A stretch of 64,000 nt of DNA from contig JAOTON010002191.1 in assembly GCA_034440635.1 (NCBI GenBank), positions 248,001 to 312,000 of the forward strand, read 5' to 3'. Below the pieces are notes generated by a model. That model was not told where the DNA came from, did no database searches, and saw only the letters and a list, made by a program, of their open reading frames with translations. Of the stretch, positions 1 to 64,000 are shown piece by piece. Position 1 is the stretch's first letter. Every line of letters starts with the position of its first letter. The position numbers and the translations under genes were made by a program. Source of the stretch: Lepas anatifera (taxonomy: Eukaryota > Arthropoda > Thecostraca > Lepadidae).

Positions 1-452
1 GCTTAACTGCTAGACAGGCGCGTGGACTTGACCCCAGACTGGTCTGGCGGCATCACGCCACACGACTGAGACCCAGGGGAGACGACCCGTGACAAAACTC
101 GCGCGTCACTGCCTTGGACCCCTTGCGTCACTGCCTAGGACCCCGCGCGTCACTACCTTGGACCTGGACCTTCAACTGAGCATCCAGACATGATAGTTTA
201 CAGAGTCACGCTCCAGAGAAATCCTAGCGTCTTTGAATAGAGCTTCTGGCATCCTATCTCCCATGGCTCCAGCTCGATTATTCGATCGCGCGAGCTTCCG
301 CTTAACCCGAGTCCGCGGTCGACTCGTCAGGCGGCGCTGAAGACGCAGCAGGAGCGGTCAGCGTCAGCGACGAGACGGCCCCGGCCCTCAGCGGCTGCGA
401 AATGACCATCACAACCGAGATCGTAAATGATGTCCAAACGATACAAAGTAAG
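1..452. other. Unassigned sequence with a short 22-bp tandem repeat
   Basis: No coding signal is evident. Three consecutive 22-bp units built on GCGCGTCACTGCCTTGGACC lie at 101-166, with two to three differences between units. The rest is not recognised. Confidence 0.6.
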
Positions 453-733
453 CATAGGCGGATCCAGGGGGGCAAAGGGAGCACGTGACCCCCTGATCAA
501 CCCTCGGCGCCCCCTGAAATGGTCACGGCGCCCTCCTGAACGGTCGATGACGCCGCTTCCCACCGTCACCCCCCCTCCCCGAATCCTGGCAGGATGCGAA
601 AATCGGCGCCAACCGACAGGATTTGGCGCCCATCTGACAGGTTTTGCCGGTCAAAAGCGGCGCCCCTTGGTCCAGATGGCACCCCCGCCGGGAAGGTGCC
701 CCCCCCCGATCGGCAATCCTGGATCCGCCTATG
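453..733. mobile_element. hAT-type MITE, family 1, copy 1
   Basis: The ends are inverted repeats: CATAGGCGGATCCAGG at the left and its complement at the right. They are flanked by an 8-bp near-duplication, AAAGTAAG (445-452) and AAAGCAAG (734-741), a 7/8 match. An 8-bp duplication and a CA-starting, GGCGGATCCAG-containing terminus are usual for hAT elements. The 281-bp interior is GC-rich and non-coding, with repeated GGCGCC tracts, so it is a non-autonomous element. A second, more diverged copy lies at 29228-29463. Confidence 0.8.
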
Positions 734-1009
734 AAAGCAAGTGCAAGATGCAGCCGCCGCCAGTTCTGACGCGCCTCCAGTTAGGTCTCCTCGTGAGCCC
801 AGCACAATTCCAAGACTGCAGTTTTGTCTATTTTCAAGAGTGTTGCGGGGAAGCAGCACGTTAGCTTTGGCAGAAATTCTGCTGAGTGATCAAATTCAAG
901 TGGACAGCTTTGACCGCGTGTATGTACCACTCCGAGGGATAAGTGGGAGAAAAAGGAGGGTATCAGCAGCATAAGTGTGCATGAACCGGCGAAAGGGGGA
1001 GAAACGTGG

Positions 1010-1320
1010 GACGGAGGGATGGAAAGAGCGGGCTTAATTGGGGACGGGATGGAATGGGACAATATTCTTAATCTCAGCAAAACGGAATGAGACATAATCA
1101 CGTTTTAGAGACATGTTACGGGACGGGAAGTGTTCAATGAGTGGGACGGAATGGGACGGAACAGACTTAAATGGGACGGAATGGGACAGAACAGATTTAA
1201 TGGGACGAAATGGGACGGAACAGACTTAAATGGGACGGAATGGGACGGATGAGACATACACGGGACGGAATGAGACGGAAAAGACCTAAATGGGACGGGT
1301 GGAACGGAATGGGACGGGTG
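1010..1320. repeat. 30-bp minisatellite (GGGACGGAAT family)
   Basis: About six clear 30-bp units lie at 1142-1310. Each contains GGGACGGAATGGGACGGAAC followed by an AGACTTAAAT-like tail; more degenerate units extend left to about 1010. The strand is strongly purine-rich. The short open frame across it (1210-1446) is low-complexity translation of the repeat and not a gene. Confidence 0.85.
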
Positions 1321-1420
1321 TTCAGAGTCTATCCTGTGCTGACCTCATCCAAGGAGGCATCTAGGTTCTCCGTAAAAACAATGGTTGGTCTTGGATCAAC
1401 TGCCGAGACTGCATGGTTCT

Positions 1421-1876
1421 TTAAAGGGAAGGTAGCACCTTCATGACGTGATTTTAACTGATATAGCCAAGTTGTAAAGCAAGTCGGAAAACCCGGTACT
1501 CAATATATCATTTGCCTTGGAACTTGATATTTCCGTAGAAGAAAGCTTAAACCTACCTGCAATGTACCCCTCATGTACCCCTAGCAGCAGGTCACAGTTG
1601 TCATTGCTGTTGGTGTGACGACATATGCTAATGTCACGATGAGCATCAGCCAATCGAAGTCCTTCAAGCTTTTCAAGTATGGTAGTGGTTGCCAGATCAT
1701 GACATCATCCACAGGCAGATATTTATTTCTTTTCCTAGAGGAGTATTTTAAAAATCAAAATATTGAGCTTATTGTACATTGTTCAGAGAAATCATGAGTG
1801 GTTTCATTATTTTCGGCTAAAAGTACGCCTAATCACACTAAATCCGGGATTCGACCAAGGTGCCACGTTCCCTTTA
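1421..1876. mobile_element. TTAA-flanked MITE, family B, copy 1
   Basis: The element runs from TTAAAGGGAAGGTAGCACCTT to the inverted end AAGGTGCCACGTTCCCTTTAA, so both ends sit on a TTAA. A homologous copy of about the same length, in the same orientation, is at 34951-35404, and the two align end to end. A TTAA target is typical of piggyBac-type insertion, but I see no transposase, so the superfamily is an inference. Short frames inside are not conserved as protein between the two copies. Confidence 0.75.
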
Positions 1877-4800
1877 ATGGCTACATGTGTACTGTCCGAT
1901 CTGGTCCGGTCGCCTAATACCCCCACAGCTGCTAAATTCGCTGGCAGGACATATTACATGGAGTTCGTGAGGTGCCGATGGAGCCATCTAAGAATGACAG
2001 AAAATGGTTTCTGTCGAGCTGAGACACAACATAAGTTATGCTGAGGACTGCAGACGAGAAAAGCAAGTATGGCCAAATCTCGAACACCTGGCTCCTTGCA
2101 AGCTTTCCAGCCATGGTTCACTAAAATACTTAATGGCTTAAGAGGACAAAAAAACGAGCTGATTCCAAAGACATAAACTTTTGTACAAGTTGGTCACGTG
2201 CTTTTCACAATTTCTACTTTGTAAATTTTGATTTAGAATCCTTTCGGCTACTTAACTATGGGTTGCTGTAAATCAACTAAAAGTTCACGGTTCTGAGAAC
2301 ACAAATATTTCAACAGAACCGATGCATCTGATGGGAATTCATTGACACATCCCGCTACGTGGGGAGGAGTTTCAACCTTATCATTAAGGCTCAACTTCCA
2401 CGCTATTTATACAGTTTTCGCCTTTACATATGTCGTGCAGATTAGACCTGGGCCGACATGCTTGTCTTTTTACGGTACTTTGCGGAGTTGTTTCGCTCCA
2501 GCCGATGTTTACTTTTCGCATCCCTGCAGGGAGACGTGGATTCATGCCAGTAGCTACGTTTAAAAACTAACTATTTATTTTCGCCGTTAAGAATGCTCCG
2601 ATTCTTGCTCGAGCAGTGGCCAAAAGGCGGGTCAGTGGATTGACGGAGCGCGGTGTTCACGGCAGTGGCTGTACCGAACGCTCATAAGACCCACTCAACC
2701 CCAGGTGTCTCCTGCACCGCTGGGGTGCGATTGGAGTTTTAGGGCACATCAGCCGCCAGGGCTGTATGCTCCCGTCGTTATCGGGTTAACTCAGACCGCA
2801 GCTGTTCTGGTTACCTCCTATACCTCGGCATATACCGTAGCACTGCAGCACTATTCCATGGAACCTAGGCTGAATTGCGGATGCCTACCAACAGATACAG
2901 TCACAGACAGAGGATCAGTGTACCAGCAGGCCAAGAGCTCGCATTTTTCATCGACGCTAAACATATAATGGGAGTATTTTTGCCACAAACTATAGGCTTA
3001 TGGTTTTTCCAGAGTAGCTATTGGCACCAATTAATTTCTTCCTGTTAAACAAAGACGAGGCTATCAGCCAGGGCACTGCCCGCAACAGCAGACGTAAGGG
3101 GGCCCCTTTAAGTGTACAAATGGCGTGGAAATTGCGCTGAATGACAGTGTTGAAGCTCCAGATTTGAAGGCATGTGTCAATAAATTCCCATGAGACGCTT
3201 GTGGGTTCTGTTGAAACGTTGTCAGAAACGCGAGTTTTTATTTTACAAGCAGCAACCATTGGTTAAGTACTCAGTTTGATTATGAATCACTGGTGAAATA
3301 TAGAATTTACAACAAACAAACTGAAATTGTGAAAAAAACGTTGAACACGTAAGCAATTTAAATATTTTGAATCAGCCCGTTCCCAACTTTTGAAGGGTAT
3401 TTGTTTTTCTTTGAGGCGACAACGTTGTTCTGGTAAAATTGTGCCGCTTCAGCTTATCTTGCACGTGAACTCAAAGTATACATAACAAGTTAATATGATT
3501 GGTCATTGGTCAAGAGACATAGAATAGCCAGAATACAAGAAAAGATCAATAATCAGGTCGCAGCGTCCAGAGGCGCACGGCCTAACTCTGGGTTCGGAGC
3601 CCGCTCGGAAGGGCAGACCCACCGAGTGCGCTGGCACACGCGCAAACCACCGTCTGAACTGGACCGCAGCCGACGGTTCTACCCTGTGGCAAGTGCCCAG
3701 ACCTGGAGCTCCAGTCAGTCAGTTGAGCGCCCCTCCCCCTCACATACCCAACCGCCCGGACGCCTCCCTGCTTCAATCGCAAACGCAAACTGCAGCCAGT
3801 CACGAACAGCCGACCTGCGTACGTTGGCCGCGTCAATCAGTGAGTGCAGGCACTGGTCAGAGCAAGGGCACGTCACTGAGGCTAAAAATGGCTGAAACAC
3901 GTTCCCAGGGGAATACTCCTAGTCCCACCCAATACTAAGGACCCCGGCATTTCCCGCATCCACCGCGGTATGACACCGGATCAGTGGCACGTCCATAGTG
4001 ACTGAGGCTGTGGCAACCGGACAATCCCCATCGCCACCCAAAACGGGCATATACCCACACAATAGGGGCTCGCTTCCACCCTCACAACAGCCAGAGCAGC
4101 TGTTTATACCACCACACCATGGCCGTAGTTCCGATTGGTCGGCTGCGTCCAAAAGCTGAAACGGGCTAGCCCATCTTTTCAATGTCATTAATTGAACAGT
4201 GCACAGACAGCACGAAGTTATTTTCGTCGTATGCGCATACATAATTAACACCCCGAAGGCGCTTCAACATAATGTATCGAACATCAGCAAGGGTAATACG
4301 GACGAGCAACGCAGCGCATATCCAGAGTCAGCAGTTCAGAAGTTGTAAGTGAAGGCCGTGATTTCAGTGAGGCAAGTCGCATCACTCCGGACGTCCAGGG
4401 TGCTTCTCCGCCGTCGGTCTGTATCGGGCCCAATTCCTTCCAGTTGGAAGCGTCCCGTGTGGAAGCAGAGAGTTTCCAAGCCCAGGTGGCGAAATTCTCC
4501 GTATCGACATCTACTTGACTAAAAAACCCTGCACTCCATTATTTACATCTGTAAAGTCACTCACCTAATGACCCAAATAACTGTAGTTGGCCGCCCTCAT
4601 GTTGAGCTCCATTGCAAGAAAAACCGTGGGCGCGTTGTAGGCTATTATGGCCTCCATGGTTTCCTTGCGATGTAAATTGGACTGAACACAACGGTGCGGT
4701 CCGTTGCATTTGCATAATTCACCAGGTGCTGCCGTGTTTTAGACCACCTGCTCTGCGGTTTCAACGGATGGTCGTCCAATCCTTACCCCTTCGGGAACGC

Positions 4801-7800
4801 ATCGCAGTTGATGTATGCCAACTTCATTCTCCTCTTCACAACTTGGGGTAGATATTTTTCGCACGTATTTTAGGCCCACCGTGACCAGAACCACTTTCAT
4901 AGTGTCCCATAATAATGTTCATCATTCACAACAGTTTCCTTTACAGAACAACATCCATACACAGACAAGCATTACATGAAGATGAAAACATTACGAAAGG
5001 GGTATGGAAATGAGCAGAGTATGGAAAAATTGAAAATTAAAAGCACATTATCCTCCTGATTCCACGCCATCGACTAAATGCTACCGGAAATGCGCTCAAA
5101 GTCACTTCGTTTTCAGTCAACAATGATAACCTTACTGCTAGGGCAAACCATTTTTTTGGAGGGAGGGGGGAGGCAAGGAGGTCCTACCGTTAGTGGAGCG
5201 CCACGTAATCAATACTACGACTCCGTTGATTACGCGTTGGGCGAAATCCCAAAGCACTCAGTTTTTTGCGAGTTTACGCGTCCGGCGTATCTTATTGTCA
5301 GACAGATGGGCGTCGAGCGGGGCGACGTCACCACCAAAATTATGGGTCTAGAATTAGATTTTTGTGCATTTAACCGCTCTTTCCTGCGAAGACTGTGTAT
5401 AGGCTCCAAACTATACTGTTCGGTGTATCGGTGAAGTGTATCGGCAATGTTTTCAAAGACAGCCAATACGCTCAAACTTTGCCTCCTACTCCTCTCTCCC
5501 CCTGTCATCGCCAGTCTGGTGTCCATCCCCCAATCCAAAACTCCTTTTCGACGCCCCTGGGTAGAGGCTTACCCGTCACTACCCGTAGCGTGCTCCCGCC
5601 AGTGGTAGAATTTAGTCAGCACCACCTGTACCCTTGTGCGACCATTCAACCCCTCACAGATAGGGCTCCTAATCTAGTTTTAAGAGATGAGTTTCCAAAC
5701 ATTTAAAGGGGCTTTCACCCATTAATTTGGTGAGGAAGAGCAGCGGCATTTCATCCCAAAATGAAAAAAACGGAAATACGTTTTCGCATTTTTTGCCCCT
5801 TCTCCATCCGACTTCATAGAACCACCTGAAATGGCCTCTCCTGCATCCGCCGGGAGCATCTAGTAGTTATCAGACTTGTACTTGAGACCTTTGGACTTTT
5901 AATGCGGTAAGCACAAGCTAAAAAGGTGTTTATAAAAAAACCTACAATGTATGTTAAAAAATGCATGATATAAGTAATGTACTGGTAGCGTTCTCAAAGA
6001 AAAGGGCATAGTGTACCGGGACATGCTTTGCAATTAGTTATCTTGAATTGTACAGCTTGAGTTTTAATAGGCAATGCCTGTGGCCACTTTGCATAAATAA
6101 ACAAAGCAGCGTATATGACTGGTAAAGTGCTCCCGGCCACCACCAGCCGTCACAGACACACAGGGCACGGCACAGGAGCCAAACACTTTTATTCGATTCT
6201 AATTCAGCCTGACCTGTTCCCTTTCGGTACTGTTCAGAAGAAAATTTTGGTGAAATACACGTAGCGAAAGCGTCGGCAGGTTTGTCGATCGAAAGGAGCT
6301 GGAAGTCTGCCATCTACCAATGACACAACCATTTAGAAAATTGCTCACCACCACACAACATAGTGGGAACGTTGTAGGACAAGAGAAAACACTTAACATA
6401 TGGTTATCGATAACTTGTGTATGACAATATCGGCATCCTTCATCTTATTTACGAACTCTCGATCCTTCTAATTCTAATGAAACTGCGCATGCAATATGCA
6501 TGTGCAATTTCGCGGAGCGGAGCTGCCCATGCATATATGCGGAGTTATTTAATATGCGAAGTCATTTTCAGAAACAGATAAGTATCCGACCGAGCAACGG
6601 AGCTTCAGGCATCATCAGCAAATGAGCAGCTAGCTCTAAAATGGCACAATTACAGCTACCTCAGAGCACCCAGGTCAAATCAGACACATCCACAGAGCTA
6701 CGGAACATCTATAACGGCCGAAAGCAGGGACTGAGACTGTTTCAATGAAACTCCGAACCCAACAGCATCATACGTCTAATTCTGTATCAACACCCGTCTC
6801 ACCTTCAGAGCAATCATGTTGCATTAAAAATAGAAAAGGGTCGGGAACCTTTATTTCATATCTGGTAAAGACATCCATCCAGTTCAGCCACAGATCATCC
6901 GGGACACAGCAGTACATTCCAGCTGAACAAGTGCCTCTCGGGGGCGACTTCCAGTTCTATTTTTAAGCCGGCGCTTCCCGGACGCGGCCAGATGGGCGAT
7001 CAGGCTATAACCAAATCGAGTTTGCCCTGGCAGTCAGCTGTTCTGTGCGACTCCAGACAGCACGGCCAGCAGGCGGCAAGCCTGGCGCAGACAGGGTCAA
7101 GGCGTCGAACGCGACGAACGAGAGCTAAAGTAGCGATTAAGCTACCCGGACGGCAGGATGGCGCACCCCTGGAACGTGCGACACATGGCATGTGCGCTTT
7201 TCACTTAGCAGGCAGGCAACGCTACTATTCACCTACTCTACGGCGACAAATCCACTATTTCGACTGTTGTCTCCGACTTCTGGGAAAGCGCAGCCGCCTA
7301 CCCCGAGGAGCGCCTGACAAACAGGTCCGGCGCCAGCGCGCGGGCCCGTGTGGCGGTCAGTTGCGGAGCCCGGTGGCACACAGCAGCCTATCGACCGCAA
7401 GAGCTCTGCCCCCGCGCCACTGGGGAGCCGGGCGGGCACCCGACACTGCCGCCCAGCTCACGTGCTGACATTACGGTTAGCCACCCACCAGCCGCCACAC
7501 AACCACTTCAGGAGAACAACAGCCGCAGTTGGCAGCCTGGTGACGGCTTTCACTCCAATCCACCGCCCCGCGGTGCCGCCCAATTCTAAAATAACGTGAT
7601 CCTCACCCTCCCCTAGAATCAAGGGAAGGGCGAGGAGCAAATGCACTTGCTCCTTCTCAGGGTAGGTACAGTCTGTCTCATTAGTATCGCTCCTATCACA
7701 GGGTGCTGGACCAGCCAGCCTAGGAGGTTTGAGAGTCTGTCTCCACCAAATCGTCATCGCTGTGCGCATTAACGCTCCAATGATGAAAATGAGGGATGTG

Positions 7801-8309
7801 ACTAAATGTACCCCTCCATGGGGCGTTAAAGCCACAGAGCAAAAACAAGGCTTATGAGACAGATTGTACAGGCGCGTGACCTGTCCCGCGACTGGGGCAC
7901 AATACAATAATGTACTCACTAGTTGGATTGCAATTCTTAGGAGTTACCAGGTGTACCGACAAACTGACAAACATGGTTTTCGGGCCACACAGTATGATAC
8001 TCGATTTGTATTCACTGCCTATTATGCATATGGTGTCCGCTGGTACCTTGTATCCTCACGTTTATCTGAATGCTGACAAACGGCACCGGCGAGACTTACT
8101 CCGTTCGTGAAATAAATACAGGCCGCATTGGTGCCCAAGAAGCAAGAGCTCGCCTAGGATGCTCATACTTAAAAACTTGACATCATGTCCTAGCACAAAG
8201 TTGTTATCTACTTCACCTCCACCTATTGCTTCGTAAGCACCTATTGCTCATCTGATCTGATAAAAAGCAGCCGACACTCAGTGCAAATTTCTCTGCAGTA
8301 GCCATTTTA
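1877..8309. other. Long stretch without recognisable genes
   Basis: No frame here shows a domain, repeat or splice structure that I recognise. Two GC-rich patches stand out, about 3560-3860 and 6960-7600. The longest frame in the second (6992-7468, 158 codons) is Arg- and Ala-rich and looks like chance translation of GC-rich DNA. AT-rich sequence fills the rest. First exons or untranslated exons of a host gene cannot be excluded. Confidence 0.5.
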
Positions 8310-8940
8310 TTTTCCGTGTCCTTTCGTTTGTTTCGTGTATCGTACTTTCCAGGTCTTTGTCTTTAAATTAAGCTTAAATTGTTTTCTTGTCTCTTCTTTT
8401 TAGTCTTTTTGAAGCGTTTTTTCTATGCTCCTTCATGTTCCTTCCTTTGTTTTGTGCTTTTTTGTCACAAGTTCGTCCAAACATATTCATTTTATGCTTC
8501 TTCCGTTGGTTTCGTTTGTTTATTTTATTTTGCGCATCGCACATTGTGGCCTTTGTCTTTACTATGCGTAAAATGTGTTTTCTTGACACTTATTTTAAGC
8601 GTTCAAGCGCTTTTTGCCATGTTTCTTATCTTCTTTTTCTTGTTTTGTGTTTTGTTATTTTGGTATATCTCTGTTCTTTTCTCTTTCCGTTAATGTTGTG
8701 TGTTAATTATGTAAATTGCACATATGTGGCCCTTTGACTTTATATCATACACAAAATTGGTTTCTTGCCATTTCAGTTTTTGACGATTTTTTTTCTTTTT
8801 TTCATTTATGCTCCTTTCGTTTGGTTAGGTTTTTCTGTTTAGCTTTTTGTCGATTGCTATATTTGTCTTTTTGTCTCTATCGTTTAGTCCAACTATGATC
8901 TGTTTTGATCTGACAATATAAGCAATTGTTTCTTTTGACG
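8310..8940. repeat. T-rich degenerate tandem repeat, period about 190 bp
   Basis: Related segments recur near 8340, 8540 and 8720. Each is a TGTGGCCTTTGTCTTTA-like block followed by a TTTTCTTG-type block (about 8381, 8578 and 8760). The + strand is extremely T-rich and A-poor. Overlapping frames in this stretch (for example 8387-8737) are Phe/Leu/Cys-rich and are judged to be composition artefacts. Confidence 0.6.
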
Positions 8941-10066
8941 TTAGACCTGTTGCTTTGTCTCTTAAAGTGTTCTCTGTGTCTGTCTGCTTATTGCTTGATT
9001 TTATTCGTTCTGGTTTTTCTTCTCTGGCATTCTTTTCGTGCTTCTACTCACCCTTACCCTTCATTATAAAAAATGATGATGCTGGTCTAAGAAAGTTAAT
9101 ATAAATCCCAAGCACCTACATAAAGCGTTGTGAAATGCAACATCTTCACTAAAAATGCCAAGACTCTTTCTTTGGTACTTGTTTAGATAAGATGAACATT
9201 AGGCTGTTATTCTTTCTTCTGACTAAATCCTGGTCAACAACGCTCTCTAGTTTATCATGTACAAAATAAGAAGTGTACAGCTTCGCACGCAATAAACTAT
9301 ATCCAGCACATCTACAGCAGATCTGGGCACACTAAAGCAATAAAAACTGGAAGACAACATTGCATCCAACAATACCTATGGTCCCCAGAAATGGCAATAA
9401 CTTTAAGAAGATCATCGATCATCATCGAATCATCTACGATTTTCTCGGAACTAGGTGCCGCTACACCATAGCTCAGAGCCTAGGGTTCGAGTTATCTGTC
9501 CCGCGGTCGAGTTTTGACGCTGATGTAACAGCGGTGGACGTGGTGGAGCGGTGGTCGACATGTTCCCCGGCACCGGCGGGTCAGCAATAAGTCAGCCACT
9601 CCAATAAGGTGGGTCCGGGAGCGACGTTCGGTCTCGGGACGGTCACCACCACACGGTCCCCCGCGCCGCGCTGCGTCAGACGCGACAGAAACAACGGGCA
9701 CAATATCCCAGCAGGATGTCACTTATACTGAAGGCAGCGTGTTCAGCGATTGAGCTCGCGGTGTCTGCTGCGCAGAGCCAGGGGCATACGATAGGTTTTA
9801 GCCAGGTCGCCTGGCAGTTGTTTCGGCTCGGAATATTGCGGTACGGAAGGAGCTGACTCTCCGGAGAAACCGGGTGTCATTAGTTTCGGGCTGAGCGAGG
9901 GGGAACAAACGCAACCAACTCCAACACATAGGAAACCTCATGCAATTGGCTGGCTTTGTAATCAATCTTAGGCCTAATCAGCGAAGAGACTGAATTTATT
10001 TACCTTCATTTAATTGAATTCATCTAATGACCTACTTGGCAGAAATGGTGTTTAAAGTAATGCATT
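8941..10066. other. Unassigned sequence
   Basis: No recognisable gene or element. The part from 9490 to 9720 is GC-richer, but no frame in it carries a known motif. Confidence 0.5.
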
Positions 10067-10914
10067 CTAACGCGCGCATTGACGGGGGTCTGAGCCACAT
10101 TCGTTTTGACGGGGGAGCGGATACCCGCCCCCCCTAAGATCTCGAAAACCAAGCTAGGTAGCGAAAAATGGTAACCTGCGTTGGGTTGCCCATCTACTTC
10201 CCATAGCAAATATTTGAACCCATTTTCAGGTCAAATTTAAGGTCACTAAAGGTCAAAACATGCCGTCATAGGGATAACATGTAAATAAAGGTTTTCGGTT
10301 ATTTCATCTGAACTAGTTACGATGGAGCAAAACAATTTGAGCCATACGAATCTTCGCTGCAAGCCGAATCGAATGATGTATAATATGACCTTGCTAGGTC
10401 AAATCAAGGATTTGGCCCGACCAGAGGTCAGATCAAGGTCAAACTAGGTAAAATGCATATCATTAGAACCACAAAGACAGGGCAAATCTAATGAAGTTAA
10501 AATAAGCGCTCTATCACCTTCCGTTACTAAATTATTCAGTTAAAACCATTTTCCCATGTATGTATTTCCAATGGAGAGGTCATGGCTCGTACCTGACCTT
10601 AGGTCATCGATATAAGAAATACCGGAACATATTCTAGAGAACTCGGTGGGGCCATTATGTGATATGAATTTCAATCGGATACGCTCCCCCGTTCTGACTT
10701 ATGTTATTCTAAACTTTTTAGGTCAGGTTACTTGACCCGTACTGGTGACCTGACCTGAGATGACCTAACCTTAAAATTTTGAGAAGAAAAAAACTGTAAA
10801 AATGATGAGAGAAAAGGTATGCAAAGTACGGCGGCGCTTTGCGCCGCCGTTTTTATGTTATTTCCGAAAAACCCGAGGGGGACGGGTACCCACCCCCGTC
10901 AATGCGCGTGTTAA
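10067..10914 (+). mobile_element. AGGTCA-rich TTAA element, copy 1
   Basis: This 848-bp element has inverted ends. The left is CTAACGCGCGCATTGACGG and the right is CCGTCAATGCGCGTGTTAA, so the right end sits on TTAA and the left TTAA appears mutated to CTAA. The interior contains many AGGTCA/TGACCT hexamers, including TGACCTTAGGTCA-type arrangements and a CCTGACCTGAGATGACCTAA stretch. Near the right end is a strong hairpin (10828-10850). Homologues lie at 34100-34954 and 45794-46623 (both inverted relative to this one), and a related subfamily at 26101-27081 and 61533-62085. No transposase is visible. Confidence 0.8.
10828..10850. other. Perfect GC-rich hairpin inside AGGTCA element copy 1
   Basis: A 10-bp arm, ACGGCGGCGC, is separated by TTT from its exact complement and followed by a short T-run. 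The position near the right end is shared by the other copies, where the arm is more degenerate (for example near 34175 and 45850). Confidence 0.85.
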
Positions 10915-13149
10915 AGTTTGTTCAGTTAATTAAATCAAAGTTTAATTTTGCATATCATACCACAGTACGCCGGTCTGTGCTTAACAATCCAATACAAAGT
11001 GGTACAAAGTGGCCAGACCCACCAAAACGTAAATCAAAACAAAACCACAGCCTCCAATACATCACCGAGCAAGACAATGAAACGATCGTCAACGCCGGAA
11101 AACTCGACTCTCCCGAACTCTGAGCTTGCAATGAGAGGCAGCAAGGTCGGGCCAAAGGGGACACCTCATGCGCGGCAGGATTCCAAACGGATCAATGTCG
11201 GCTGCGATGGCGCTACCGGTGAAGTGATTTGACCCTAATGATGACGGATCTAGGCCGATTAACGAACCACTGATAGTCGGCGCCCGGAGACACCCTGTTG
11301 TGGCGTGACCTGAGACGATCCACCCCCGAGGGCAAAGGCGACCTCCAGCACATTACAGGCAGCATTACCAGATAACCAAAACACGCTGTAAGAAAACAAC
11401 GGTTCGTTGTCCTCTCTTGAGATTACAGAAATCCGGCTCTGCCCATCGTACAGCCCTGTACTGCAACATCTGGCAATGTTGACAAACAACCTCCATTGGA
11501 CAATATCACAACCAACTGTAAACAATCCTGTGCCAGGAACATCATCTTCCTTTGCTAAACTGACAAAATAACGCAGGTCCTTCCTTCCCCCCCAAAAAAA
11601 CACTCCTCAAAACCATAACCCATCCACATATGACTCACCCCGGCTGCGGCTTTCTAAACAGTTGCAGTTGAGCATCGGTGCCGCGGCCGGGGCATAGTCA
11701 TAGAAACAAAATATACGGCCGAGAAAGCATTAAACACAACAGGTCGTCCCCAAACTTCCGCAGCCAATAAGGAGAATCCGTTAAAAACCAGAGATCTAAA
11801 AACCAGAGATCTTGACCCAAGTACGATTTAGATACGAAACTCTGATCTGGATCAAGACCCAAACTCCGAACCAGGGACGTATTCGACATATTTACCACGC
11901 GGCACGCTGATAGGACTCGAGGGCCAGGCTTCGTAATAGTTTAAAAGTGTCAAGACAATTTCTATGCTTATGTTTGATTTCTATCACATAATAACCAGCG
12001 AGCCACCTTTATTGGCGATAGCCAGGCGGATACTTCTGTTCCAAGAGTGCAATGGAAGATTAATATGAATAAAACAACCCCAATTTGTTCACCTTGCCAG
12101 AATTGCTCGATTTGATCTAAGTCAATTCTTGACCATACGATATTCTGTTTCAGTTCCGTGATCAGGGTCAGTCAGTTCAGGCGCAATAAGAGAATGCCTC
12201 ACTCACACCCAACTTATATGGCACACGATAGAACAAAATGGACATGATGGTAGCTCGATAACACTGAAATTCCTCTTCCTTTTGACTTTCTGAGTGAACC
12301 ATTAGCTAGGGGAGGGGGTGGCAAGACAGGGATAGGTAAGTTTGAGGCCCTGCATCTTGCTTGCTTTTCACATGACGATGATTTAACTTTAAATGAAGAT
12401 TCTGAGAATATTTGTGTATCCCTGCTCTCAAACACATTGAGCATCGTGTTTATTTCCTGGAGTAATACCATTTGGGGTAGAATGCTGCTGCAATCCCATC
12501 TGGCCCCAACAAGTGGGGTAAGACGAGCTTTTACATGTATATTATCTTTGGTAAATATTTCCCTACGATTACATACTTGTGTTGAAAAATTCAGAGATTT
12601 GAAACATGCGAAAATGCGACGTTTCGAGGAAATAACCGATAGACAACTATTTCAACTAAATTTATATAAAACCTTATTTGTTTTCAGAATTAAAAAAGAT
12701 AACTGCATAATATTTAAACCAGCTTGTGAGAAAAGCTTAGAATAATGACTATGAAAAAATTTAGAAACGGCAGCGACTTAGAATATGGTTTTGAAGATAA
12801 AATCATTTTTCACTCAGTGTCCTTCTAAACCGTCATGGACACAGGCTTGGAAATCGCATGTTTTGCAATCACCAACCAGGCTGGAGTGATGGAAAATATA
12901 TAAGTGATGGCATGATATATTTTCATGCCCTCCCAAGGCCTACGTTGGCTATCTGGCAGTCAAACCACAGCCAAAATAAGTAGAACCCTGCAAACAAAAC
13001 TTCTTGCTATATTAAAGTGAACCACGAATTTTGTTTTTCTGGAATTTTGACTGAATAACAAAGCCCATGTGCTCATGCTTTTGGCAGGCGACAAAACGTG
13101 GGCCTCACCAGGCATGACGCACTGTGGGCCTCATGGTGGCCTCATGGTC
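10915..13149. other. Unassigned sequence
   Basis: Nothing recognisable on either strand. The open frames (the longest is 114 codons on the - strand at 11259-11603) lack motifs and are near chance length. Confidence 0.5.
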
Positions 13150-13207
13150 ACGGGCAGAGGCTTGCCAGTGACCAGGTAAGCCTCTGCCCGTCTTACCTGG
13201 TCACTGG
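13150..13207. repeat. Two interlocked perfect inverted repeats
   Basis: Arm A (13150-13163, ACGGGCAGAGGCTT) pairs perfectly with 13178-13191. Arm B (13165-13180, CCAGTGACCAGGTAAG) pairs perfectly with 13192-13207. The order A-B-A'-B' means that the two hairpins compete or could form a pseudoknot. Confidence 0.9.
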
Positions 13208-13439
13208 TCCCTGGTCTCCCAGTCACGAGTCACCATTTTTTGGCGTCATCGGGGCGCCAAAGTGTCCCTTTACCTAGCTTTAAAATTGAAAACGACCAAG
13301 TTCAGAGACTGTTTGCCGGCAGCCAAATGGTTAAAGTCATTTTGAGGCACAAACTTGCAATCTTTGTTCTTTTTGTTCTGAAAAACAACTTGTTGAGTTT
13401 GGATTCATTTAGTATTTTATTCGCCTTCAAAAGAGACCC

Positions 13440-13550
13440 TGTAAGGCCGAAGGTGTAAGGAGATTCCCTTTATACAGGGCACTACATGACTACGAAGGGT
13501 TGGCGTACCCACAAGCCCAAATAATCAATCAATCAACCAATCAACCATTT
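13440..13550 (+). repeat. SINE 3' tail ending in an AATC microsatellite
   Basis: A GGCACTACATGACTAC...GTTGGCGTACCC segment followed by AATAATCAATCAATCAACC resembles the tail at 48661-48760 (other strand), the segment at 62685-62760 and the tail of the SINE at 36163-36342. No tRNA-like head is visible upstream. Confidence 0.5.
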
Positions 13551-16219
13551 ATAGAACTGAATTTATTTTCGGGGAATTGCAAGGGAGAAATCAGTTCACC
13601 TCACAACACTAAAACCATACTAGCGACACATTGCAGTTATCGGTGCAGATCATTCAACTATAACACAACTGCAGCGGAACTTCGTTTCTGCGCAAATAAA
13701 TGACGGATTAGCTAAAAACATAATACAATATTCATACAAATACCTTCAAACATTATTGATATGTAGCAGAAATTAACCAAGAGTTCATTAATTGTTTTGC
13801 ATCTTGAAAACTTAGTACCTTAATTACATAGCTTGGGTGCATGGTTGTCGGGACGTATATACATCAATACCTTGTGTTAAAGGTATTTTGCGTCTTACCT
13901 ACCATGCCCGTCTGGTCCCCCTCTACGCTATAAGCAGAACAGATTATAATTATTCGGCTAAATCGTCCACAACTACAGTCAATGAAACCTTAAGAAATAA
14001 TGTAATCTTCCAAAGCACACGCGCATTCTGGCTGCAAACATTTCGTTTTTTCAAGCAATGAAACTCTCAAAAACAGGCATTTAGAGGGTGTTGCAAGGAA
14101 TGGGGAAACGCACTTCCCTGGCATGCTGGGTGGCGGTCTCGCTTTAAAATTAAAATAATCAAATTTAAATGGTGCACCTACCTGATGACACCGATTTCAT
14201 TTCTTTACGGCAGCAGCTCGTAGTCATAAGCTCGCCATAGTCGTTAAAACAGCCCGGCCTGCCTGTCCAGTATCCACTGCCCCGCCTGGGTATGGAAATT
14301 GCCAGGCGAAGCTTCTGACACTGCGCCTCCGCTCGGTAATAGTCTTTAACAGATTGCCGGTGATTGACGAATTTTGGGACCACCTGAATCACATCTCATT
14401 TTTCTAGGCCATCTAGTACTTTGCGGACCAGACACCGGCCTCAAAGTCGGTTCCAAACATTACGGCTTTGTAACCGGGGCTATTTTTGCCAGAAATTCAG
14501 GCTCCCTTAAAAATTTTTAAACTTCTCACATTTACTTGCAATCAGAAAACAGTTACGAAGAAAAGTGCAGGAGCCGCAGACTTCCCAGACCAACCGCGTC
14601 AACACTGGGGCAATGGCCTCCAAACCGGCCAAAACCTCCATTTTTACTTTCAAAATCGGACTTAATCGTTTGGCTCTGACAGGAAATGCCCAAAACCTTA
14701 AAAACATATTGTATCATTTTTCTCTTTGCCGCTTGCCGATGCTGACCACGCGCATTAACCACGCTGCAGGTCGGCGTCAAGTTGTAACTCGAAATGAGGT
14801 ACATTCTGATGCATTATCAACCATGGTCGCAGTCACAAAACCGTTATCTATTTCTCATGAGGGAAGCCCTGAAGACACTCATGTTAAAGTACAAATTTAA
14901 GGCCTGATAGTACTTGTAACTATTAGGACATGTAAAGCTTCTAACTTATTCTCAAATCCTAAACTTCGTTAGACCTGCGAAAAAAACGCACAGCGAGTTT
15001 CACTTAGAAATTTATATGTAGTGATGCAATGTTGCGTCCTCTAACCAGCCGTGAAAAAATTAGCTCGGCATCAGTTATCCCAGGGGAGATATGTCACTTT
15101 TTGAGCGGCAATGTAGTCCAAGTAGCGCGGTGAGTTGGCTCATGTTGCGCGGCGATTGGAGTAAGGACGGCTGACAGGGCGCCGTGGTCGAGTCGTGACA
15201 GGGGAAAGGCGGACTTGCAAGACGCTGAGCAGAGAGTCATTATGTGCAGAAACTGATTTTAACACGCTCACTGAGGATGAGGGAAGATCAGAGAAGGGTA
15301 GTGTGACGGCACCCGTCACATGGTGCCAATTCAGAGCCATGTTGAAACCGCACTCCACCCAGCATCCGGAAGCGAGGCCACCTGCGCCTCAGGGACGTCA
15401 GCGCGGGCCAGCGCTGTTCCACAGGAACAAATAGGCCGTGCCGGCGGCTTTCTCCCCTCAGCCCTCACGGTAATCTCTGACGCTAGTGCCGCAGTCCCGG
15501 TATATGGGCCGGAAACCACTGCCGGGTTTGTATAGCAGCCCGGGTTGACTGACGTTACCATGGCAACGGCTGTCGAACCCACGAGTTCACCTCAGGTCAC
15601 CGAGCTGTGCCAAAATTCCGTCACCGCCCGGGCGCCGCCCACAAGCGTTTTCTATACTCCTATCATTCTATGTGCCGGGCTTTTGGCCACTGGTTTTTAT
15701 TTCCTTTTTTGTGTTTTCTGTGCTTTCTTTATTTCGTCGTGTCTCTATATGGCTCTTCCCTATGGTACTATGCTATGCTTTTGAGGCCAACATAATGCCC
15801 AGAAAGAAAATTGGCTGTTAACTTAAAGAAAAACTGTACCACGAAACCAAAGAGTGTCATTGACCTCTCTCAGTAATTTACCCACAGCCTTGGATAGTCT
15901 GTATTTTCATCACTCTTAAGCTGAATGTTAGAAGACCTATCGCACACTATGTACGGCGCACACAGGTGGGGGGGGGGCAGGCTAACTGTTCTCATAGTTT
16001 CTGGAACCAATTTCCTGAAGTATCAGCGTGTTAGTGAATGAGTGTTTTTTGTGTGAAAACGGGCATATGCCGCCACGAAAGCAGCGCAGACAGTAATATA
16101 CCGGCGGAGCCCAGGGGAAGTTAAGGGTAATTATAGATGTGCGTTGTAAACCTCTGCCGGGAAGGCTCTCCTAGCTCTTGTCTTTTCATTATTTTTAAGG
16201 CACTATTTTTCTCCCCCCC
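13551..16219. other. Unassigned sequence
   Basis: No gene recognised. A GC-richer part spans about 15120-15660, where both strands have short frames (up to 83 codons) without motifs. Confidence 0.5.
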
Positions 16220-16690
16220 ACTCTTCAAAACGACCGCGCACGAGCCCCTCGTGCGGTGCAGCGTGGAGAGGAGAGTCCGCACGGAGCCAGCCATGAGCTC
16301 AGACCAGCGAAGGTAGTGCAGGACGGCAAAGACGAATGAGCTCCCATGGCCCCCGGACGGAGGGCATGAGCAGAAACAGGGGGTGGGGTGTGGTGCGCCC
16401 GGGCTCCTAGGGCAACCCTAGTTGCGTTATGAGCAGAAACAGAGGAGAAGCTAGCAGAAAGCGGGACAGGTGTGCCCAGGAAGCGAGTCAGCCAATGGGA
16501 CGGCCCCACGGAACGGGCGCGAAAAGCAGAGTGAAAGCTCCGAGGAGAGGAGGAGAGTGAGAGAGAAGGGAGTGGCATTCAGCCGGGGGGCCGCCGTGTT
16601 GGACAGGAGGATTCGGTCAGGGGCCGGCGTGTGAGACAGACAGGCACTCCGAGAGCGAGCGACACCAACGAGCAAGTGAGTCCGCTATGC
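16220..16690 (+). promoter_or_regulatory. GC- and purine-rich island, possible promoter or first exon
   Basis: The stretch is CpG-rich and, on the + strand from about 16520, very purine-rich (GAGAG tracts). A perfect splice-donor-like GTGAGT stands at 16676-16681 after CGAGCAA. The combination would suit an untranslated first exon, but no downstream exon is identifiable and no core-promoter motif is convincing. This is inference only. Confidence 0.2.
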
Positions 16691-17619
16691 GGAACGGTCT
16701 GACCCACCTCTCCTCCCCCCACCCTCAAAATTTTTACGTTAAAAAATGAGCCGAGCTTTGGAGCGCCTACCCGACAGGGGGATGGATGAAATCTTGGAAG
16801 GCACGGGGGGGGTAAATGTGTTTGTGTTTGTGGACCTGGGCGTCATAAGGAAGTTACGTACCGGCACAGATATGGGATGCGTCGGCGCATTTTCTTGCTT
16901 ACACGGCGACGGGGAGGGAAACGATCATGAACTTTTTGAACCCAGTTTCGTACATATGTTGGGACGATGAAGTGTACATTTTGACCCAGTTTGACCACGT
17001 TAAGGTGTTTTATATCACTGTTACGTTCGCTTTTGGTGTGCGGAATGTCAATTTAATAAAAGGATGAAAGGGGAAAATAGAGCTTTTCTTGCAAAGGGCC
17101 TTACTGGAATCAATAGCATAGTCGAGCAATGGAATGGGCAGCTCAGTGCCGTAATTACGAGTATTCACTTGTTATCGTGGCTTTCTTTTTGCCGTTTACA
17201 AAATAAACACCCTCATTCTTCACCGCTTATGAAACAATACAGGAAAAATACTATGAGTTAGCGGACTGGTTCACACCTGTTTTTTTTTGGGGGGGGGCGT
17301 AAATTCGGTTGAACCTCATGATCAGCAATGGGCGGGGCCAATCACGACCATTACGATGTTGACCCAACCACACGACGAGAAATTTCCACGAGCTGTAAGT
17401 AAAAATTGTCCTCTAGCTGGCCCATACTCCCTGCGCCGCCACACCGAATCGGGCTGTAATAATCACGCATTAAAGTTTGGCCAAATTTTGTCGCCAAGTA
17501 GTACTTGTGTATAAGCAATAGGATCGCTAACAGAGGGGCGATTTCTTGCCGATTCATAGTTTTAATCCGTTTTAAAGCCAGTATGATAAGCAGCGTCATG
17601 TTTTTTTGCGTTTGCTCTT
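16691..17619. other. Unassigned sequence
   Basis: No coding or repeat structure recognised. A T-run followed by a G-run lies at about 17280-17297. Confidence 0.5.
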
Positions 17620-18830
17620 CTTTTTTATATTTGCATCTATTTTGCCAGGGCCTGGGGCCTGGAGTTCTCTAAATAGCTGCAACGCAAAGCAAAGCTCATC
17701 TTAATAGCCGAAGTTTGGATTTAAGCATTCAAAACCGATCTTTTGTCATTCTGATTTTATACTCGCATCTATTATGTCAATGCTTGGGCCTCGGAGCCCC
17801 CTCAAGGCTTGCAACGCAATGCAATTCTCATCTTAAATAGACGAAGCTCGGGCTTAAGCTTTCAAAAACCAATTTCAGAATGCTTGGGTTTGGATCAAGT
17901 GTCTTATAAGTCCCGATTTTGTCTCGACCCGGGTGAAAGCAAAAATGATTGCCTCCCCTTTTTTGTTTCGGTTTTATAATAGCACCTATTATGTCAGGGT
18001 CTGGAGCTCGAAGCTTTATGTACGGTTGCAATGCAATTACATTTTCATCTTAAAAGTCGAGGTTTGGGTCTAAGTATCCAAAACGCAGCATTTTTCTCGT
18101 ACTGATTTTATAATTGCACCTATTAAGCCAAGGCCTGGGGATCGGAGCTTTCTAAATAACTGGCATGCGAAGACAAATTTTTCTTAACTAGCGGAAGCTT
18201 GGGCTTAGCTTTCAAAAGCCAATCTTCAGTGCTGGTCCTGAGTATAAAGGCTCCGGGGCATCGCTTTTTTCTTTTGGCCTCCTCAAAAAATGGAACATTT
18301 TTAGCCTGCCCTTCCAGAACGCTTGCCGTTTGGATCGGGTGTGCTTTAGTTTTGTCTCGACCCGGTCGAAAGCAAGAGAGCTTGCACCCTTCTAAATAGC
18401 CGCAACGCAATGCAATCCTCATCTTAATAGACGGAGCTCGGGCTTAAACTTTCAAAAAACAGTTTCAGAATGCTGCTCTTTGGATCGAGTGTTTTATAAG
18501 TTCCGATGTTGTTCCGACCTGGTCGTAAGCAAACGGGCTTGCCTCTTTGGTTGATCCGGTTTTTTATTGCACCTATTTTGTCAGGGCCGAGGCCTCGGAG
18601 CTTTCTAAATAGATGCAAAGCAAAGTAAATATGATCTTAAATAGTAGAAGCCAAGGCTTAAGCTTACAAACCAATCTTCGGCGCTGGTGCTGAGTTCAAG
18701 GGGTCTGGAGCGTTTTCCCCTTTTTTGACAAAAAAGACGCAACATTTGGTTGTCTGATTTTTTTAGAATGCTGGCTGTTTGGACCGAGCGTTGTAGAATT
18801 GTCCATTTGCCTCAACCCATTCGCAAGTGG
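17620..18830. repeat. Degenerate dispersed tandem repeat
   Basis: A recurrent segment of about 120 bp begins TTTTATAATTGCACCTATT, continues through a GGGCCTGGGGCCTCGGAGC-like core and AAATAGCTGCAACGCAA, and ends in a GGGCTTAAGCTTTCAAAA-like part. Recognisable units start near 17625, 17757, 17973, 18107, 18390 (partial) and 18561. Some are separated by a GGATCGAGTGTTTTATAAGT-like spacer. Units are strongly diverged and spacing varies, so the array is old. Confidence 0.65.
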
Positions 18831-19532
18831 GATGTGCAGGGCAAAATAAGTTAGGTCGGGCAATTCAAGCCGTGAACTAAATATAGGCAGTCCTTGCCTG
18901 CGAAGTGCGCTGTGCCGTGGTTAAGATATGACTGAGTGGGCGCAGGCGTCGCCATGTCAGGGGGATAAGTCCCGCCTCTCCGGGTGCCCCCATTGGCGCA
19001 TACAGGCAGGAGGGAAGGGGCTTGCGAGCCCGTCGGGAAACCAGGACCGCAGTAGATCCTTAAGACGGGATTCGGTGGGTGGCAGCGACGGATTTATGAT
19101 TCCTCTTGGGGAGAGGGGGCACGAAAGGGGGTGGCCGGCAGGCCCGGGCGCACCTCCATAATCATTTAAGATAGCACCTATCCTGGCAGTCTTAGGAAAG
19201 TTTTGCGGTGGGTGCGGGTGAGCCTATAACCTGAAGTAAAACATAGGCTGAAGCGCACCCGATCCGCGGATAGCATTAGGTGACACCCATATGTCTTCGA
19301 AGGCTACGAGCAAGAGAAGAATGTTTTTTTCACTTTGTTTTCAGGACAATAGAGCAGTCTGCGTGAACACTTTTGACACTTACGAAGCTGCATTTCCCGT
19401 CACAAAACATCGCACTTCAGAGGGCAAGGCAACAAACAACTTATACAGTTAGTTACACCTTGGTACCAAATGACGACGGTTGAATTACGTAAATCTCAGT
19501 TTATTCCTATTTTTAGCAGCGCTCATGATAGA
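18831..19532. other. Unassigned sequence
   Basis: The GC-rich part (18920-19160) has a 77-codon frame with no motif. Nothing is recognised in the rest. Confidence 0.5.
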
Positions 19533-19990
19533 TTAAGCGTTTTGCGAAACCATCTTATCCTTAATTTTGTTAGTTTGTATGTTTTGAAACGCGGTTGTTT
19601 TTATCTCAATATATGTATTCAGTCTTTTTGCCTGTATGTTCGGCGTTGTATATGCTGTCCCAAATTTACAGGTGATTATGTGTTGTTTGGCTAAGATAAT
19701 GATTATATTCCGGGCTTGTTTTCCCTTCGTTAGACCAAATAATGCATCACTGAAGCTTAATGCAAGGGGATACTGTTATTAACGCTAGCAAGTTGGCTCT
19801 TAACGAACCTCCAAATAGGTTTTACGTCCTGGCAATAGAATATAAAGTGCTTAAGTATACCGGTGTGATTACATATCTTCCATTTTTCCGACTCTGTTAC
19901 CCATCTGACGAGTAGGTACCTTTTTTCGGAACGCACCAGTGAAAATTTCGTAATTAAAGCGATCACAGTCTAATTGGCTTGAACGCTGAT
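19533..19990 (-). pseudogene. Broken 3' end of a non-LTR retrotransposon reverse-transcriptase ORF
   Basis: Three - strand frames in series read as the C-terminal part of a LINE ORF2. The first (19973-19869) contains FNYEIFTGAF and VPTRQMGN, the usual lead-in to the zinc-binding tail. The second (19880-19760) contains HTGILKHFIFYCQDVKPIW, matching the zf-RVT pattern of an H-L-F, a Cys and then a K-P-x-W. The third (19760-19533) contains LFGLTKGKQARN, NIIIILAKQHIITCKF and a charged tail ending in a stop. At least two frameshifts separate them, so it is dead. The assignment rests on motif recognition. The pattern recalls L1/L2-like tails more than the I-like LINE at 49-54.5 kb. The upstream RT core was not recognised. 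Confidence 0.6.
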
Positions 19991-21122
19991 AAAGTATTTA
20001 AAAAAATACGCCCCATTCCGTAGTATGCCCTTCCCCTTCCCACCGTTTCTGTGCGGCTGGCGTTTGTTTTAGAAGCTGGTCCAGGTGAAACTTTCTTGCA
20101 TTTTGTGTCTTTTGCATGTTTCAATTCCTCATTTTTTTGTATTTTGTAGGCCTCCCTCCCCCTTATCGGTCTGAGAATGGTCTGTAGTTTCCGGTTTGCT
20201 GAAAATGAACCCATAGATCTGGTATGGCAAGGGAGATTGTTTGATATGTTAAAAAGTTTGTACGAAGACCGCAGCTAGAAGTCTGCAGATATTTCCTGCG
20301 AAATTGTGAAAACTCATTATGTTTCCAGTGATATCGAGAATATCGTCAATAATCTTAATCTTAGAGGGAGACATTGTTTCCAAAACAATCGTGATTCGAT
20401 AATTTCACTTCGCTATTCTACCATAACGGTTCCCTTTGTACCTCCTTTTAGCTGGAAGGGGCCTAAATGAATATTTTTATATTTAGCCACTACATCCTTG
20501 CCAAACACGGGAATTTTCTCCGAGTTTTTTTGACGATTCATCTACGCTTTGAATAGGCCAGCGAGCTCGCACCCTCTTAGTCCAGCTTTTAATCTCCCAC
20601 TCTTTATTTGCGTGCAGAACGTTTTTTGCGACTTGGGCGGCTCGCCGCTCCCTATAATCTCATGATTTTGCTTTGAATTTCTGTTTTTGTGTCTTTTGGG
20701 AGTCATGCCGTATTACCAATATAAACCGTGTGGGAGATGACAAGTGCCATGGATATCGTTATTCCGCCCTTGATTGTGAGGTCTCTTTGCTGTCAGATAT
20801 TTAAGGTAGCGCTAACTGCTCGGGATACAGATTCGGCGTTTTCTCTATAACGTGGCAATGAAGCACTGGAAACAATGCCTAAACTTTGAAATCTTGGTTC
20901 CGGTGAGTCTAGCTTAAGTTCAGAAACCAGCTCAAAATCATGAAGCACAGCAAAGGCTTCAGAGACAGATTTTTAGGGGCTGTCTAAGCTGTGCAGTCCT
21001 GCGACGTGGTTCGGACTAAGCTCCTCAACACCATTTCGTCCTCTTAATCGCACATGGCATAGTACAATGAAGACGGAAGGATTATTCAAACACTATCCTA
21101 TGTACCATGGCCGTGTCTTTTC
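19991..21122. other. Unassigned sequence, possibly more of the decayed LINE
   Basis: The - strand directly upstream of the LINE tail relic would be expected to hold its RT core, but I cannot identify RT motifs. No other gene is seen. Confidence 0.4.
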
Positions 21123-22095
21123 TATCCTTCTAGCCTTCGGGTCCATTGGCTCCCGAAAGAGGGTCATGGCAGCTCTCCTCTTCCTGGGGGTCACGGAGGC
21201 GCCGAAACGTGCACTGTGATTGCCCTTGAACCGACCATCACTCTACATCACCTCAACCGCCCGTCTTAGTAACCTGGCACTATCCTTCTAGCCTTCGGGC
21301 CCATTGGCTCTCGAAAGAGGGTCACGGCGGCTCTCCTCTTCCTGGGAGTCACGGAGGCGCCGAAACGTACACTGTGATTGCCCTTGAACCGACCTTCACT
21401 CTACATCACTTTAACCGCCTGTCTTAGTAACCCGGCACTATCCTTCTAGCCTTCGGGCCCATTGGCTCCCGAAAGAGGGTCATGGCGGCTCTCCTCTTCC
21501 TGGGGGTCACGGAGGCGCCGAAACGTGCACTGTGATTACCCTTGAACCGACCATCACTCTACATCACCTCAACCGCCCGTCTTAGTATCCCGGCACTATC
21601 CTTCTAGCCTTCGGGCCCATTGGCTCCCGAAAGAGGGTCATGGCGGCTCTCCTCTTCCTGGGGGTCACGGAGGCGCCAGAAACGTACACTGTGATTGCCC
21701 TTGAACCGACCTTCACTCTACATCACTTCACCCGCCCGTCTTAGTAACCCGGTACTATCCTTCTAGCCTTCGGGCCCATTGGCTCCCGAAAGAGGGTCAT
21801 GGCGGCTCTCCTCTTCCTGGGGGTCACGGAGGCGCCGAAACGTGCACTGTGATTGCCCTTGAACCGACCTTCACTCTACATCACTTTAACCGCCTGTCTT
21901 AGTAACCCGGCACTATCCTTCTAGCTTTCGGGCCCATTGGCTCCCGAAAGAGGGTCATGGCGGCTCTCCTCTTCCTGGGGGTCACGGAGGCGCCGAAACG
22001 TGCACTGTGATTTACCTTGAACTGACCTTCGCTCTACATCACTTCATCCGCCCGTCTTACTAACCCGGTACTATCCTTCTAGCCTTCGAGCCTAC
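21123..22095. repeat. 158-bp tandem satellite, six units plus a partial
   Basis: Unit starts (TATCCTTCTAGC) are at 21123, 21281, 21439, 21597, 21756, 21914 and 22072, that is 158 bp apart (159 once). Units differ at only a few positions, so the array is young. Each contains CTTCGGGCCCATTGG, CCCGAAAGAGGGTCATGGCG and a GGTCACGGAGGCGCCGAAAC block. The seventh unit breaks off after about 25 bp. Confidence 0.95.
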
Positions 22096-24200
22096 GGGCT
22101 CCCTCTGGCTACGCTGTCCGCTGCCGGAACCTTCTGGCCTGAACCACGGAGCACCGATCGCACAAAAAGGGAACGTGGGACGTGGGAGATTGCTGTCAGT
22201 CGTTTTGTTGCACACTTACCAGGCCGAAACGATGAAGATAAGAGGATCAGGCGGGCTCCGTCGTAACGGAGGAAGTTTTTTTCGTGACGAGGGGTACGCT
22301 GTCATTTTGTTGGATAGCCTAGCCGGAAAGGGCGTGGCAGGCGTCGACTCATGGCTCTGGCTGGGCCATGGAGGAGCCGACGTGAGGGACGGGCGGTCAG
22401 TGTGGGACTCGTGGGCGGGTAGGGTCCGAGGGAGGACTGAGCCTAGGGAGGCTCCCCACGCTAGGAAGTTATTTGTGAGTAGACTAGGGCGTGAACGCCC
22501 GGAGGCTAGTAAAATTAAAAGCCGGAACTCGGTCATTCCGGTGGTCCCATGTCCATGACCTCCAAGCCCTAGGGGCAACGGCTCAGCGACGCATCCACTA
22601 GCATGGTCCGTGCAGGCGGGATTTGACGCAGCCAGCGTTTAATAAGTTTCTGTTTAGGGAGAAAATGAGGCGGGAAGGAGGAGCACGGGATCATCGGGGA
22701 AGGGCGGGGCCGAGTTACCTCCTGTTGGGCTCTAGCCAAGCCCTGGGAGCTGCGGCCGCCGGTGTAGGTGCGCGTGAGTAACTGGCGGTGGGTGAGTGAC
22801 AGGCCATAGAACGAGGAACGTTTGGTGCCTTAGAGCGGCCTGCAGGTAGCGGGTCGTACCGGTCTGACCGACCGGGGATCCCACCACTCGCCCCCCTCCA
22901 TCGGTTGCGCCCGCAAACTGTAGCAAAGCGTAAGCATAGCCCCAGGTGAATTCGCCCACTTCTTTCTGCCGGGGGATGTGCAGCCCGGCCTAATTGGTTG
23001 ATGGGGCTTAGATGGGGCCGAATCGGCAGTCCTCTATGCACGCCCTTTCACGAATAAATAAGACCTTACCACGATCAGGGATAGGAGGAATGTAACGTTC
23101 TAAATACCGCTCGCGTTGGCCGACGGGGCTCTAGCCGTCAGATCTCGGAAACAGCGGGAGGGATATTAAATTGGGGAGGGACTCAGAATTTTTAGAACAA
23201 GTGAGAGGCGCGAGAAAGAATGGCCCTAGGTCAAGGTGATTTATGAGTGCATGCTTAGCGTAAGGCCCGTTGGTGAGAATGTTTACTGAGGGCATTCGTT
23301 CCGGATCTGACAGTGAGAGCACACGCCGGAACGGGTGACGTGACAGAAAAAGGGGGAGGAGGGTATTAAGGTAGGGGACTGATTTAGGGGTTAACGAAGC
23401 TGAAAAGTGCCGGCGTAGGCAAAACAAATCCGCTCCCAGAGAGACTGGACCCCTGGTACGTTGAAATAGCCCACCGAGATAGACGATGTTTGAGGCGAGA
23501 AGTCGGTGCAGCTCAGAGAACCACGATAGGAATGTACGAAAGGGCAAGTAGTTAAGGTAGCTATGGAAGAATCGGTTAAAAGGGGGGGTGTAAATTTATG
23601 ATGATAGGTCCGAAGGAAATAAGAGAGTTAGCGAGCACTTAAAGGGGCGGGGAGACGATGGACGGTTTCGGTGCCGCTTCTATGCGGGTAGTACTTGGCG
23701 TACGTGTGGTTAAATGGGCCCCCAAAATCGTGGGAGGCGGGTGGGACCCCTGCTACCAGGGAGGGCTACAAAGCTCGGCACTTGCTGTATTCCATTCCTG
23801 GAACCCAAGGGTGTTGAGTGGGAGTGTCGGGACACAGGCTCGCCCGTCTGGAAGACTCGGCCAAGCTAGCCGACATTGTCCACTTCCCACCGTCAACTCG
23901 GCCCGCCACCTGAAGGCGCACGCGACGAGCACGACCTCTCTCTAATAAAATTTAGTGTGATGCTGGGAGCGGGCGCGACGTCACCACCATCGTGAGCGAG
24001 CGGGCCACGGCCACGAGCAGCCGCCACAGCGGACCGCCGAGAGGTCGGCCCGAACAACAACCACATCAGCGGCGACGACAAAGCCCGACTCGCACCGAGC
24101 AACGCACCCCGCGACCCCAGCGCCCCCGTCACAGTAGGCACCTATTTGTTCATGGAGAGCTCAAAACTACGACCAGAAGGACGCTGTTAAAAAGCTAGAG
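22096..24200. other. GC-rich block of unknown nature
   Basis: This block is clearly GC-richer than its surroundings and lacks the MITE signatures found elsewhere. Frames of 120-138 codons occur on both strands (22175-22558 +, 22216-22578 -, 23131-23547 -) but none has a motif, and opposing frames overlap, as expected from GC-rich DNA. An AATAAA lies at 23944-23949. A long terminal repeat or an untranslated exon are possible explanations; I did not find the terminal repeats that would prove an LTR. Confidence 0.35.
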
Positions 24201-24399
24201 ATTTACAGGAATGTTTTCGTGCTACCATGAGTCTGGTCGTCGATCAGCCAAAGGCGGGAGAGGGGGGGCAACGGCACAGCTAATAAAGTAAACACAACCC
24301 GCCGTTCTTTCGGGAACGTCCGACAGTTCAGCGAGGTTACTAGGGTAAGCCTGGATCTGCTACAAAGGTTTTCGGTAATATTAGGCGCACTATCGTCAT

Positions 24400-24583
24400 C
24401 AGGGGCGTAGCCAGGATTTCACTCGGGGTGGGGGGGTTGGGCGCCCCGAAAAGGGCCCATGCGACAGCACCAAAAGGGCCCTGATGGGTAAAAAGGGCCA
24501 TGCTTGTTACAGAATCGTGTCCTTGGGGGCCCTTCGGGCCCTCAGGGGGCGGCTGTCCCTGCTCCCCCTTGGCTACGCCCCTG
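24400..24583 (+). mobile_element. hAT-type MITE, family 2, copy 1
   Basis: The ends are CAGGGGCGTAGCCAGGAT and, inverted, CAGGGGCGTAGCCAAGG. The left flank ATCGTCAT (24392-24399) recurs 3 bp beyond the right end (24587-24594), so the target duplication is imperfect, probably through slippage in ATC repeats. The 184-bp interior has GGGCCC-rich short repeats. A second copy in the opposite orientation is at 48341-48526. Confidence 0.8.
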
Positions 24584-24727
24584 ATCATCGTCATCAACAA
24601 TCGAAATTGAGAAATATCTGGCCTATGCTCTAGAGACAGCGAGGCTGTTTGTAAACGTGTACCCATGGTACAGCATGCCGGAAACCATACATGAGGTGCA
24701 AATGCACGGGGAAGATGTTACTGAGAG

Positions 24728-24958
24728 CAGAGGCGTCGCCACCGGGGGCCAGGGGGCCTGGCCTCCACTTTTTGGTCAAAAATTTTCTGATCTCAGTCAA
24801 AATGGGAGAAAACCGGACATTCTTATAACCAGCCGCTGCAGAAGGCAACGGTAGGAGCCCAAATTCGAACAGTATTTGGTCCTTACGTGGAAAGTTTGTC
24901 AGCGTCAATTTCAAGTTTGGCTGCCCCCCCCACTTCTTTGCCGGTGGCGACGCTTATG
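24728..24958. mobile_element. hAT-type MITE with a perfect 8-bp duplication
   Basis: Inverted ends CAGAGGCGTCGCCACCGG and CATAAGCGTCGCCACCGG (16/18 identical) are flanked by ACTGAGAG at 24720-24727 and again at 24959-24966. The element is 231 bp long and non-coding. The exact duplication makes this one of the best-supported boundaries in the window. Confidence 0.9.
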
Positions 24959-24966
24959 ACTGAGAG

Positions 24967-26100
24967 CCTGAAAGTTTCCATAGGAGCATACACGGAGGAG
25001 GCCCAAGAGGCAAGGAATAGAATCACCTTGCATTCAGGCAATATCATACCAGAAAGACATCCATAGTTGACAATCACTGATCAGTACCATTACCTGCTTA
25101 TCACCAATGAGCTCGTGGTAACCTGATCTCTGATGATATAAAAAAATCCAGAAGGCCCATGACAACGGAGGTTTCGAGCCTGGCAGTAACCCTCTTTATA
25201 AGCTGAAAGATAGTGGCACTAACCATTAATAATTCGATGGTGCGTGAGTGGGTACTTGGATGTGAGACTGCTTCAAGAACTTACCTCGACTTCAAGGAGA
25301 ATTCTCGGGGCTAATGGATAGCACACTGGATAAAGGGACGCGGGATATTAAATAGGAGGGTTACACAAAGATGCAAAAAGGTCGCATGATTTAATGGCCA
25401 TTTCCTGTGAGTTTAATGTGTTGTCTGTTTCCGCATGTTTGTGCTCATTTTATGAGAAGAGTGACGGTAATAGTCTGGAATTGCGCTTAACATTATTGTG
25501 TCAATAAATGCAGCTCCCGCATATGACCCGAGAAGTTTCGATATGGTTCGGTACTGGATTTAAAGATATCAAATAGTGAAAGAGTGAATTTGTACCATTA
25601 TTTATCATGTGGTACTTAATAATTAAACCAGAGTGGAGGCTCAGCAAGACCTCTGACTTATGATGACCTTGAATATGTTGGATCGGTTTTTGAAATATTA
25701 CTTTTGTTTTTTTCTTACATTTTAACCGTCACTGGACCCGCCTTATCTGATTCTGTCTCATTGAGTGTCTGCAAAACTGGAAAGAACGAAATCAAATTCC
25801 GATATTTATAAACCTTGAAAAATAGTTTATCTGATATGACCTGGTGTAGATACCCAATGTTTTATGGCTGGGTAATGAAGTTCAGAGCAACATCTTTCAT
25901 TTGAGCACAAAAAAGTATTCCTAATCAAAGTATTTTTTTAGTTACGAGGTTTTGGCCTATTTTGAAGCCCAGTTGCCCCAGTGTGCACTGGTGCTTGGAG
26001 TCTCAGTTGGTGCCTTTTTCTATTGAGGGAATCGGAAAATACTAGAGACAACTCTCCAGGACTAGTGGCACTGCAGACATCGAACAGGAAATTGCCTACT
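24967..26100. other. Unassigned sequence
   Basis: AT-rich, with no gene or element recognised. Confidence 0.5.
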
Positions 26101-27081
26101 TTAACACACACAATAGAGGTGGAGGGGGCCTCAAAGCCCTCCCCCCACTTCACCTCTTTTCCCACGTGCCCGGAGAACCGCTCGTAGCCTAAAAACGATA
26201 CTTTGGTCACATTTGAGAGAATTCAACAGCTCGTCGATTGGTAAACGAAGTTTGAAAATCGGTAGAACATATTTTGACTTATAGGCTTTCAAATATAACC
26301 CGCATTTTTAAAATCACAGTTGTGCGGTCGGGCCAGTTCAATTTCATTGGAGACCGAGTGGTGACGCCATAACGCCATATAACCGGGATGATATGTCAAG
26401 GTCATCTCACATGAAAGGTCAAGGTCAATGTTCACAGGTTAAGGTCATATTAGCACTTTCAGAGTCATTGACATCAGTGTTTCCGGTCAAATGGCCTTAC
26501 CCGGTCTGAAGTATGTTACATCATATTAGATTAGACTTTTAGGGCACTGCAGCTGCAGAGGCTATACGTGCATTACATCATATTGCTATGAAATCATAGT
26601 TAAGGTACCTCAGTGCAAAGTTGAAAGTCAAATGTCAAGGTCAAAGGTCATTGGGAAAGGTCAGTCCTTATTTCCCGCCAAAACCGTTGCTATAGTGCTA
26701 GGCATAGTGTACATTACAGGTAGTATACCATATTGTGACCTTATAGGTCAATGAACTTGAATGACCTTGACCTCCAAATTGTAGGAAAGATTCTTTTCGA
26801 CCTTTCCTGGTCCACCTTTAGCTTATTCCGGTCTTTTTCCCGCATAATCACGGCATTTCCCAATAGACACCCAACATGACCAATGGTTTACCTTTATGAC
26901 CTCGTTTGACTTTGAAAATATGGACCTTGGTCAATGAAAATTGGCCATGACGTAGATCACCATCCACCCCCCAACCGACGTTTTTCTACGCTCCTTAGTT
27001 TCCGAGATCTTAGGGAGGAGCCTACCAGGGCCCCCCTCCAGTGCGCGCTAGTGCCAAACCTCTCTCCAGTGCGGGTGTTAA
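26101..27081 (+). mobile_element. AGGTCA-rich TTAA element, subfamily 2, copy 1
   Basis: The element runs from TTAACACACACAATAGAGGT to an inverted end CCAGTGCGGGTGTTAA, so TTAA stands at both ends (26101-26104 and 27078-27081). The interior carries many AGGTCA half-sites, among them TCAAGGTCA and a perfect direct repeat AGGTCAAAGGTCA at 26638-26650. The sequence GTGGTGACGCCATAACGCCA and the flanking part align with 61533-62085. At 981 bp it has no transposase. Confidence 0.8.
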
Positions 27082-28179
27082 AACGCAATCAGAAGCCGAT
27101 GACGAGCGAAGTGCGTAATTTACTGAACTTATCGTTTGGACACTTCAAGGCATCCTCACAAAACACTTTGATTGCCATCTTTAGATCTTCCAACATCCAT
27201 CCACACTGTCTTTATTCTCGTAGCAAATTCACAAGTCTGGACGCAATCCTGATGTCCACATCCCTGGCGGCAAAATCATCCAGCGTTTTCGTTTAGGCAC
27301 AGGATGGTGCTCTACATCCAAGAGACATATTTATGCTACCTTTAACCTAAAATGAACTGGAACAAGGATACCGGTTTTGATAGGTTGTTTCAGGTTATGA
27401 CCTTATTTCCCCAAATGACCTCATTTCCAGCTGAATTGACCACGGAATTGTGCGAAGGAAGTCGCAACTCATGCTATACGGTGGCTACGCCAGGCGTTGC
27501 AGAGCGTGACAGCCTCCGTGGCATGCAAGTGCGTAGCCAGAGAGGGCATAGGGGAGGCAGCAGCCTCTAGGACCAAGAAAACCCTTGGTTGTACCAGAGG
27601 CACCATCATTCAAATGGAGGTTTCTTTGGATATCAGGTGCCCCAGAAGTTCAGTAGTTTACTGTACAGATGATACCGAGGAGAAGGTCCCCCGAACGCCG
27701 CCTGTACCTTGGACGCTGACGGGCTATGCCGATGGGCACGCGGTCACAGGCGACGGTACGAAGCCACGATTCAGATTGCGGAGCTCCACCACCAGCCCCA
27801 ATGTCTTCACTTCACAAAAATACAGCGCTATAAACAAAACGATTAATATCCTACCATGATGAGTCGAAAAGTTGATTTTATATAATTTATCATCATTGAC
27901 AGCTCCATGCATAAATTATTCGGGTGAATCACGAGAAACGTGATGCTGCAATAATACTCAGAGACGCTTCCCAGCAGGGTGGAAGTGGCGAACGCCCCCC
28001 CCCTCCCTGAAGAGGCGAGGGGGGGCGCTCGCCTGTCAATTTCGGGCGCCGCTCCTGTCAATTTCGGGCGCCGCTCCTGCTCGGCTAAGAAGAGTATATT
28101 CTGGACCTAAACGCAAAGAAGAAGCCATGTGAAGCTGGCTTTTTTCACCGTGTGCCGCCAGATATTTTGAATCAACGGT
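27082..28179. other. Unassigned sequence with a short direct repeat
   Basis: A roughly 22-bp unit, CTGTCAATTTCGGGCGCCGC, is repeated twice around 28033-28078, next to a C-run/G-run pair. A hAT-like terminus GCGTAGCCAGAGAGGG lies near 27532, but its partner end was not found. No gene is recognised. Confidence 0.5.
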
Positions 28180-28930
28180 CCCAGCATACCACTGGGCGCC
28201 CTCATCGACTTTTGGACGTCATGCACTTTGCGTTGTTTTGTCCCAATTTCACGACAAGCCTCGCCTTTTTAGCCTTAGGGCGCCCCACTGCAACATGCAC
28301 CACTTGCATCTCCTTTTGGCTACTCTTCTATAAGAATCCGCGCACCTTTTCAACCACTGTCCGCTCTTTTGCCGCCTTAGAGCGCCCCACTTGAAAGTGG
28401 GCTACCATCATTGACACCCGGCCGCCCTTTACTTTGTGGTTGGTAGCCCCTATTTCACAATTGGTTGCCCTTTTCAGCTCTGGGATGACCCATTGCAGCA
28501 TGGGCCGTCCTCACCACTTTTGGTCGCCCTTTTCTGCATGATTGGGCGCTCATTCTCCACCATTGCTCGCTCTTTTGCAGCCTAAGCTCGCCCCACTTAT
28601 TCGTGGACATCATCATTCTCCTCCCAGCGCCCTTTACTTTTTGTTTGGGCACCCCACTTTGACGTCTGGCCGCCCTTTTCAGACTGAAGGTCCGCATTGC
28701 AACATGGAACGCCCTCATCTACTTTCGGCCGGCATCTTCTGCATGATTGCGCGCCCCTTGTTTACTATTGACTGTTTTTTGATAGACTTAGGACACATCA
28801 CTTCAACGTGGAGCGCCCTCATCTTTGTGGTTGGGCGCCCGTATTTCACGATTACTCTCCCTTTTCGGCCCTAAGGGCCGCCCACTGCACCATGGACTGC
28901 CCTCAACACTTGGCCGCCCTCTAGTTTGAC
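28180..28930. repeat. Degenerate array of GGGCGCCC-containing units
   Basis: Short phrases such as CGCCCTCATCNNCTTTTGG, GCCCCACTNCAACATG and TTGGGCGCCCNTNTTTCAC recur roughly every 50-70 bp. Alignment is loose and no single period holds, so the array is old. The mix of GGGCGCCC and short linkers recalls the GGGCACC array inside the large hAT-type element at 55.9-60.9 kb, but I found no flanking TIRs here. Confidence 0.55.
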
Positions 28931-29227
28931 TGATTCCGCTGTGCCACAAAAGCAAAGTTGTTTCCAGACTACTAAGAAAAAATTCCTACGTTATCTTCGC
29001 GAAAAGCTGAAACGGCGGTAGGGAGCACCTGCAAAATTATGCTCGTACTTTCTGAAAACGTGCCAATCCAAGAAATCGCCTCCGTGTACAAAAAAAGAAA
29101 ACTCGTGAAGAAAACTGATTTATCACTATCCACCCAAACCCAGCAGGGTAAATTACGCAACGAAATTGGCCCTAAAAATCTGCAAAGGCCAGCTTGCGTA
29201 AAGTCAACTTTAGACAGTAGTACGGGC

Positions 29228-29463
29228 CATAAGCAGATCCAGAGGAGGGACAAGTGGAGGTAATACCCCCTCCCCGATCAACCCTCGGTGCCCCCTGAAA
29301 TGGCCTCAGCGCCCCCTGAAAGGTCGATGGCATACCCACGAAAGGCCGCTTCCCCAGGATGCGAGTTTTGGCACCTTTGCGATAGGTTTTGCCACCCAAA
29401 AGTGGTACTCCAGGTCTGGATGCCACCCGCTCCGCCTGATCGGCAATCGTGGATCCACCTATG
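29228..29463. mobile_element. hAT-type MITE, family 1, copy 2 (diverged)
   Basis: The left end CATAAGCAGATCCAGAGG and right inverted end CATAGGTGGATCCACGATT match the family 1 termini. The interior aligns with 453-733 (shared GATCAACCCTCGG, CAGGATGCGA and GATAGGTTTTGCC-like parts). The flanks GTACGGGC and GTTCGGGT agree at 6 of 8 positions, consistent with a decayed target duplication. Confidence 0.7.
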
Positions 29464-29879
29464 GTTCGGGTAGAGGCGTCCTTTTTTCAAATATTGGTAT
29501 TTGCCAAGAGACACTTTGATATATTTTCCCTTTCCCCAGATACGTTTTTATAATATCATTTCAGCTGACACTGTTTCAAAGGACATCGCAAACAGCCAAA
29601 ATCAGCGTTGGAAAGCCGCCGCTCATGATACCAAAAACTGAACAAAACAGTTCACAAAGTAGTAAACTGGCCACTCCCGAGGCTTCAACCCTTTCACGAA
29701 ATCCTGAACCCGCCCCTGGTACTGGTCACCAAAGGCCCATTTACCGGCAGAAGCTGATGACGTTTCATCATATTTATAAAAGATTATTTGATAGTGGCTA
29801 TCGGCCAGCCGCAAACCGCTAAGGAAACAGGTGGAATACGGTAGCAGGTGGCATTCAGAAACGTATTGATTTCAGGGGA

Positions 29880-30120
29880 TTTATGAGCTCCACATACTAC
29901 AACATTCGCTTCGAAGTGCTGCAATATGTGCGATCCATTTTGTTTTGCACCAATATCATTTAGGAATATACATCAATCTCAGACTTCAATATAGGTAGGG
30001 GGTGACAGAAATGACTTTTCTTAAAAACTTGTGGTCTCCGCATGTCAAAAGGTGCTCTGGACTGTGGGGAATCTAAACAGCATAAATTTGTATGCATCCA
30101 AGATCGGCTGACTCCCTGTA
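29880..30120 (+). repeat. Element C, copy 1, left part (with one 135-bp monomer)
   Basis: Positions 29880-29995 match the 135-bp monomer of the array at 44363-44670. From about 29996 (GGGGGTGACAGAAATGAC) to 30120 the sequence aligns with the complement of about 44245-44375, and the alignment stops at the TA at 30119-30120. It resumes at 40252. The repeat is therefore split. Confidence 0.75.
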
Positions 30121-31395
30121 GGGGAGAGTGGGGTAAGATGCCCCATCGGGTAAGACGTCCCATCGGGTAAGACGCCCAATCCCCTCTTTTGGCAATCCGG
30201 GCCACCACCAGTAAATAATATTGTTCTTGGTCGAAAGCAGAGGTTTTGATTGTTTCTGGTGCAAAAATTCAGTTCTCTCCTGTGATTTGCGTGAAGCTGG
30301 TGGATAAGTCTTTGTTTCGATACTTTTCTAAGAAAAAAATTGCCCACATAGGTTGCAGATATCTCGAAGGATATGGGATGCGTGTTTTGTTTGACTTCCC
30401 ATTACGAATGATGGCATATTTAACTCATTAACTGAGCATTTCCTTGAGTGTATTAATTGTATGATTTTTGCCCTTCAGGTTTTATCTAGTTTGGGTACTG
30501 ATGGGAAAGATGCCCCTAACGAATGGGGAAAGACGCCCCATGGGCAACTTTCCCGGTGGAAAGGGGGCGTCTTTACCCAGCGCAATATAACGCCATTTGT
30601 TAGAGTAAACAACTGTGCTAAACTTGGGGTTAGTCCAAACCTTACCCACGGACAGTGCCACGGAATTGTTACTGGGGGCTACGGACCCTGGACTGGTGAT
30701 GGCGGGGGAGGGGACGTGAACTTTAAATGGACCGTCTTTGAAAAAGCTTATGACCATAAAGCTCACGAACAAATTTATGTAGGTTAACGCAAGTGGGTAA
30801 TAGGGAGACCATAAAAACCTAGGTCGATTCCCAAAACTTGTCGGGAGACGCCCTCACAGATTGACGAGTTAGGGGATCCGTACTCCCATTCCTGTCCTAT
30901 GCTTTCGACGCGCATGACAGTACGTGTTAAATAAGAGCACACTTCAATCTGTCGCTTTGTGACTAGCCTTTCCAATTGAAGGCCTCGCACCTGAACCCAG
31001 GCCACTAATGCAAGGAATTCCATAACAGCCAAATTTTGTGGTAGGTGCTTTCGTTCAATAAAGCGAATCTCAGCTCAATCATTAAAACCTTGACACAATT
31101 ATTTGGGAGTTCACCGGACCTGGCCTGATGCCCCAACCGGAGATGGCCTCATGGCGGGTTCAGATCAAACTGGTGTGGTGGAGGCGCAAAGCAATTAATT
31201 TAAAATGGACAAAACCGTAAAACATATTTTAAAACAAAACTGGCCAAAACCGGTCAATTTTGGGCAATTAGGAAGGGGCTATGGCTGAACTGTTTCCCTG
31301 GCTTCGTCTACGAATGAGCTAGACATGAAATATTCCCCATGTTTAATCTTGCTGCAGCTCCGTACCTGATTTCTTATGTCGTCCCTACATTTGCC

Positions 31396-31707
31396 ATCCC
31401 GGTAGCCCGGATGGTAGAGCGTTAGGCTCCGGCCCGCTGCTCAGGAACGTGCAGAGGCAGGGCATGTCCAGGCTTGGGATCGGTTCCCCTGAGACGCTCC
31501 GGCGCTCAATAGTTTACCCGACGTAGGTCGGCTGGCAACTGACTGATGAGAGGGTGACCTGAGCGGGGCGGCCGTCCCTTTGAATTGTGGGACGCTTAAC
31601 TTTGACTTTTAAATTATATCTTCCTTACAGGAGTTGCTTGCTCTGATGGTAGGGCTGGGGTCTCTGCGACACGTCCATTGATGACCTTAGTGAGACTCCG
31701 ACTCCAA
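31396..31707 (+). mobile_element. tRNA-derived SINE
   Basis: The head GGTAGCCCGGATGGTAGAGC resembles a Pol III A box, and GGGATCGGTTCCC about 90 bp downstream resembles a degenerate B box. The tail (31570-31707) includes GGCCGTCCC, GACGCTTAACTTTGACTTTT and a TTAGTGAGACTCCGACTCC stretch. This tail is shared with 63338-63482. No clear target duplication was found. Confidence 0.65.
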
Positions 31708-32198
31708 AAGCCGAACTTGCAACAACATGCATCTAAAAAAGGCTCTGGAAGACAAACTAGTTGAAGGGGTTGCAAAAGCAAATGTATCTAAAAAGACGTG
31801 GAGGAGGCAGGCAAAAGCTGCATAAGGGAAGAAAGACAGCGGGCATGACGATTCCAGATGTCTCATCTGCGGAGTCTTGTTCTCTCGTGCAAAGAATGGT
31901 TCGAGTGCACTGTCTGGGAAGGCTGGGCCCGTGTGCCTTGACGAGAAGGCTAAGGTGGCTGTGCGCCATAAATGATAGACTGGGAGCCTGTGATGGTTAG
32001 TGGGAGGAAGCTTCGAGCCACCACAAGCCATTTTTACTGTCTAAAGTGAACGTTTGTGTACTTACCAACTTCTGGGCCATATTTCTTTTGAAATGAGGAA
32101 TTGAAACAAAGGGAACACAGAAAAGACAAGGTACGGGATTAAGGGGAGGTTCTCAGAAATCTCGTACCAGTTTACCTACTTCGTTTCGTACATCGTTA

Positions 32199-32381
<183 letters not shown>

Positions 32382-32508
32382 TTTTATATTACTTTTATGG
32401 CATGCTTTAATCTTTGGTTTTTATCGTTAGTTTGCTTCGGCAGTACATATAATAAATTGGAACGATACAGAGTTTTACGTAACTTTGTTTTATCATTTGA
32501 CCTGGAAA

Positions 32509-32825
32509 CACTGGCGGACGCAGGGGGGCATTCCGGCCATGCCCCCTCCAAAGCACTGGAGGGGGAGGAAACTATCTTTTGCCCCCAAACGCCGGAAAAT
32601 TTTCGAAAAAAGGTGTTTACCCTAGGTCTGTAGAGCAAAAACATATTCACGCCCATCCCCCCCGAGAGCGATCATGCACTTGGAGAGGTAGCTTATACTA
32701 GGTCTGACGAGCACTGGAAAAAGGTGTTTACACTAGGTCTGTAGAGCAAAAAAATATTCGCTCCCCCCCAGGAGGAGAGGCAGACATGGGTTTGCCCCCC
32801 AAACACGGGTCTGCGTCCGCCCCTG
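32509..32825. mobile_element. hAT-type MITE, family 3
   Basis: The ends CACTGGCGGACGCAG and, inverted, CAGGGGCGGACGCAG are flanked by CCTGGAAA (32501-32508) and CGTGGAAA (32826-32833), 7 of 8 identical. Inside, a segment beginning AAAAAGGTGTTTAC and ending GAGCAAAAACATATTC occurs twice (near 32610 and 32720). The element is 317 bp and non-coding. Confidence 0.85.
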
Positions 32826-32973
32826 CGTGGAAACGTGAAAAACCACCTACACGTTTTATCAATATGTGTGGACGCTTCTAAATACATTCTGACTTCTGAA
32901 TAATACTTAAATGTTTACCAATGAAGCTAAGAACAACGAAAAAGCTACTTCATTAACGATAGACCAAAAAGGA

Positions 32974-33043
32974 GTAAGATGCCCAGGGGTGGGGCATCTT
33001 ACCAAGCCAGGGGCGTCTTACCCACCCGATGGGGTAAGACGCC
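32974..33043. repeat. Pair of perfect hairpins built on GGGTAAGAYGCCC
   Basis: GTAAGATGCCC (32974-32984) is complementary to 32992-33002, and GGCGTCTTACCC (33012-33023) to 33032-33043. All four arms are copies of the motif found at the ends of the 10.1-kb insertion. Confidence 0.9.
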
Positions 33044-33045
33044 TC

Positions 33046-34099
33046 TTTGTAAGCCTCTAGCAAAATCATAATAGTTAGAAAATATGATAATTATCAGCAA
33101 TTCCATCGACTCTATAAGGAAGATAAATGATCATGCTACGACATGGCATCTAGATGTCATTGGTCCTCTAACCACTAGACCACTGCGCCACACTGCACAG
33201 ACTCCCACGCCGTCAGGAGGTCACTGGCCGGTATCACTCAATCAAAACGATGCCGTGATCGTGGCGCCGGATGCTGTGTTAGTACAGAAAAGGCATGGTA
33301 TAAAACTATTTCTAGAAGACGAACGAACCATTATGTTAGCCTAGAATTACTTGTATAATTACTAAGTTAGTTTCATGCCAAATTTCATCCACTTCCATTC
33401 ATTTTAAGGACTTGAAACCATGGTGAGAAGCAAGCAAGTTCCGAGAAATTTAGCTCCTTGAAATACCCTTTCAGACGAATTACTCGAAAGCCGTTTGAGA
33501 TAAGTGGGTAGTGTAAATGAATGAAATTACTGCAATTAATTTTCCTATTCAGCCATGTTCATTCTGAGCTTGTGAATTGAGTGGGCAGTGGGCTTAAGTC
33601 TTGGCGGAGCTCTCACGATAATTTTAATAAACCCATGCATTCATTCATACACGTTCAAAAGAAACAAATCAACTAACCAAACATCTAAAGCGTGCGTTCA
33701 ATATAAAATAGTTTAGGACCAGCCGATTTCAAGGCGCTCCTCCGATGGCGACAGCCATGGACATAAGCCTGCCGGACGCGCCCACCAACAGGCCGGCACA
33801 CGCGACCGTGCCAGCCGGCGTCCTGTTACCGCTCCGCAAGTCTCAAGATAATCGTCTTGTTTTGCTAAGAAGGTTATGGAGTACTTTAAGCACTGCTGAT
33901 CGTGTGAGCCGGTGAGATAGGCTTCCTGAGTGGGCGAGAATGTTAATTAACGTTTTACTTTTTTGCTAGACGTCTCAATACTGGGATCTCATAGTAGTCG
34001 AGGCTGAGACAGGCAGCGAGGTTTATCTCCATACTTCTTAGGCACGCAAATGGCCGCATTCAGACGCTTTCCCAATCCAACATACAGTCTGTGCTCGCT
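33046..34099. other. Mostly unassigned sequence with a tRNA-like fragment
   Basis: On the - strand, 33190-33140 reads GTGGCGCAGTGGTCTAGTGG followed by TTAGAGGAC, a good A-box-like tRNA head. No B box or tRNA fold follows, so it is a tRNA-derived fragment at best. The rest is not recognised. Confidence 0.45.
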
Positions 34100-34954
34100 T
34101 TAACACGCGCATTGACGGGGAGAAGGGGTTGGGTACCCGCCCCCTTCGGGTTTTTCGGAGATAACATAAAAACGGCACGTGCCGCCGTACTTGGTATAAC
34201 TTTTCTCTGATCATTTTTACAACTTTTGTCAAAATCTAAGGTTATGTCACTCTGGTCAGGTCACCAGTACAGGTCAAGTGACCTGACCTAAAAAAAGTTT
34301 AAGATAACATAATTCGGAACAGGGTGAACTTATCCTTTTGAAACTCATACCACATACTGAGTCCATCGAGCTGTCTAAAATATGTTCCGGTATTTTTCTA
34401 TCGATGACCTAAGGTCAGGTACGAGGCTTGACCTCTTCCTTGAAAATACATGGTAAAAGTGGTTTTAATCAAATAACTTGGTCATAGATAGTGATAGAGT
34501 GTTTATTTTAGCTTCAGTAGATTGGGATTGTCTTTGCGGTTCTAAAGATATGCATTTTGACCTAATTTGACCTTGACCTGACCTCAAGTCAGGTCCAATG
34601 ACATATTGGACCTGATTTGACGCAAGGCCATGTTATATATCATTGGATTCGGGTTGCTGCGAGGATTTTAATGGTTCAAATTGTTTGATCTATCTTCACT
34701 TGTTCAGATGTAATGACCGGAAACCTTCATTTACATTTTATCCCTATGACGACATGTTTTGACCTCTAGTGACCTTAAATATGACCTGAAAAAATAGTGC
34801 AAATATTTTCGATAGAGAGGTGGATGAGCTACTAAACGTCGTTTACCGTTTTTTTCGCTATCTAGTATGGTTCTCGAGATCTTAGGGGGCTGGTACCTGC
34901 CCCTCCCCCGTCAAAGCGAAGGTGGCTCAGACCGCCGTCAAAGCACGTGTTTAA
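34100..34954 (-). mobile_element. AGGTCA-rich TTAA element, copy 2
   Basis: The element runs from TTAACACGCGCATTGACGG (34100) to the inverted GTCAAAGCACGTGTTTAA (34954). The order of internal blocks is the reverse of copy 1 (the CCGAAAAACCCGAGG-type end lies left and the GGTGGCTCAGACC end right). Many AGGTCA/TGACCT sites remain. Its right TTAA is also the left TTAA of the next element. Confidence 0.8.
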
Positions 34955-35404
34955 GGGAATGTGGCACATTCATAACGTGATTTTAACCGATATAGCCAAG
35001 TTTTAAAGCAAGTCGGAAGATCCGGCATTCAATGTATCATTTGTCTTGGAAATCTAGAATTTCGTACAAAAAGCTAAAACTTACCTGAAATGTGCCCCTC
35101 ATGTACCCTTAGCAGCAGGCCACAGTTCTCATGGCTGTTGGTGTGAAGACATATGCTGACGTCACGGTATCAGCCAATCGAAGCCCTTGAAGCGTATTGA
35201 ATATGGTAGTGGTTACCAGATCATGACATCATCCACAGGCAGATATTTATTTCTTTCCCTCAAGGAGCATTTAAAAAATATAAGTATTGAGCTTATTGTA
35301 CAATTTTTTCAAAGAAATCATGGGCGCCTCCTTGATTTTCGGCTAAAAGTACCCCTAATTACAATAAATTCCAGGATTCGACCAAGGTGCCACACTCCCT
35401 TTAA
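34951..35404. mobile_element. TTAA-flanked MITE, family B, copy 2
   Basis: This aligns along its length with 1421-1876. The left end is TTAAGGGAATGTGGCAC and the right inverted end is TTAAAGGGAGTGTGGCACC. At 454 bp it abuts the AGGTCA element at one shared TTAA, suggesting that one inserted at the target site of the other. Confidence 0.8.
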
Positions 35405-36148
35405 GTATTAAAATAACACTGCCCTAAATTCGTGTAAAAATGTAAAACGGGGAAGGCTGGCTAACTCACACATAACATTTGGCCCCTCTTAAAATTTTCC
35501 GTCGGGTACCTAATCAAGAGGCTGGATGTGTCCCTACAAGTTCAGAAAGCATGGCTACGCCAATGGTTCTGCCCACTAGCTGCTTCTGCACTTGCTGTTT
35601 ATATGCTTCTTGTGCGCAGTGTGGTATTTTCTCCTTTCAGAGACAATTTTCTCACCGGCAGATTGCAGTCGATTAATGAGGGGGATCGCCGAGATCTTAA
35701 CGCGGCTCGAATGCGTGGAATGCTCCCTCGATGAAATAGAGGTCTCCTTGAGGCAGTTGTGCATTCGATGAAGTGAGCGTTTCTCTTCGGCGTCTGCTCA
35801 CGACGTACAACTTTGAGGAGGCTGAGAGGCAGCTCGCCAACGATGCAAACATGAGGCTGTGGGTAAGTCATGATTATGGTAATGATGACGTTTTGTGGAT
35901 CGTGTAATTTTTTTATCTTGTGGGCTTCATGCACTATCATTGGTTTTAAAATATCTAACATCACGTTTAAAATAGTATGTTATACATGTTTCAATGAAGT
36001 TACAAATTTCAAGATCGTCCAATTTAACTGTTTTCTCGTGAAATTTCCCACAATTTAGATACATTACGTATGAAAAATTGAATGACGACCATCTGGTAAA
36101 ACTCGCTGAACTATTTGGATTCGGTTAATTTACAGAATAAGGTGAGCA
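35405..36148. other. Unassigned sequence
   Basis: No gene recognised. Short frames near 35479-35764 lack motifs. Confidence 0.5.
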
Positions 36149-36162
36149 ATCACTGACAACTA

Positions 36163-36342
36163 GGGGATGAGGTGGCTTAGTGGATAGCACCCTTGTCTTA
36201 TAAGCCACCGGTCCCGGGTTCAAGTCCCGGCGGAGCCTCTGAATAAGTCGATCTGATCCCCAAAATCCCTTCCAACAGGGTGAGAGTTGGCGACGCCATA
36301 TGACCCTGGCAATTGTTGCGTCGTTAAACCCCAACAATTATT
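36163..36342 (+). mobile_element. tRNA-derived SINE with a 14-bp target duplication
   Basis: The 180-bp element starts GGGGATGAGGTGGCTTAG and has an A-box-like TGGCTTAGTGGATAG and a good B box, GGTTCAAGTCC. It then has a non-tRNA body with GGCGACGCCATATGACCC and a CGTCGTTAAACCCC tail. It is flanked by ATCACTGACAACTA at 36149-36162 and again at 36343-36356. The tRNA-like part does not close a proper acceptor stem, so it is a SINE and not a tRNA gene. Confidence 0.92.
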
Positions 36343-36680
36343 ATCACTGACAACTAAGAAAATTGTCTCACTCGAATGATTGCAGCACGCCCTACAAAAT
36401 TTCCAACAACATTTTTTCCGCCGACCTAACGTTTCCAAAATATTCAATAATATTGCTTCAACAAGGCACACCACACAATACTGCGGACCAACCGGGAATA
36501 CCTGCTGAAAATGCGTCACAATCGTAGTACGAGCAGGGGCAGCCTGTAGTTATTCAAAAGTCGACCGATGACACTAGTTAATAAAATCTCTAGAAATCCT
36601 TCAAAAAGCTCTGTCACTGTCGTACAGAAGGAACGGAATAAAACGGAATGTGCAAAACAAAGCCGGCACATCCACTCTGA

Positions 36681-37024
36681 CCTGACCTGACCTGACCTGA
36701 CCTGACCTGACCTGACCTGACCTGACCTGACCTGACCTAACCTGACCTAACCTAACCTAACCTAACCTAACCTAACCTAACCTAACCTAACCTAACCTAA
36801 CCTAACCTAACCTAACCTAACCTAACCTAACCTAACCTAACCTAACCTAACCTAACCTAACCTAACCTTACCTAACCTAACCTAACCTAACCTAACCTAA
36901 CCTAACCTAACCTAACCTAACCTAACCTAACCTAACCTAACCTAACCTAACCTAACCTAACCTAACCTAACCTAACCTAACCTAACCTAACCTAACCTAA
37001 CCTAACTAAACCTAACCTAACCTT
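36681..37024. repeat. Telomere-like pentamer array: (CCTGA)11 then (CCTAA)n
   Basis: The first 11 units are CCTGA, then one CCTAA and one CCTGA. From 36746 nearly all are CCTAA (the complement of the arthropod telomere repeat TTAGG), with rare variants near 36866 and 37006. The total is about 69 units. Sequence continues on both sides, so the array is interstitial. On the + strand the C-rich orientation would place the chromosome end to the left. Confidence 0.97.
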
Positions 37025-37783
37025 ACCAGCTTCGCTCGCATCAGAAATCGCCTGATAGTATTTTATTTCGCAACCATCACATCCATCCGCCATTGCACAC
37101 ACTGACGAGCGTCGGTGCGTTACGTAGAGTTTTCTTATTTTGGAGTGTTTTATCCCTCTTATTCTGGCATGGTATCTGGAATCTTTAATAACCAGTAGCG
37201 TAGCTGTGTTGTGAGGTGTTGGTCGTGCGCGACATTTCTGTGGTGGTGTCGTGGTAATATAGGAGGGAAATTCGATGGGAGAAAATTATTTGCGGAAGCA
37301 ATTGTTGCTAAATTCGTTTTCAGCACATAAGATTGTGTTTCAAAATGGCCGTTAGAACGTGGTACGCAATTTATCACCTTATTCTGTAATTAAACCTTGC
37401 ATTCTAACTGCAGATAGAAAACAGACAAATTTCTGACCTAGTACTCTAAGTTCAGTCATGTTCATTGAAGATCATGTGTCCCACTCTTACTCATTACTCA
37501 TTCCAAACAACATCTCAATGAATAATATTCTTATCTTGGCACTTATTTTTAAGTCTCTTCGGCAATGTACACAATCCTTTCCTCTGGCCTCTGAATCGAC
37601 ACCTTATTTATATTTTGTGTAGCCCAAAAGCTTTCTATGTATGTGAGTGTATCCCAGTGATGAGAGCTCCAATCAATATGTTGACAGCATATCTCTCTTT
37701 CATATGCGTCGGAATGAGTATAACTGCATAAACATTGCTGCAGGTGCGTAGTGAAACACCAAAATGGTAACCCATAGACTAAA
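37025..37783. other. Unassigned sequence
   Basis: AT-rich, with no gene or repeat recognised. Confidence 0.5.
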
Positions 37784-38095
37784 CAGTGGCGGATCTATCC
37801 GGTCGGTTTGGGGGTGCCAGCCAAAGTCGAAGAAAACATAACGGGGTGGAAGATATCGGCACAAGATGCTTGTTTTTTTTGCTATCCAATGCCCAATGTT
37901 TACCCTGAAGTTGACTGGTTCTGTTTGAAGTTGAGTGTTGAAGCATCAAAACCTTGCTTATAAATTAACAACGATCCGGGGCAAAAGGCAGGTCAACCGT
38001 ATTGGGAAAGGGTCAAAGCATAGTTTTGTCGCAAACTTCTCCGTTTGAGGGAAGGAGGGTAAATGACTTTCTTGTCCCCCATGGATCCACCACTG
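37784..38095. mobile_element. hAT-type MITE, family 4
   Basis: The ends CAGTGGCGGATCTATCC and, inverted, CAGTGGTGGATCCATGG are flanked by AGACTAAA (37776-37783) and GGACTAAA (38096-38103), 7 of 8 identical. The 312-bp interior is AT-rich and non-coding. Confidence 0.85.
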
Positions 38096-39699
38096 GGACT
38101 AAATATATTATGATTTCGACTTTCGTTGAAACACCAATAACAAAAACAGCGTCTGCTATGCATGGAAGGGTTTACTACTACAAAAACTTTTGGCGTTGGT
38201 TTCTGCGGCTTTTAGAACTTCGGAAGAGCGCCACCGGCTGCCTGGCCAGTAGTCTGCACCTGATGATGTCCCAGATTTTTAGCACCAGCCTGTGCCGACA
38301 GTTTTCCCTGAATGGACAGAACGACAAGAGCTAGTTGATCGAGATGACCCTCCTGAAATTATATGTGGTGGGTGAAAACTTGAGCATTTTTATTGTTATA
38401 AATGACAATACAATATCATAAAAAAACAACACAAGTGTATTTCGTAGGTGCCACATTTCCAAAGCGTATATTTTTAAACTTCGTTAAACTATATATTGAG
38501 AAATAATAAAATAATCAAGGCAGCCCCCTTTTTCCGGGAGCGGTGTTGTCTCTGACGACGTCCTGACCCTGATTAACGCTGTTATCTTAGATACTACTCT
38601 GTTATTATTTCACATCTGCCAAAATAGTATAGTGTCCTATTCTTTTCATTGTTAGCAGGAGTTGTCAGGCTACTCGTTGTTTAAGTGCAGGCTCAAACAG
38701 GCATCATCGAATAACTAGCCTTTAGGTTCTTTCCATCGCTGCCCGCTCACGAATGCCTATGATTAACGTTACACCTTACGTTATGTTACTGAAGTTACGT
38801 TATTTTTAGATCCATTTGGTGCTCCAGTTCGTTGCCCTAGTTTTCGGTTGATTGATTTGTTAATTTATACCGATGTTTATCTTTGCAGATGCACTGTATA
38901 AGGACAGCAAGGGATCTCGCTCGGGAATCAATCAACGTGTCAGGCGCTGGATATCTGTATCGCGAGACCGGCGCGCTGGCTCAAAGCTAGCTCGTAAGAA
39001 AAGGGGCAGCGCTTCAACTGCAGCAGGCCAAGCATAGGCCGACGGGGATACGGAGAGCAGACATTAATCTCAGCTGCCTACGCAGAGCCGGGAAAGGATG
39101 CACAAAACAGTGAAGCAAAGCGGTACTGCACAGCACGTTCAAAGCCAAGAAGTGAACATACCTCACGCTAGGAATATCATGATTCAGCGCAGTTCAGAAC
39201 AATTGATTGTCTGAAATTTGCCTCACTATCACTTCTCTATCACTGAACCCTGAACTGCTCCCTCATCTTTTTAACACGGCAGTGATGTGAACGTTGTGTA
39301 CATCTGTGAATTGTGAATTGCAAAAATACATTGAACATCAGTGTCATTGTTATCGTTCTATATAACTTATTTTTGTAATTTTACCACTTCAAATACAACA
39401 ATTGATGTTTATCTCCTGAACATGACAATGAAACTGTTGGTGAGACAAATCTTGTATAAAAAACATTGTATAGAATAGCATAATGATGTGAAATACACTT
39501 CTTTTCCATATCTTTTTTCATTTTATCCACATGGATCAGACTAAAAGTCATGTGATTCTCGCGAACCTTCTTATAAGGATAATCCCTCTGAATCGGTGTA
39601 TGAGAGTAAATATTATAGTTGATGGGCGTTTCCTTGGCAGTCAGAATAACACTTATAATATATTTCATCAAAATGATGCCTCAAACTGTGAGGAAACGT
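38096..39699. other. Unassigned sequence
   Basis: No gene recognised. The GC-richer patch at 38880-39130 has no long frame. Confidence 0.5.
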
Positions 39700-40200
39700 C
39701 CGAGGAAGTAACGCATGGACGAGTGGGATTGGGTTGGGATTCCCCGAACGGGATCAGCCTATTTTCGGGGTTCAACTCACATATCGAGGTGTGGGAAAGT
39801 TGGGTAAATCACAAGCGAATGTCTGGGAATCGGTTGGGGATCCCCGTACCCAATGGATTAGGGCGATGGGGAGGGTTCGGGGAAACCCTACCTTAGAGTA
39901 CGGGGATAGGTAGGGAATCCCCGTACGGGTTCGGTATACAGACATTCCTTAATTTGGCATACCGTGGTGGGGAACGATTGGGAACTCCCCAACCAAAAGA
40001 GTGGGGAAAGCTACCGTTTCCCCAATCAAAATTTCCCCGTACGAAGTGTCTCAAATCCCAAGCAAACGCTCGTGATTCCCCAACTCTCCGGTTGGGTTTC
40101 CCGACCAATTCCCACCATCTTGCACTAGCGTCCCCGTACGGGAATCGCCCGGAATTGCTGGTTGGGCTAAAGAAGCGCTGTTGGTACCGCGGTTATTCTA
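39700..40200. repeat. Segment rich in CCCCGTACGGG palindromes
   Basis: Full or partial CCCCGTACGGG sites occur at about 39841, 39894, 39919, 40034 and 40132, among GGTTGGGGA/TCCCCAAC inverted motifs. The pattern resembles the binding-site-rich end of a DNA transposon. It lies directly inside the right end of the 10.1-kb insertion. No coding frame is recognised. Confidence 0.5.
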
Positions 40201-40251
40201 TGTATAATCCCGATTTCTCTAAACCCTGGGCATCTTACCCCCACTCTCCCC

Positions 40252-41110
40252 TACATGGGGTCTAAAGATAGCAATGCCATTTTCCAATGGTTTGGCTACC
40301 ACGCATGGTGGGTTGTGGTACTGCGTTCATTGAATTTTGTTTCCAGTTACGAATGACCTGTCCAAAGCTCGTAATTATTTTACAAAAAAAAAACAGAGAG
40401 TATCAGTTGACGTTAATTCATTTTGCATCCAACTATTTCGCTTCTGTTTCTGTTTCCAGGATACTCGTAAATGAAAGCATTTTATATTAAAAATTTGTGG
40501 CTGTCTCTAGACCGTATTTTTTACTAGGGACACAAACAAATCTTAACAAAATATTTGCTTCGCATTCATATTTCTCGCTTCTGTTTCCGCTCCAATTTTG
40601 AGTATTTTGGAATAATCCCTTCATATTTGATATTATATATTTATCGGTTTATATTTAACGGTAATACTACGGCTATACTTTATCCCAAAGAAAGTTGTAT
40701 GCCTGGAGAAAACCACGGTCGGTTTTTTATCATTCACATCTAATTAAGGGTCCTAACAAGACTTATAGTTGCAAAAATACACAAACAATTAATTATAGGA
40801 AATCAGGAGGGTGGAATTTGGCTGGATCTAGTATCAGTTGAATATTGCAAACTGTGTGGCATTTCAATTTAATAACACCCAATAACAGTGAGAAAAGGCA
40901 GGAATAAAATTCAAACCTGGATTTGATCGCGTTGAAAAACAAATACGAGGCTTGACCTGTGTTTATTTCGGAGGTGGCTCCTATGATAGCTCCTATCAAT
41001 ATTCATTTGATCTCACTGATTGCATGACACAAATCCTTCAGGATCATATCGATGTGACAACTTAGTCGCTGTAGGAACAATTCCAGGTTCCTTGCCTACA
41101 TTTCATTCGA
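40252..41110 (+). repeat. Element C, copy 1, right part
   Basis: From TACATGGGGTCT onward this aligns with the complement of 44247 down to about 43400. Shared phrases include AGTTATAGTCGCAAAAATAC, AGGAAATCAGGAGGG and GATAGCTCCTATCAATATTC. Identity by eye is about three-quarters, with several gaps. The homology appears to fade after the GTGACAACTTAG segment near 41050-41110. Confidence 0.75.
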
Positions 41111-41625
41111 GAGATTTTTGAAGTTCCTTTTCAGTCGGAATATGTCTGCCTGCTTGGGATATGTGACACATTATTTTCTCGCGCACATTATTTCCAGATA
41201 GAACATTTTGTTCTTTTCGGTCTCATTGAGTTCAATTGCCATGAATATCTCAACCTAAGCTACGTCCGTAAAAGGACCGCCGAACTCTTTAAGAGCCGCC
41301 TAATCTGTGTTCCTTTGTCTTTCTGCTGCAGGATTGACCCGTTATTTTCTTTCCATCCTTCTCTTCTTAGTTTCTGCTGTTTCTGGTCCCACTCACTCAG
41401 AATCTGAGAAACCTTCCTCCTTTTTGGTAAGTTCTTTTGAGTGGTTTATGTCCATTTCTTCTGCTTCGATCAGCTGTATTCCTTTATTTTTCACTTGTGC
41501 CAGGTTGACTGCACCTAGCTCTTTCTTGCCTTTTATCTTGAGCGCTTATGTACTAATTTTTATTCGCCTCGACCGTCTCTGGTGCAAGCTAGAAGAAGAT
41601 AAAAATAAGAAGTAAGTCATCATTT

Positions 41626-42174
41626 TTGGCCTACTATCCTCGTTTCGTCGCTAATCTTTCTCCTATATACCGATATCACTTCGTGCCCCTTGCCGTTGAA
41701 ACGGGTGGTACGATCGGTAAGGCAGGAGCAGCCTTCCTTCGAGAACTAGGGCACCGTCTGGTCCGTGAAACGGGCGACAAGCGCGAGTCGGAATGGCTGA
41801 TGCAGCGAATCTCCGTAGCTGTCATATGAGGCAACTCCACCTCCATAACCCTAGCTGGAAAGGAAGGTGCAGATCCGCCTTCCAAACTAAAAAACATCAC
41901 TGTACCTTCGGCCCCGGCAAACCGCCTGGCTAGATACCGCGCCATGTTCAGGGACATGGCCGGTAGGTCCCCGAGGAAGGAGAGTGAGCCAGCATCAGAG
42001 CTGACTTCCCAGTGCTCACGGGACCCTATGTCAGACCCTGAGCTGGCAAGGTTCCTCAGGCCGCGAGTATCTGTGGAAAAGCTCTGGAAACCTATATGGA
42101 GTAAAAATATGGTAAAGGAGGAGGAAGAGGATTACGTTTTTTTTTTAAAGTGTAACTTTGATAATGTTATTTAG
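41626..42174 (+). pseudogene. Degenerate C-terminal fragment of a transposon-type ORF
   Basis: The + strand frame reads YHFVPLAVETGG, AAFLRELGHRLV, TGDKRES and MQRISVAVI, then a TGA stop at 41827-41829. In the same frame it continues GNSTSITLAGKEG and ANRLARYRAMFRDMAG. The continuation shows the stop interrupts a once-longer ORF; a single C-to-T change at a CGA codon would explain it. I recall similar tails (ET-G, a FxxELGxRL helix, QRxSVAxxRGN) at the ends of transposon-associated ORFs in many invertebrates, but cannot name the family. It lies downstream of element C copy 1 in the same orientation, so it may be part of that element. No start is identified. Confidence 0.55.
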
Positions 42175-42179
42175 TGTGT

Positions 42180-42962
42180 CTTGATGCTCCAATATTGAAA
42201 GGTGGAATCTTTCTCCTTGATTTTTTGCGTTTAACGTGTTTTTAAGAGCTCCTTCAAGAAAAAAGCTTCTGCGGTGGGAATATTGAAATATTTCAGGATG
42301 GCTAATTTTAGAGAACTATAAAAAACAAGTTTTGTGAAAGAGAACATCAGCAACAGAGATTAAAGAAAATAAAAAAATATGCAACAATTGAACATCAGTG
42401 AAGCAAGATCAACGATGTCACAGACAAGATGGAGCACAAACAACGAAATTTATCAGATCGAAGACGAAATGAAATTGAAGCCGAAGAATCGAACATTTTC
42501 ATCTTTTTTCATACACATATTATTTTAGTTTAAATGTTCGAAGTGTGTGTGCGATTTTGTGTGTGTGTGTTTTTTTACCGGTACCTAATCCTTATCCTTA
42601 TCCTTACTCTAACTGGAGGCTGTGAGCGCATGCGCCTGTGGCTGCAGCGACCCCTCCAGGTAGATTCCCATCCTATTGATCCTCACCTTTCCTCATCCTT
42701 ACCATCTCCTTCCATAGTTTATAATCACTTCATACTCATTGCGACGACACTTTAAAAGCCACCTCATTTGTGTGGAAGTGTGAGAAATACATGATACATG
42801 ATACATAAACTGCGCCAACGGATCTTTCTGGATCGAGATTATCGATGGATGCAGACGCCAATTTGTTGTGATCAATCTTCATTAACTGATGTGGATCATG
42901 GGGGTCTGGGTCTGAGCCGAGCTGGAAGGCGTCTCTCTCTGTCTAAGCCATCCAGCTGCAAG
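42180..42962. other. Unassigned sequence
   Basis: AT-rich at left, mixed at right; CCTTATCCTTA repeats lie near 42587-42606. No gene recognised. Confidence 0.5.
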
Positions 42963-43375
42963 TCAGCCCAGAAGTATGCTCAAAACTTTGCAGCTCTCAG
43001 GCTTGTGCATCCCGAGTGCACCTTGTGCGGGCTTCAGCAGCTCCTCGGGACAACGGGCTAGTTGAGACCTGTCCTCGCTCACGAATGAGAAGGCCGCCCT
43101 TGAGAAGTCCAGTAACCCCTCCACTGTTGTCGTAGTCAGGTCCACATACAGTTGTGGGAAGCTTCCAGATTGTGTGAGTAGTCAGTGGAGCTGCTGGACG
43201 TGAGAGATACGAAAGGCACAACGAGATGCACACCAATCGCCACTCCCACCGCTGCCAAGATGCGCACATACTCCAGTTTCTGCAAACACTTGACAACGCC
43301 AGCCAACTTGTTGGTGATAGACTGAAACCTGAAAGAAAATCGGTGACATCGTGATCCAGGAAGAGAGCCAATGTG
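42963..43375 (-). pseudogene. Frameshifted coding relic next to element C, copy 2
   Basis: Three - strand frames in series look protein-like. The first, 43375-43330, reads LALFLDHDVTDFLSGF. The second, 43329-43139, reads SITNKLAGVVKCLQKLEY, then VRILAAVGVAIGVHLVVP. The third, 43160-42963, reads VEGLLDFSRAAFSFVSEDRS. TTTCTTTCAG at two frame junctions resembles 3' splice sites, so introns are an alternative to frameshifts. A V-T-D-F-L motif, a hydrophobic helix with VGxAxGVHLV and an LLDFxxxAFSFV segment recall a conserved but unnamed protein family that I associate with transposons; this is recollection, not proof. It follows element C copy 2 in the same orientation. Confidence 0.45.
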
Positions 43376-43399
43376 ATGTACGAAAGAAACCTGAAAGAA

Positions 43400-44362
43400 A
43401 GTGTTCCAACAGCGGCTAAGTTGTCACGTTGATCCGACGCTGAATGGTTTTTGTCATGTAATCAGTAAGATAAAATGAATATTGATAGGAGCTATCATGG
43501 GTGACACTTCCGAAATAAGCACAGGTAAAACCTCGTATTTGTCCTTCAATGTGATCAAATCCAGGTTTGAATTTTATTCCTGCCTTCTCTCACTATAATT
43601 GGGGGTTATTAAATTGAAATGCAACACAGTTTGCAACATTCAACCGATGGATAGATCAACCAAATCCCGCCCTCCTGATTTCCTACAATCAATTGTTTGT
43701 GTATTTTTGCGACTATAACTCTTGCCAGGACCCTCAATTAGATGTATATAAGAACAAATTCAACCCTGGATCTCTCAAGTGATAAAACTCCGTTGGGGAT
43801 TAGGTATAGCCGTAGTATTACCTTTAACTACAGGCCCCGATTATTCTGAAACATCCAAAATCGAGGCGGGAACGGAAGCGAGACATGTGACTGCGAAGCA
43901 AACATTTAATTAGGAATATTTGTTTGAGTTCGAAGTAAAAACCACGAAATGCTAATACAAAATGTTTTCATTTATGAATATCGTTGTGTTGTGTTTTGTG
44001 GTTTTGGGGCGCTTCAGCGTCTAAGCTATATCGCGCATTTATAAACATCCTGGAAGCGGAAGCAAAATAGTGGGATATAAGGGAAATTAATATAAAAACA
44101 GATTTTTGTAAAATAGTTACGAGCATGCGACAGTTCATTCGCAAAGGGAAACCAAATTCAATGAGCACAGTACCACAACGCACCATGCACGGTAGTCAAA
44201 ACATTGAAAAATGGCATGGTTATCTTCAGACCCCATGTACAGGGGGTCAGCCGACTTTGGATACATATAAATCTATGCTCATTAGATTCCCCACAGTCCG
44301 GAGCACCTTTTAAAAAGCGGAGACTACAATATTTTAAGAAAAGTCATTTCTGTCACCCCCTA
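43400..44362 (-). repeat. Element C, copy 2 (uninterrupted)
   Basis: Read on the - strand, this matches 29996-30120 and then, without break, 40252-41110. At the junction it carries CCCTGTACATGGGG (around 44245), the presumed pre-insertion site of the 10.1-kb insertion. Confidence 0.75.
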
Positions 44363-44670
44363 ATATAGGTAAGATCCCATTGAAGCAATCTGTGGGAGCT
44401 CCACATACTACAACATTCGCTTCAAAGTGCTGCAATATGTGCGGTCCATTTCGTTTTGCACCAATATCATTTATGAATATACATCAATCTCAGACTTCAA
44501 TATGAGTAAGATCCCAATACAACATTTTATGAGCTCCACAGACTACAAAATTCACTTCAAAGTGGTGAGATATGAGCTGTTCATTTTGTTTTGCACCAAT
44601 ATCATTTACCAGTCTACATCAATCTCAGACTTCAATATAGGTAAGATCCCATTGAAGCAATCTGTGGGAT
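44363..44670 (+). repeat. 135-bp tandem repeat, two units plus partial
   Basis: Units beginning GAGCTCCACATACTAC (44396) and GAGCTCCACAGACTAC (44531) are 135 bp apart. Each ends CAGACTTCAATATAGGTAAG, and a partial unit (AATATAGGTAAGATCCCATT) precedes them. A further monomer is at 29880-29995. Confidence 0.85.
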
Positions 44671-45793
44671 ACATAATGTTTATGCTTGCGGCAAGATTGG
44701 ACTTAAAATTGAGAAAGTGCTGCGGCATTGCGTTATATACTTACACATACGTCATAAGCGACTAGGAAGAGGACGAGAAAAGGGGGCAGACATTGTTGGC
44801 CCCCCTCCCCTGTGGGAGAATCATACATTGTACATAGTCCTTGGGGTGATCATAACGTGATATGAGCTTCAAACTGCCTCTTAAAAATTCTGCTGGCGGT
44901 ACCGTCATGCATTTTAGGCAGGTCAAGCCATTTGAGATGGTGAGATAATAAACACGAGCATAAGAAGCTGATATGCGCGAGACACCACATAGGCAGGTTT
45001 ACGATGCTGACCTGAGATGACACCTTTACGTTAGTGCCGTTTTGCAGCGTCTGCGGCGGCGTTTACGCAGGTGGCAGAATTACGCATAGGTATGTGTTAT
45101 CTTCAGTAAGTCTCATCGCGAATTCAGGAATGTTATTGCCTGGTTGTTTTGTATAAATATAGGTACTATTTGTCAGGTTTCAGCTTTAATTGGTCACAAC
45201 CTCTGTGCAGGCAGTTCCTCTCTAGTAATAATAGTTAATCTCTATGAACCAGCACGCTCGATATATAATTGTGTTCGTCCGAGAAATGCTATGTCATTAA
45301 GGATTGGATGACACGGCATATTTCGTAAGGGCTTTGTTGATACAATATCTAAAACAAATAAACATAATGAAGATAAAACTCCAATCTCAGATTTAATGAC
45401 GAGTAAAATAATAGTAAACACATATTAAGCACAATCAATCCAAAAATTATCCATGGGATCGTATGACCTGGTCAAACGAGCCGCTCCGGTAGCTCAGGTG
45501 GTAGAGTTGAATGAGCCACAACTTTACACATTCTGATGGATTTAAGCTGAATTAGAGGCGTACAAACATAACTCTGTTGGGTGACCCGGCGAAAATGTCC
45601 CGAGGTTTTAACTCAGTGGCGATACGTTAAAACGGCCTAAAACTCGGGACGTGAATTCGGCGCTGCAGGTGACCTAACATGCATTTCTATATCAAAATCA
45701 GCGATATGAGAGTGTTATATTTAAAAAAATGTTGATGTATCGTGGAATGCCTATTTGGTTGTTGTACGGAAGGAATTGCTTATAAACGGCATC
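44671..45793. other. Mostly unassigned; tRNA-like SINE head at 45480
   Basis: At 45483-45510, CGCTCCGGTAGCTCAGGTGG with GTAGAG resembles a tRNA A-box region, and the following 150 bp may be SINE body. No B box or target duplication is convincing. The rest has no recognised gene. Confidence 0.4.
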
Positions 45794-46623
45794 TTAACGT
45801 GCGCTCCCCCCCTGGTTTTTTATCGCAGATGGCCTGAAAACGGCGGTGGGCAGCGCCGCCGTACTTGGCAAACCTTTTTTCTTATCATTTTGTAGCTCGT
45901 GCAAAATTTTCGATCAAGGTTATTTCAGGTCTAGCGACCTCATCTTCAAAAAAGTTTAGGATAGCATAAGTAAAATGAGGGCCAATCCGTCGGTCTAATA
46001 TTGATATCATTTGATGTCAATTATCATCGCGTGCTACAATATTTGTTTCGGTTTTCGAGATCTATAACTAAAGGTCAGGTACGAGCCATGACCTCTGCAT
46101 TGGAAATCCAGCGGTAAAATGGTTTGAGCCAACAACTTAGTTGGGAATAGAGATGCAGCGTTTATTTTGACATAATTGGGATTGTTATATCCCTGCAATT
46201 CTAATGATATGCGTTTTGACCCAATTGACCATGAACTGACCCGGGACCAGGTCAAATATTATATTTGATCTAGCAAGGTTATGCTGTACATCATTCAAGG
46301 CGGCCTGCTGCGAATATTTCAAATGTGTAGAAAGTTGTTATAGTTTCTCTACGTCAGATGCCATGATTGGAAAACCTTGATTTCCATTACACTCCTTCTC
46401 ATCCTCATGATGACATGTTGTTGCCTCTGGTAACCTTAGATTTGAGCTGGGAACAATTTGTATAGAACACTTCCTTTAGAGCTTAGGTAAGGCTACCTAT
46501 TCCCCTGTACCGCTTTTCACTAACTAGCATGGTTTTCGAGCCTTAGGGGAAGGGAGGGGTAGGTACGCGCCCTTCTTCCGTCAAGGCAAAGGTGGCTCAG
46601 ACCCCTGTCAATGCGCGTGTTAA
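45794..46623 (-). mobile_element. AGGTCA-rich TTAA element, copy 3
   Basis: TTAACGTGCGCTCC at the left and CTGTCAATGCGCGTGTTAA at the right both carry TTAA. Block order matches copy 2 (GCCGCCGTACTTGG near the left and GGTGGCTCAGACC near the right). The 830-bp interior is diverged and keeps fewer intact AGGTCA sites. Confidence 0.75.
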
Positions 46624-48340
46624 GTATTTAATTTTCACTTTTAAGCACATGTACATCCCGTTATGCAGACACTAAAACAGATATGGCCAAGTGCTTTAAA
46701 ACTAATCGTCTGTATTCTCGTCGTCGACTTGGTGCAAAAGCGGATTTTTCCAGTATAAGAGCAAAAACATATACAAAAATTTAAAATAAAGGGGGTATTA
46801 TCAACTTCTTATATGTTATCTCATTTTGAGAAACAGTCAAACGTCAAAAAAACATCAAAACCGTAAGCAATACCTTCAAAGGTTGTGACCGACCACATAG
46901 TAAAACACTTATAGGTATGTACGTGCCAAGTCTGATTTTGCAAGAACGTCGGCACAAAAAAGCGCAAAGTCAAGTGTTTGCTAGACAAGTTAAGCCTATT
47001 TTCCAGAATCCTGCGCCTCTGAAAGTGATTGTGACTCAGCGGCAGAAGGGAAGTGAGTACGATGCCTGACCTGTGACTCACAGCTCAGCCTTCCCTGGCG
47101 AACTACAGAGCGTGGAGGAGAACACAAGACATGGGCGTGGCCCTGGCCACCACCGGCGTCCCCAGTGGCAGGTACACTACCAACTCCCTGTTGCAAGGGG
47201 AGCACGTCGAAATGTCTCTTTCTTGAACATGACGAGCAATTTACGCCAGGATGCAACTAGCGATTTGCATGCCACTTTTAGATAACCATACCGCATTAAA
47301 GCGAAGATATTGAAAGACCAAGTCCGGGCCAAAGCACGAATCCTATTTGTCGCACACCGAGCAAACATACTGGAAAATAAAGCCACCAAAATATTAGACC
47401 AAATCCGATGACCAAAGTTTTAGAGCAGAGCTGAAACCCAGCGAGCATGATGTGCGAGAGCCGTTTCAGCACATCCCAGTGATTTGGTGTGGAGCCGCCG
47501 CCTGAGCCGAACTGGCTATCTAATGATACAGTGAGCAACTACACGGAAACGGAGGCTGGCAGCCAGCCTGGATACGGTACTCACACGTGTTTGGACTCCT
47601 GAACGAGGCGGCATTGGAGCGTCAGGCACAGCAGCACACCTAGCCAGCGGCAGCGGCCGTCCATCGCTGGCGACGCCGTCGCGCCGACACCGCCGGCAGG
47701 GCGGCGATCGATGGCACGCCGCCGGCCCTCTACCGGAGGCACCGACGCACCCGGCCTGACCCGGTCAGCCGGCGCCGCTCCCCCTCCCCCGCCATCCCTA
47801 TGCCGGAGGCACCGACGCACCCGGCCTGACCCGGTCAGCCGGAGCCCCCCCCGGCCCCAACAGCAGGGAACAAAGTCCTTTCTCTCCGCCTGTCTAACGG
47901 GAGACCCCTGCCCGCAACGAAACTCTATAATCCAAAACTCGTCGGATTCTGGCTGCTACCTTGAGGCTTTTTCCCACTTTAACTGAAAACGGGGAATATT
48001 CACCCTTATTATATTACTATCATTAGCGTATTTGGTGCTGAAGGCGTGCCGACTGGTGAAGTCACTTTGCGCCCATTGCAATAGTAAATTAAAAGAGAAG
48101 AGTACAAAGGTCGGAAATCCCGTCAACCTGCGGGTATGTCGTCATCTACAAAACCAAAACATTTACAAAAATAACACGTCGGTGTAAAATAGTAAATAGG
48201 GCTTAATCCTAGCATCACTTGACTTCACAGGCAAGTCAAAAGATTTTATACAAGAAACCTAAACGTCTACAAAGGAGAGTAGATGACATTAAAACCAACG
48301 CTGTCCAGATAATACATTATGCCTGTGATCCCAACAGGCG
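46624..48340. other. Unassigned sequence with a GC-rich patch and a 40-bp direct repeat
   Basis: In the GC-rich patch (47560-47870) a 40-bp block beginning CCGGAGGCACCGACGCAC occurs at 47733-47772 and again, 70 bp later, at 47803-47842. Frames in this patch on both strands are Pro/Arg-rich, without motifs. No gene recognised. Confidence 0.5.
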
Positions 48341-48526
48341 CAGGGGGCGTAGCCAAGGGGGGCGGCAGGGACAGCCGCCCCCCCTCCTGAGGGCCCGAAG
48401 GTCCCCCTGAGGACACGATTCTGTAACAAACAGGGCCCTTTTTACCTATCAGGGCCCTTCTGGCGCTGTCGCAGGGGCCTTTTCGGGGCGCAGCCCCCCC
48501 TGAGCGAAATCCTGGCTACGCCCCTG
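48341..48526 (-). mobile_element. hAT-type MITE, family 2, copy 2
   Basis: The left end CAGGGGGCGTAGCCAAGG and right inverted end CAGGGGCGTAGCCAGGAT are flanked by AACAGGCG (48333-48340) and AACAGACG (48527-48534), 7 of 8 identical. The 186-bp interior aligns with the complement of 24400-24583. Confidence 0.9.
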
Positions 48527-48532
48527 AACAGA

Positions 48533-48620
48533 CGCTTGATATTTTGAGTCACGTACAGTTATCAGATGAGAACATATTGGGCTTTAGGTGTCCTGATTTA
48601 GGGCTGCAGATCGAATGTGT
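48533..48620 (+). repeat. Dispersed repeat fragment shared with 61095-61180
   Basis: Both copies read CGCTTGATATTTTGA, then TCACGTA, and end in GTGTCCTGATTTAxGGCTGC. The left end of this copy abuts the hAT MITE. Element type unknown. Confidence 0.7.
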
Positions 48621-48660
48621 AGAATCGCTCGGCAGTAACTGCTCTGTTGTCAGTATCAGG

Positions 48661-48760
48661 ATTGATTGATTGATTATTGGGTTTTAGGGGCGCGCCAACC
48701 TGCGAGGTCATATAGCGCCCATAACACTTCTCTGCAGTCAAAGCTTATAAATTTGTCTGT
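48661..48760 (-). repeat. SINE 3' tail with AATC microsatellite
   Basis: The - strand reads AAGTGTTATGGGCGCTATAT, GACCTCGCAGG and GTTGGCGCGCCCC, then AATAATCAATCAATCAATC. It shares this layout with 13440-13550 and 62685-62760. Confidence 0.6.
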
Positions 48761-48879
48761 CTTTAGGGAAAGTAAATTCTCGTCTACAGTGAACTAATAT
48801 TTACATTAAAGAGTGATTCTTTCACATCGTAGTTATGATTCTCACTGCACGGATGCATGGTCACAGATTCAAACAGGTT

Positions 48880-49119
48880 TACCGCGCCGGCAGGCGCTCG
48901 GCGCGGGGCGCCGGGGCATCACTTCCGGCGCCCACCCCGCGCCAACGGACCCAGGGGCCCGGGGGCGCGGGGGCAGCCTGAACCCCGGACCCAAGCCCGA
49001 CGTCTAACGGAGGCCCTCCCCGTCGCTCCGAGACTTGAAAGGCCCCGGAGCGAAAGGGAGGACCCGCCAAATCGGCGCCAGGCGCCTATCAGCGCGGTTG
49101 ACTACCACAACACACGCGT
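48880..49119 (-). other. 3' untranslated region of the LINE
   Basis: Extremely GC-rich sequence follows the ORF2 stop. On the - strand it ends around CGGCGCGGTAAACCTG, after which composition drops. It includes long GGCGCC and CCCCGGGCCCC tracts likely to fold. The true 3' boundary is uncertain by tens of bases. Confidence 0.6.
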
Positions 49120-52100
49120 TTAACCAGGATCAAATATTATCGTAAAGTCAATGTCTCTAAGATAGGACAGCACCCGTTCAACCATACTGGAGTCACGGCC
49201 GATCAATTCTAAAAGTGTGGACTCCTGCCGGTGCACGCCAAAATGTAAAGACCTGCGTCTAGCATATTCCGGGCATGAGACCAGCACGTGTCGGACCGAC
49301 AGGGGCGCCGCACATCGCTGACATTGTGGTCGAGGTTCGCCGCATAACAGATATCGGTGAGTGGCCAGCGTGTGGCCAGTCCGCAATCGACACAACGCCA
49401 CCTCCTCACGGCGGTTAGGCCGCAGCGAGGATGGCCACTCACCGATCTCAGGTTTGATAACTTTCAACTTGCTATTTATTATATTATTCCATTGTTCTTG
49501 CCATACACTGCGAAGGTGGGTACATATATATGGGTACAAATCTCTAGCGGGGATTCGTTGCGCACGCCTGCAGGGCCTACGGGAAGCACGTCGGGCCGCT
49601 GCGTCTGCCACTTCATTCAATTGTATTCCAACATGACTTGGGATCCAGCAGAGTGTTACATACTTTCCCAGTCTGGCAAGGCGAGTTAAGCGCAGGACAA
49701 TGTTTAAAACAAGTCCATCACTTGGGTTGAAACCACTCACAGCTTGAATGCTGCTAAGGCTATCGGTGAAAATAACGTATTTCGTGGCATCACTAACTTC
49801 GATAAAGCATAGAGCCTTATCCAAGGCGGTGAGTTCAGAGGTGAAAACCGATGCAAAAGATGAAAGTGAGAAATTTCTTGTTACTGTATCCGTAACAAAA
49901 GCGCATCCCACTCCAACATCAGTTTTTGATCCGTCAGTGTAGAACGACACATGATCTGCATACTGTGCAATGTGTTCGAGCGCCAATTGTTTAAATTCAG
50001 TAGGGATAGTATCGGATTTGGTTTTCCCTGCGAGAGTCATGTCGGTTTTTGGGCAGATAAGTTCCCAAGGAGGGATGTCTGAAAGCTCGCTATGAGTCAC
50101 AACACTCGGCTGGATACCACTTTCGGCCGAGAAACGTTGGACGCGTACGCCCAGTGGGATTCCTCTTTGCACGTTCACAAACAGCCGTAGCATGTTCCGC
50201 GAAAAAACTGCGTTATATGTTGGGTGTGACGGAGACTGAGCCAGCTTACAGGCGTAACGCTGCCCGAGCAGGCGCCGTCGCAATGCGAGAGGTGGTTCAT
50301 TTGCTTCCACCAACAAGCTGGAGCACGGTGTTGTCCTAAACGCACCTGTGGCCACTCGGAGTGCACTATGGTGAATCGTATCTAAACAGCGTTTAGCTGA
50401 TTCCGACGCAGAATCGTATACAAAACAGGCGTAATCCATCTTGGAACGAACAAGAGACCGATAGAGAATGAGAAGTGTCTTCCTGTCCGCTCCGTACGAT
50501 AGACGAGATGCACATTTCAAGGCATTCAATGATTTAAAACACTTGTCACGTATATTCCTAATGTGTGCGTTGTATGTCAGCCGTTTATCAAACGTTACTC
50601 CGAGAAACTTTGCTGTCGGTTGGAAAGTGACAGTTTTACCGCGCAACGATACCATAGGTTCCGGACAGGTCCTGCGCCTGCGACAGAAATGAACACCAGC
50701 GGTTTTTTCGGTCGAAAAATATAATCCATTTTTACTACTCCAGCGTTCCAGATGGTTCACGGCCAGCTGGAGCTGACGGGAAAGTGCCGGCGTTGTTGAA
50801 GCCTTTGCCCATACTGCGATGTCGTCCACGAAAATGGATGCCTGAATGGAAGGTGGGAGTGAATGTGTGACGTCATTTATGGCCAGAGCGAAGAGGCAGA
50901 TACTAGAGACGCTCCCCTGCGGAATGCCTTCTTCTTGATAAAAGGTGTTTGAGTATGTACCACCTACTCTGACACGGAACGTCCTATCAGTCAAAAAATT
51001 TTTCATAAAGAACCCCATCTGACCTCTGATACCACACTTATGCAACTTTAAAAGGATACCATGTCGCCACGCTGTATCATAAGCGGCAATGGCGTCAAAG
51101 AAGACGGCTCCCAGCTGACGCCTCTCTTTAAATGCAATTCGCACTGAGGTGTCAAGTGATACCAAGTGGTCCACCGTACTGCGGCCTCTACGAAACCCAC
51201 ACTGGTTGTTATTGATGATGCCCCGGCTTTCCAAATACCAAACGAGTCTTACATTCACCATTTTTTCGAACAACTTGCACATGCACGAGGTAAGCGAGAT
51301 CGGCCTAAAGTGCAAAGGGTCCAATCCAGATTTACCAGGTTTAAGGATTGGTATCACTATAGCCTCCCGCCACGCCGGTATAAATTCGCCGGACTCCCAC
51401 ATCATATTGAATGAGGCCAGCAGTACCCTGAGTGCGCTCTGCGATAGTGCTTTAAACATATCATTGTGAATTAAATCCGGGCCCTCGGCCACAGGGTGGA
51501 GCCCACGAATGGCTGCCGCTAGCTCATGCAAGGTAAAGGGCTTATTGTATGACAGTGTGCTGGTGGTTCCAAAATGTATACTTTTCTGTTCAGCTAGGGT
51601 TTTATATCGCATAAATGAGACATCCTCCCTAACTGAACTACAGCGCTGTGCAATCGCATTTCCTATACAGTCGGCTACTTCTGTTGGATTGAATATATTC
51701 CTACCACCAATCTGCAGAGTTGGTAGTGGTGTGGAGACCGACCTACCTTCGATACGGCGGATTTGACCAAACACTTGAGACAATGGCGTAAATCGATTCA
51801 GTTTACCTACGTATTCTCTCCAACATTTTCTCTTAGCTTGTTTTATTGTGCGCCTGCAGGCGGCTCGAGATTTCCGATACATATTTAAGTTTTGCTGAGT
51901 GGAATTTCGTTTAAACTGTCTGTAAGCGCGCCGCCGCTCTCGGACAGCGTCTCGGCATTCCATGCTCCACCACGGTACCGGTGGTCGCCGAGGGTTTTTT
52001 GATGTTCGCGGTATAGAAGCATAAGCAGCGTCTCGGAGGATAGCTGTAAATTGGTCGACTGTGAACGGTGTTTGGGTTGAAAAGGTTTCCAAATAGTCAT

Positions 52101-52818
52101 CCACGAGGGAGCTAAATAAGGACATATCAGCATTTTTCATCTTCCAACGTTGCGGTCTCGTGCCTAAAACAGATGTGTTGTCACAAGTCACTAAAACAGG
52201 GAAATGGTCACTTCCCATGGGGTCACTGCACACAGCCCAGCTAAACAGAGCAGATAGCTCTGGGCTGCAAAGGCTAAGATCCAATGCCGATTCCCGACCG
52301 GATGGAATGGTAAGATGTGTTGGTGCTCCGGTGTTTAAAATACAAAGGCTCACACCCTGGATAAAATGATCGAGGTGCCGACCCCGAGAGTTAATATCTT
52401 CACACCCCCAAGCGGTGTGGTGAGCATTAAAGTCTCCCAAGAGAAGGATGGGCGGTGGTAGCTCAGATATAAGCAAATTTAGTTCACGAGTGGGCATGTC
52501 TACCCCAGGGGGTAGGTATATAGAGCAGAGCGAAATCTGCCTTCGAGCGATATATATACGTGCTGCCACGGCTTGCAGCCGTGTTTGGAGTGATATTTGC
52601 TTTGCTGGTATATAATTATTGATTGCGAGAAGAACACCACCGTGGGCGACTGGGTTACGTTGTAAATCCTTTCGAAATATTGAAAAACCTGTAAGGGAGA
52701 ATGGGATCTCAGCTGAGAGTTTAGTTTCTTGCAGGCATATAGCTGCCAGTCCCCTGGATCTCATAAAAGCCTGGAGATCCCCGGCGCTGGTGCGAATTCC
52801 ACGACAGTTCCACTGCAA
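49120..52818 (-). CDS. LINE ORF2: APE endonuclease, reverse transcriptase, RNase H
   Basis: This 1232-codon ORF would nick target DNA and copy the element RNA at the nick. The endonuclease domain (1-215) shows WNCRG (Asn4), LQETKL (Glu31), GDFNAHHT (Asp129, Asn131) and GSDHFP (Asp204, His205). The RT (about 430-720) shows FRPISLTS, motif A FFDAIAAYDTAW (Asp575), motif B IPQGSVSS and motif C FVDD (Asp665, Asp666). RNase H (955-1080) shows FYTDGS (Asp962), SELTAL (Glu995), FTDSLSS (Asp1019), PSHVG (His1062) and EVADAAAR (Asp1072). A Cys/His tail, CQRC..RHVLVSC, is at 1166-1182. All catalytic residues are present. There is no ATG at the start: the first codon used here is TTG, the frame is open upstream to 52857, and the first in-frame ATG (codon 19, 52764) would remove Asn4. 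Termination-reinitiation after ORF1 is plausible. Confidence 0.97.
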   Translation of the reverse strand: MQWNCRGIRTSAGDLQAFMRSRGLAAICLQETKLSAEIPFSLTGFSIFRKDLQRNPVAHGGVLLAINNYIPAKQISLQTRLQAVAARIYIARRQISLCSIYLPPGVDMPTRELNLLISELPPPILLLGDFNAHHTAWGCEDINSRGRHLDHFIQGVSLCILNTGAPTHLTIPSGRESALDLSLCSPELSALFSWAVCSDPMGSDHFPVLVTCDNTSVLGTRPQRWKMKNADMSLFSSLVDDYLETFSTQTPFTVDQFTAILRDAAYASIPRTSKNPRRPPVPWWSMECRDAVRERRRAYRQFKRNSTQQNLNMYRKSRAACRRTIKQAKRKCWREYVGKLNRFTPLSQVFGQIRRIEGRSVSTPLPTLQIGGRNIFNPTEVADCIGNAIAQRCSSVREDVSFMRYKTLAEQKSIHFGTTSTLSYNKPFTLHELAAAIRGLHPVAEGPDLIHNDMFKALSQSALRVLLASFNMMWESGEFIPAWREAIVIPILKPGKSGLDPLHFRPISLTSCMCKLFEKMVNVRLVWYLESRGIINNNQCGFRRGRSTVDHLVSLDTSVRIAFKERRQLGAVFFDAIAAYDTAWRHGILLKLHKCGIRGQMGFFMKNFLTDRTFRVRVGGTYSNTFYQEEGIPQGSVSSICLFALAINDVTHSLPPSIQASIFVDDIAVWAKASTTPALSRQLQLAVNHLERWSSKNGLYFSTEKTAGVHFCRRRRTCPEPMVSLRGKTVTFQPTAKFLGVTFDKRLTYNAHIRNIRDKCFKSLNALKCASRLSYGADRKTLLILYRSLVRSKMDYACFVYDSASESAKRCLDTIHHSALRVATGAFRTTPCSSLLVEANEPPLALRRRLLGQRYACKLAQSPSHPTYNAVFSRNMLRLFVNVQRGIPLGVRVQRFSAESGIQPSVVTHSELSDIPPWELICPKTDMTLAGKTKSDTIPTEFKQLALEHIAQYADHVSFYTDGSKTDVGVGCAFVTDTVTRNFSLSSFASVFTSELTALDKALCFIEVSDATKYVIFTDSLSSIQAVSGFNPSDGLVLNIVLRLTRLARLGKYVTLCWIPSHVGIQLNEVADAAARRASRRPCRRAQRIPARDLYPYICTHLRSVWQEQWNNIINSKLKVIKPEIGEWPSSLRPNRREEVALCRLRTGHTLATHRYLLCGEPRPQCQRCAAPLSVRHVLVSCPEYARRRSLHFGVHRQESTLLELIGRDSSMVERVLSYLRDIDFTIIFDPG

Positions 52819-52876
52819 AAACGTGTTAATGATGGGGGTGGAAGTTAGGGTGAGCGCCTACCAGAGGAGCTACTTG

Positions 52877-54526
52877 CTATTTCCAGTATGGGCCTCCTGG
52901 CCCATAGGTTTTCTTTGGGGGCCCAGAGGGCGCCCCACTTTGCCTGGGTCGAGACGATGCCCCAGGCCTAGATGTCCCTATTGATGCTGCTCGGGCTTTA
53001 GAAGGTTGTGGCTGGCCTGGAGGAGTCCCGGATGCCACACGTTTGGTGGGAGATCTTCCCCTAGTGCTATCCTCCCTCCGTGACCCCTCAAACTGCCTCC
53101 TGACAGCCGCAACCGACGTCGGCGGCGGTGGGGGGAGGCGGAGGGGGCTGATTATCGGACAGAGGAGAAAAGGCAGGAGTAGAGGTAGAGGGCTCACCGT
53201 CAACAGAGATTTCAACGGGGGGCTGGACTGGGGACGGCAGTTGACGTCGCTTCCCACCCTTGCCCACCGTCGTCCAACCCTCGGTCGCTTGAGGGAGGTC
53301 AGGGTCCGGTGCCACCAAGGGCACCCTTTGCCTCGGGTGGCGGGAGTCTCAGACGGGGTGTTGGGGGCAGGAGTGGTCCCCTGCTCCCCGCCCCCACCCC
53401 CAGCCGGGGCCACAGGCGGCGGGGGAGGGGTGGGAGGGATGGGTGGAGGAGGTGCCGCCTCCGGCTGCGATGTCGGGGCGGCGGGCTGGCCAGAAATGAC
53501 CAGCCCCATCCTCCCTGCCAGGCGGATAAAGTCCGCCAGGGTCAGGGAACGGATGACCTCCTCCGGGGTCATCCGCGGTGTCGCTGGCGTCCTTGAGGGC
53601 GCCGCTACGGCGGTCGCTATTCCGCCCACTGTCTCTGCATATGATCTCTGAGGGTAGGAGGTCTCATAGGCTTCCCTCGCAGCCCTAAATGGAATACGTT
53701 TCGCAACCATGATAGAAAGAATCTCCTTTTCTGTCTTCATACGTGGGCAGTTTTTATCATTTGCAGAGTGTGATCCTTTACAGTTTATGCAGTGAAGTGC
53801 TCGTGCGTCACAGTCCCTTCCGTCATGCTTGTTTGATCCACATCGCTCACACACTTTCTCTCCCTTACAAAATCTGGCTGTATGACCATAGCGTTGGCAG
53901 GAAAAGCACCGCATCGGGTTGGGAACATAGGGCCTGACCCGAATCTTCACATATCCGACATTCACGTCCGCCGGCAAATCTACACTATCAAAGGTCAGTA
54001 TCACAGTGTCAGTCTCCTCGAGAATCCCTCCTACTTTTCGCCGCACTCTCCTCGCCTCCACTACACCGCTCTCCATGAGTCCATCAACTATCTCCTCATC
54101 CGGAACCCCTTTCAGATCAAAACATGTAATGACACCCTTCGAAAAATTTTTTGTCTTGTGTGGTACAATCGTGACTTTCACCTTTACTACTTTCCTCTGC
54201 TCCGCTTCTCGCTTCGTGTATCGCAGTTCTGTCGTTTCGAGTGCACGCTGTGCATCTGCTGGGCTACTGAGCTCCACCTCCAGGACGCCGTCCCGAAGGC
54301 AGCTGCACCTCATCACCTTGCCAAGTCGGTCACATGCCTCCTTGCGTTGAAACGGCGAAAGTGATGATAGGGGGCTGTCTACACCCCGAATCATTACAAC
54401 ACGCGGGCGGGAGGGCTTTAAAGTGGCCCTTTGAGAGCCGGCAGTTTCGTTCCCACCAACCTGAAGGGGAGGGGAGGGGAGGGGTTTGCGGTGTTGAGTG
54501 TATCCATGAAAAGTTCTTAAATTCAA
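52877..54526 (-). CDS. LINE ORF1: zinc-knuckle RNA-binding protein
   Basis: This is probably the nucleic-acid-binding partner of ORF2 in the ribonucleoprotein. Residues 60-200 form an RRM-like alpha/beta region. Three zinc knuckles follow: CFSCQRYGHTARFC (207-220), CERCGSNKHDGRDC (226-239) and CINCKGSHSANDKNC (246-260). Then come a charged segment with ILSIMVAKRIPF, a Pro/Gly-rich linker and a basic Ser/Pro tail. The frame has no ATG at its beginning (TTG at 54526). An ATG at 54507 lies in another frame and would join only through an indel in the CCCCT-rich tract at 54472-54485; the first in-frame ATG is codon 45 (54394). Residues about 402-470 look out of frame: frame 53324-53088 gives EGWTTVGKGGKRRQ, more protein-like. 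The copy may therefore be slightly damaged. It ends 20 bases before the ORF2 open frame. Confidence 0.9.
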   Translation of the reverse strand: MNLRTFHGYTQHRKPLPSPPLQVGGNETAGSQRATLKPSRPRVVMIRGVDSPLSSLSPFQRKEACDRLGKVMRCSCLRDGVLEVELSSPADAQRALETTELRYTKREAEQRKVVKVKVTIVPHKTKNFSKGVITCFDLKGVPDEEIVDGLMESGVVEARRVRRKVGGILEETDTVILTFDSVDLPADVNVGYVKIRVRPYVPNPMRCFSCQRYGHTARFCKGEKVCERCGSNKHDGRDCDARALHCINCKGSHSANDKNCPRMKTEKEILSIMVAKRIPFRAAREAYETSYPQRSYAETVGGIATAVAAPSRTPATPRMTPEEVIRSLTLADFIRLAGRMGLVISGQPAAPTSQPEAAPPPPIPPTPPPPPVAPAGGGGGEQGTTPAPNTPSETPATRGKGCPWWHRTLTSLKRPRVGRRWARVGSDVNCRPQSSPPLKSLLTVSPLPLLLPFLLCPIISPLRLPPPPPTSVAAVRRQFEGSRREDSTRGRSPTKRVASGTPPGQPQPSKARAASIGTSRPGASSRPRQSGAPSGPPKKTYGPGGPYWK

Positions 54527-55450
54527 CCAGCCACGTGCGCCCCCCTTCCGACGAGGGTGCTACGAGGCGAGACGACGCACGGGCTGGCTATACGGGGGAG
54601 ACGCCGCCGTTACAGAGGGAGGAGAGAGACTCACCAAACCCCCCTGCCCCGACGACGGTCCCCCCTTGCACCTAGCCTAGACGACCCCGGGCGGGGCCAG
54701 ACACCCCACCCTCCCCGGGTGAAGTTGGGACCTCACCCGAGGAGGGAGGGGCAGCCGAGCCCCACCAAAGGCCGACAGACTTTTACAATGCTGCTACTCT
54801 TGTCGATGCCCTCAAGAGTTCCCCGCCCTTGCGGAAATCCAGACCAAAGTAGAGTGTTGCTAGAGGACGACGAACGAACACAGCGCCTCCCTCAGCTCAG
54901 CTACCAGGACTCCTTCATCCCGGGGTACGGGTCGGTGCGCAGCTCACCTTAAAAAGACGGGCGCCCTCGCACGGCCTCATCGGAGCAAGCGACTACCACC
55001 TGCTCGTCACAACTGATTCCCGGCTGGTCCAAGAGAAGCGAGCCCCCGGCCCGCAGGGCCGGCGAATGGAGGGATCCAATCGCCAGTCACACGAGCCGGA
55101 GGCCCACATACACCCAGACCATCCAGGAATCATAGGCACGTGCAAGGACGCCCATGATACTGGGATAATGTGGGTAACTGGGAAGTTATGAGTTGGAAAA
55201 GGAGGAGGGTCGGTCTGCGCTGTCCAGCCCAGACGCGCGCCGCACGCGACCGAGGTGTCCACACTCAAGACGAGCCAGAGTGCACACACCCCCGCCACCC
55301 GCGGAGACACGCCGGGCCAGACAACGCAGACAGTGGGCAGGAGGGGTGTTTAGGAGTGGACAGAAAGGATACGGGTGGAAAGACATGGAGAGATAAGGAA
55401 ATAAGGAAAGAAGAGGAAAAGGAACAAGGAGTTGGTGGGATTTGAATTTA
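54527..55450 (-). other. Probable 5' untranslated region of the LINE
   Basis: GC-rich sequence upstream of ORF1 without motifs. Overlapping frames on both strands (up to 131 codons) look like composition artefacts. The 5' boundary is not fixed; composition changes between 55350 and 55650. Confidence 0.45.
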
Positions 55451-55633
55451 GGAAGGCCAAGAAAGGATGAGGATGGCAGTTTCGATTTGGCCTCTCGCCC
55501 GAAGACGAGGGCGAAACCCATCCTGCCAACTGGGGTCGCGGGTGTCGTCACATCCCGTGCCCAATTATCCATGTGCCGGACCAGTCAGCAGGTGCCAACA
55601 AGTCCAGCAGATGAAAATCGGTCCCCTGCGGGG

Positions 55634-55771
55634 CAGTATCAGGAAATTCTGACTTATATGTTAGGTCTACTCCATCAGGACAGTCCAATAGGGCAACTTG
55701 ACGTCAGTATCAGGAAATTCTGACGTCAAGTTGCCCTATTGGACTGTCCTGATGGAGTAGACCTAACATAT
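55634..55771. repeat. Perfect 52-bp-arm palindrome with a 20-bp direct repeat
   Basis: 55656-55707 is the exact complement of 55720-55771, with a 12-bp spacer. In addition, CAGTATCAGGAAATTCTGAC occurs at 55634-55653 and again at 55705-55724, spanning the spacer. There is no mismatch in either relationship. Confidence 0.98.
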
Positions 55772-56929
55772 ACATTGCTGGAATGCGATTGATATGTGAA
55801 CTATGACAGCTAATCTCGCGTTAAGTTGCCGCATATAGATTCATCTAGCAGTGTTACATAGGGCGCGGTGTGAAACTGTTACAAAGCAATGGTATTCACC
55901 AGGGGCGCAGCCAGAGCTTTCGTATGGGGGGCACACCAACTTTGAGGGGCACCCTGGGGAAAAAAGGGCACTTTTTAACGTAACCTAAAAAACTTACTAT
56001 ATCTTTGTTATATCATTTTTTGGGCATCTTTGGTTCAATAAAAATGCAAAGAAATCATTGGCGGAGAAGGAAAACTCGATTAAAACCGAAAAAAGGAACA
56101 AAATATCACCAAAATGCCATGGAAGTAGCCAAAACACTACTTTTTTGGATAGATTTAAGGACAGCCAACTCATGCAAGTACTTAACATCAGCGGAGCATG
56201 TGATATCTGTTACAATGTGCAGGTTAAGGCATATTGGAGTCGAATTTTTTATGCCCACTGGTTTTGTCGTGACGAATGAACCCTGGCTGAATGCGGATTA
56301 AGTTCCTTGCCTCCCACAATCGCCGTGGGACGAGGAGTAGCATAGTGTCTTTGAAAGAACACATTTTTGCTGCCGGAAAAAATTTGGGAGATACCTTTTG
56401 AACGCGTTTATTAAGTTCCATATTCGCAAGGCTCGGTCCCAGTTAAGAGTAAATAAAAGATGAACTGGCTGGTGGTTTGGATGGGGATGGTGTGACAGGG
56501 CTGAAAATTGTGAAAACTATTTCTTCATTTAAATTAATCAGTAAAAATCCTGGTTTAGGGGACTGTGCTCTGAGCTCAGGGGCACATGCCTTTTTATCAT
56601 CCCTTCCCAGAATCCACCAGTATAATAAGCAATTTATATAACCAGGGGTGTCTAGGTATCACAAGCCGTTTTAGAGATTCCTCATTCCTCGTTAGCTCCG
56701 TTTTACAAGGGGAGTTTTCATTGTGTTCTTATTCCCCATCTATTCAAGACCAGCTCTGGGGCCCCCAAGTGTGGATCAGAGGCTTCCAGAGCAACTTCCC
56801 CCATCCCCCCAGTTGTGCCTCCAGGGAATAGACTAGCTCAGTGACCCCGCCCGCAGATGATGGGAGTTGGCCTTGTGTTCTTATTATCTATCTATTCAAG
56901 ATCACCCCAGGGGCCCCTGATTTAGATCA

Positions 56930-58540
56930 GGGCCACAGAGCAGCTCATGCTTCACCCAGGGACTAGACTAGCTCATTGGTCCCAGAGATGAGGTCATCAG
57001 ACTAGCTCAATGGGCCACAGATAGGCTCATAGGGCCTTAAACTAGTTCATGAAGCCCCAGAACAGTTTAAGGCACCAGATCACTTCAGGGGCCTCAAGCC
57101 AACTTAAGGGGCTCTCACAAGCTCAGCGCCCAGACCAGCTCAGGGTACCCTCAGAACCTAGATCCGCTCTTGGGCCCCAGATCAGCTCTTGGGGCCCCAG
57201 ATCAGTTCAGGAACCTCAAGTCAGGTCAGGGGGCAAGATCAAGTCAGGGGCACTAATTCAGCTCAGGAGTCCCTCACCAGCTCGGGGCCCAAGCAGTTCA
57301 AAAGCCCCAGAGGTGCTCAGGGGACACCAGATCGGCCCATAGGGCACCAGATCAGCCCAGGGGACAAACAATCAGATCAGTGGTCCCCGACCAGCTCGGG
57401 GCTCAGATCAGCTCGGGAATACCCGATCAAGTCAGGAGGCACTTAATCAGCCCAGGAGCCCCATACCATCTCAGAGGCCCTCACCAACCCCTGTGGGCCC
57501 AGCTCAGCTCAGGGCCTGGGAGCTGCTCAGGAAATCACATATTAACCCAGGAGGCCCGGGTCAGCTTAAAGGGCACCATATTAGCAATGGGGCACCAGAC
57601 TAGCTCAGAGGGAATAAGATGGGCTCAGGAGACACACTGATGATTCAGCAAGCACCAGATCCACTCAGGGGGCATTAGTTGAGTTCAGGAGGCAGTATAT
57701 CTGCTCAGGGTACACCAGATCGATCAGCACAAGGGGCATGTTCAAGTCATGGGCACTAAATCAGCTCAGGGATCCCTCACCAGCTCGGGGCCCAATCAGT
57801 TCAAAAGCCCCAGAGCTGCTCAGGGGAAACCAGATGCCCATAGGGCACCAGATCAGCTCCGGGCACAAACAATCAGATCAGTGGTCCCCGACCAGCTCGG
57901 GAATACCAGATCAAGTCAGGAGGCACTTAATCAGCTCAGGAGCCCCATACCATCTCAAGGGCCCTCATCAGCCTCTGTGGGCCCAGCTCAGCTCAGGGCT
58001 TTAGATCTGCTCATGAAATCACGTAAGGAGGCCCAGTTCAGCTTAAAGGGCACCAGATTAGCTCAGGGGGCACCAGACTAGCTCAGAGGGCATCAGATGG
58101 GCTCAGGAGGCACCAGATCGACTCAGGGGCATTAGTGCAGCTCAGGTGGCACCAGATAGATCCGCCAAACCAGCTCAGGGGGGGACCAGACCATGTAAGG
58201 AGACATCAATAATCAGTTGAGGGGCACCTATTCGGCTGAAGAGGCACCATATTGACTTAGGAAACAGAATCAACTTGGGGAGGCATGAGATCAGTTCGGG
58301 GGCCCGAATCAGCTCAAGGGGCACTAAATCAGCTATTAGGGCACCAAACAAGCTCGGAAGCATTAGACTAACTCAGAGAGCATTATATAGGTTCAGGAGG
58401 CACAATTATTTGCTCAGGGGGGGGCACTCGATCGACTCAGGAACACCAGATCAGCTTAGGGGGCAAGTAATTAGCTCAAGGGGCCAAGACCAGCTGAGAG
58501 GCCACGAGATGAGCTCAAGGAGCACCAGATTGGCTTCAAC
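56930..58540. repeat. Degenerate short-unit array inside the hAT-type element
   Basis: Units of roughly 20-25 bp close to GGGGCACCAGATCAGCTCAG occur dozens of times, with variants such as AGTCAGGAGGCACTAA and CCAGCTCGGGGCCC. Larger duplications exist: a block around 57240-57480 recurs at 57735-57960. Confidence 0.9.
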
Positions 58541-60927
58541 CGTACGATTATTGGCGACAATGAGGCATTAGGTGGACACATACTAGGTGCCCATACTCTT
58601 CCCGGGTGCTTGGAAAGGCGATAGAATGCCCTAGCTGACCGAGAAAGGTATTACGTTGTCCAACAATAGTTTCAATCGCTACATTCGGTCCAGTTACATC
58701 TAGGTTCAACGGCTAGGGCACTAAATTTTGAGCGGCACGGCCCAAATTGGGTACACCACCTGGCAATCAAAGGGCACCCCGGCAGTGATGGGGGCACGTG
58801 TCCCCTGTGCCTTCCTGGCTGCACCCCTGGACAGTACATCAACTCCGGGAGGCATTAAATAAGCTCAGGGGGCCCGGATCAGCTCAAGGGGCACCAAAAC
58901 AGCTAAAAGGACACCGGGCAAGCTCGGAGACATCAAACTAACTCAGAGAGTATTTTATAGGCTCAGAAGGCACACTTATTTTCTCAGGAGGGCACCAGAT
59001 TGACTACGAGGGCACCAGATCAGCTCAGAGGGCACATGATCAGCTCCAGGGGGCACCAGATGAGCTCCGCCCGTACGATGAGGCATTATCTGGAAACGGA
59101 TTACGTGCCTATGCTCTTCCGGGTGCTTGGAAAGGCGACAGAATGCCCTAGCTGACCAAAAAGGCACTTAGTTGTCAAACAATAGTTGAAATCGCTAAAT
59201 GCAGTCTAGTTACATCTAGGTTCAACGGCGCAGGGCACTAAATTTCGAGCGGCACGGCCCAAAGGGGGTACACCACCTGGCAATCAAAGGGCACCCGGCA
59301 CCGATGGGTGCACGTGCCCCTATGCCCCCCTGGACAGTAGATAAACTCCGGGAGGCATTAAATAAGCTCAGGGGGCCCGGATCAGCTCAAGGGGCACTAA
59401 AACAGCTAAAAGGACACCAGGCAAGCTCGGAGACATCAAACTAACTCAGAGAGTATTTTATAGGCTCAGAAGGCACACTTATTTTCTCAGGAGGGCACCA
59501 GATTGACTACGAGGGCACCAGATCAGCTCAGAGGGCACATGATCAGCTCCAGGGGGCACCAGATGAGCTCCGCCCGTACGATGAGGCATTATCTGGAAAC
59601 GGATTACGTGCCTATGCTCTTCCCGGGTGCTTGGAAAGGCGACAGAATGCCCTAGCTGACCAAAAAGGCACTTAGTTGTCAAACAATAGTTGAAATCGCT
59701 AAATGCAGTCTAGTTACATCTAGGTTCAACGGCGCAGGGCACTAAATTTCGAGCGGCACGGCCCAAAGGGGGTACACCACCTGGCAATCAAAAGGGCACC
59801 CGGCACCGATGGGTGCACGTGCCCCCTATGCCCCCCTGGACAGTAGATAAACTCCGGGAGGCATTAAATAAGCTCAGGGCCCCGGATCAGCTCAAGGGGC
59901 ACTAAAACAGCTAATAGAGCAGCAAGCAAGCTCGGAGGCATCAGACTAACTTAGAGAGCATTGTATAGGTTCAGAAGGCACAATTATTTATTCAGGGGAG
60001 GGGGCACCAGATTGACTACGAGGGCATCAGATCAGCTCAGAAAGCACATGATCACCTCCAGGGGGCACCAGATGAGCTCCACCCGTACGATTATTGGCGA
60101 CGATGAGGCATTATCTGGAAACGGATTACGTGCCTATACTCTTTCCGGGTGCTTGGAAAGGCGACAGAATGTTTAAGGTGACCAAAAAGGCACTTAATTG
60201 TCAAACAATAGTTGAAATCGCTAAATGCGACCTAGTTCCATCTAGGTTCAACGGCGTAGGGCACTAAATTTCGAGCGGCACGGCCCAAAGAGGGTACACC
60301 ACCTGGCAATCAAAAGGGCACCCGGCACCGATGGGGGCACGTGCCCCCTGTGCCCCCTGGCTGCGGTCCTGGACAGTAGATAAACTACGGGAGGCATTAA
60401 ATAAGTTCAGGGGCCCGGATCAGCTCAAGGGGCACTAAAACAGCTAATAGGGCACCAGGCAAGCTCGGCGGTATCAGACTAACTCAGAGAACATTATATA
60501 GATTCAGAAGGCACAATTATTTTCTCGGGGGGGGCACCAGATTGACAACGAGGGCATCAGATCAGCTCCAGGGTTCAAGACCAGCGCTCACGGGGCACCA
60601 GATGAGCTCAAGGGGCACCAGATTAGCTCTGCCCATGCGATTATTGGCGACGATGAGGCATTATCTGGAAACGGATTACGTGCCTATACTCTTCCCAGGT
60701 GCTTGGAAAGGCGACAGAATGCCCTAACTGACCAAAAAGGCACTTAATTGTCAAACAATAGTTTAAATCACTAAATGCAGTCTAGTTCCATCTGGGCTCA
60801 ACGACGTAGGGCACCAAATTTCGAGCGGCACGGCCCAAAAAGGGCACACCACCTGGCAATCAAAAGGGCACCCCGGCACCGATGGGGGGGGGCACGTGCC
60901 CCTGTGCCCCCCCTGGCTGCGCCACTG
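58541..60927. repeat. About 0.5-kb higher-order repeats, each with a TIR-like end
   Basis: The landmark CGTACGATTATTGGCGACGA (or its shortened form) starts at 58541, 59072, 59575, 60084 and 60634, giving periods of 531, 503, 509 and 550 bp. Each unit has a unique part (ATCTGGAAACGGATTACGTG, GCTTGGAAAGGCGACAGAAT, GAGCGGCACGGCCCAAA) followed by a stretch resembling the right terminus. CTGGCTGCACCCCTG ends at 58829 and CTGGCTGCGGTCCTG at 60372. Weaker forms end near 59332 and 59838, and the true end is 60927. Confidence 0.92.
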
Positions 60928-60935
60928 GTATTCAC

Positions 60936-61532
60936 TACTGCACCAGACTGACTCTTCCTTCTAAAACCATGTCTGCAGACCCACATATACTCACAAATGT
61001 CTCTATCGTATGCATGCGATTGTTTGAACATAAATATGAACTTATCGCTATTTCGTATAAATTTCCGGGATTCTCAAGTCCACAATTTCATCGGCGCTTG
61101 ATATTTTGAATCACGTAGTTGTCAGATGGGCACACAATGGCCTTTACGTGTCCTGATTTAAGGCTGCAGAATGGGATGTGACTGGTGCCCGAGCGGTCGC
61201 GGTGTTCCGTGCGTCGCGGCGGCGCACAGTGTTCTAACGGAGCCGAAAGTGGGGACATAATTCAATAACTCAGGAAGCATGAATCCCAGATCAATAATTT
61301 TGATATCAATCGAAAGCTCTTTTCCCACAGATTATGTGGACAACATATGAATGTCAAGACCTGACCACAGCGGGCATGACTGTCAGGTATTTGACCCTAG
61401 GTCAGCAACAAAAATAACTATATTTATATATGATAATAAGGGGGCTTTGCATGGATATTCCATTTAATTTCCACTCACTTTAAGCGTATACACGCGATAA
61501 GCTTGATACTGAAGAGGTTACTTAAACCTCAC
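60936..61532. other. Unassigned sequence with one dispersed repeat fragment
   Basis: 61095-61180 matches 48533-48620. The rest is not recognised. Confidence 0.55.
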
Positions 61533-62085
61533 TTAACACACGCATTGGAGGGGCCCTAAAGTGCCCCAACCTATTTTTCCAAAGTAGCCAGAGAACTGTT
61601 CGCCGCCGGAAAACGCTGCTCGGCCACATTTGAGAGCATTTAAGAATGCGTCGATTACTTAAGAAATTTCTAAAATCGGTCAGTAATTTTTTTACTTATA
61701 GGCCTTCACAGTCGGACCTATATGTTGAGACCGTCGCACTCGGACGGTGGCACCAGCTCGCGTGCACTGCAGATGGCGTGGTGACGTCATAACGCCATAT
61801 AATCATAACAGCAATCAGATAATCATATCACCATAATATGTCAGTATTCTCCCATATGAAAGTCAATGTCAAGGTCAACCGTCTCATGTCAAGGTCATTG
61901 CCCGCAGTATTCCGGTCAGGCATTACTCAGTGGCATTACTCAGTATGGCGTATGTTATGCTATGACTTTATAGTTAAGGCTGCTCAGGGTCATGGTCACA
62001 GGTCAAGGTCAAACTTTTTCAAGGTCAAACCCTCATTTCCCGCCAAAGACTGCTATACTTTCGGTTATATTGTATATAGCCAACC
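61533..62085 (+). mobile_element. AGGTCA-rich TTAA element, subfamily 2, copy 2 (right end missing)
   Basis: The left end TTAACACACGCATTGGAGGG is clear. It aligns with 26101 onward through GGCCACATTTGAGAGCATTT, GTGGTGACGTCATAACGCCA and CATTTCCCGCCAAA, with several TCAAGGTCA sites near 61860-62030. Homology stops near 62085, well before the expected right terminus, so it is truncated or interrupted. Confidence 0.75.
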
Positions 62086-62355
62086 CCCTACCCTTTGGTG
62101 CGCTGCTGAATGTAACATGAACATGAAATTGATCACATTCAACGGTGATATGTTTGTTCATACACCAGCACAATGGTATCAGATTCCTACAGAATAAATA
62201 CGAAACCTTGGAACCGTAAATAATTATGCCCATGACCGGAAGGAATTTTTTACGGAATTGGCGTTGCGTCGATCGCATAAAATTATTTTTCCAATGAACC
62301 TGCCTCACGTTTCATGTCACCCTGTGTGTACTTACTTACTTGGTAAAAGTCAGTA

Positions 62356-62571
62356 AAAAAACTACGAGGGTGAATAAATGACATTGAATTCGATGCTGTT
62401 TAAAAATTTTGATATTGTTGCCACATCGACTAACGGCGAGTGACGGCGAGAGAATTAACCACGGTCTGCTAACTTCTCTCGCCGTCAGTCGCCGTCAGTC
62501 GATGTGGCAACAATATCAGCATTTTCGAAGAGCATCGCATTCAATGACATTTATTAACCCTCGTAGTTTTT
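62356..62571. mobile_element. Foldback element with about 105-bp inverted arms
   Basis: 62356-62459 is complementary to about 62469-62571 with few mismatches and small gaps, leaving a loop of about 9 bp. The innermost part includes GCCACATCGACT and repeated GACGGCGA motifs in both arms; the outer part includes ACTACGAGGGT and AATAAATG. No coding capacity. Confidence 0.85.
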
Positions 62572-63337
62572 CCTCACTTCATTTATGCAGCAGATAGACA
62601 CATGTGATTATACGACAGGCTTAGCACTTTTTAGGTGTAACTTTTCTTTTAAACACCTGACCTGTTGCAACCCCCACATATACTTTACTTAGTGTTATGG
62701 GCACCATATGACCCAGCTACCGGTATACACAATAAAAAACCAGCAATGATGATGATGAGCCGCTCGTTCTCTTTTTCAATGAATTTCCCAAGACCAAATA
62801 CCGTATCAGCTACGAGCAGGTTTACCAGCGTTTCTATGCTAATTCGCACCTCCATGTTCACAGCATCCAGTTCGAAACTCAAGTGACGATAAAAAGAGCA
62901 TTTAACAAGTGCGTGTGCGAGCTGTAAGACTCTATTCCCTGATGTAATTTGAAGTGAACTTTGCAAACGAGGAAGTGTTAATTTGTGTATCTCTGTTCTC
63001 ACCCCATCGTGAGGTCGGACAATGGCCAGTATAAATGCTGGCTGCGATTCTAAGAATGGTTACTGGGCATGCAAGTGTAATGAGACATCAATTGAAAGCT
63101 TGGTTTTCCCGTACTGTAACCCTTGCACTTTTTCACAATTATTGGGCGAAGACGTCAACGACAGTAGGTTAAAAGTCCAGTCGACAAACAATGTCAACAA
63201 CAAGTGCTCATTCAACTCATTGTAACCAATGCACTGCATTTTCGCAGTGTCCCGGCCCACCTACCTCCAAGCCTCCAGGCATATCTCGCCGACAGCCGCC
63301 GCCCCCGACCGGCACGCGCGCGACATGTCTTTATATG
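62572..63337. other. SINE-tail-like fragment, otherwise unassigned
   Basis: 62685-62760 (GTGTTATGGGCACCATATGA then CCC, an A-rich stretch and ATGATGATG) matches the SINE tails at 13.5 and 48.7 kb. Short frames of 62-105 codons on both strands have no motif. Confidence 0.5.
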
Positions 63338-63482
63338 GCCGTCCTGGCCGTCCCTGTGCTTTGTGAGACGTTAAACTTTGGCTTCTAAATTATCCCCTCA
63401 TTGTGAGAGTTGCTCGTTCGGGTGGTGGGGTCGGGGTCTCCGTGACAAGTCACTTGAGGACTTTAGTGAGACTTCGACTCCA
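63338..63482 (+). repeat. SINE tail shared with 31570-31707
   Basis: GGCCGTCC, GAGACGTTAAACTTTGGCTT and TTTAGTGAGACTTCGACTCC appear in the same order and spacing as at 31570-31707. A tRNA-like head was not identified upstream. Confidence 0.7.
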
Positions 63483-63812
63483 GCAGCTGTACTGGGAACA
63501 AGTTGGACAAAATTTATATAAAAATATATATAGATATGACAGGAGTGTAATTTTCCCAAAATCTTTGGGGGTGCTCAGCCGGTGGGGGTCGACACCCCAT
63601 AGGGGTGGCGGCGTTGGGGGGGGCGGCACCCCTTCATTGCACCAAATCTGTTATTCATCGCTTTTTGCGCATTTTACAGCACAGAGAACATTTTATTTTA
63701 ATGGGCAGGTATTCTACAGCTTTTGCCAAACGTGTTTGCTTTTTAGGCGACATCCCAAAGCCACATACACGTCTTAAAATAATTCAATCTGAGCTTTAAA
63801 TATTTCCACGAT
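63483..63812. other. Unassigned sequence
   Basis: Includes a G-rich patch (63560-63640). No gene recognised. Confidence 0.5.
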
Positions 63813-64000
63813 CAGGGGCGCAGCCAGAGCTTTGGCATGGGAGAGCACACCACCTTTGAGGGGCACCCCGGGAGAGAAAGGGCACTTTTAACGTAACCTA
63901 AAAACTTACAATATCTTAGTTAATATTAACTTTTGGGTACCTTTGGTCCAAGAAAATGCAAATCAAGCATTGCCAGAGAAGGAAAACTGAAGTAAAACCA
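63813..64000 (+). mobile_element. Left end of a second large hAT-type element (cut by window edge)
   Basis: It starts CAGGGGCGCAGCCAGAGC and aligns with 55900-56090 (about 80 % by eye), including GAGGGGCACCC, AAAGGGCACTTTT and AACGTAACCTAAAA. The 8 bp to its left are TCCACGAT; the right end is outside the window. Confidence 0.9.

Follow-up and report, generated by a model that had tools for sequence, protein, structure and literature searches.

Positions 55900–60927 of the 64-kb window (the whole stretch of Lepas anatifera DNA that was analysed) are a non-autonomous hAT-type element with a perfect 8-bp target duplication, in which the right end is present five times in tandem, with the same joint between all successive units. 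The latest duplication affected internal units. This arrangement probably arose when a right terminus was joined just once to a 20-bp repeat array, with exchange between the resulting units then raising their count to five.

The element is 5028 bp long and is delimited by terminal inverted repeats (TIRs) and a perfect target site duplication (TSD), found at both ends just as an earlier reading of the sequence alone (below, the sequence-only reading) had placed them. Its parts, and the beginning of a second copy of the family, are located in the window as follows.

55892–55899, no strand: left TSD, GTATTCAC, with an identical 8-mer at 60928–60935
55900–55914, plus strand: left TIR, CAGGGGCGCAGCCAG, with 0 mismatches to the degenerate TIR pattern
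55915–56989, plus strand: left subterminal and middle part, without a long ORF; three GGGCAC motifs lie within 200 bp of the element's left terminus
56990–58540, plus strand: degenerate 20-bp repeat array, consensus GGGGGCACCAGATCAGCTCA; limits drawn by eye
58262–58829, plus strand: U0, the innermost right-end unit, ending in CTGGCTGCACCCCTG (TIR, 1 mismatch); its left limit is approximate, as the unit emerges from the 20-bp array
58830–59332, plus strand: U1, a tandem unit that starts with GACAGTAC right after CTG; a TIR remnant at its own end, with the inner half deleted
59333–59838, plus strand: U2, a tandem unit that starts with GACAGTAG; TIR remnant as in U1
59839–60371, plus strand: U3, a tandem unit that starts with GACAGTAG and ends in CTGGCTGCGGTCCTG (2 mismatches)
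60372–60927, plus strand: U4, the terminal unit, which starts with GACAGTAG and carries the true right TIR
60913–60927, plus strand, within U4: the true right TIR, CTGGCTGCGCCACTG, with 0 mismatches to the degenerate pattern
60928–60935, no strand: right TSD, GTATTCAC
63813–64000, plus strand: left end of another family copy, with an identical 15-bp left TIR; it runs off the end of the window

The two 15-bp TIRs differ from each other at one position, and each of them fits the degenerate pattern CAGKGGCGCAGCCAG without mismatches. With up to three mismatches allowed, this pattern is matched 15 times in the window, compared to 2.37 matches expected, and none of 100 shuffled sequences reached 15; the 15 matches take in other elements, as well as chance-like matches with three mismatches. 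The element has the 8-bp TSD of a hAT and, at both ends, short TIRs of the CAG..GGCG type, which we take to be typical of that superfamily. No transposase is encoded in it, the longest overlapping stop-to-stop frame being 132 aa. For a chance ORF across the second joint (59220–59441), no protein with three shared words was found, and Rfam yielded 0 matches in the window at the gathering score. Tandem DNA (56990–60927) accounts for 78% of the element, in agreement with its earlier description as mostly tandem arrays, and the part past the first internal end (58830–60927) accounts for 42%.

In the 20-bp array, 46 gap-free units could be recognised, which together make up 920 of the 1551 bp. The array also contains a duplication of ~0.5 kb of its own (57221–57694 and 57724–58151, 81.5%), inside which no match to the TIR was present at three or fewer mismatches. 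The motif GGGCAC, which was picked after sight of the sequence, is found in the left end, the array, and the right ends, with 49 plus-strand and 7 minus-strand occurrences in the element (summed over five adjacent regions), compared to 15 and 11, respectively, in the 55.9 kb to the left of it. The arrays thus multiply a motif that occurs subterminally on both sides. In other hAT elements, repeats in such positions serve as sites for the transposase, and the proposal of the sequence-only reading that transposase-binding sites would be multiplied is reasonable for these candidate sites, although two of the four internal TIRs are broken. The similarity of the left and right subterminal regions was assessed in eight comparisons with 300 shuffles each; the observed score was reached by 0, 1, 2, and 20 shuffles in direct orientation and by 0, 31, 76, and 231 in inverted orientation. 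The better of these scores may be explained by shared GGGCAC-type motifs, and longer homology is not claimed.

The five right ends close at 58829, 59332, 59838, 60371, and 60927, with spacings of 503, 506, 533, and 556 bp, all within one TSD-bounded element, and the terminal CTG closes all five units. The recurrence every 0.5 kb of a unit that includes the terminus itself, as proposed in the sequence-only reading, is therefore present. The five TIR-like ends listed there are of unequal quality, since three are recognisable and those at 59332 and 59838 are mere remnants: mismatches to the 15-base TIR pattern number, in order, 1, 5, 5, 2, and 0, and the inner half of the TIR has been lost in these two of the four internal ends, which keep the outermost bases alone. 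Of the end positions given there, 60372 is one base off, the correct end being 60371. Self-comparison of the sequence, the kind of check recommended there, aligns 58269–60365 with 58838–60921 (86.3% over 2158 columns), with three longer offsets besides; the parallel diagonals are displaced by one to four units. As regards the satellite nursery suggested in the sequence-only reading, these units had no match in the rest of the 64-kb window at an E-value limit of 1e-3. A palindrome resembling GGGGCACGTGCCCC is found near each right end (58788–58805, 59306–59323, 59811–59826, 60333–60348, and 60888–60902), located 23–25 bp inside three of the ends and 9 and 12 bp inside the two with a shortened TIR.

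All four internal joints read CTG/GACAGTA, with the next base being C in U1 and G in U2–U4, and of the first 20 bases after CTG, 17–20 are identical in every pair of joints; the position of the joint can be moved by a base or two owing to shared G residues. Such likeness of all four joints points to one joining event, after which the joint was multiplied together with its unit. For alignments and trees, the units were cut at 58262–58830, 58831–59333, 59334–59838, 59839–60373, and 60374–60927, a choice that affects the last columns only. U1 and U2 are 99.2% identical, differing in 8 alignment columns, one of them due to where the units were cut, and have in common the TIR deletion, a 13-bp deletion, and the joint. 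It follows that a whole unit was duplicated along with its joint. U3 is 91.8 and 92.4% identical to U1 and U2, U4 is 89.6, 90.4, and 89.0% identical to U1, U2, and U3, and U0 is 81.7–83.0% identical to the other four units. Unit-specific changes number 54 in U0, 16 in U3, and 22 in U4, these three being 11–18% apart.

In neighbor-joining trees based on 496 gap-free columns, U1 and U2 were grouped in 1000 of 1000 bootstrap replicates. The grouping of U0 with U4 (equivalent to U1–U3 together) was obtained in 796 replicates, U0 with U3 in 113, and U3 with U4 in 91. Sites dividing the units two against three are distributed similarly, with 11 for U1+U2, 5 for U0+U4, 3 each for U0+U3 and U3+U4, and 1 for U0+U1. 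The order of the units thus appears firm for U1+U2 alone, the remainder being weakly resolved, and no crossover point could be located by comparing the units. The grouping of U0 with U4 would be expected if units at the edges of an array drift while the inner ones exchange. The sequence-only reading suggested that the element had grown by repeated copying of its right end. This is not supported, as one joint is found at four of four sites, the youngest pair is internal, and the terminal unit U4 is not close to that pair (89.6 and 90.4%). An internal youngest pair flanked by more divergent edge units fits exchange or conversion between units, not re-copying of the terminus.

How the first joint formed can be approached from its position and from the bases that follow it. 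In all four internal joints, the joint falls on the last base of the TIR, which is where hAT transposase cuts. The first full array unit past the joint begins at the 19th base, and its scores are, joint by joint, 20.8, 20.8, 20.8, and 19.6 bits. By eye, the sequence from the 9th base onward (ATCAACTCC in U1) resembles the corresponding part of the array consensus. A 20-mer spanning each joint scores 0.6, 3.9, 3.9, and 0.4 bits against the array. The eight bases directly after CTG, which under joining by transposase should be array sequence derived from the target, were tested in the form found in U1 (GACAGTAC): an equally good array score is obtained by 12% of the 8-mers from positions 1–55000, 1 of the 46 array units scores as low, and when random 8-mers were put in their place, the best array match was as good in 18% of 400 trials. 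A target copy of these eight bases was not identified. The position of the joint on the last TIR base points to nested or alternative transposition, in which transposase would have cut a right end that then became joined to a 20-bp array, but the eight bases beside it are only weakly array-like and joining by transposase is therefore not proven.

The sequence of events that we favor would begin with a right terminus being joined once, at the last base of its TIR, to the 20-bp array, either its own or that of another copy, so that one right end came to follow another. Cutting by transposase would be the most probable route, with the free right end inserting into the array carried by a sister or host copy; this could take the form either of a nested insertion, after which recombination removed the second left end, or of alternative transposition in a single step. 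From there, the ~0.5-kb units would have increased to five as they underwent unequal exchange or gene conversion. The anatomy, the shared joint, and the internal position of the latest duplication are observed, whereas we infer the part played by transposase in making the joint and that of unequal exchange, as opposed to slippage, in the amplification. Had the units grown in place, the joint probability of an intact TSD and 30 untouched TIR bases would be 0.153, 0.094, 0.022, and 0.005 for 4, 5, 8, and 11% change per lineage, respectively; we lean towards the composite having later transposed as a whole. We can also speculate, although we would give this scenario a low probability, that hAT transposase itself starts satellites by inserting a cut right end into the subterminal minisatellite of another copy. 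Each exchange would then add a complete, potentially usable right terminus, and right ends would number from one to many in the different copies of the family, with the inner ones able to serve as alternative termini and to bud off shorter elements.

Aberrant gap repair, the example given in the sequence-only reading, would place the boundary of the unit at the same point by another route. After excision or cleavage of an end, synthesis from a sister copy would slip in the 20-bp array, which offers slippage sites, and re-copy the right terminus, with further rounds adding units; a break at the terminus would likewise set the boundary there. Repeated rounds, however, should yield differing joints, whereas the four are alike, and the youngest copy would be expected at the terminus, where U4 is found instead of U1 or U2, making this explanation rather unlikely. 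Gap repair may, however, have acted in one round and exchange thereafter, a course of events that departs from the favored account in its first step only.

A distinctly unlikely alternative dispenses with transposase and has the units arise by simple unequal exchange or by slippage during replication, the breakpoint having met the end of the TIR by chance. The eight bases after the joint, which are not clearly derived from a target, are compatible with it, and tandem arrays of coral MITEs were put down to replication slippage by their authors, according to the available text of that report (PMC2872659). It would nevertheless be improbable for the boundary of a ~500-bp unit to fall by chance on the terminal base of the element, an argument that is post hoc and concerns a single event. 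That the unit count was inflated or collapsed during assembly of a repetitive stretch is very improbable; U1 and U2 are indeed nearly the same sequence, but an assembler would not have invented the changes private to U0, U3, and U4, and any doubt is confined at most to the U1/U2 pair. Joining of one terminus to the array, followed by exchange, remains the account that we prefer.

Several other repeats lie in the window. The second copy of the family, at 63813, is 84.2% identical over 190 columns to 55900–56087. Two short (~185 bp) hAT-like MITEs, at 24400–24583 and about 48340–48526, have a similar TIR, CAGGGGCGTAGCCAG, and interiors that are alike by eye, in opposite orientation. Another dispersed repeat (61095–61180 and 48533–48619, 84%) has, in both cases, a hAT-like element on its left at a distance of no more than 170 bp. 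Approximately 130 bp to the left of the hAT element, a near-perfect palindrome (55655–55772), with 56-nt arms that are 98% complementary and separated by 6 nt, starts with TATATG and ends with CATATA, and is perhaps a hairpin MITE. A LINE occupies 49120–54559 on the minus strand, with a 1245-aa open frame and a 560-aa frame upstream. The former (49120–52854, minus strand) carries RVT_1 and endonuclease domains and is 63% identical to the best relative listed; among the 120 of 169 relatives listed is the spider Araneus ventricosus, at 37% identity. The 560-aa frame contains CCHC-like motifs by eye and matched 0 Pfam families. A viral contig collection had 0 contigs with exact patterns of either end or of the 20-bp array, and a prokaryote genome contig collection had 0 with those of the right end and the array, as expected for animal DNA.

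The locus may preserve the start of a satellite, with one joint at a transposon terminus and subsequent amplification still framed by intact TIRs and a TSD, and it bears on the question of how tandem satellites arise from dispersed transposons. If other copies have the same joint with other numbers of units, the order of the steps could be read directly from an assembly.

The hAT superfamily includes hobo, an element of Drosophila melanogaster. That DNA transposons, hATs among them, may carry or become tandem arrays is already known from cod, hobo, Galileo, and coral, as far as the available text of the respective reports goes (PMC12368964, PMC12628747, PMC3573991, PMC2872659). In the open-access literature, to the extent of the text available, we found no case of a unit bounded exactly at one terminus and present several times within one TSD-framed element, and we do not claim its absence from print. 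Coral CMITE arrays, cited alongside the Xenopus MITE Xstir, were described as a route of MITE growth besides transposition; they resemble the present case as non-autonomous DNA in tandem arrays, but the available text describes them as piggyBac-type, with TTAA target sites and full-sized elements in tandem (PMC2872659). In Galileo, of the P superfamily, ~210-bp tandem repeats near the ends vary in copy number, and recombination between copies was proposed to drive TIR change; that element differs in its superfamily and long TIRs, and in the available part of the paper no repeat that includes the terminus is described (PMC3573991).

Alternative transposition of maize Ac, a hAT, makes tandem direct duplications with 8-bp target duplications, and the joining of hAT ends to new sites by reversed-ends transposition of Ac/Ds offers a possible source of the first joint here. 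As presented in the available text, the Ac/Ds events take place between host DNA and the ends of two closely spaced elements and are marked by 8-bp target duplications that match, which is not demonstrable here (PMC3744419). The Atlantic cod elements gadMor-hAT-8043 and gadMor-hAT-1784 are, like the present one, non-autonomous, hAT-derived, and made of tandem repeats, with mean insertion lengths of 1.3–5.8 kb. According to the available text, the cod units are 167–169 bp long, whereas here they are ~0.5 kb and contain a 20-bp minisatellite, and gadMor-hAT-1784 has long (~600 bp) inverted repetitive ends in place of short TIRs with a perfect TSD (PMC12368964). Finally, hobo reached 16 copies in tandem, from which satellites were proposed to be able to arise, and double insertion and unequal exchange were suggested as the route (review PMC12628747, describing McGurk and Barbash 2018). 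The hobo tandems, as that review presents them in its available part, go back to insertion at one site, whereas here the right end alone is repeated, inside one TSD-bounded element (PMC12628747).
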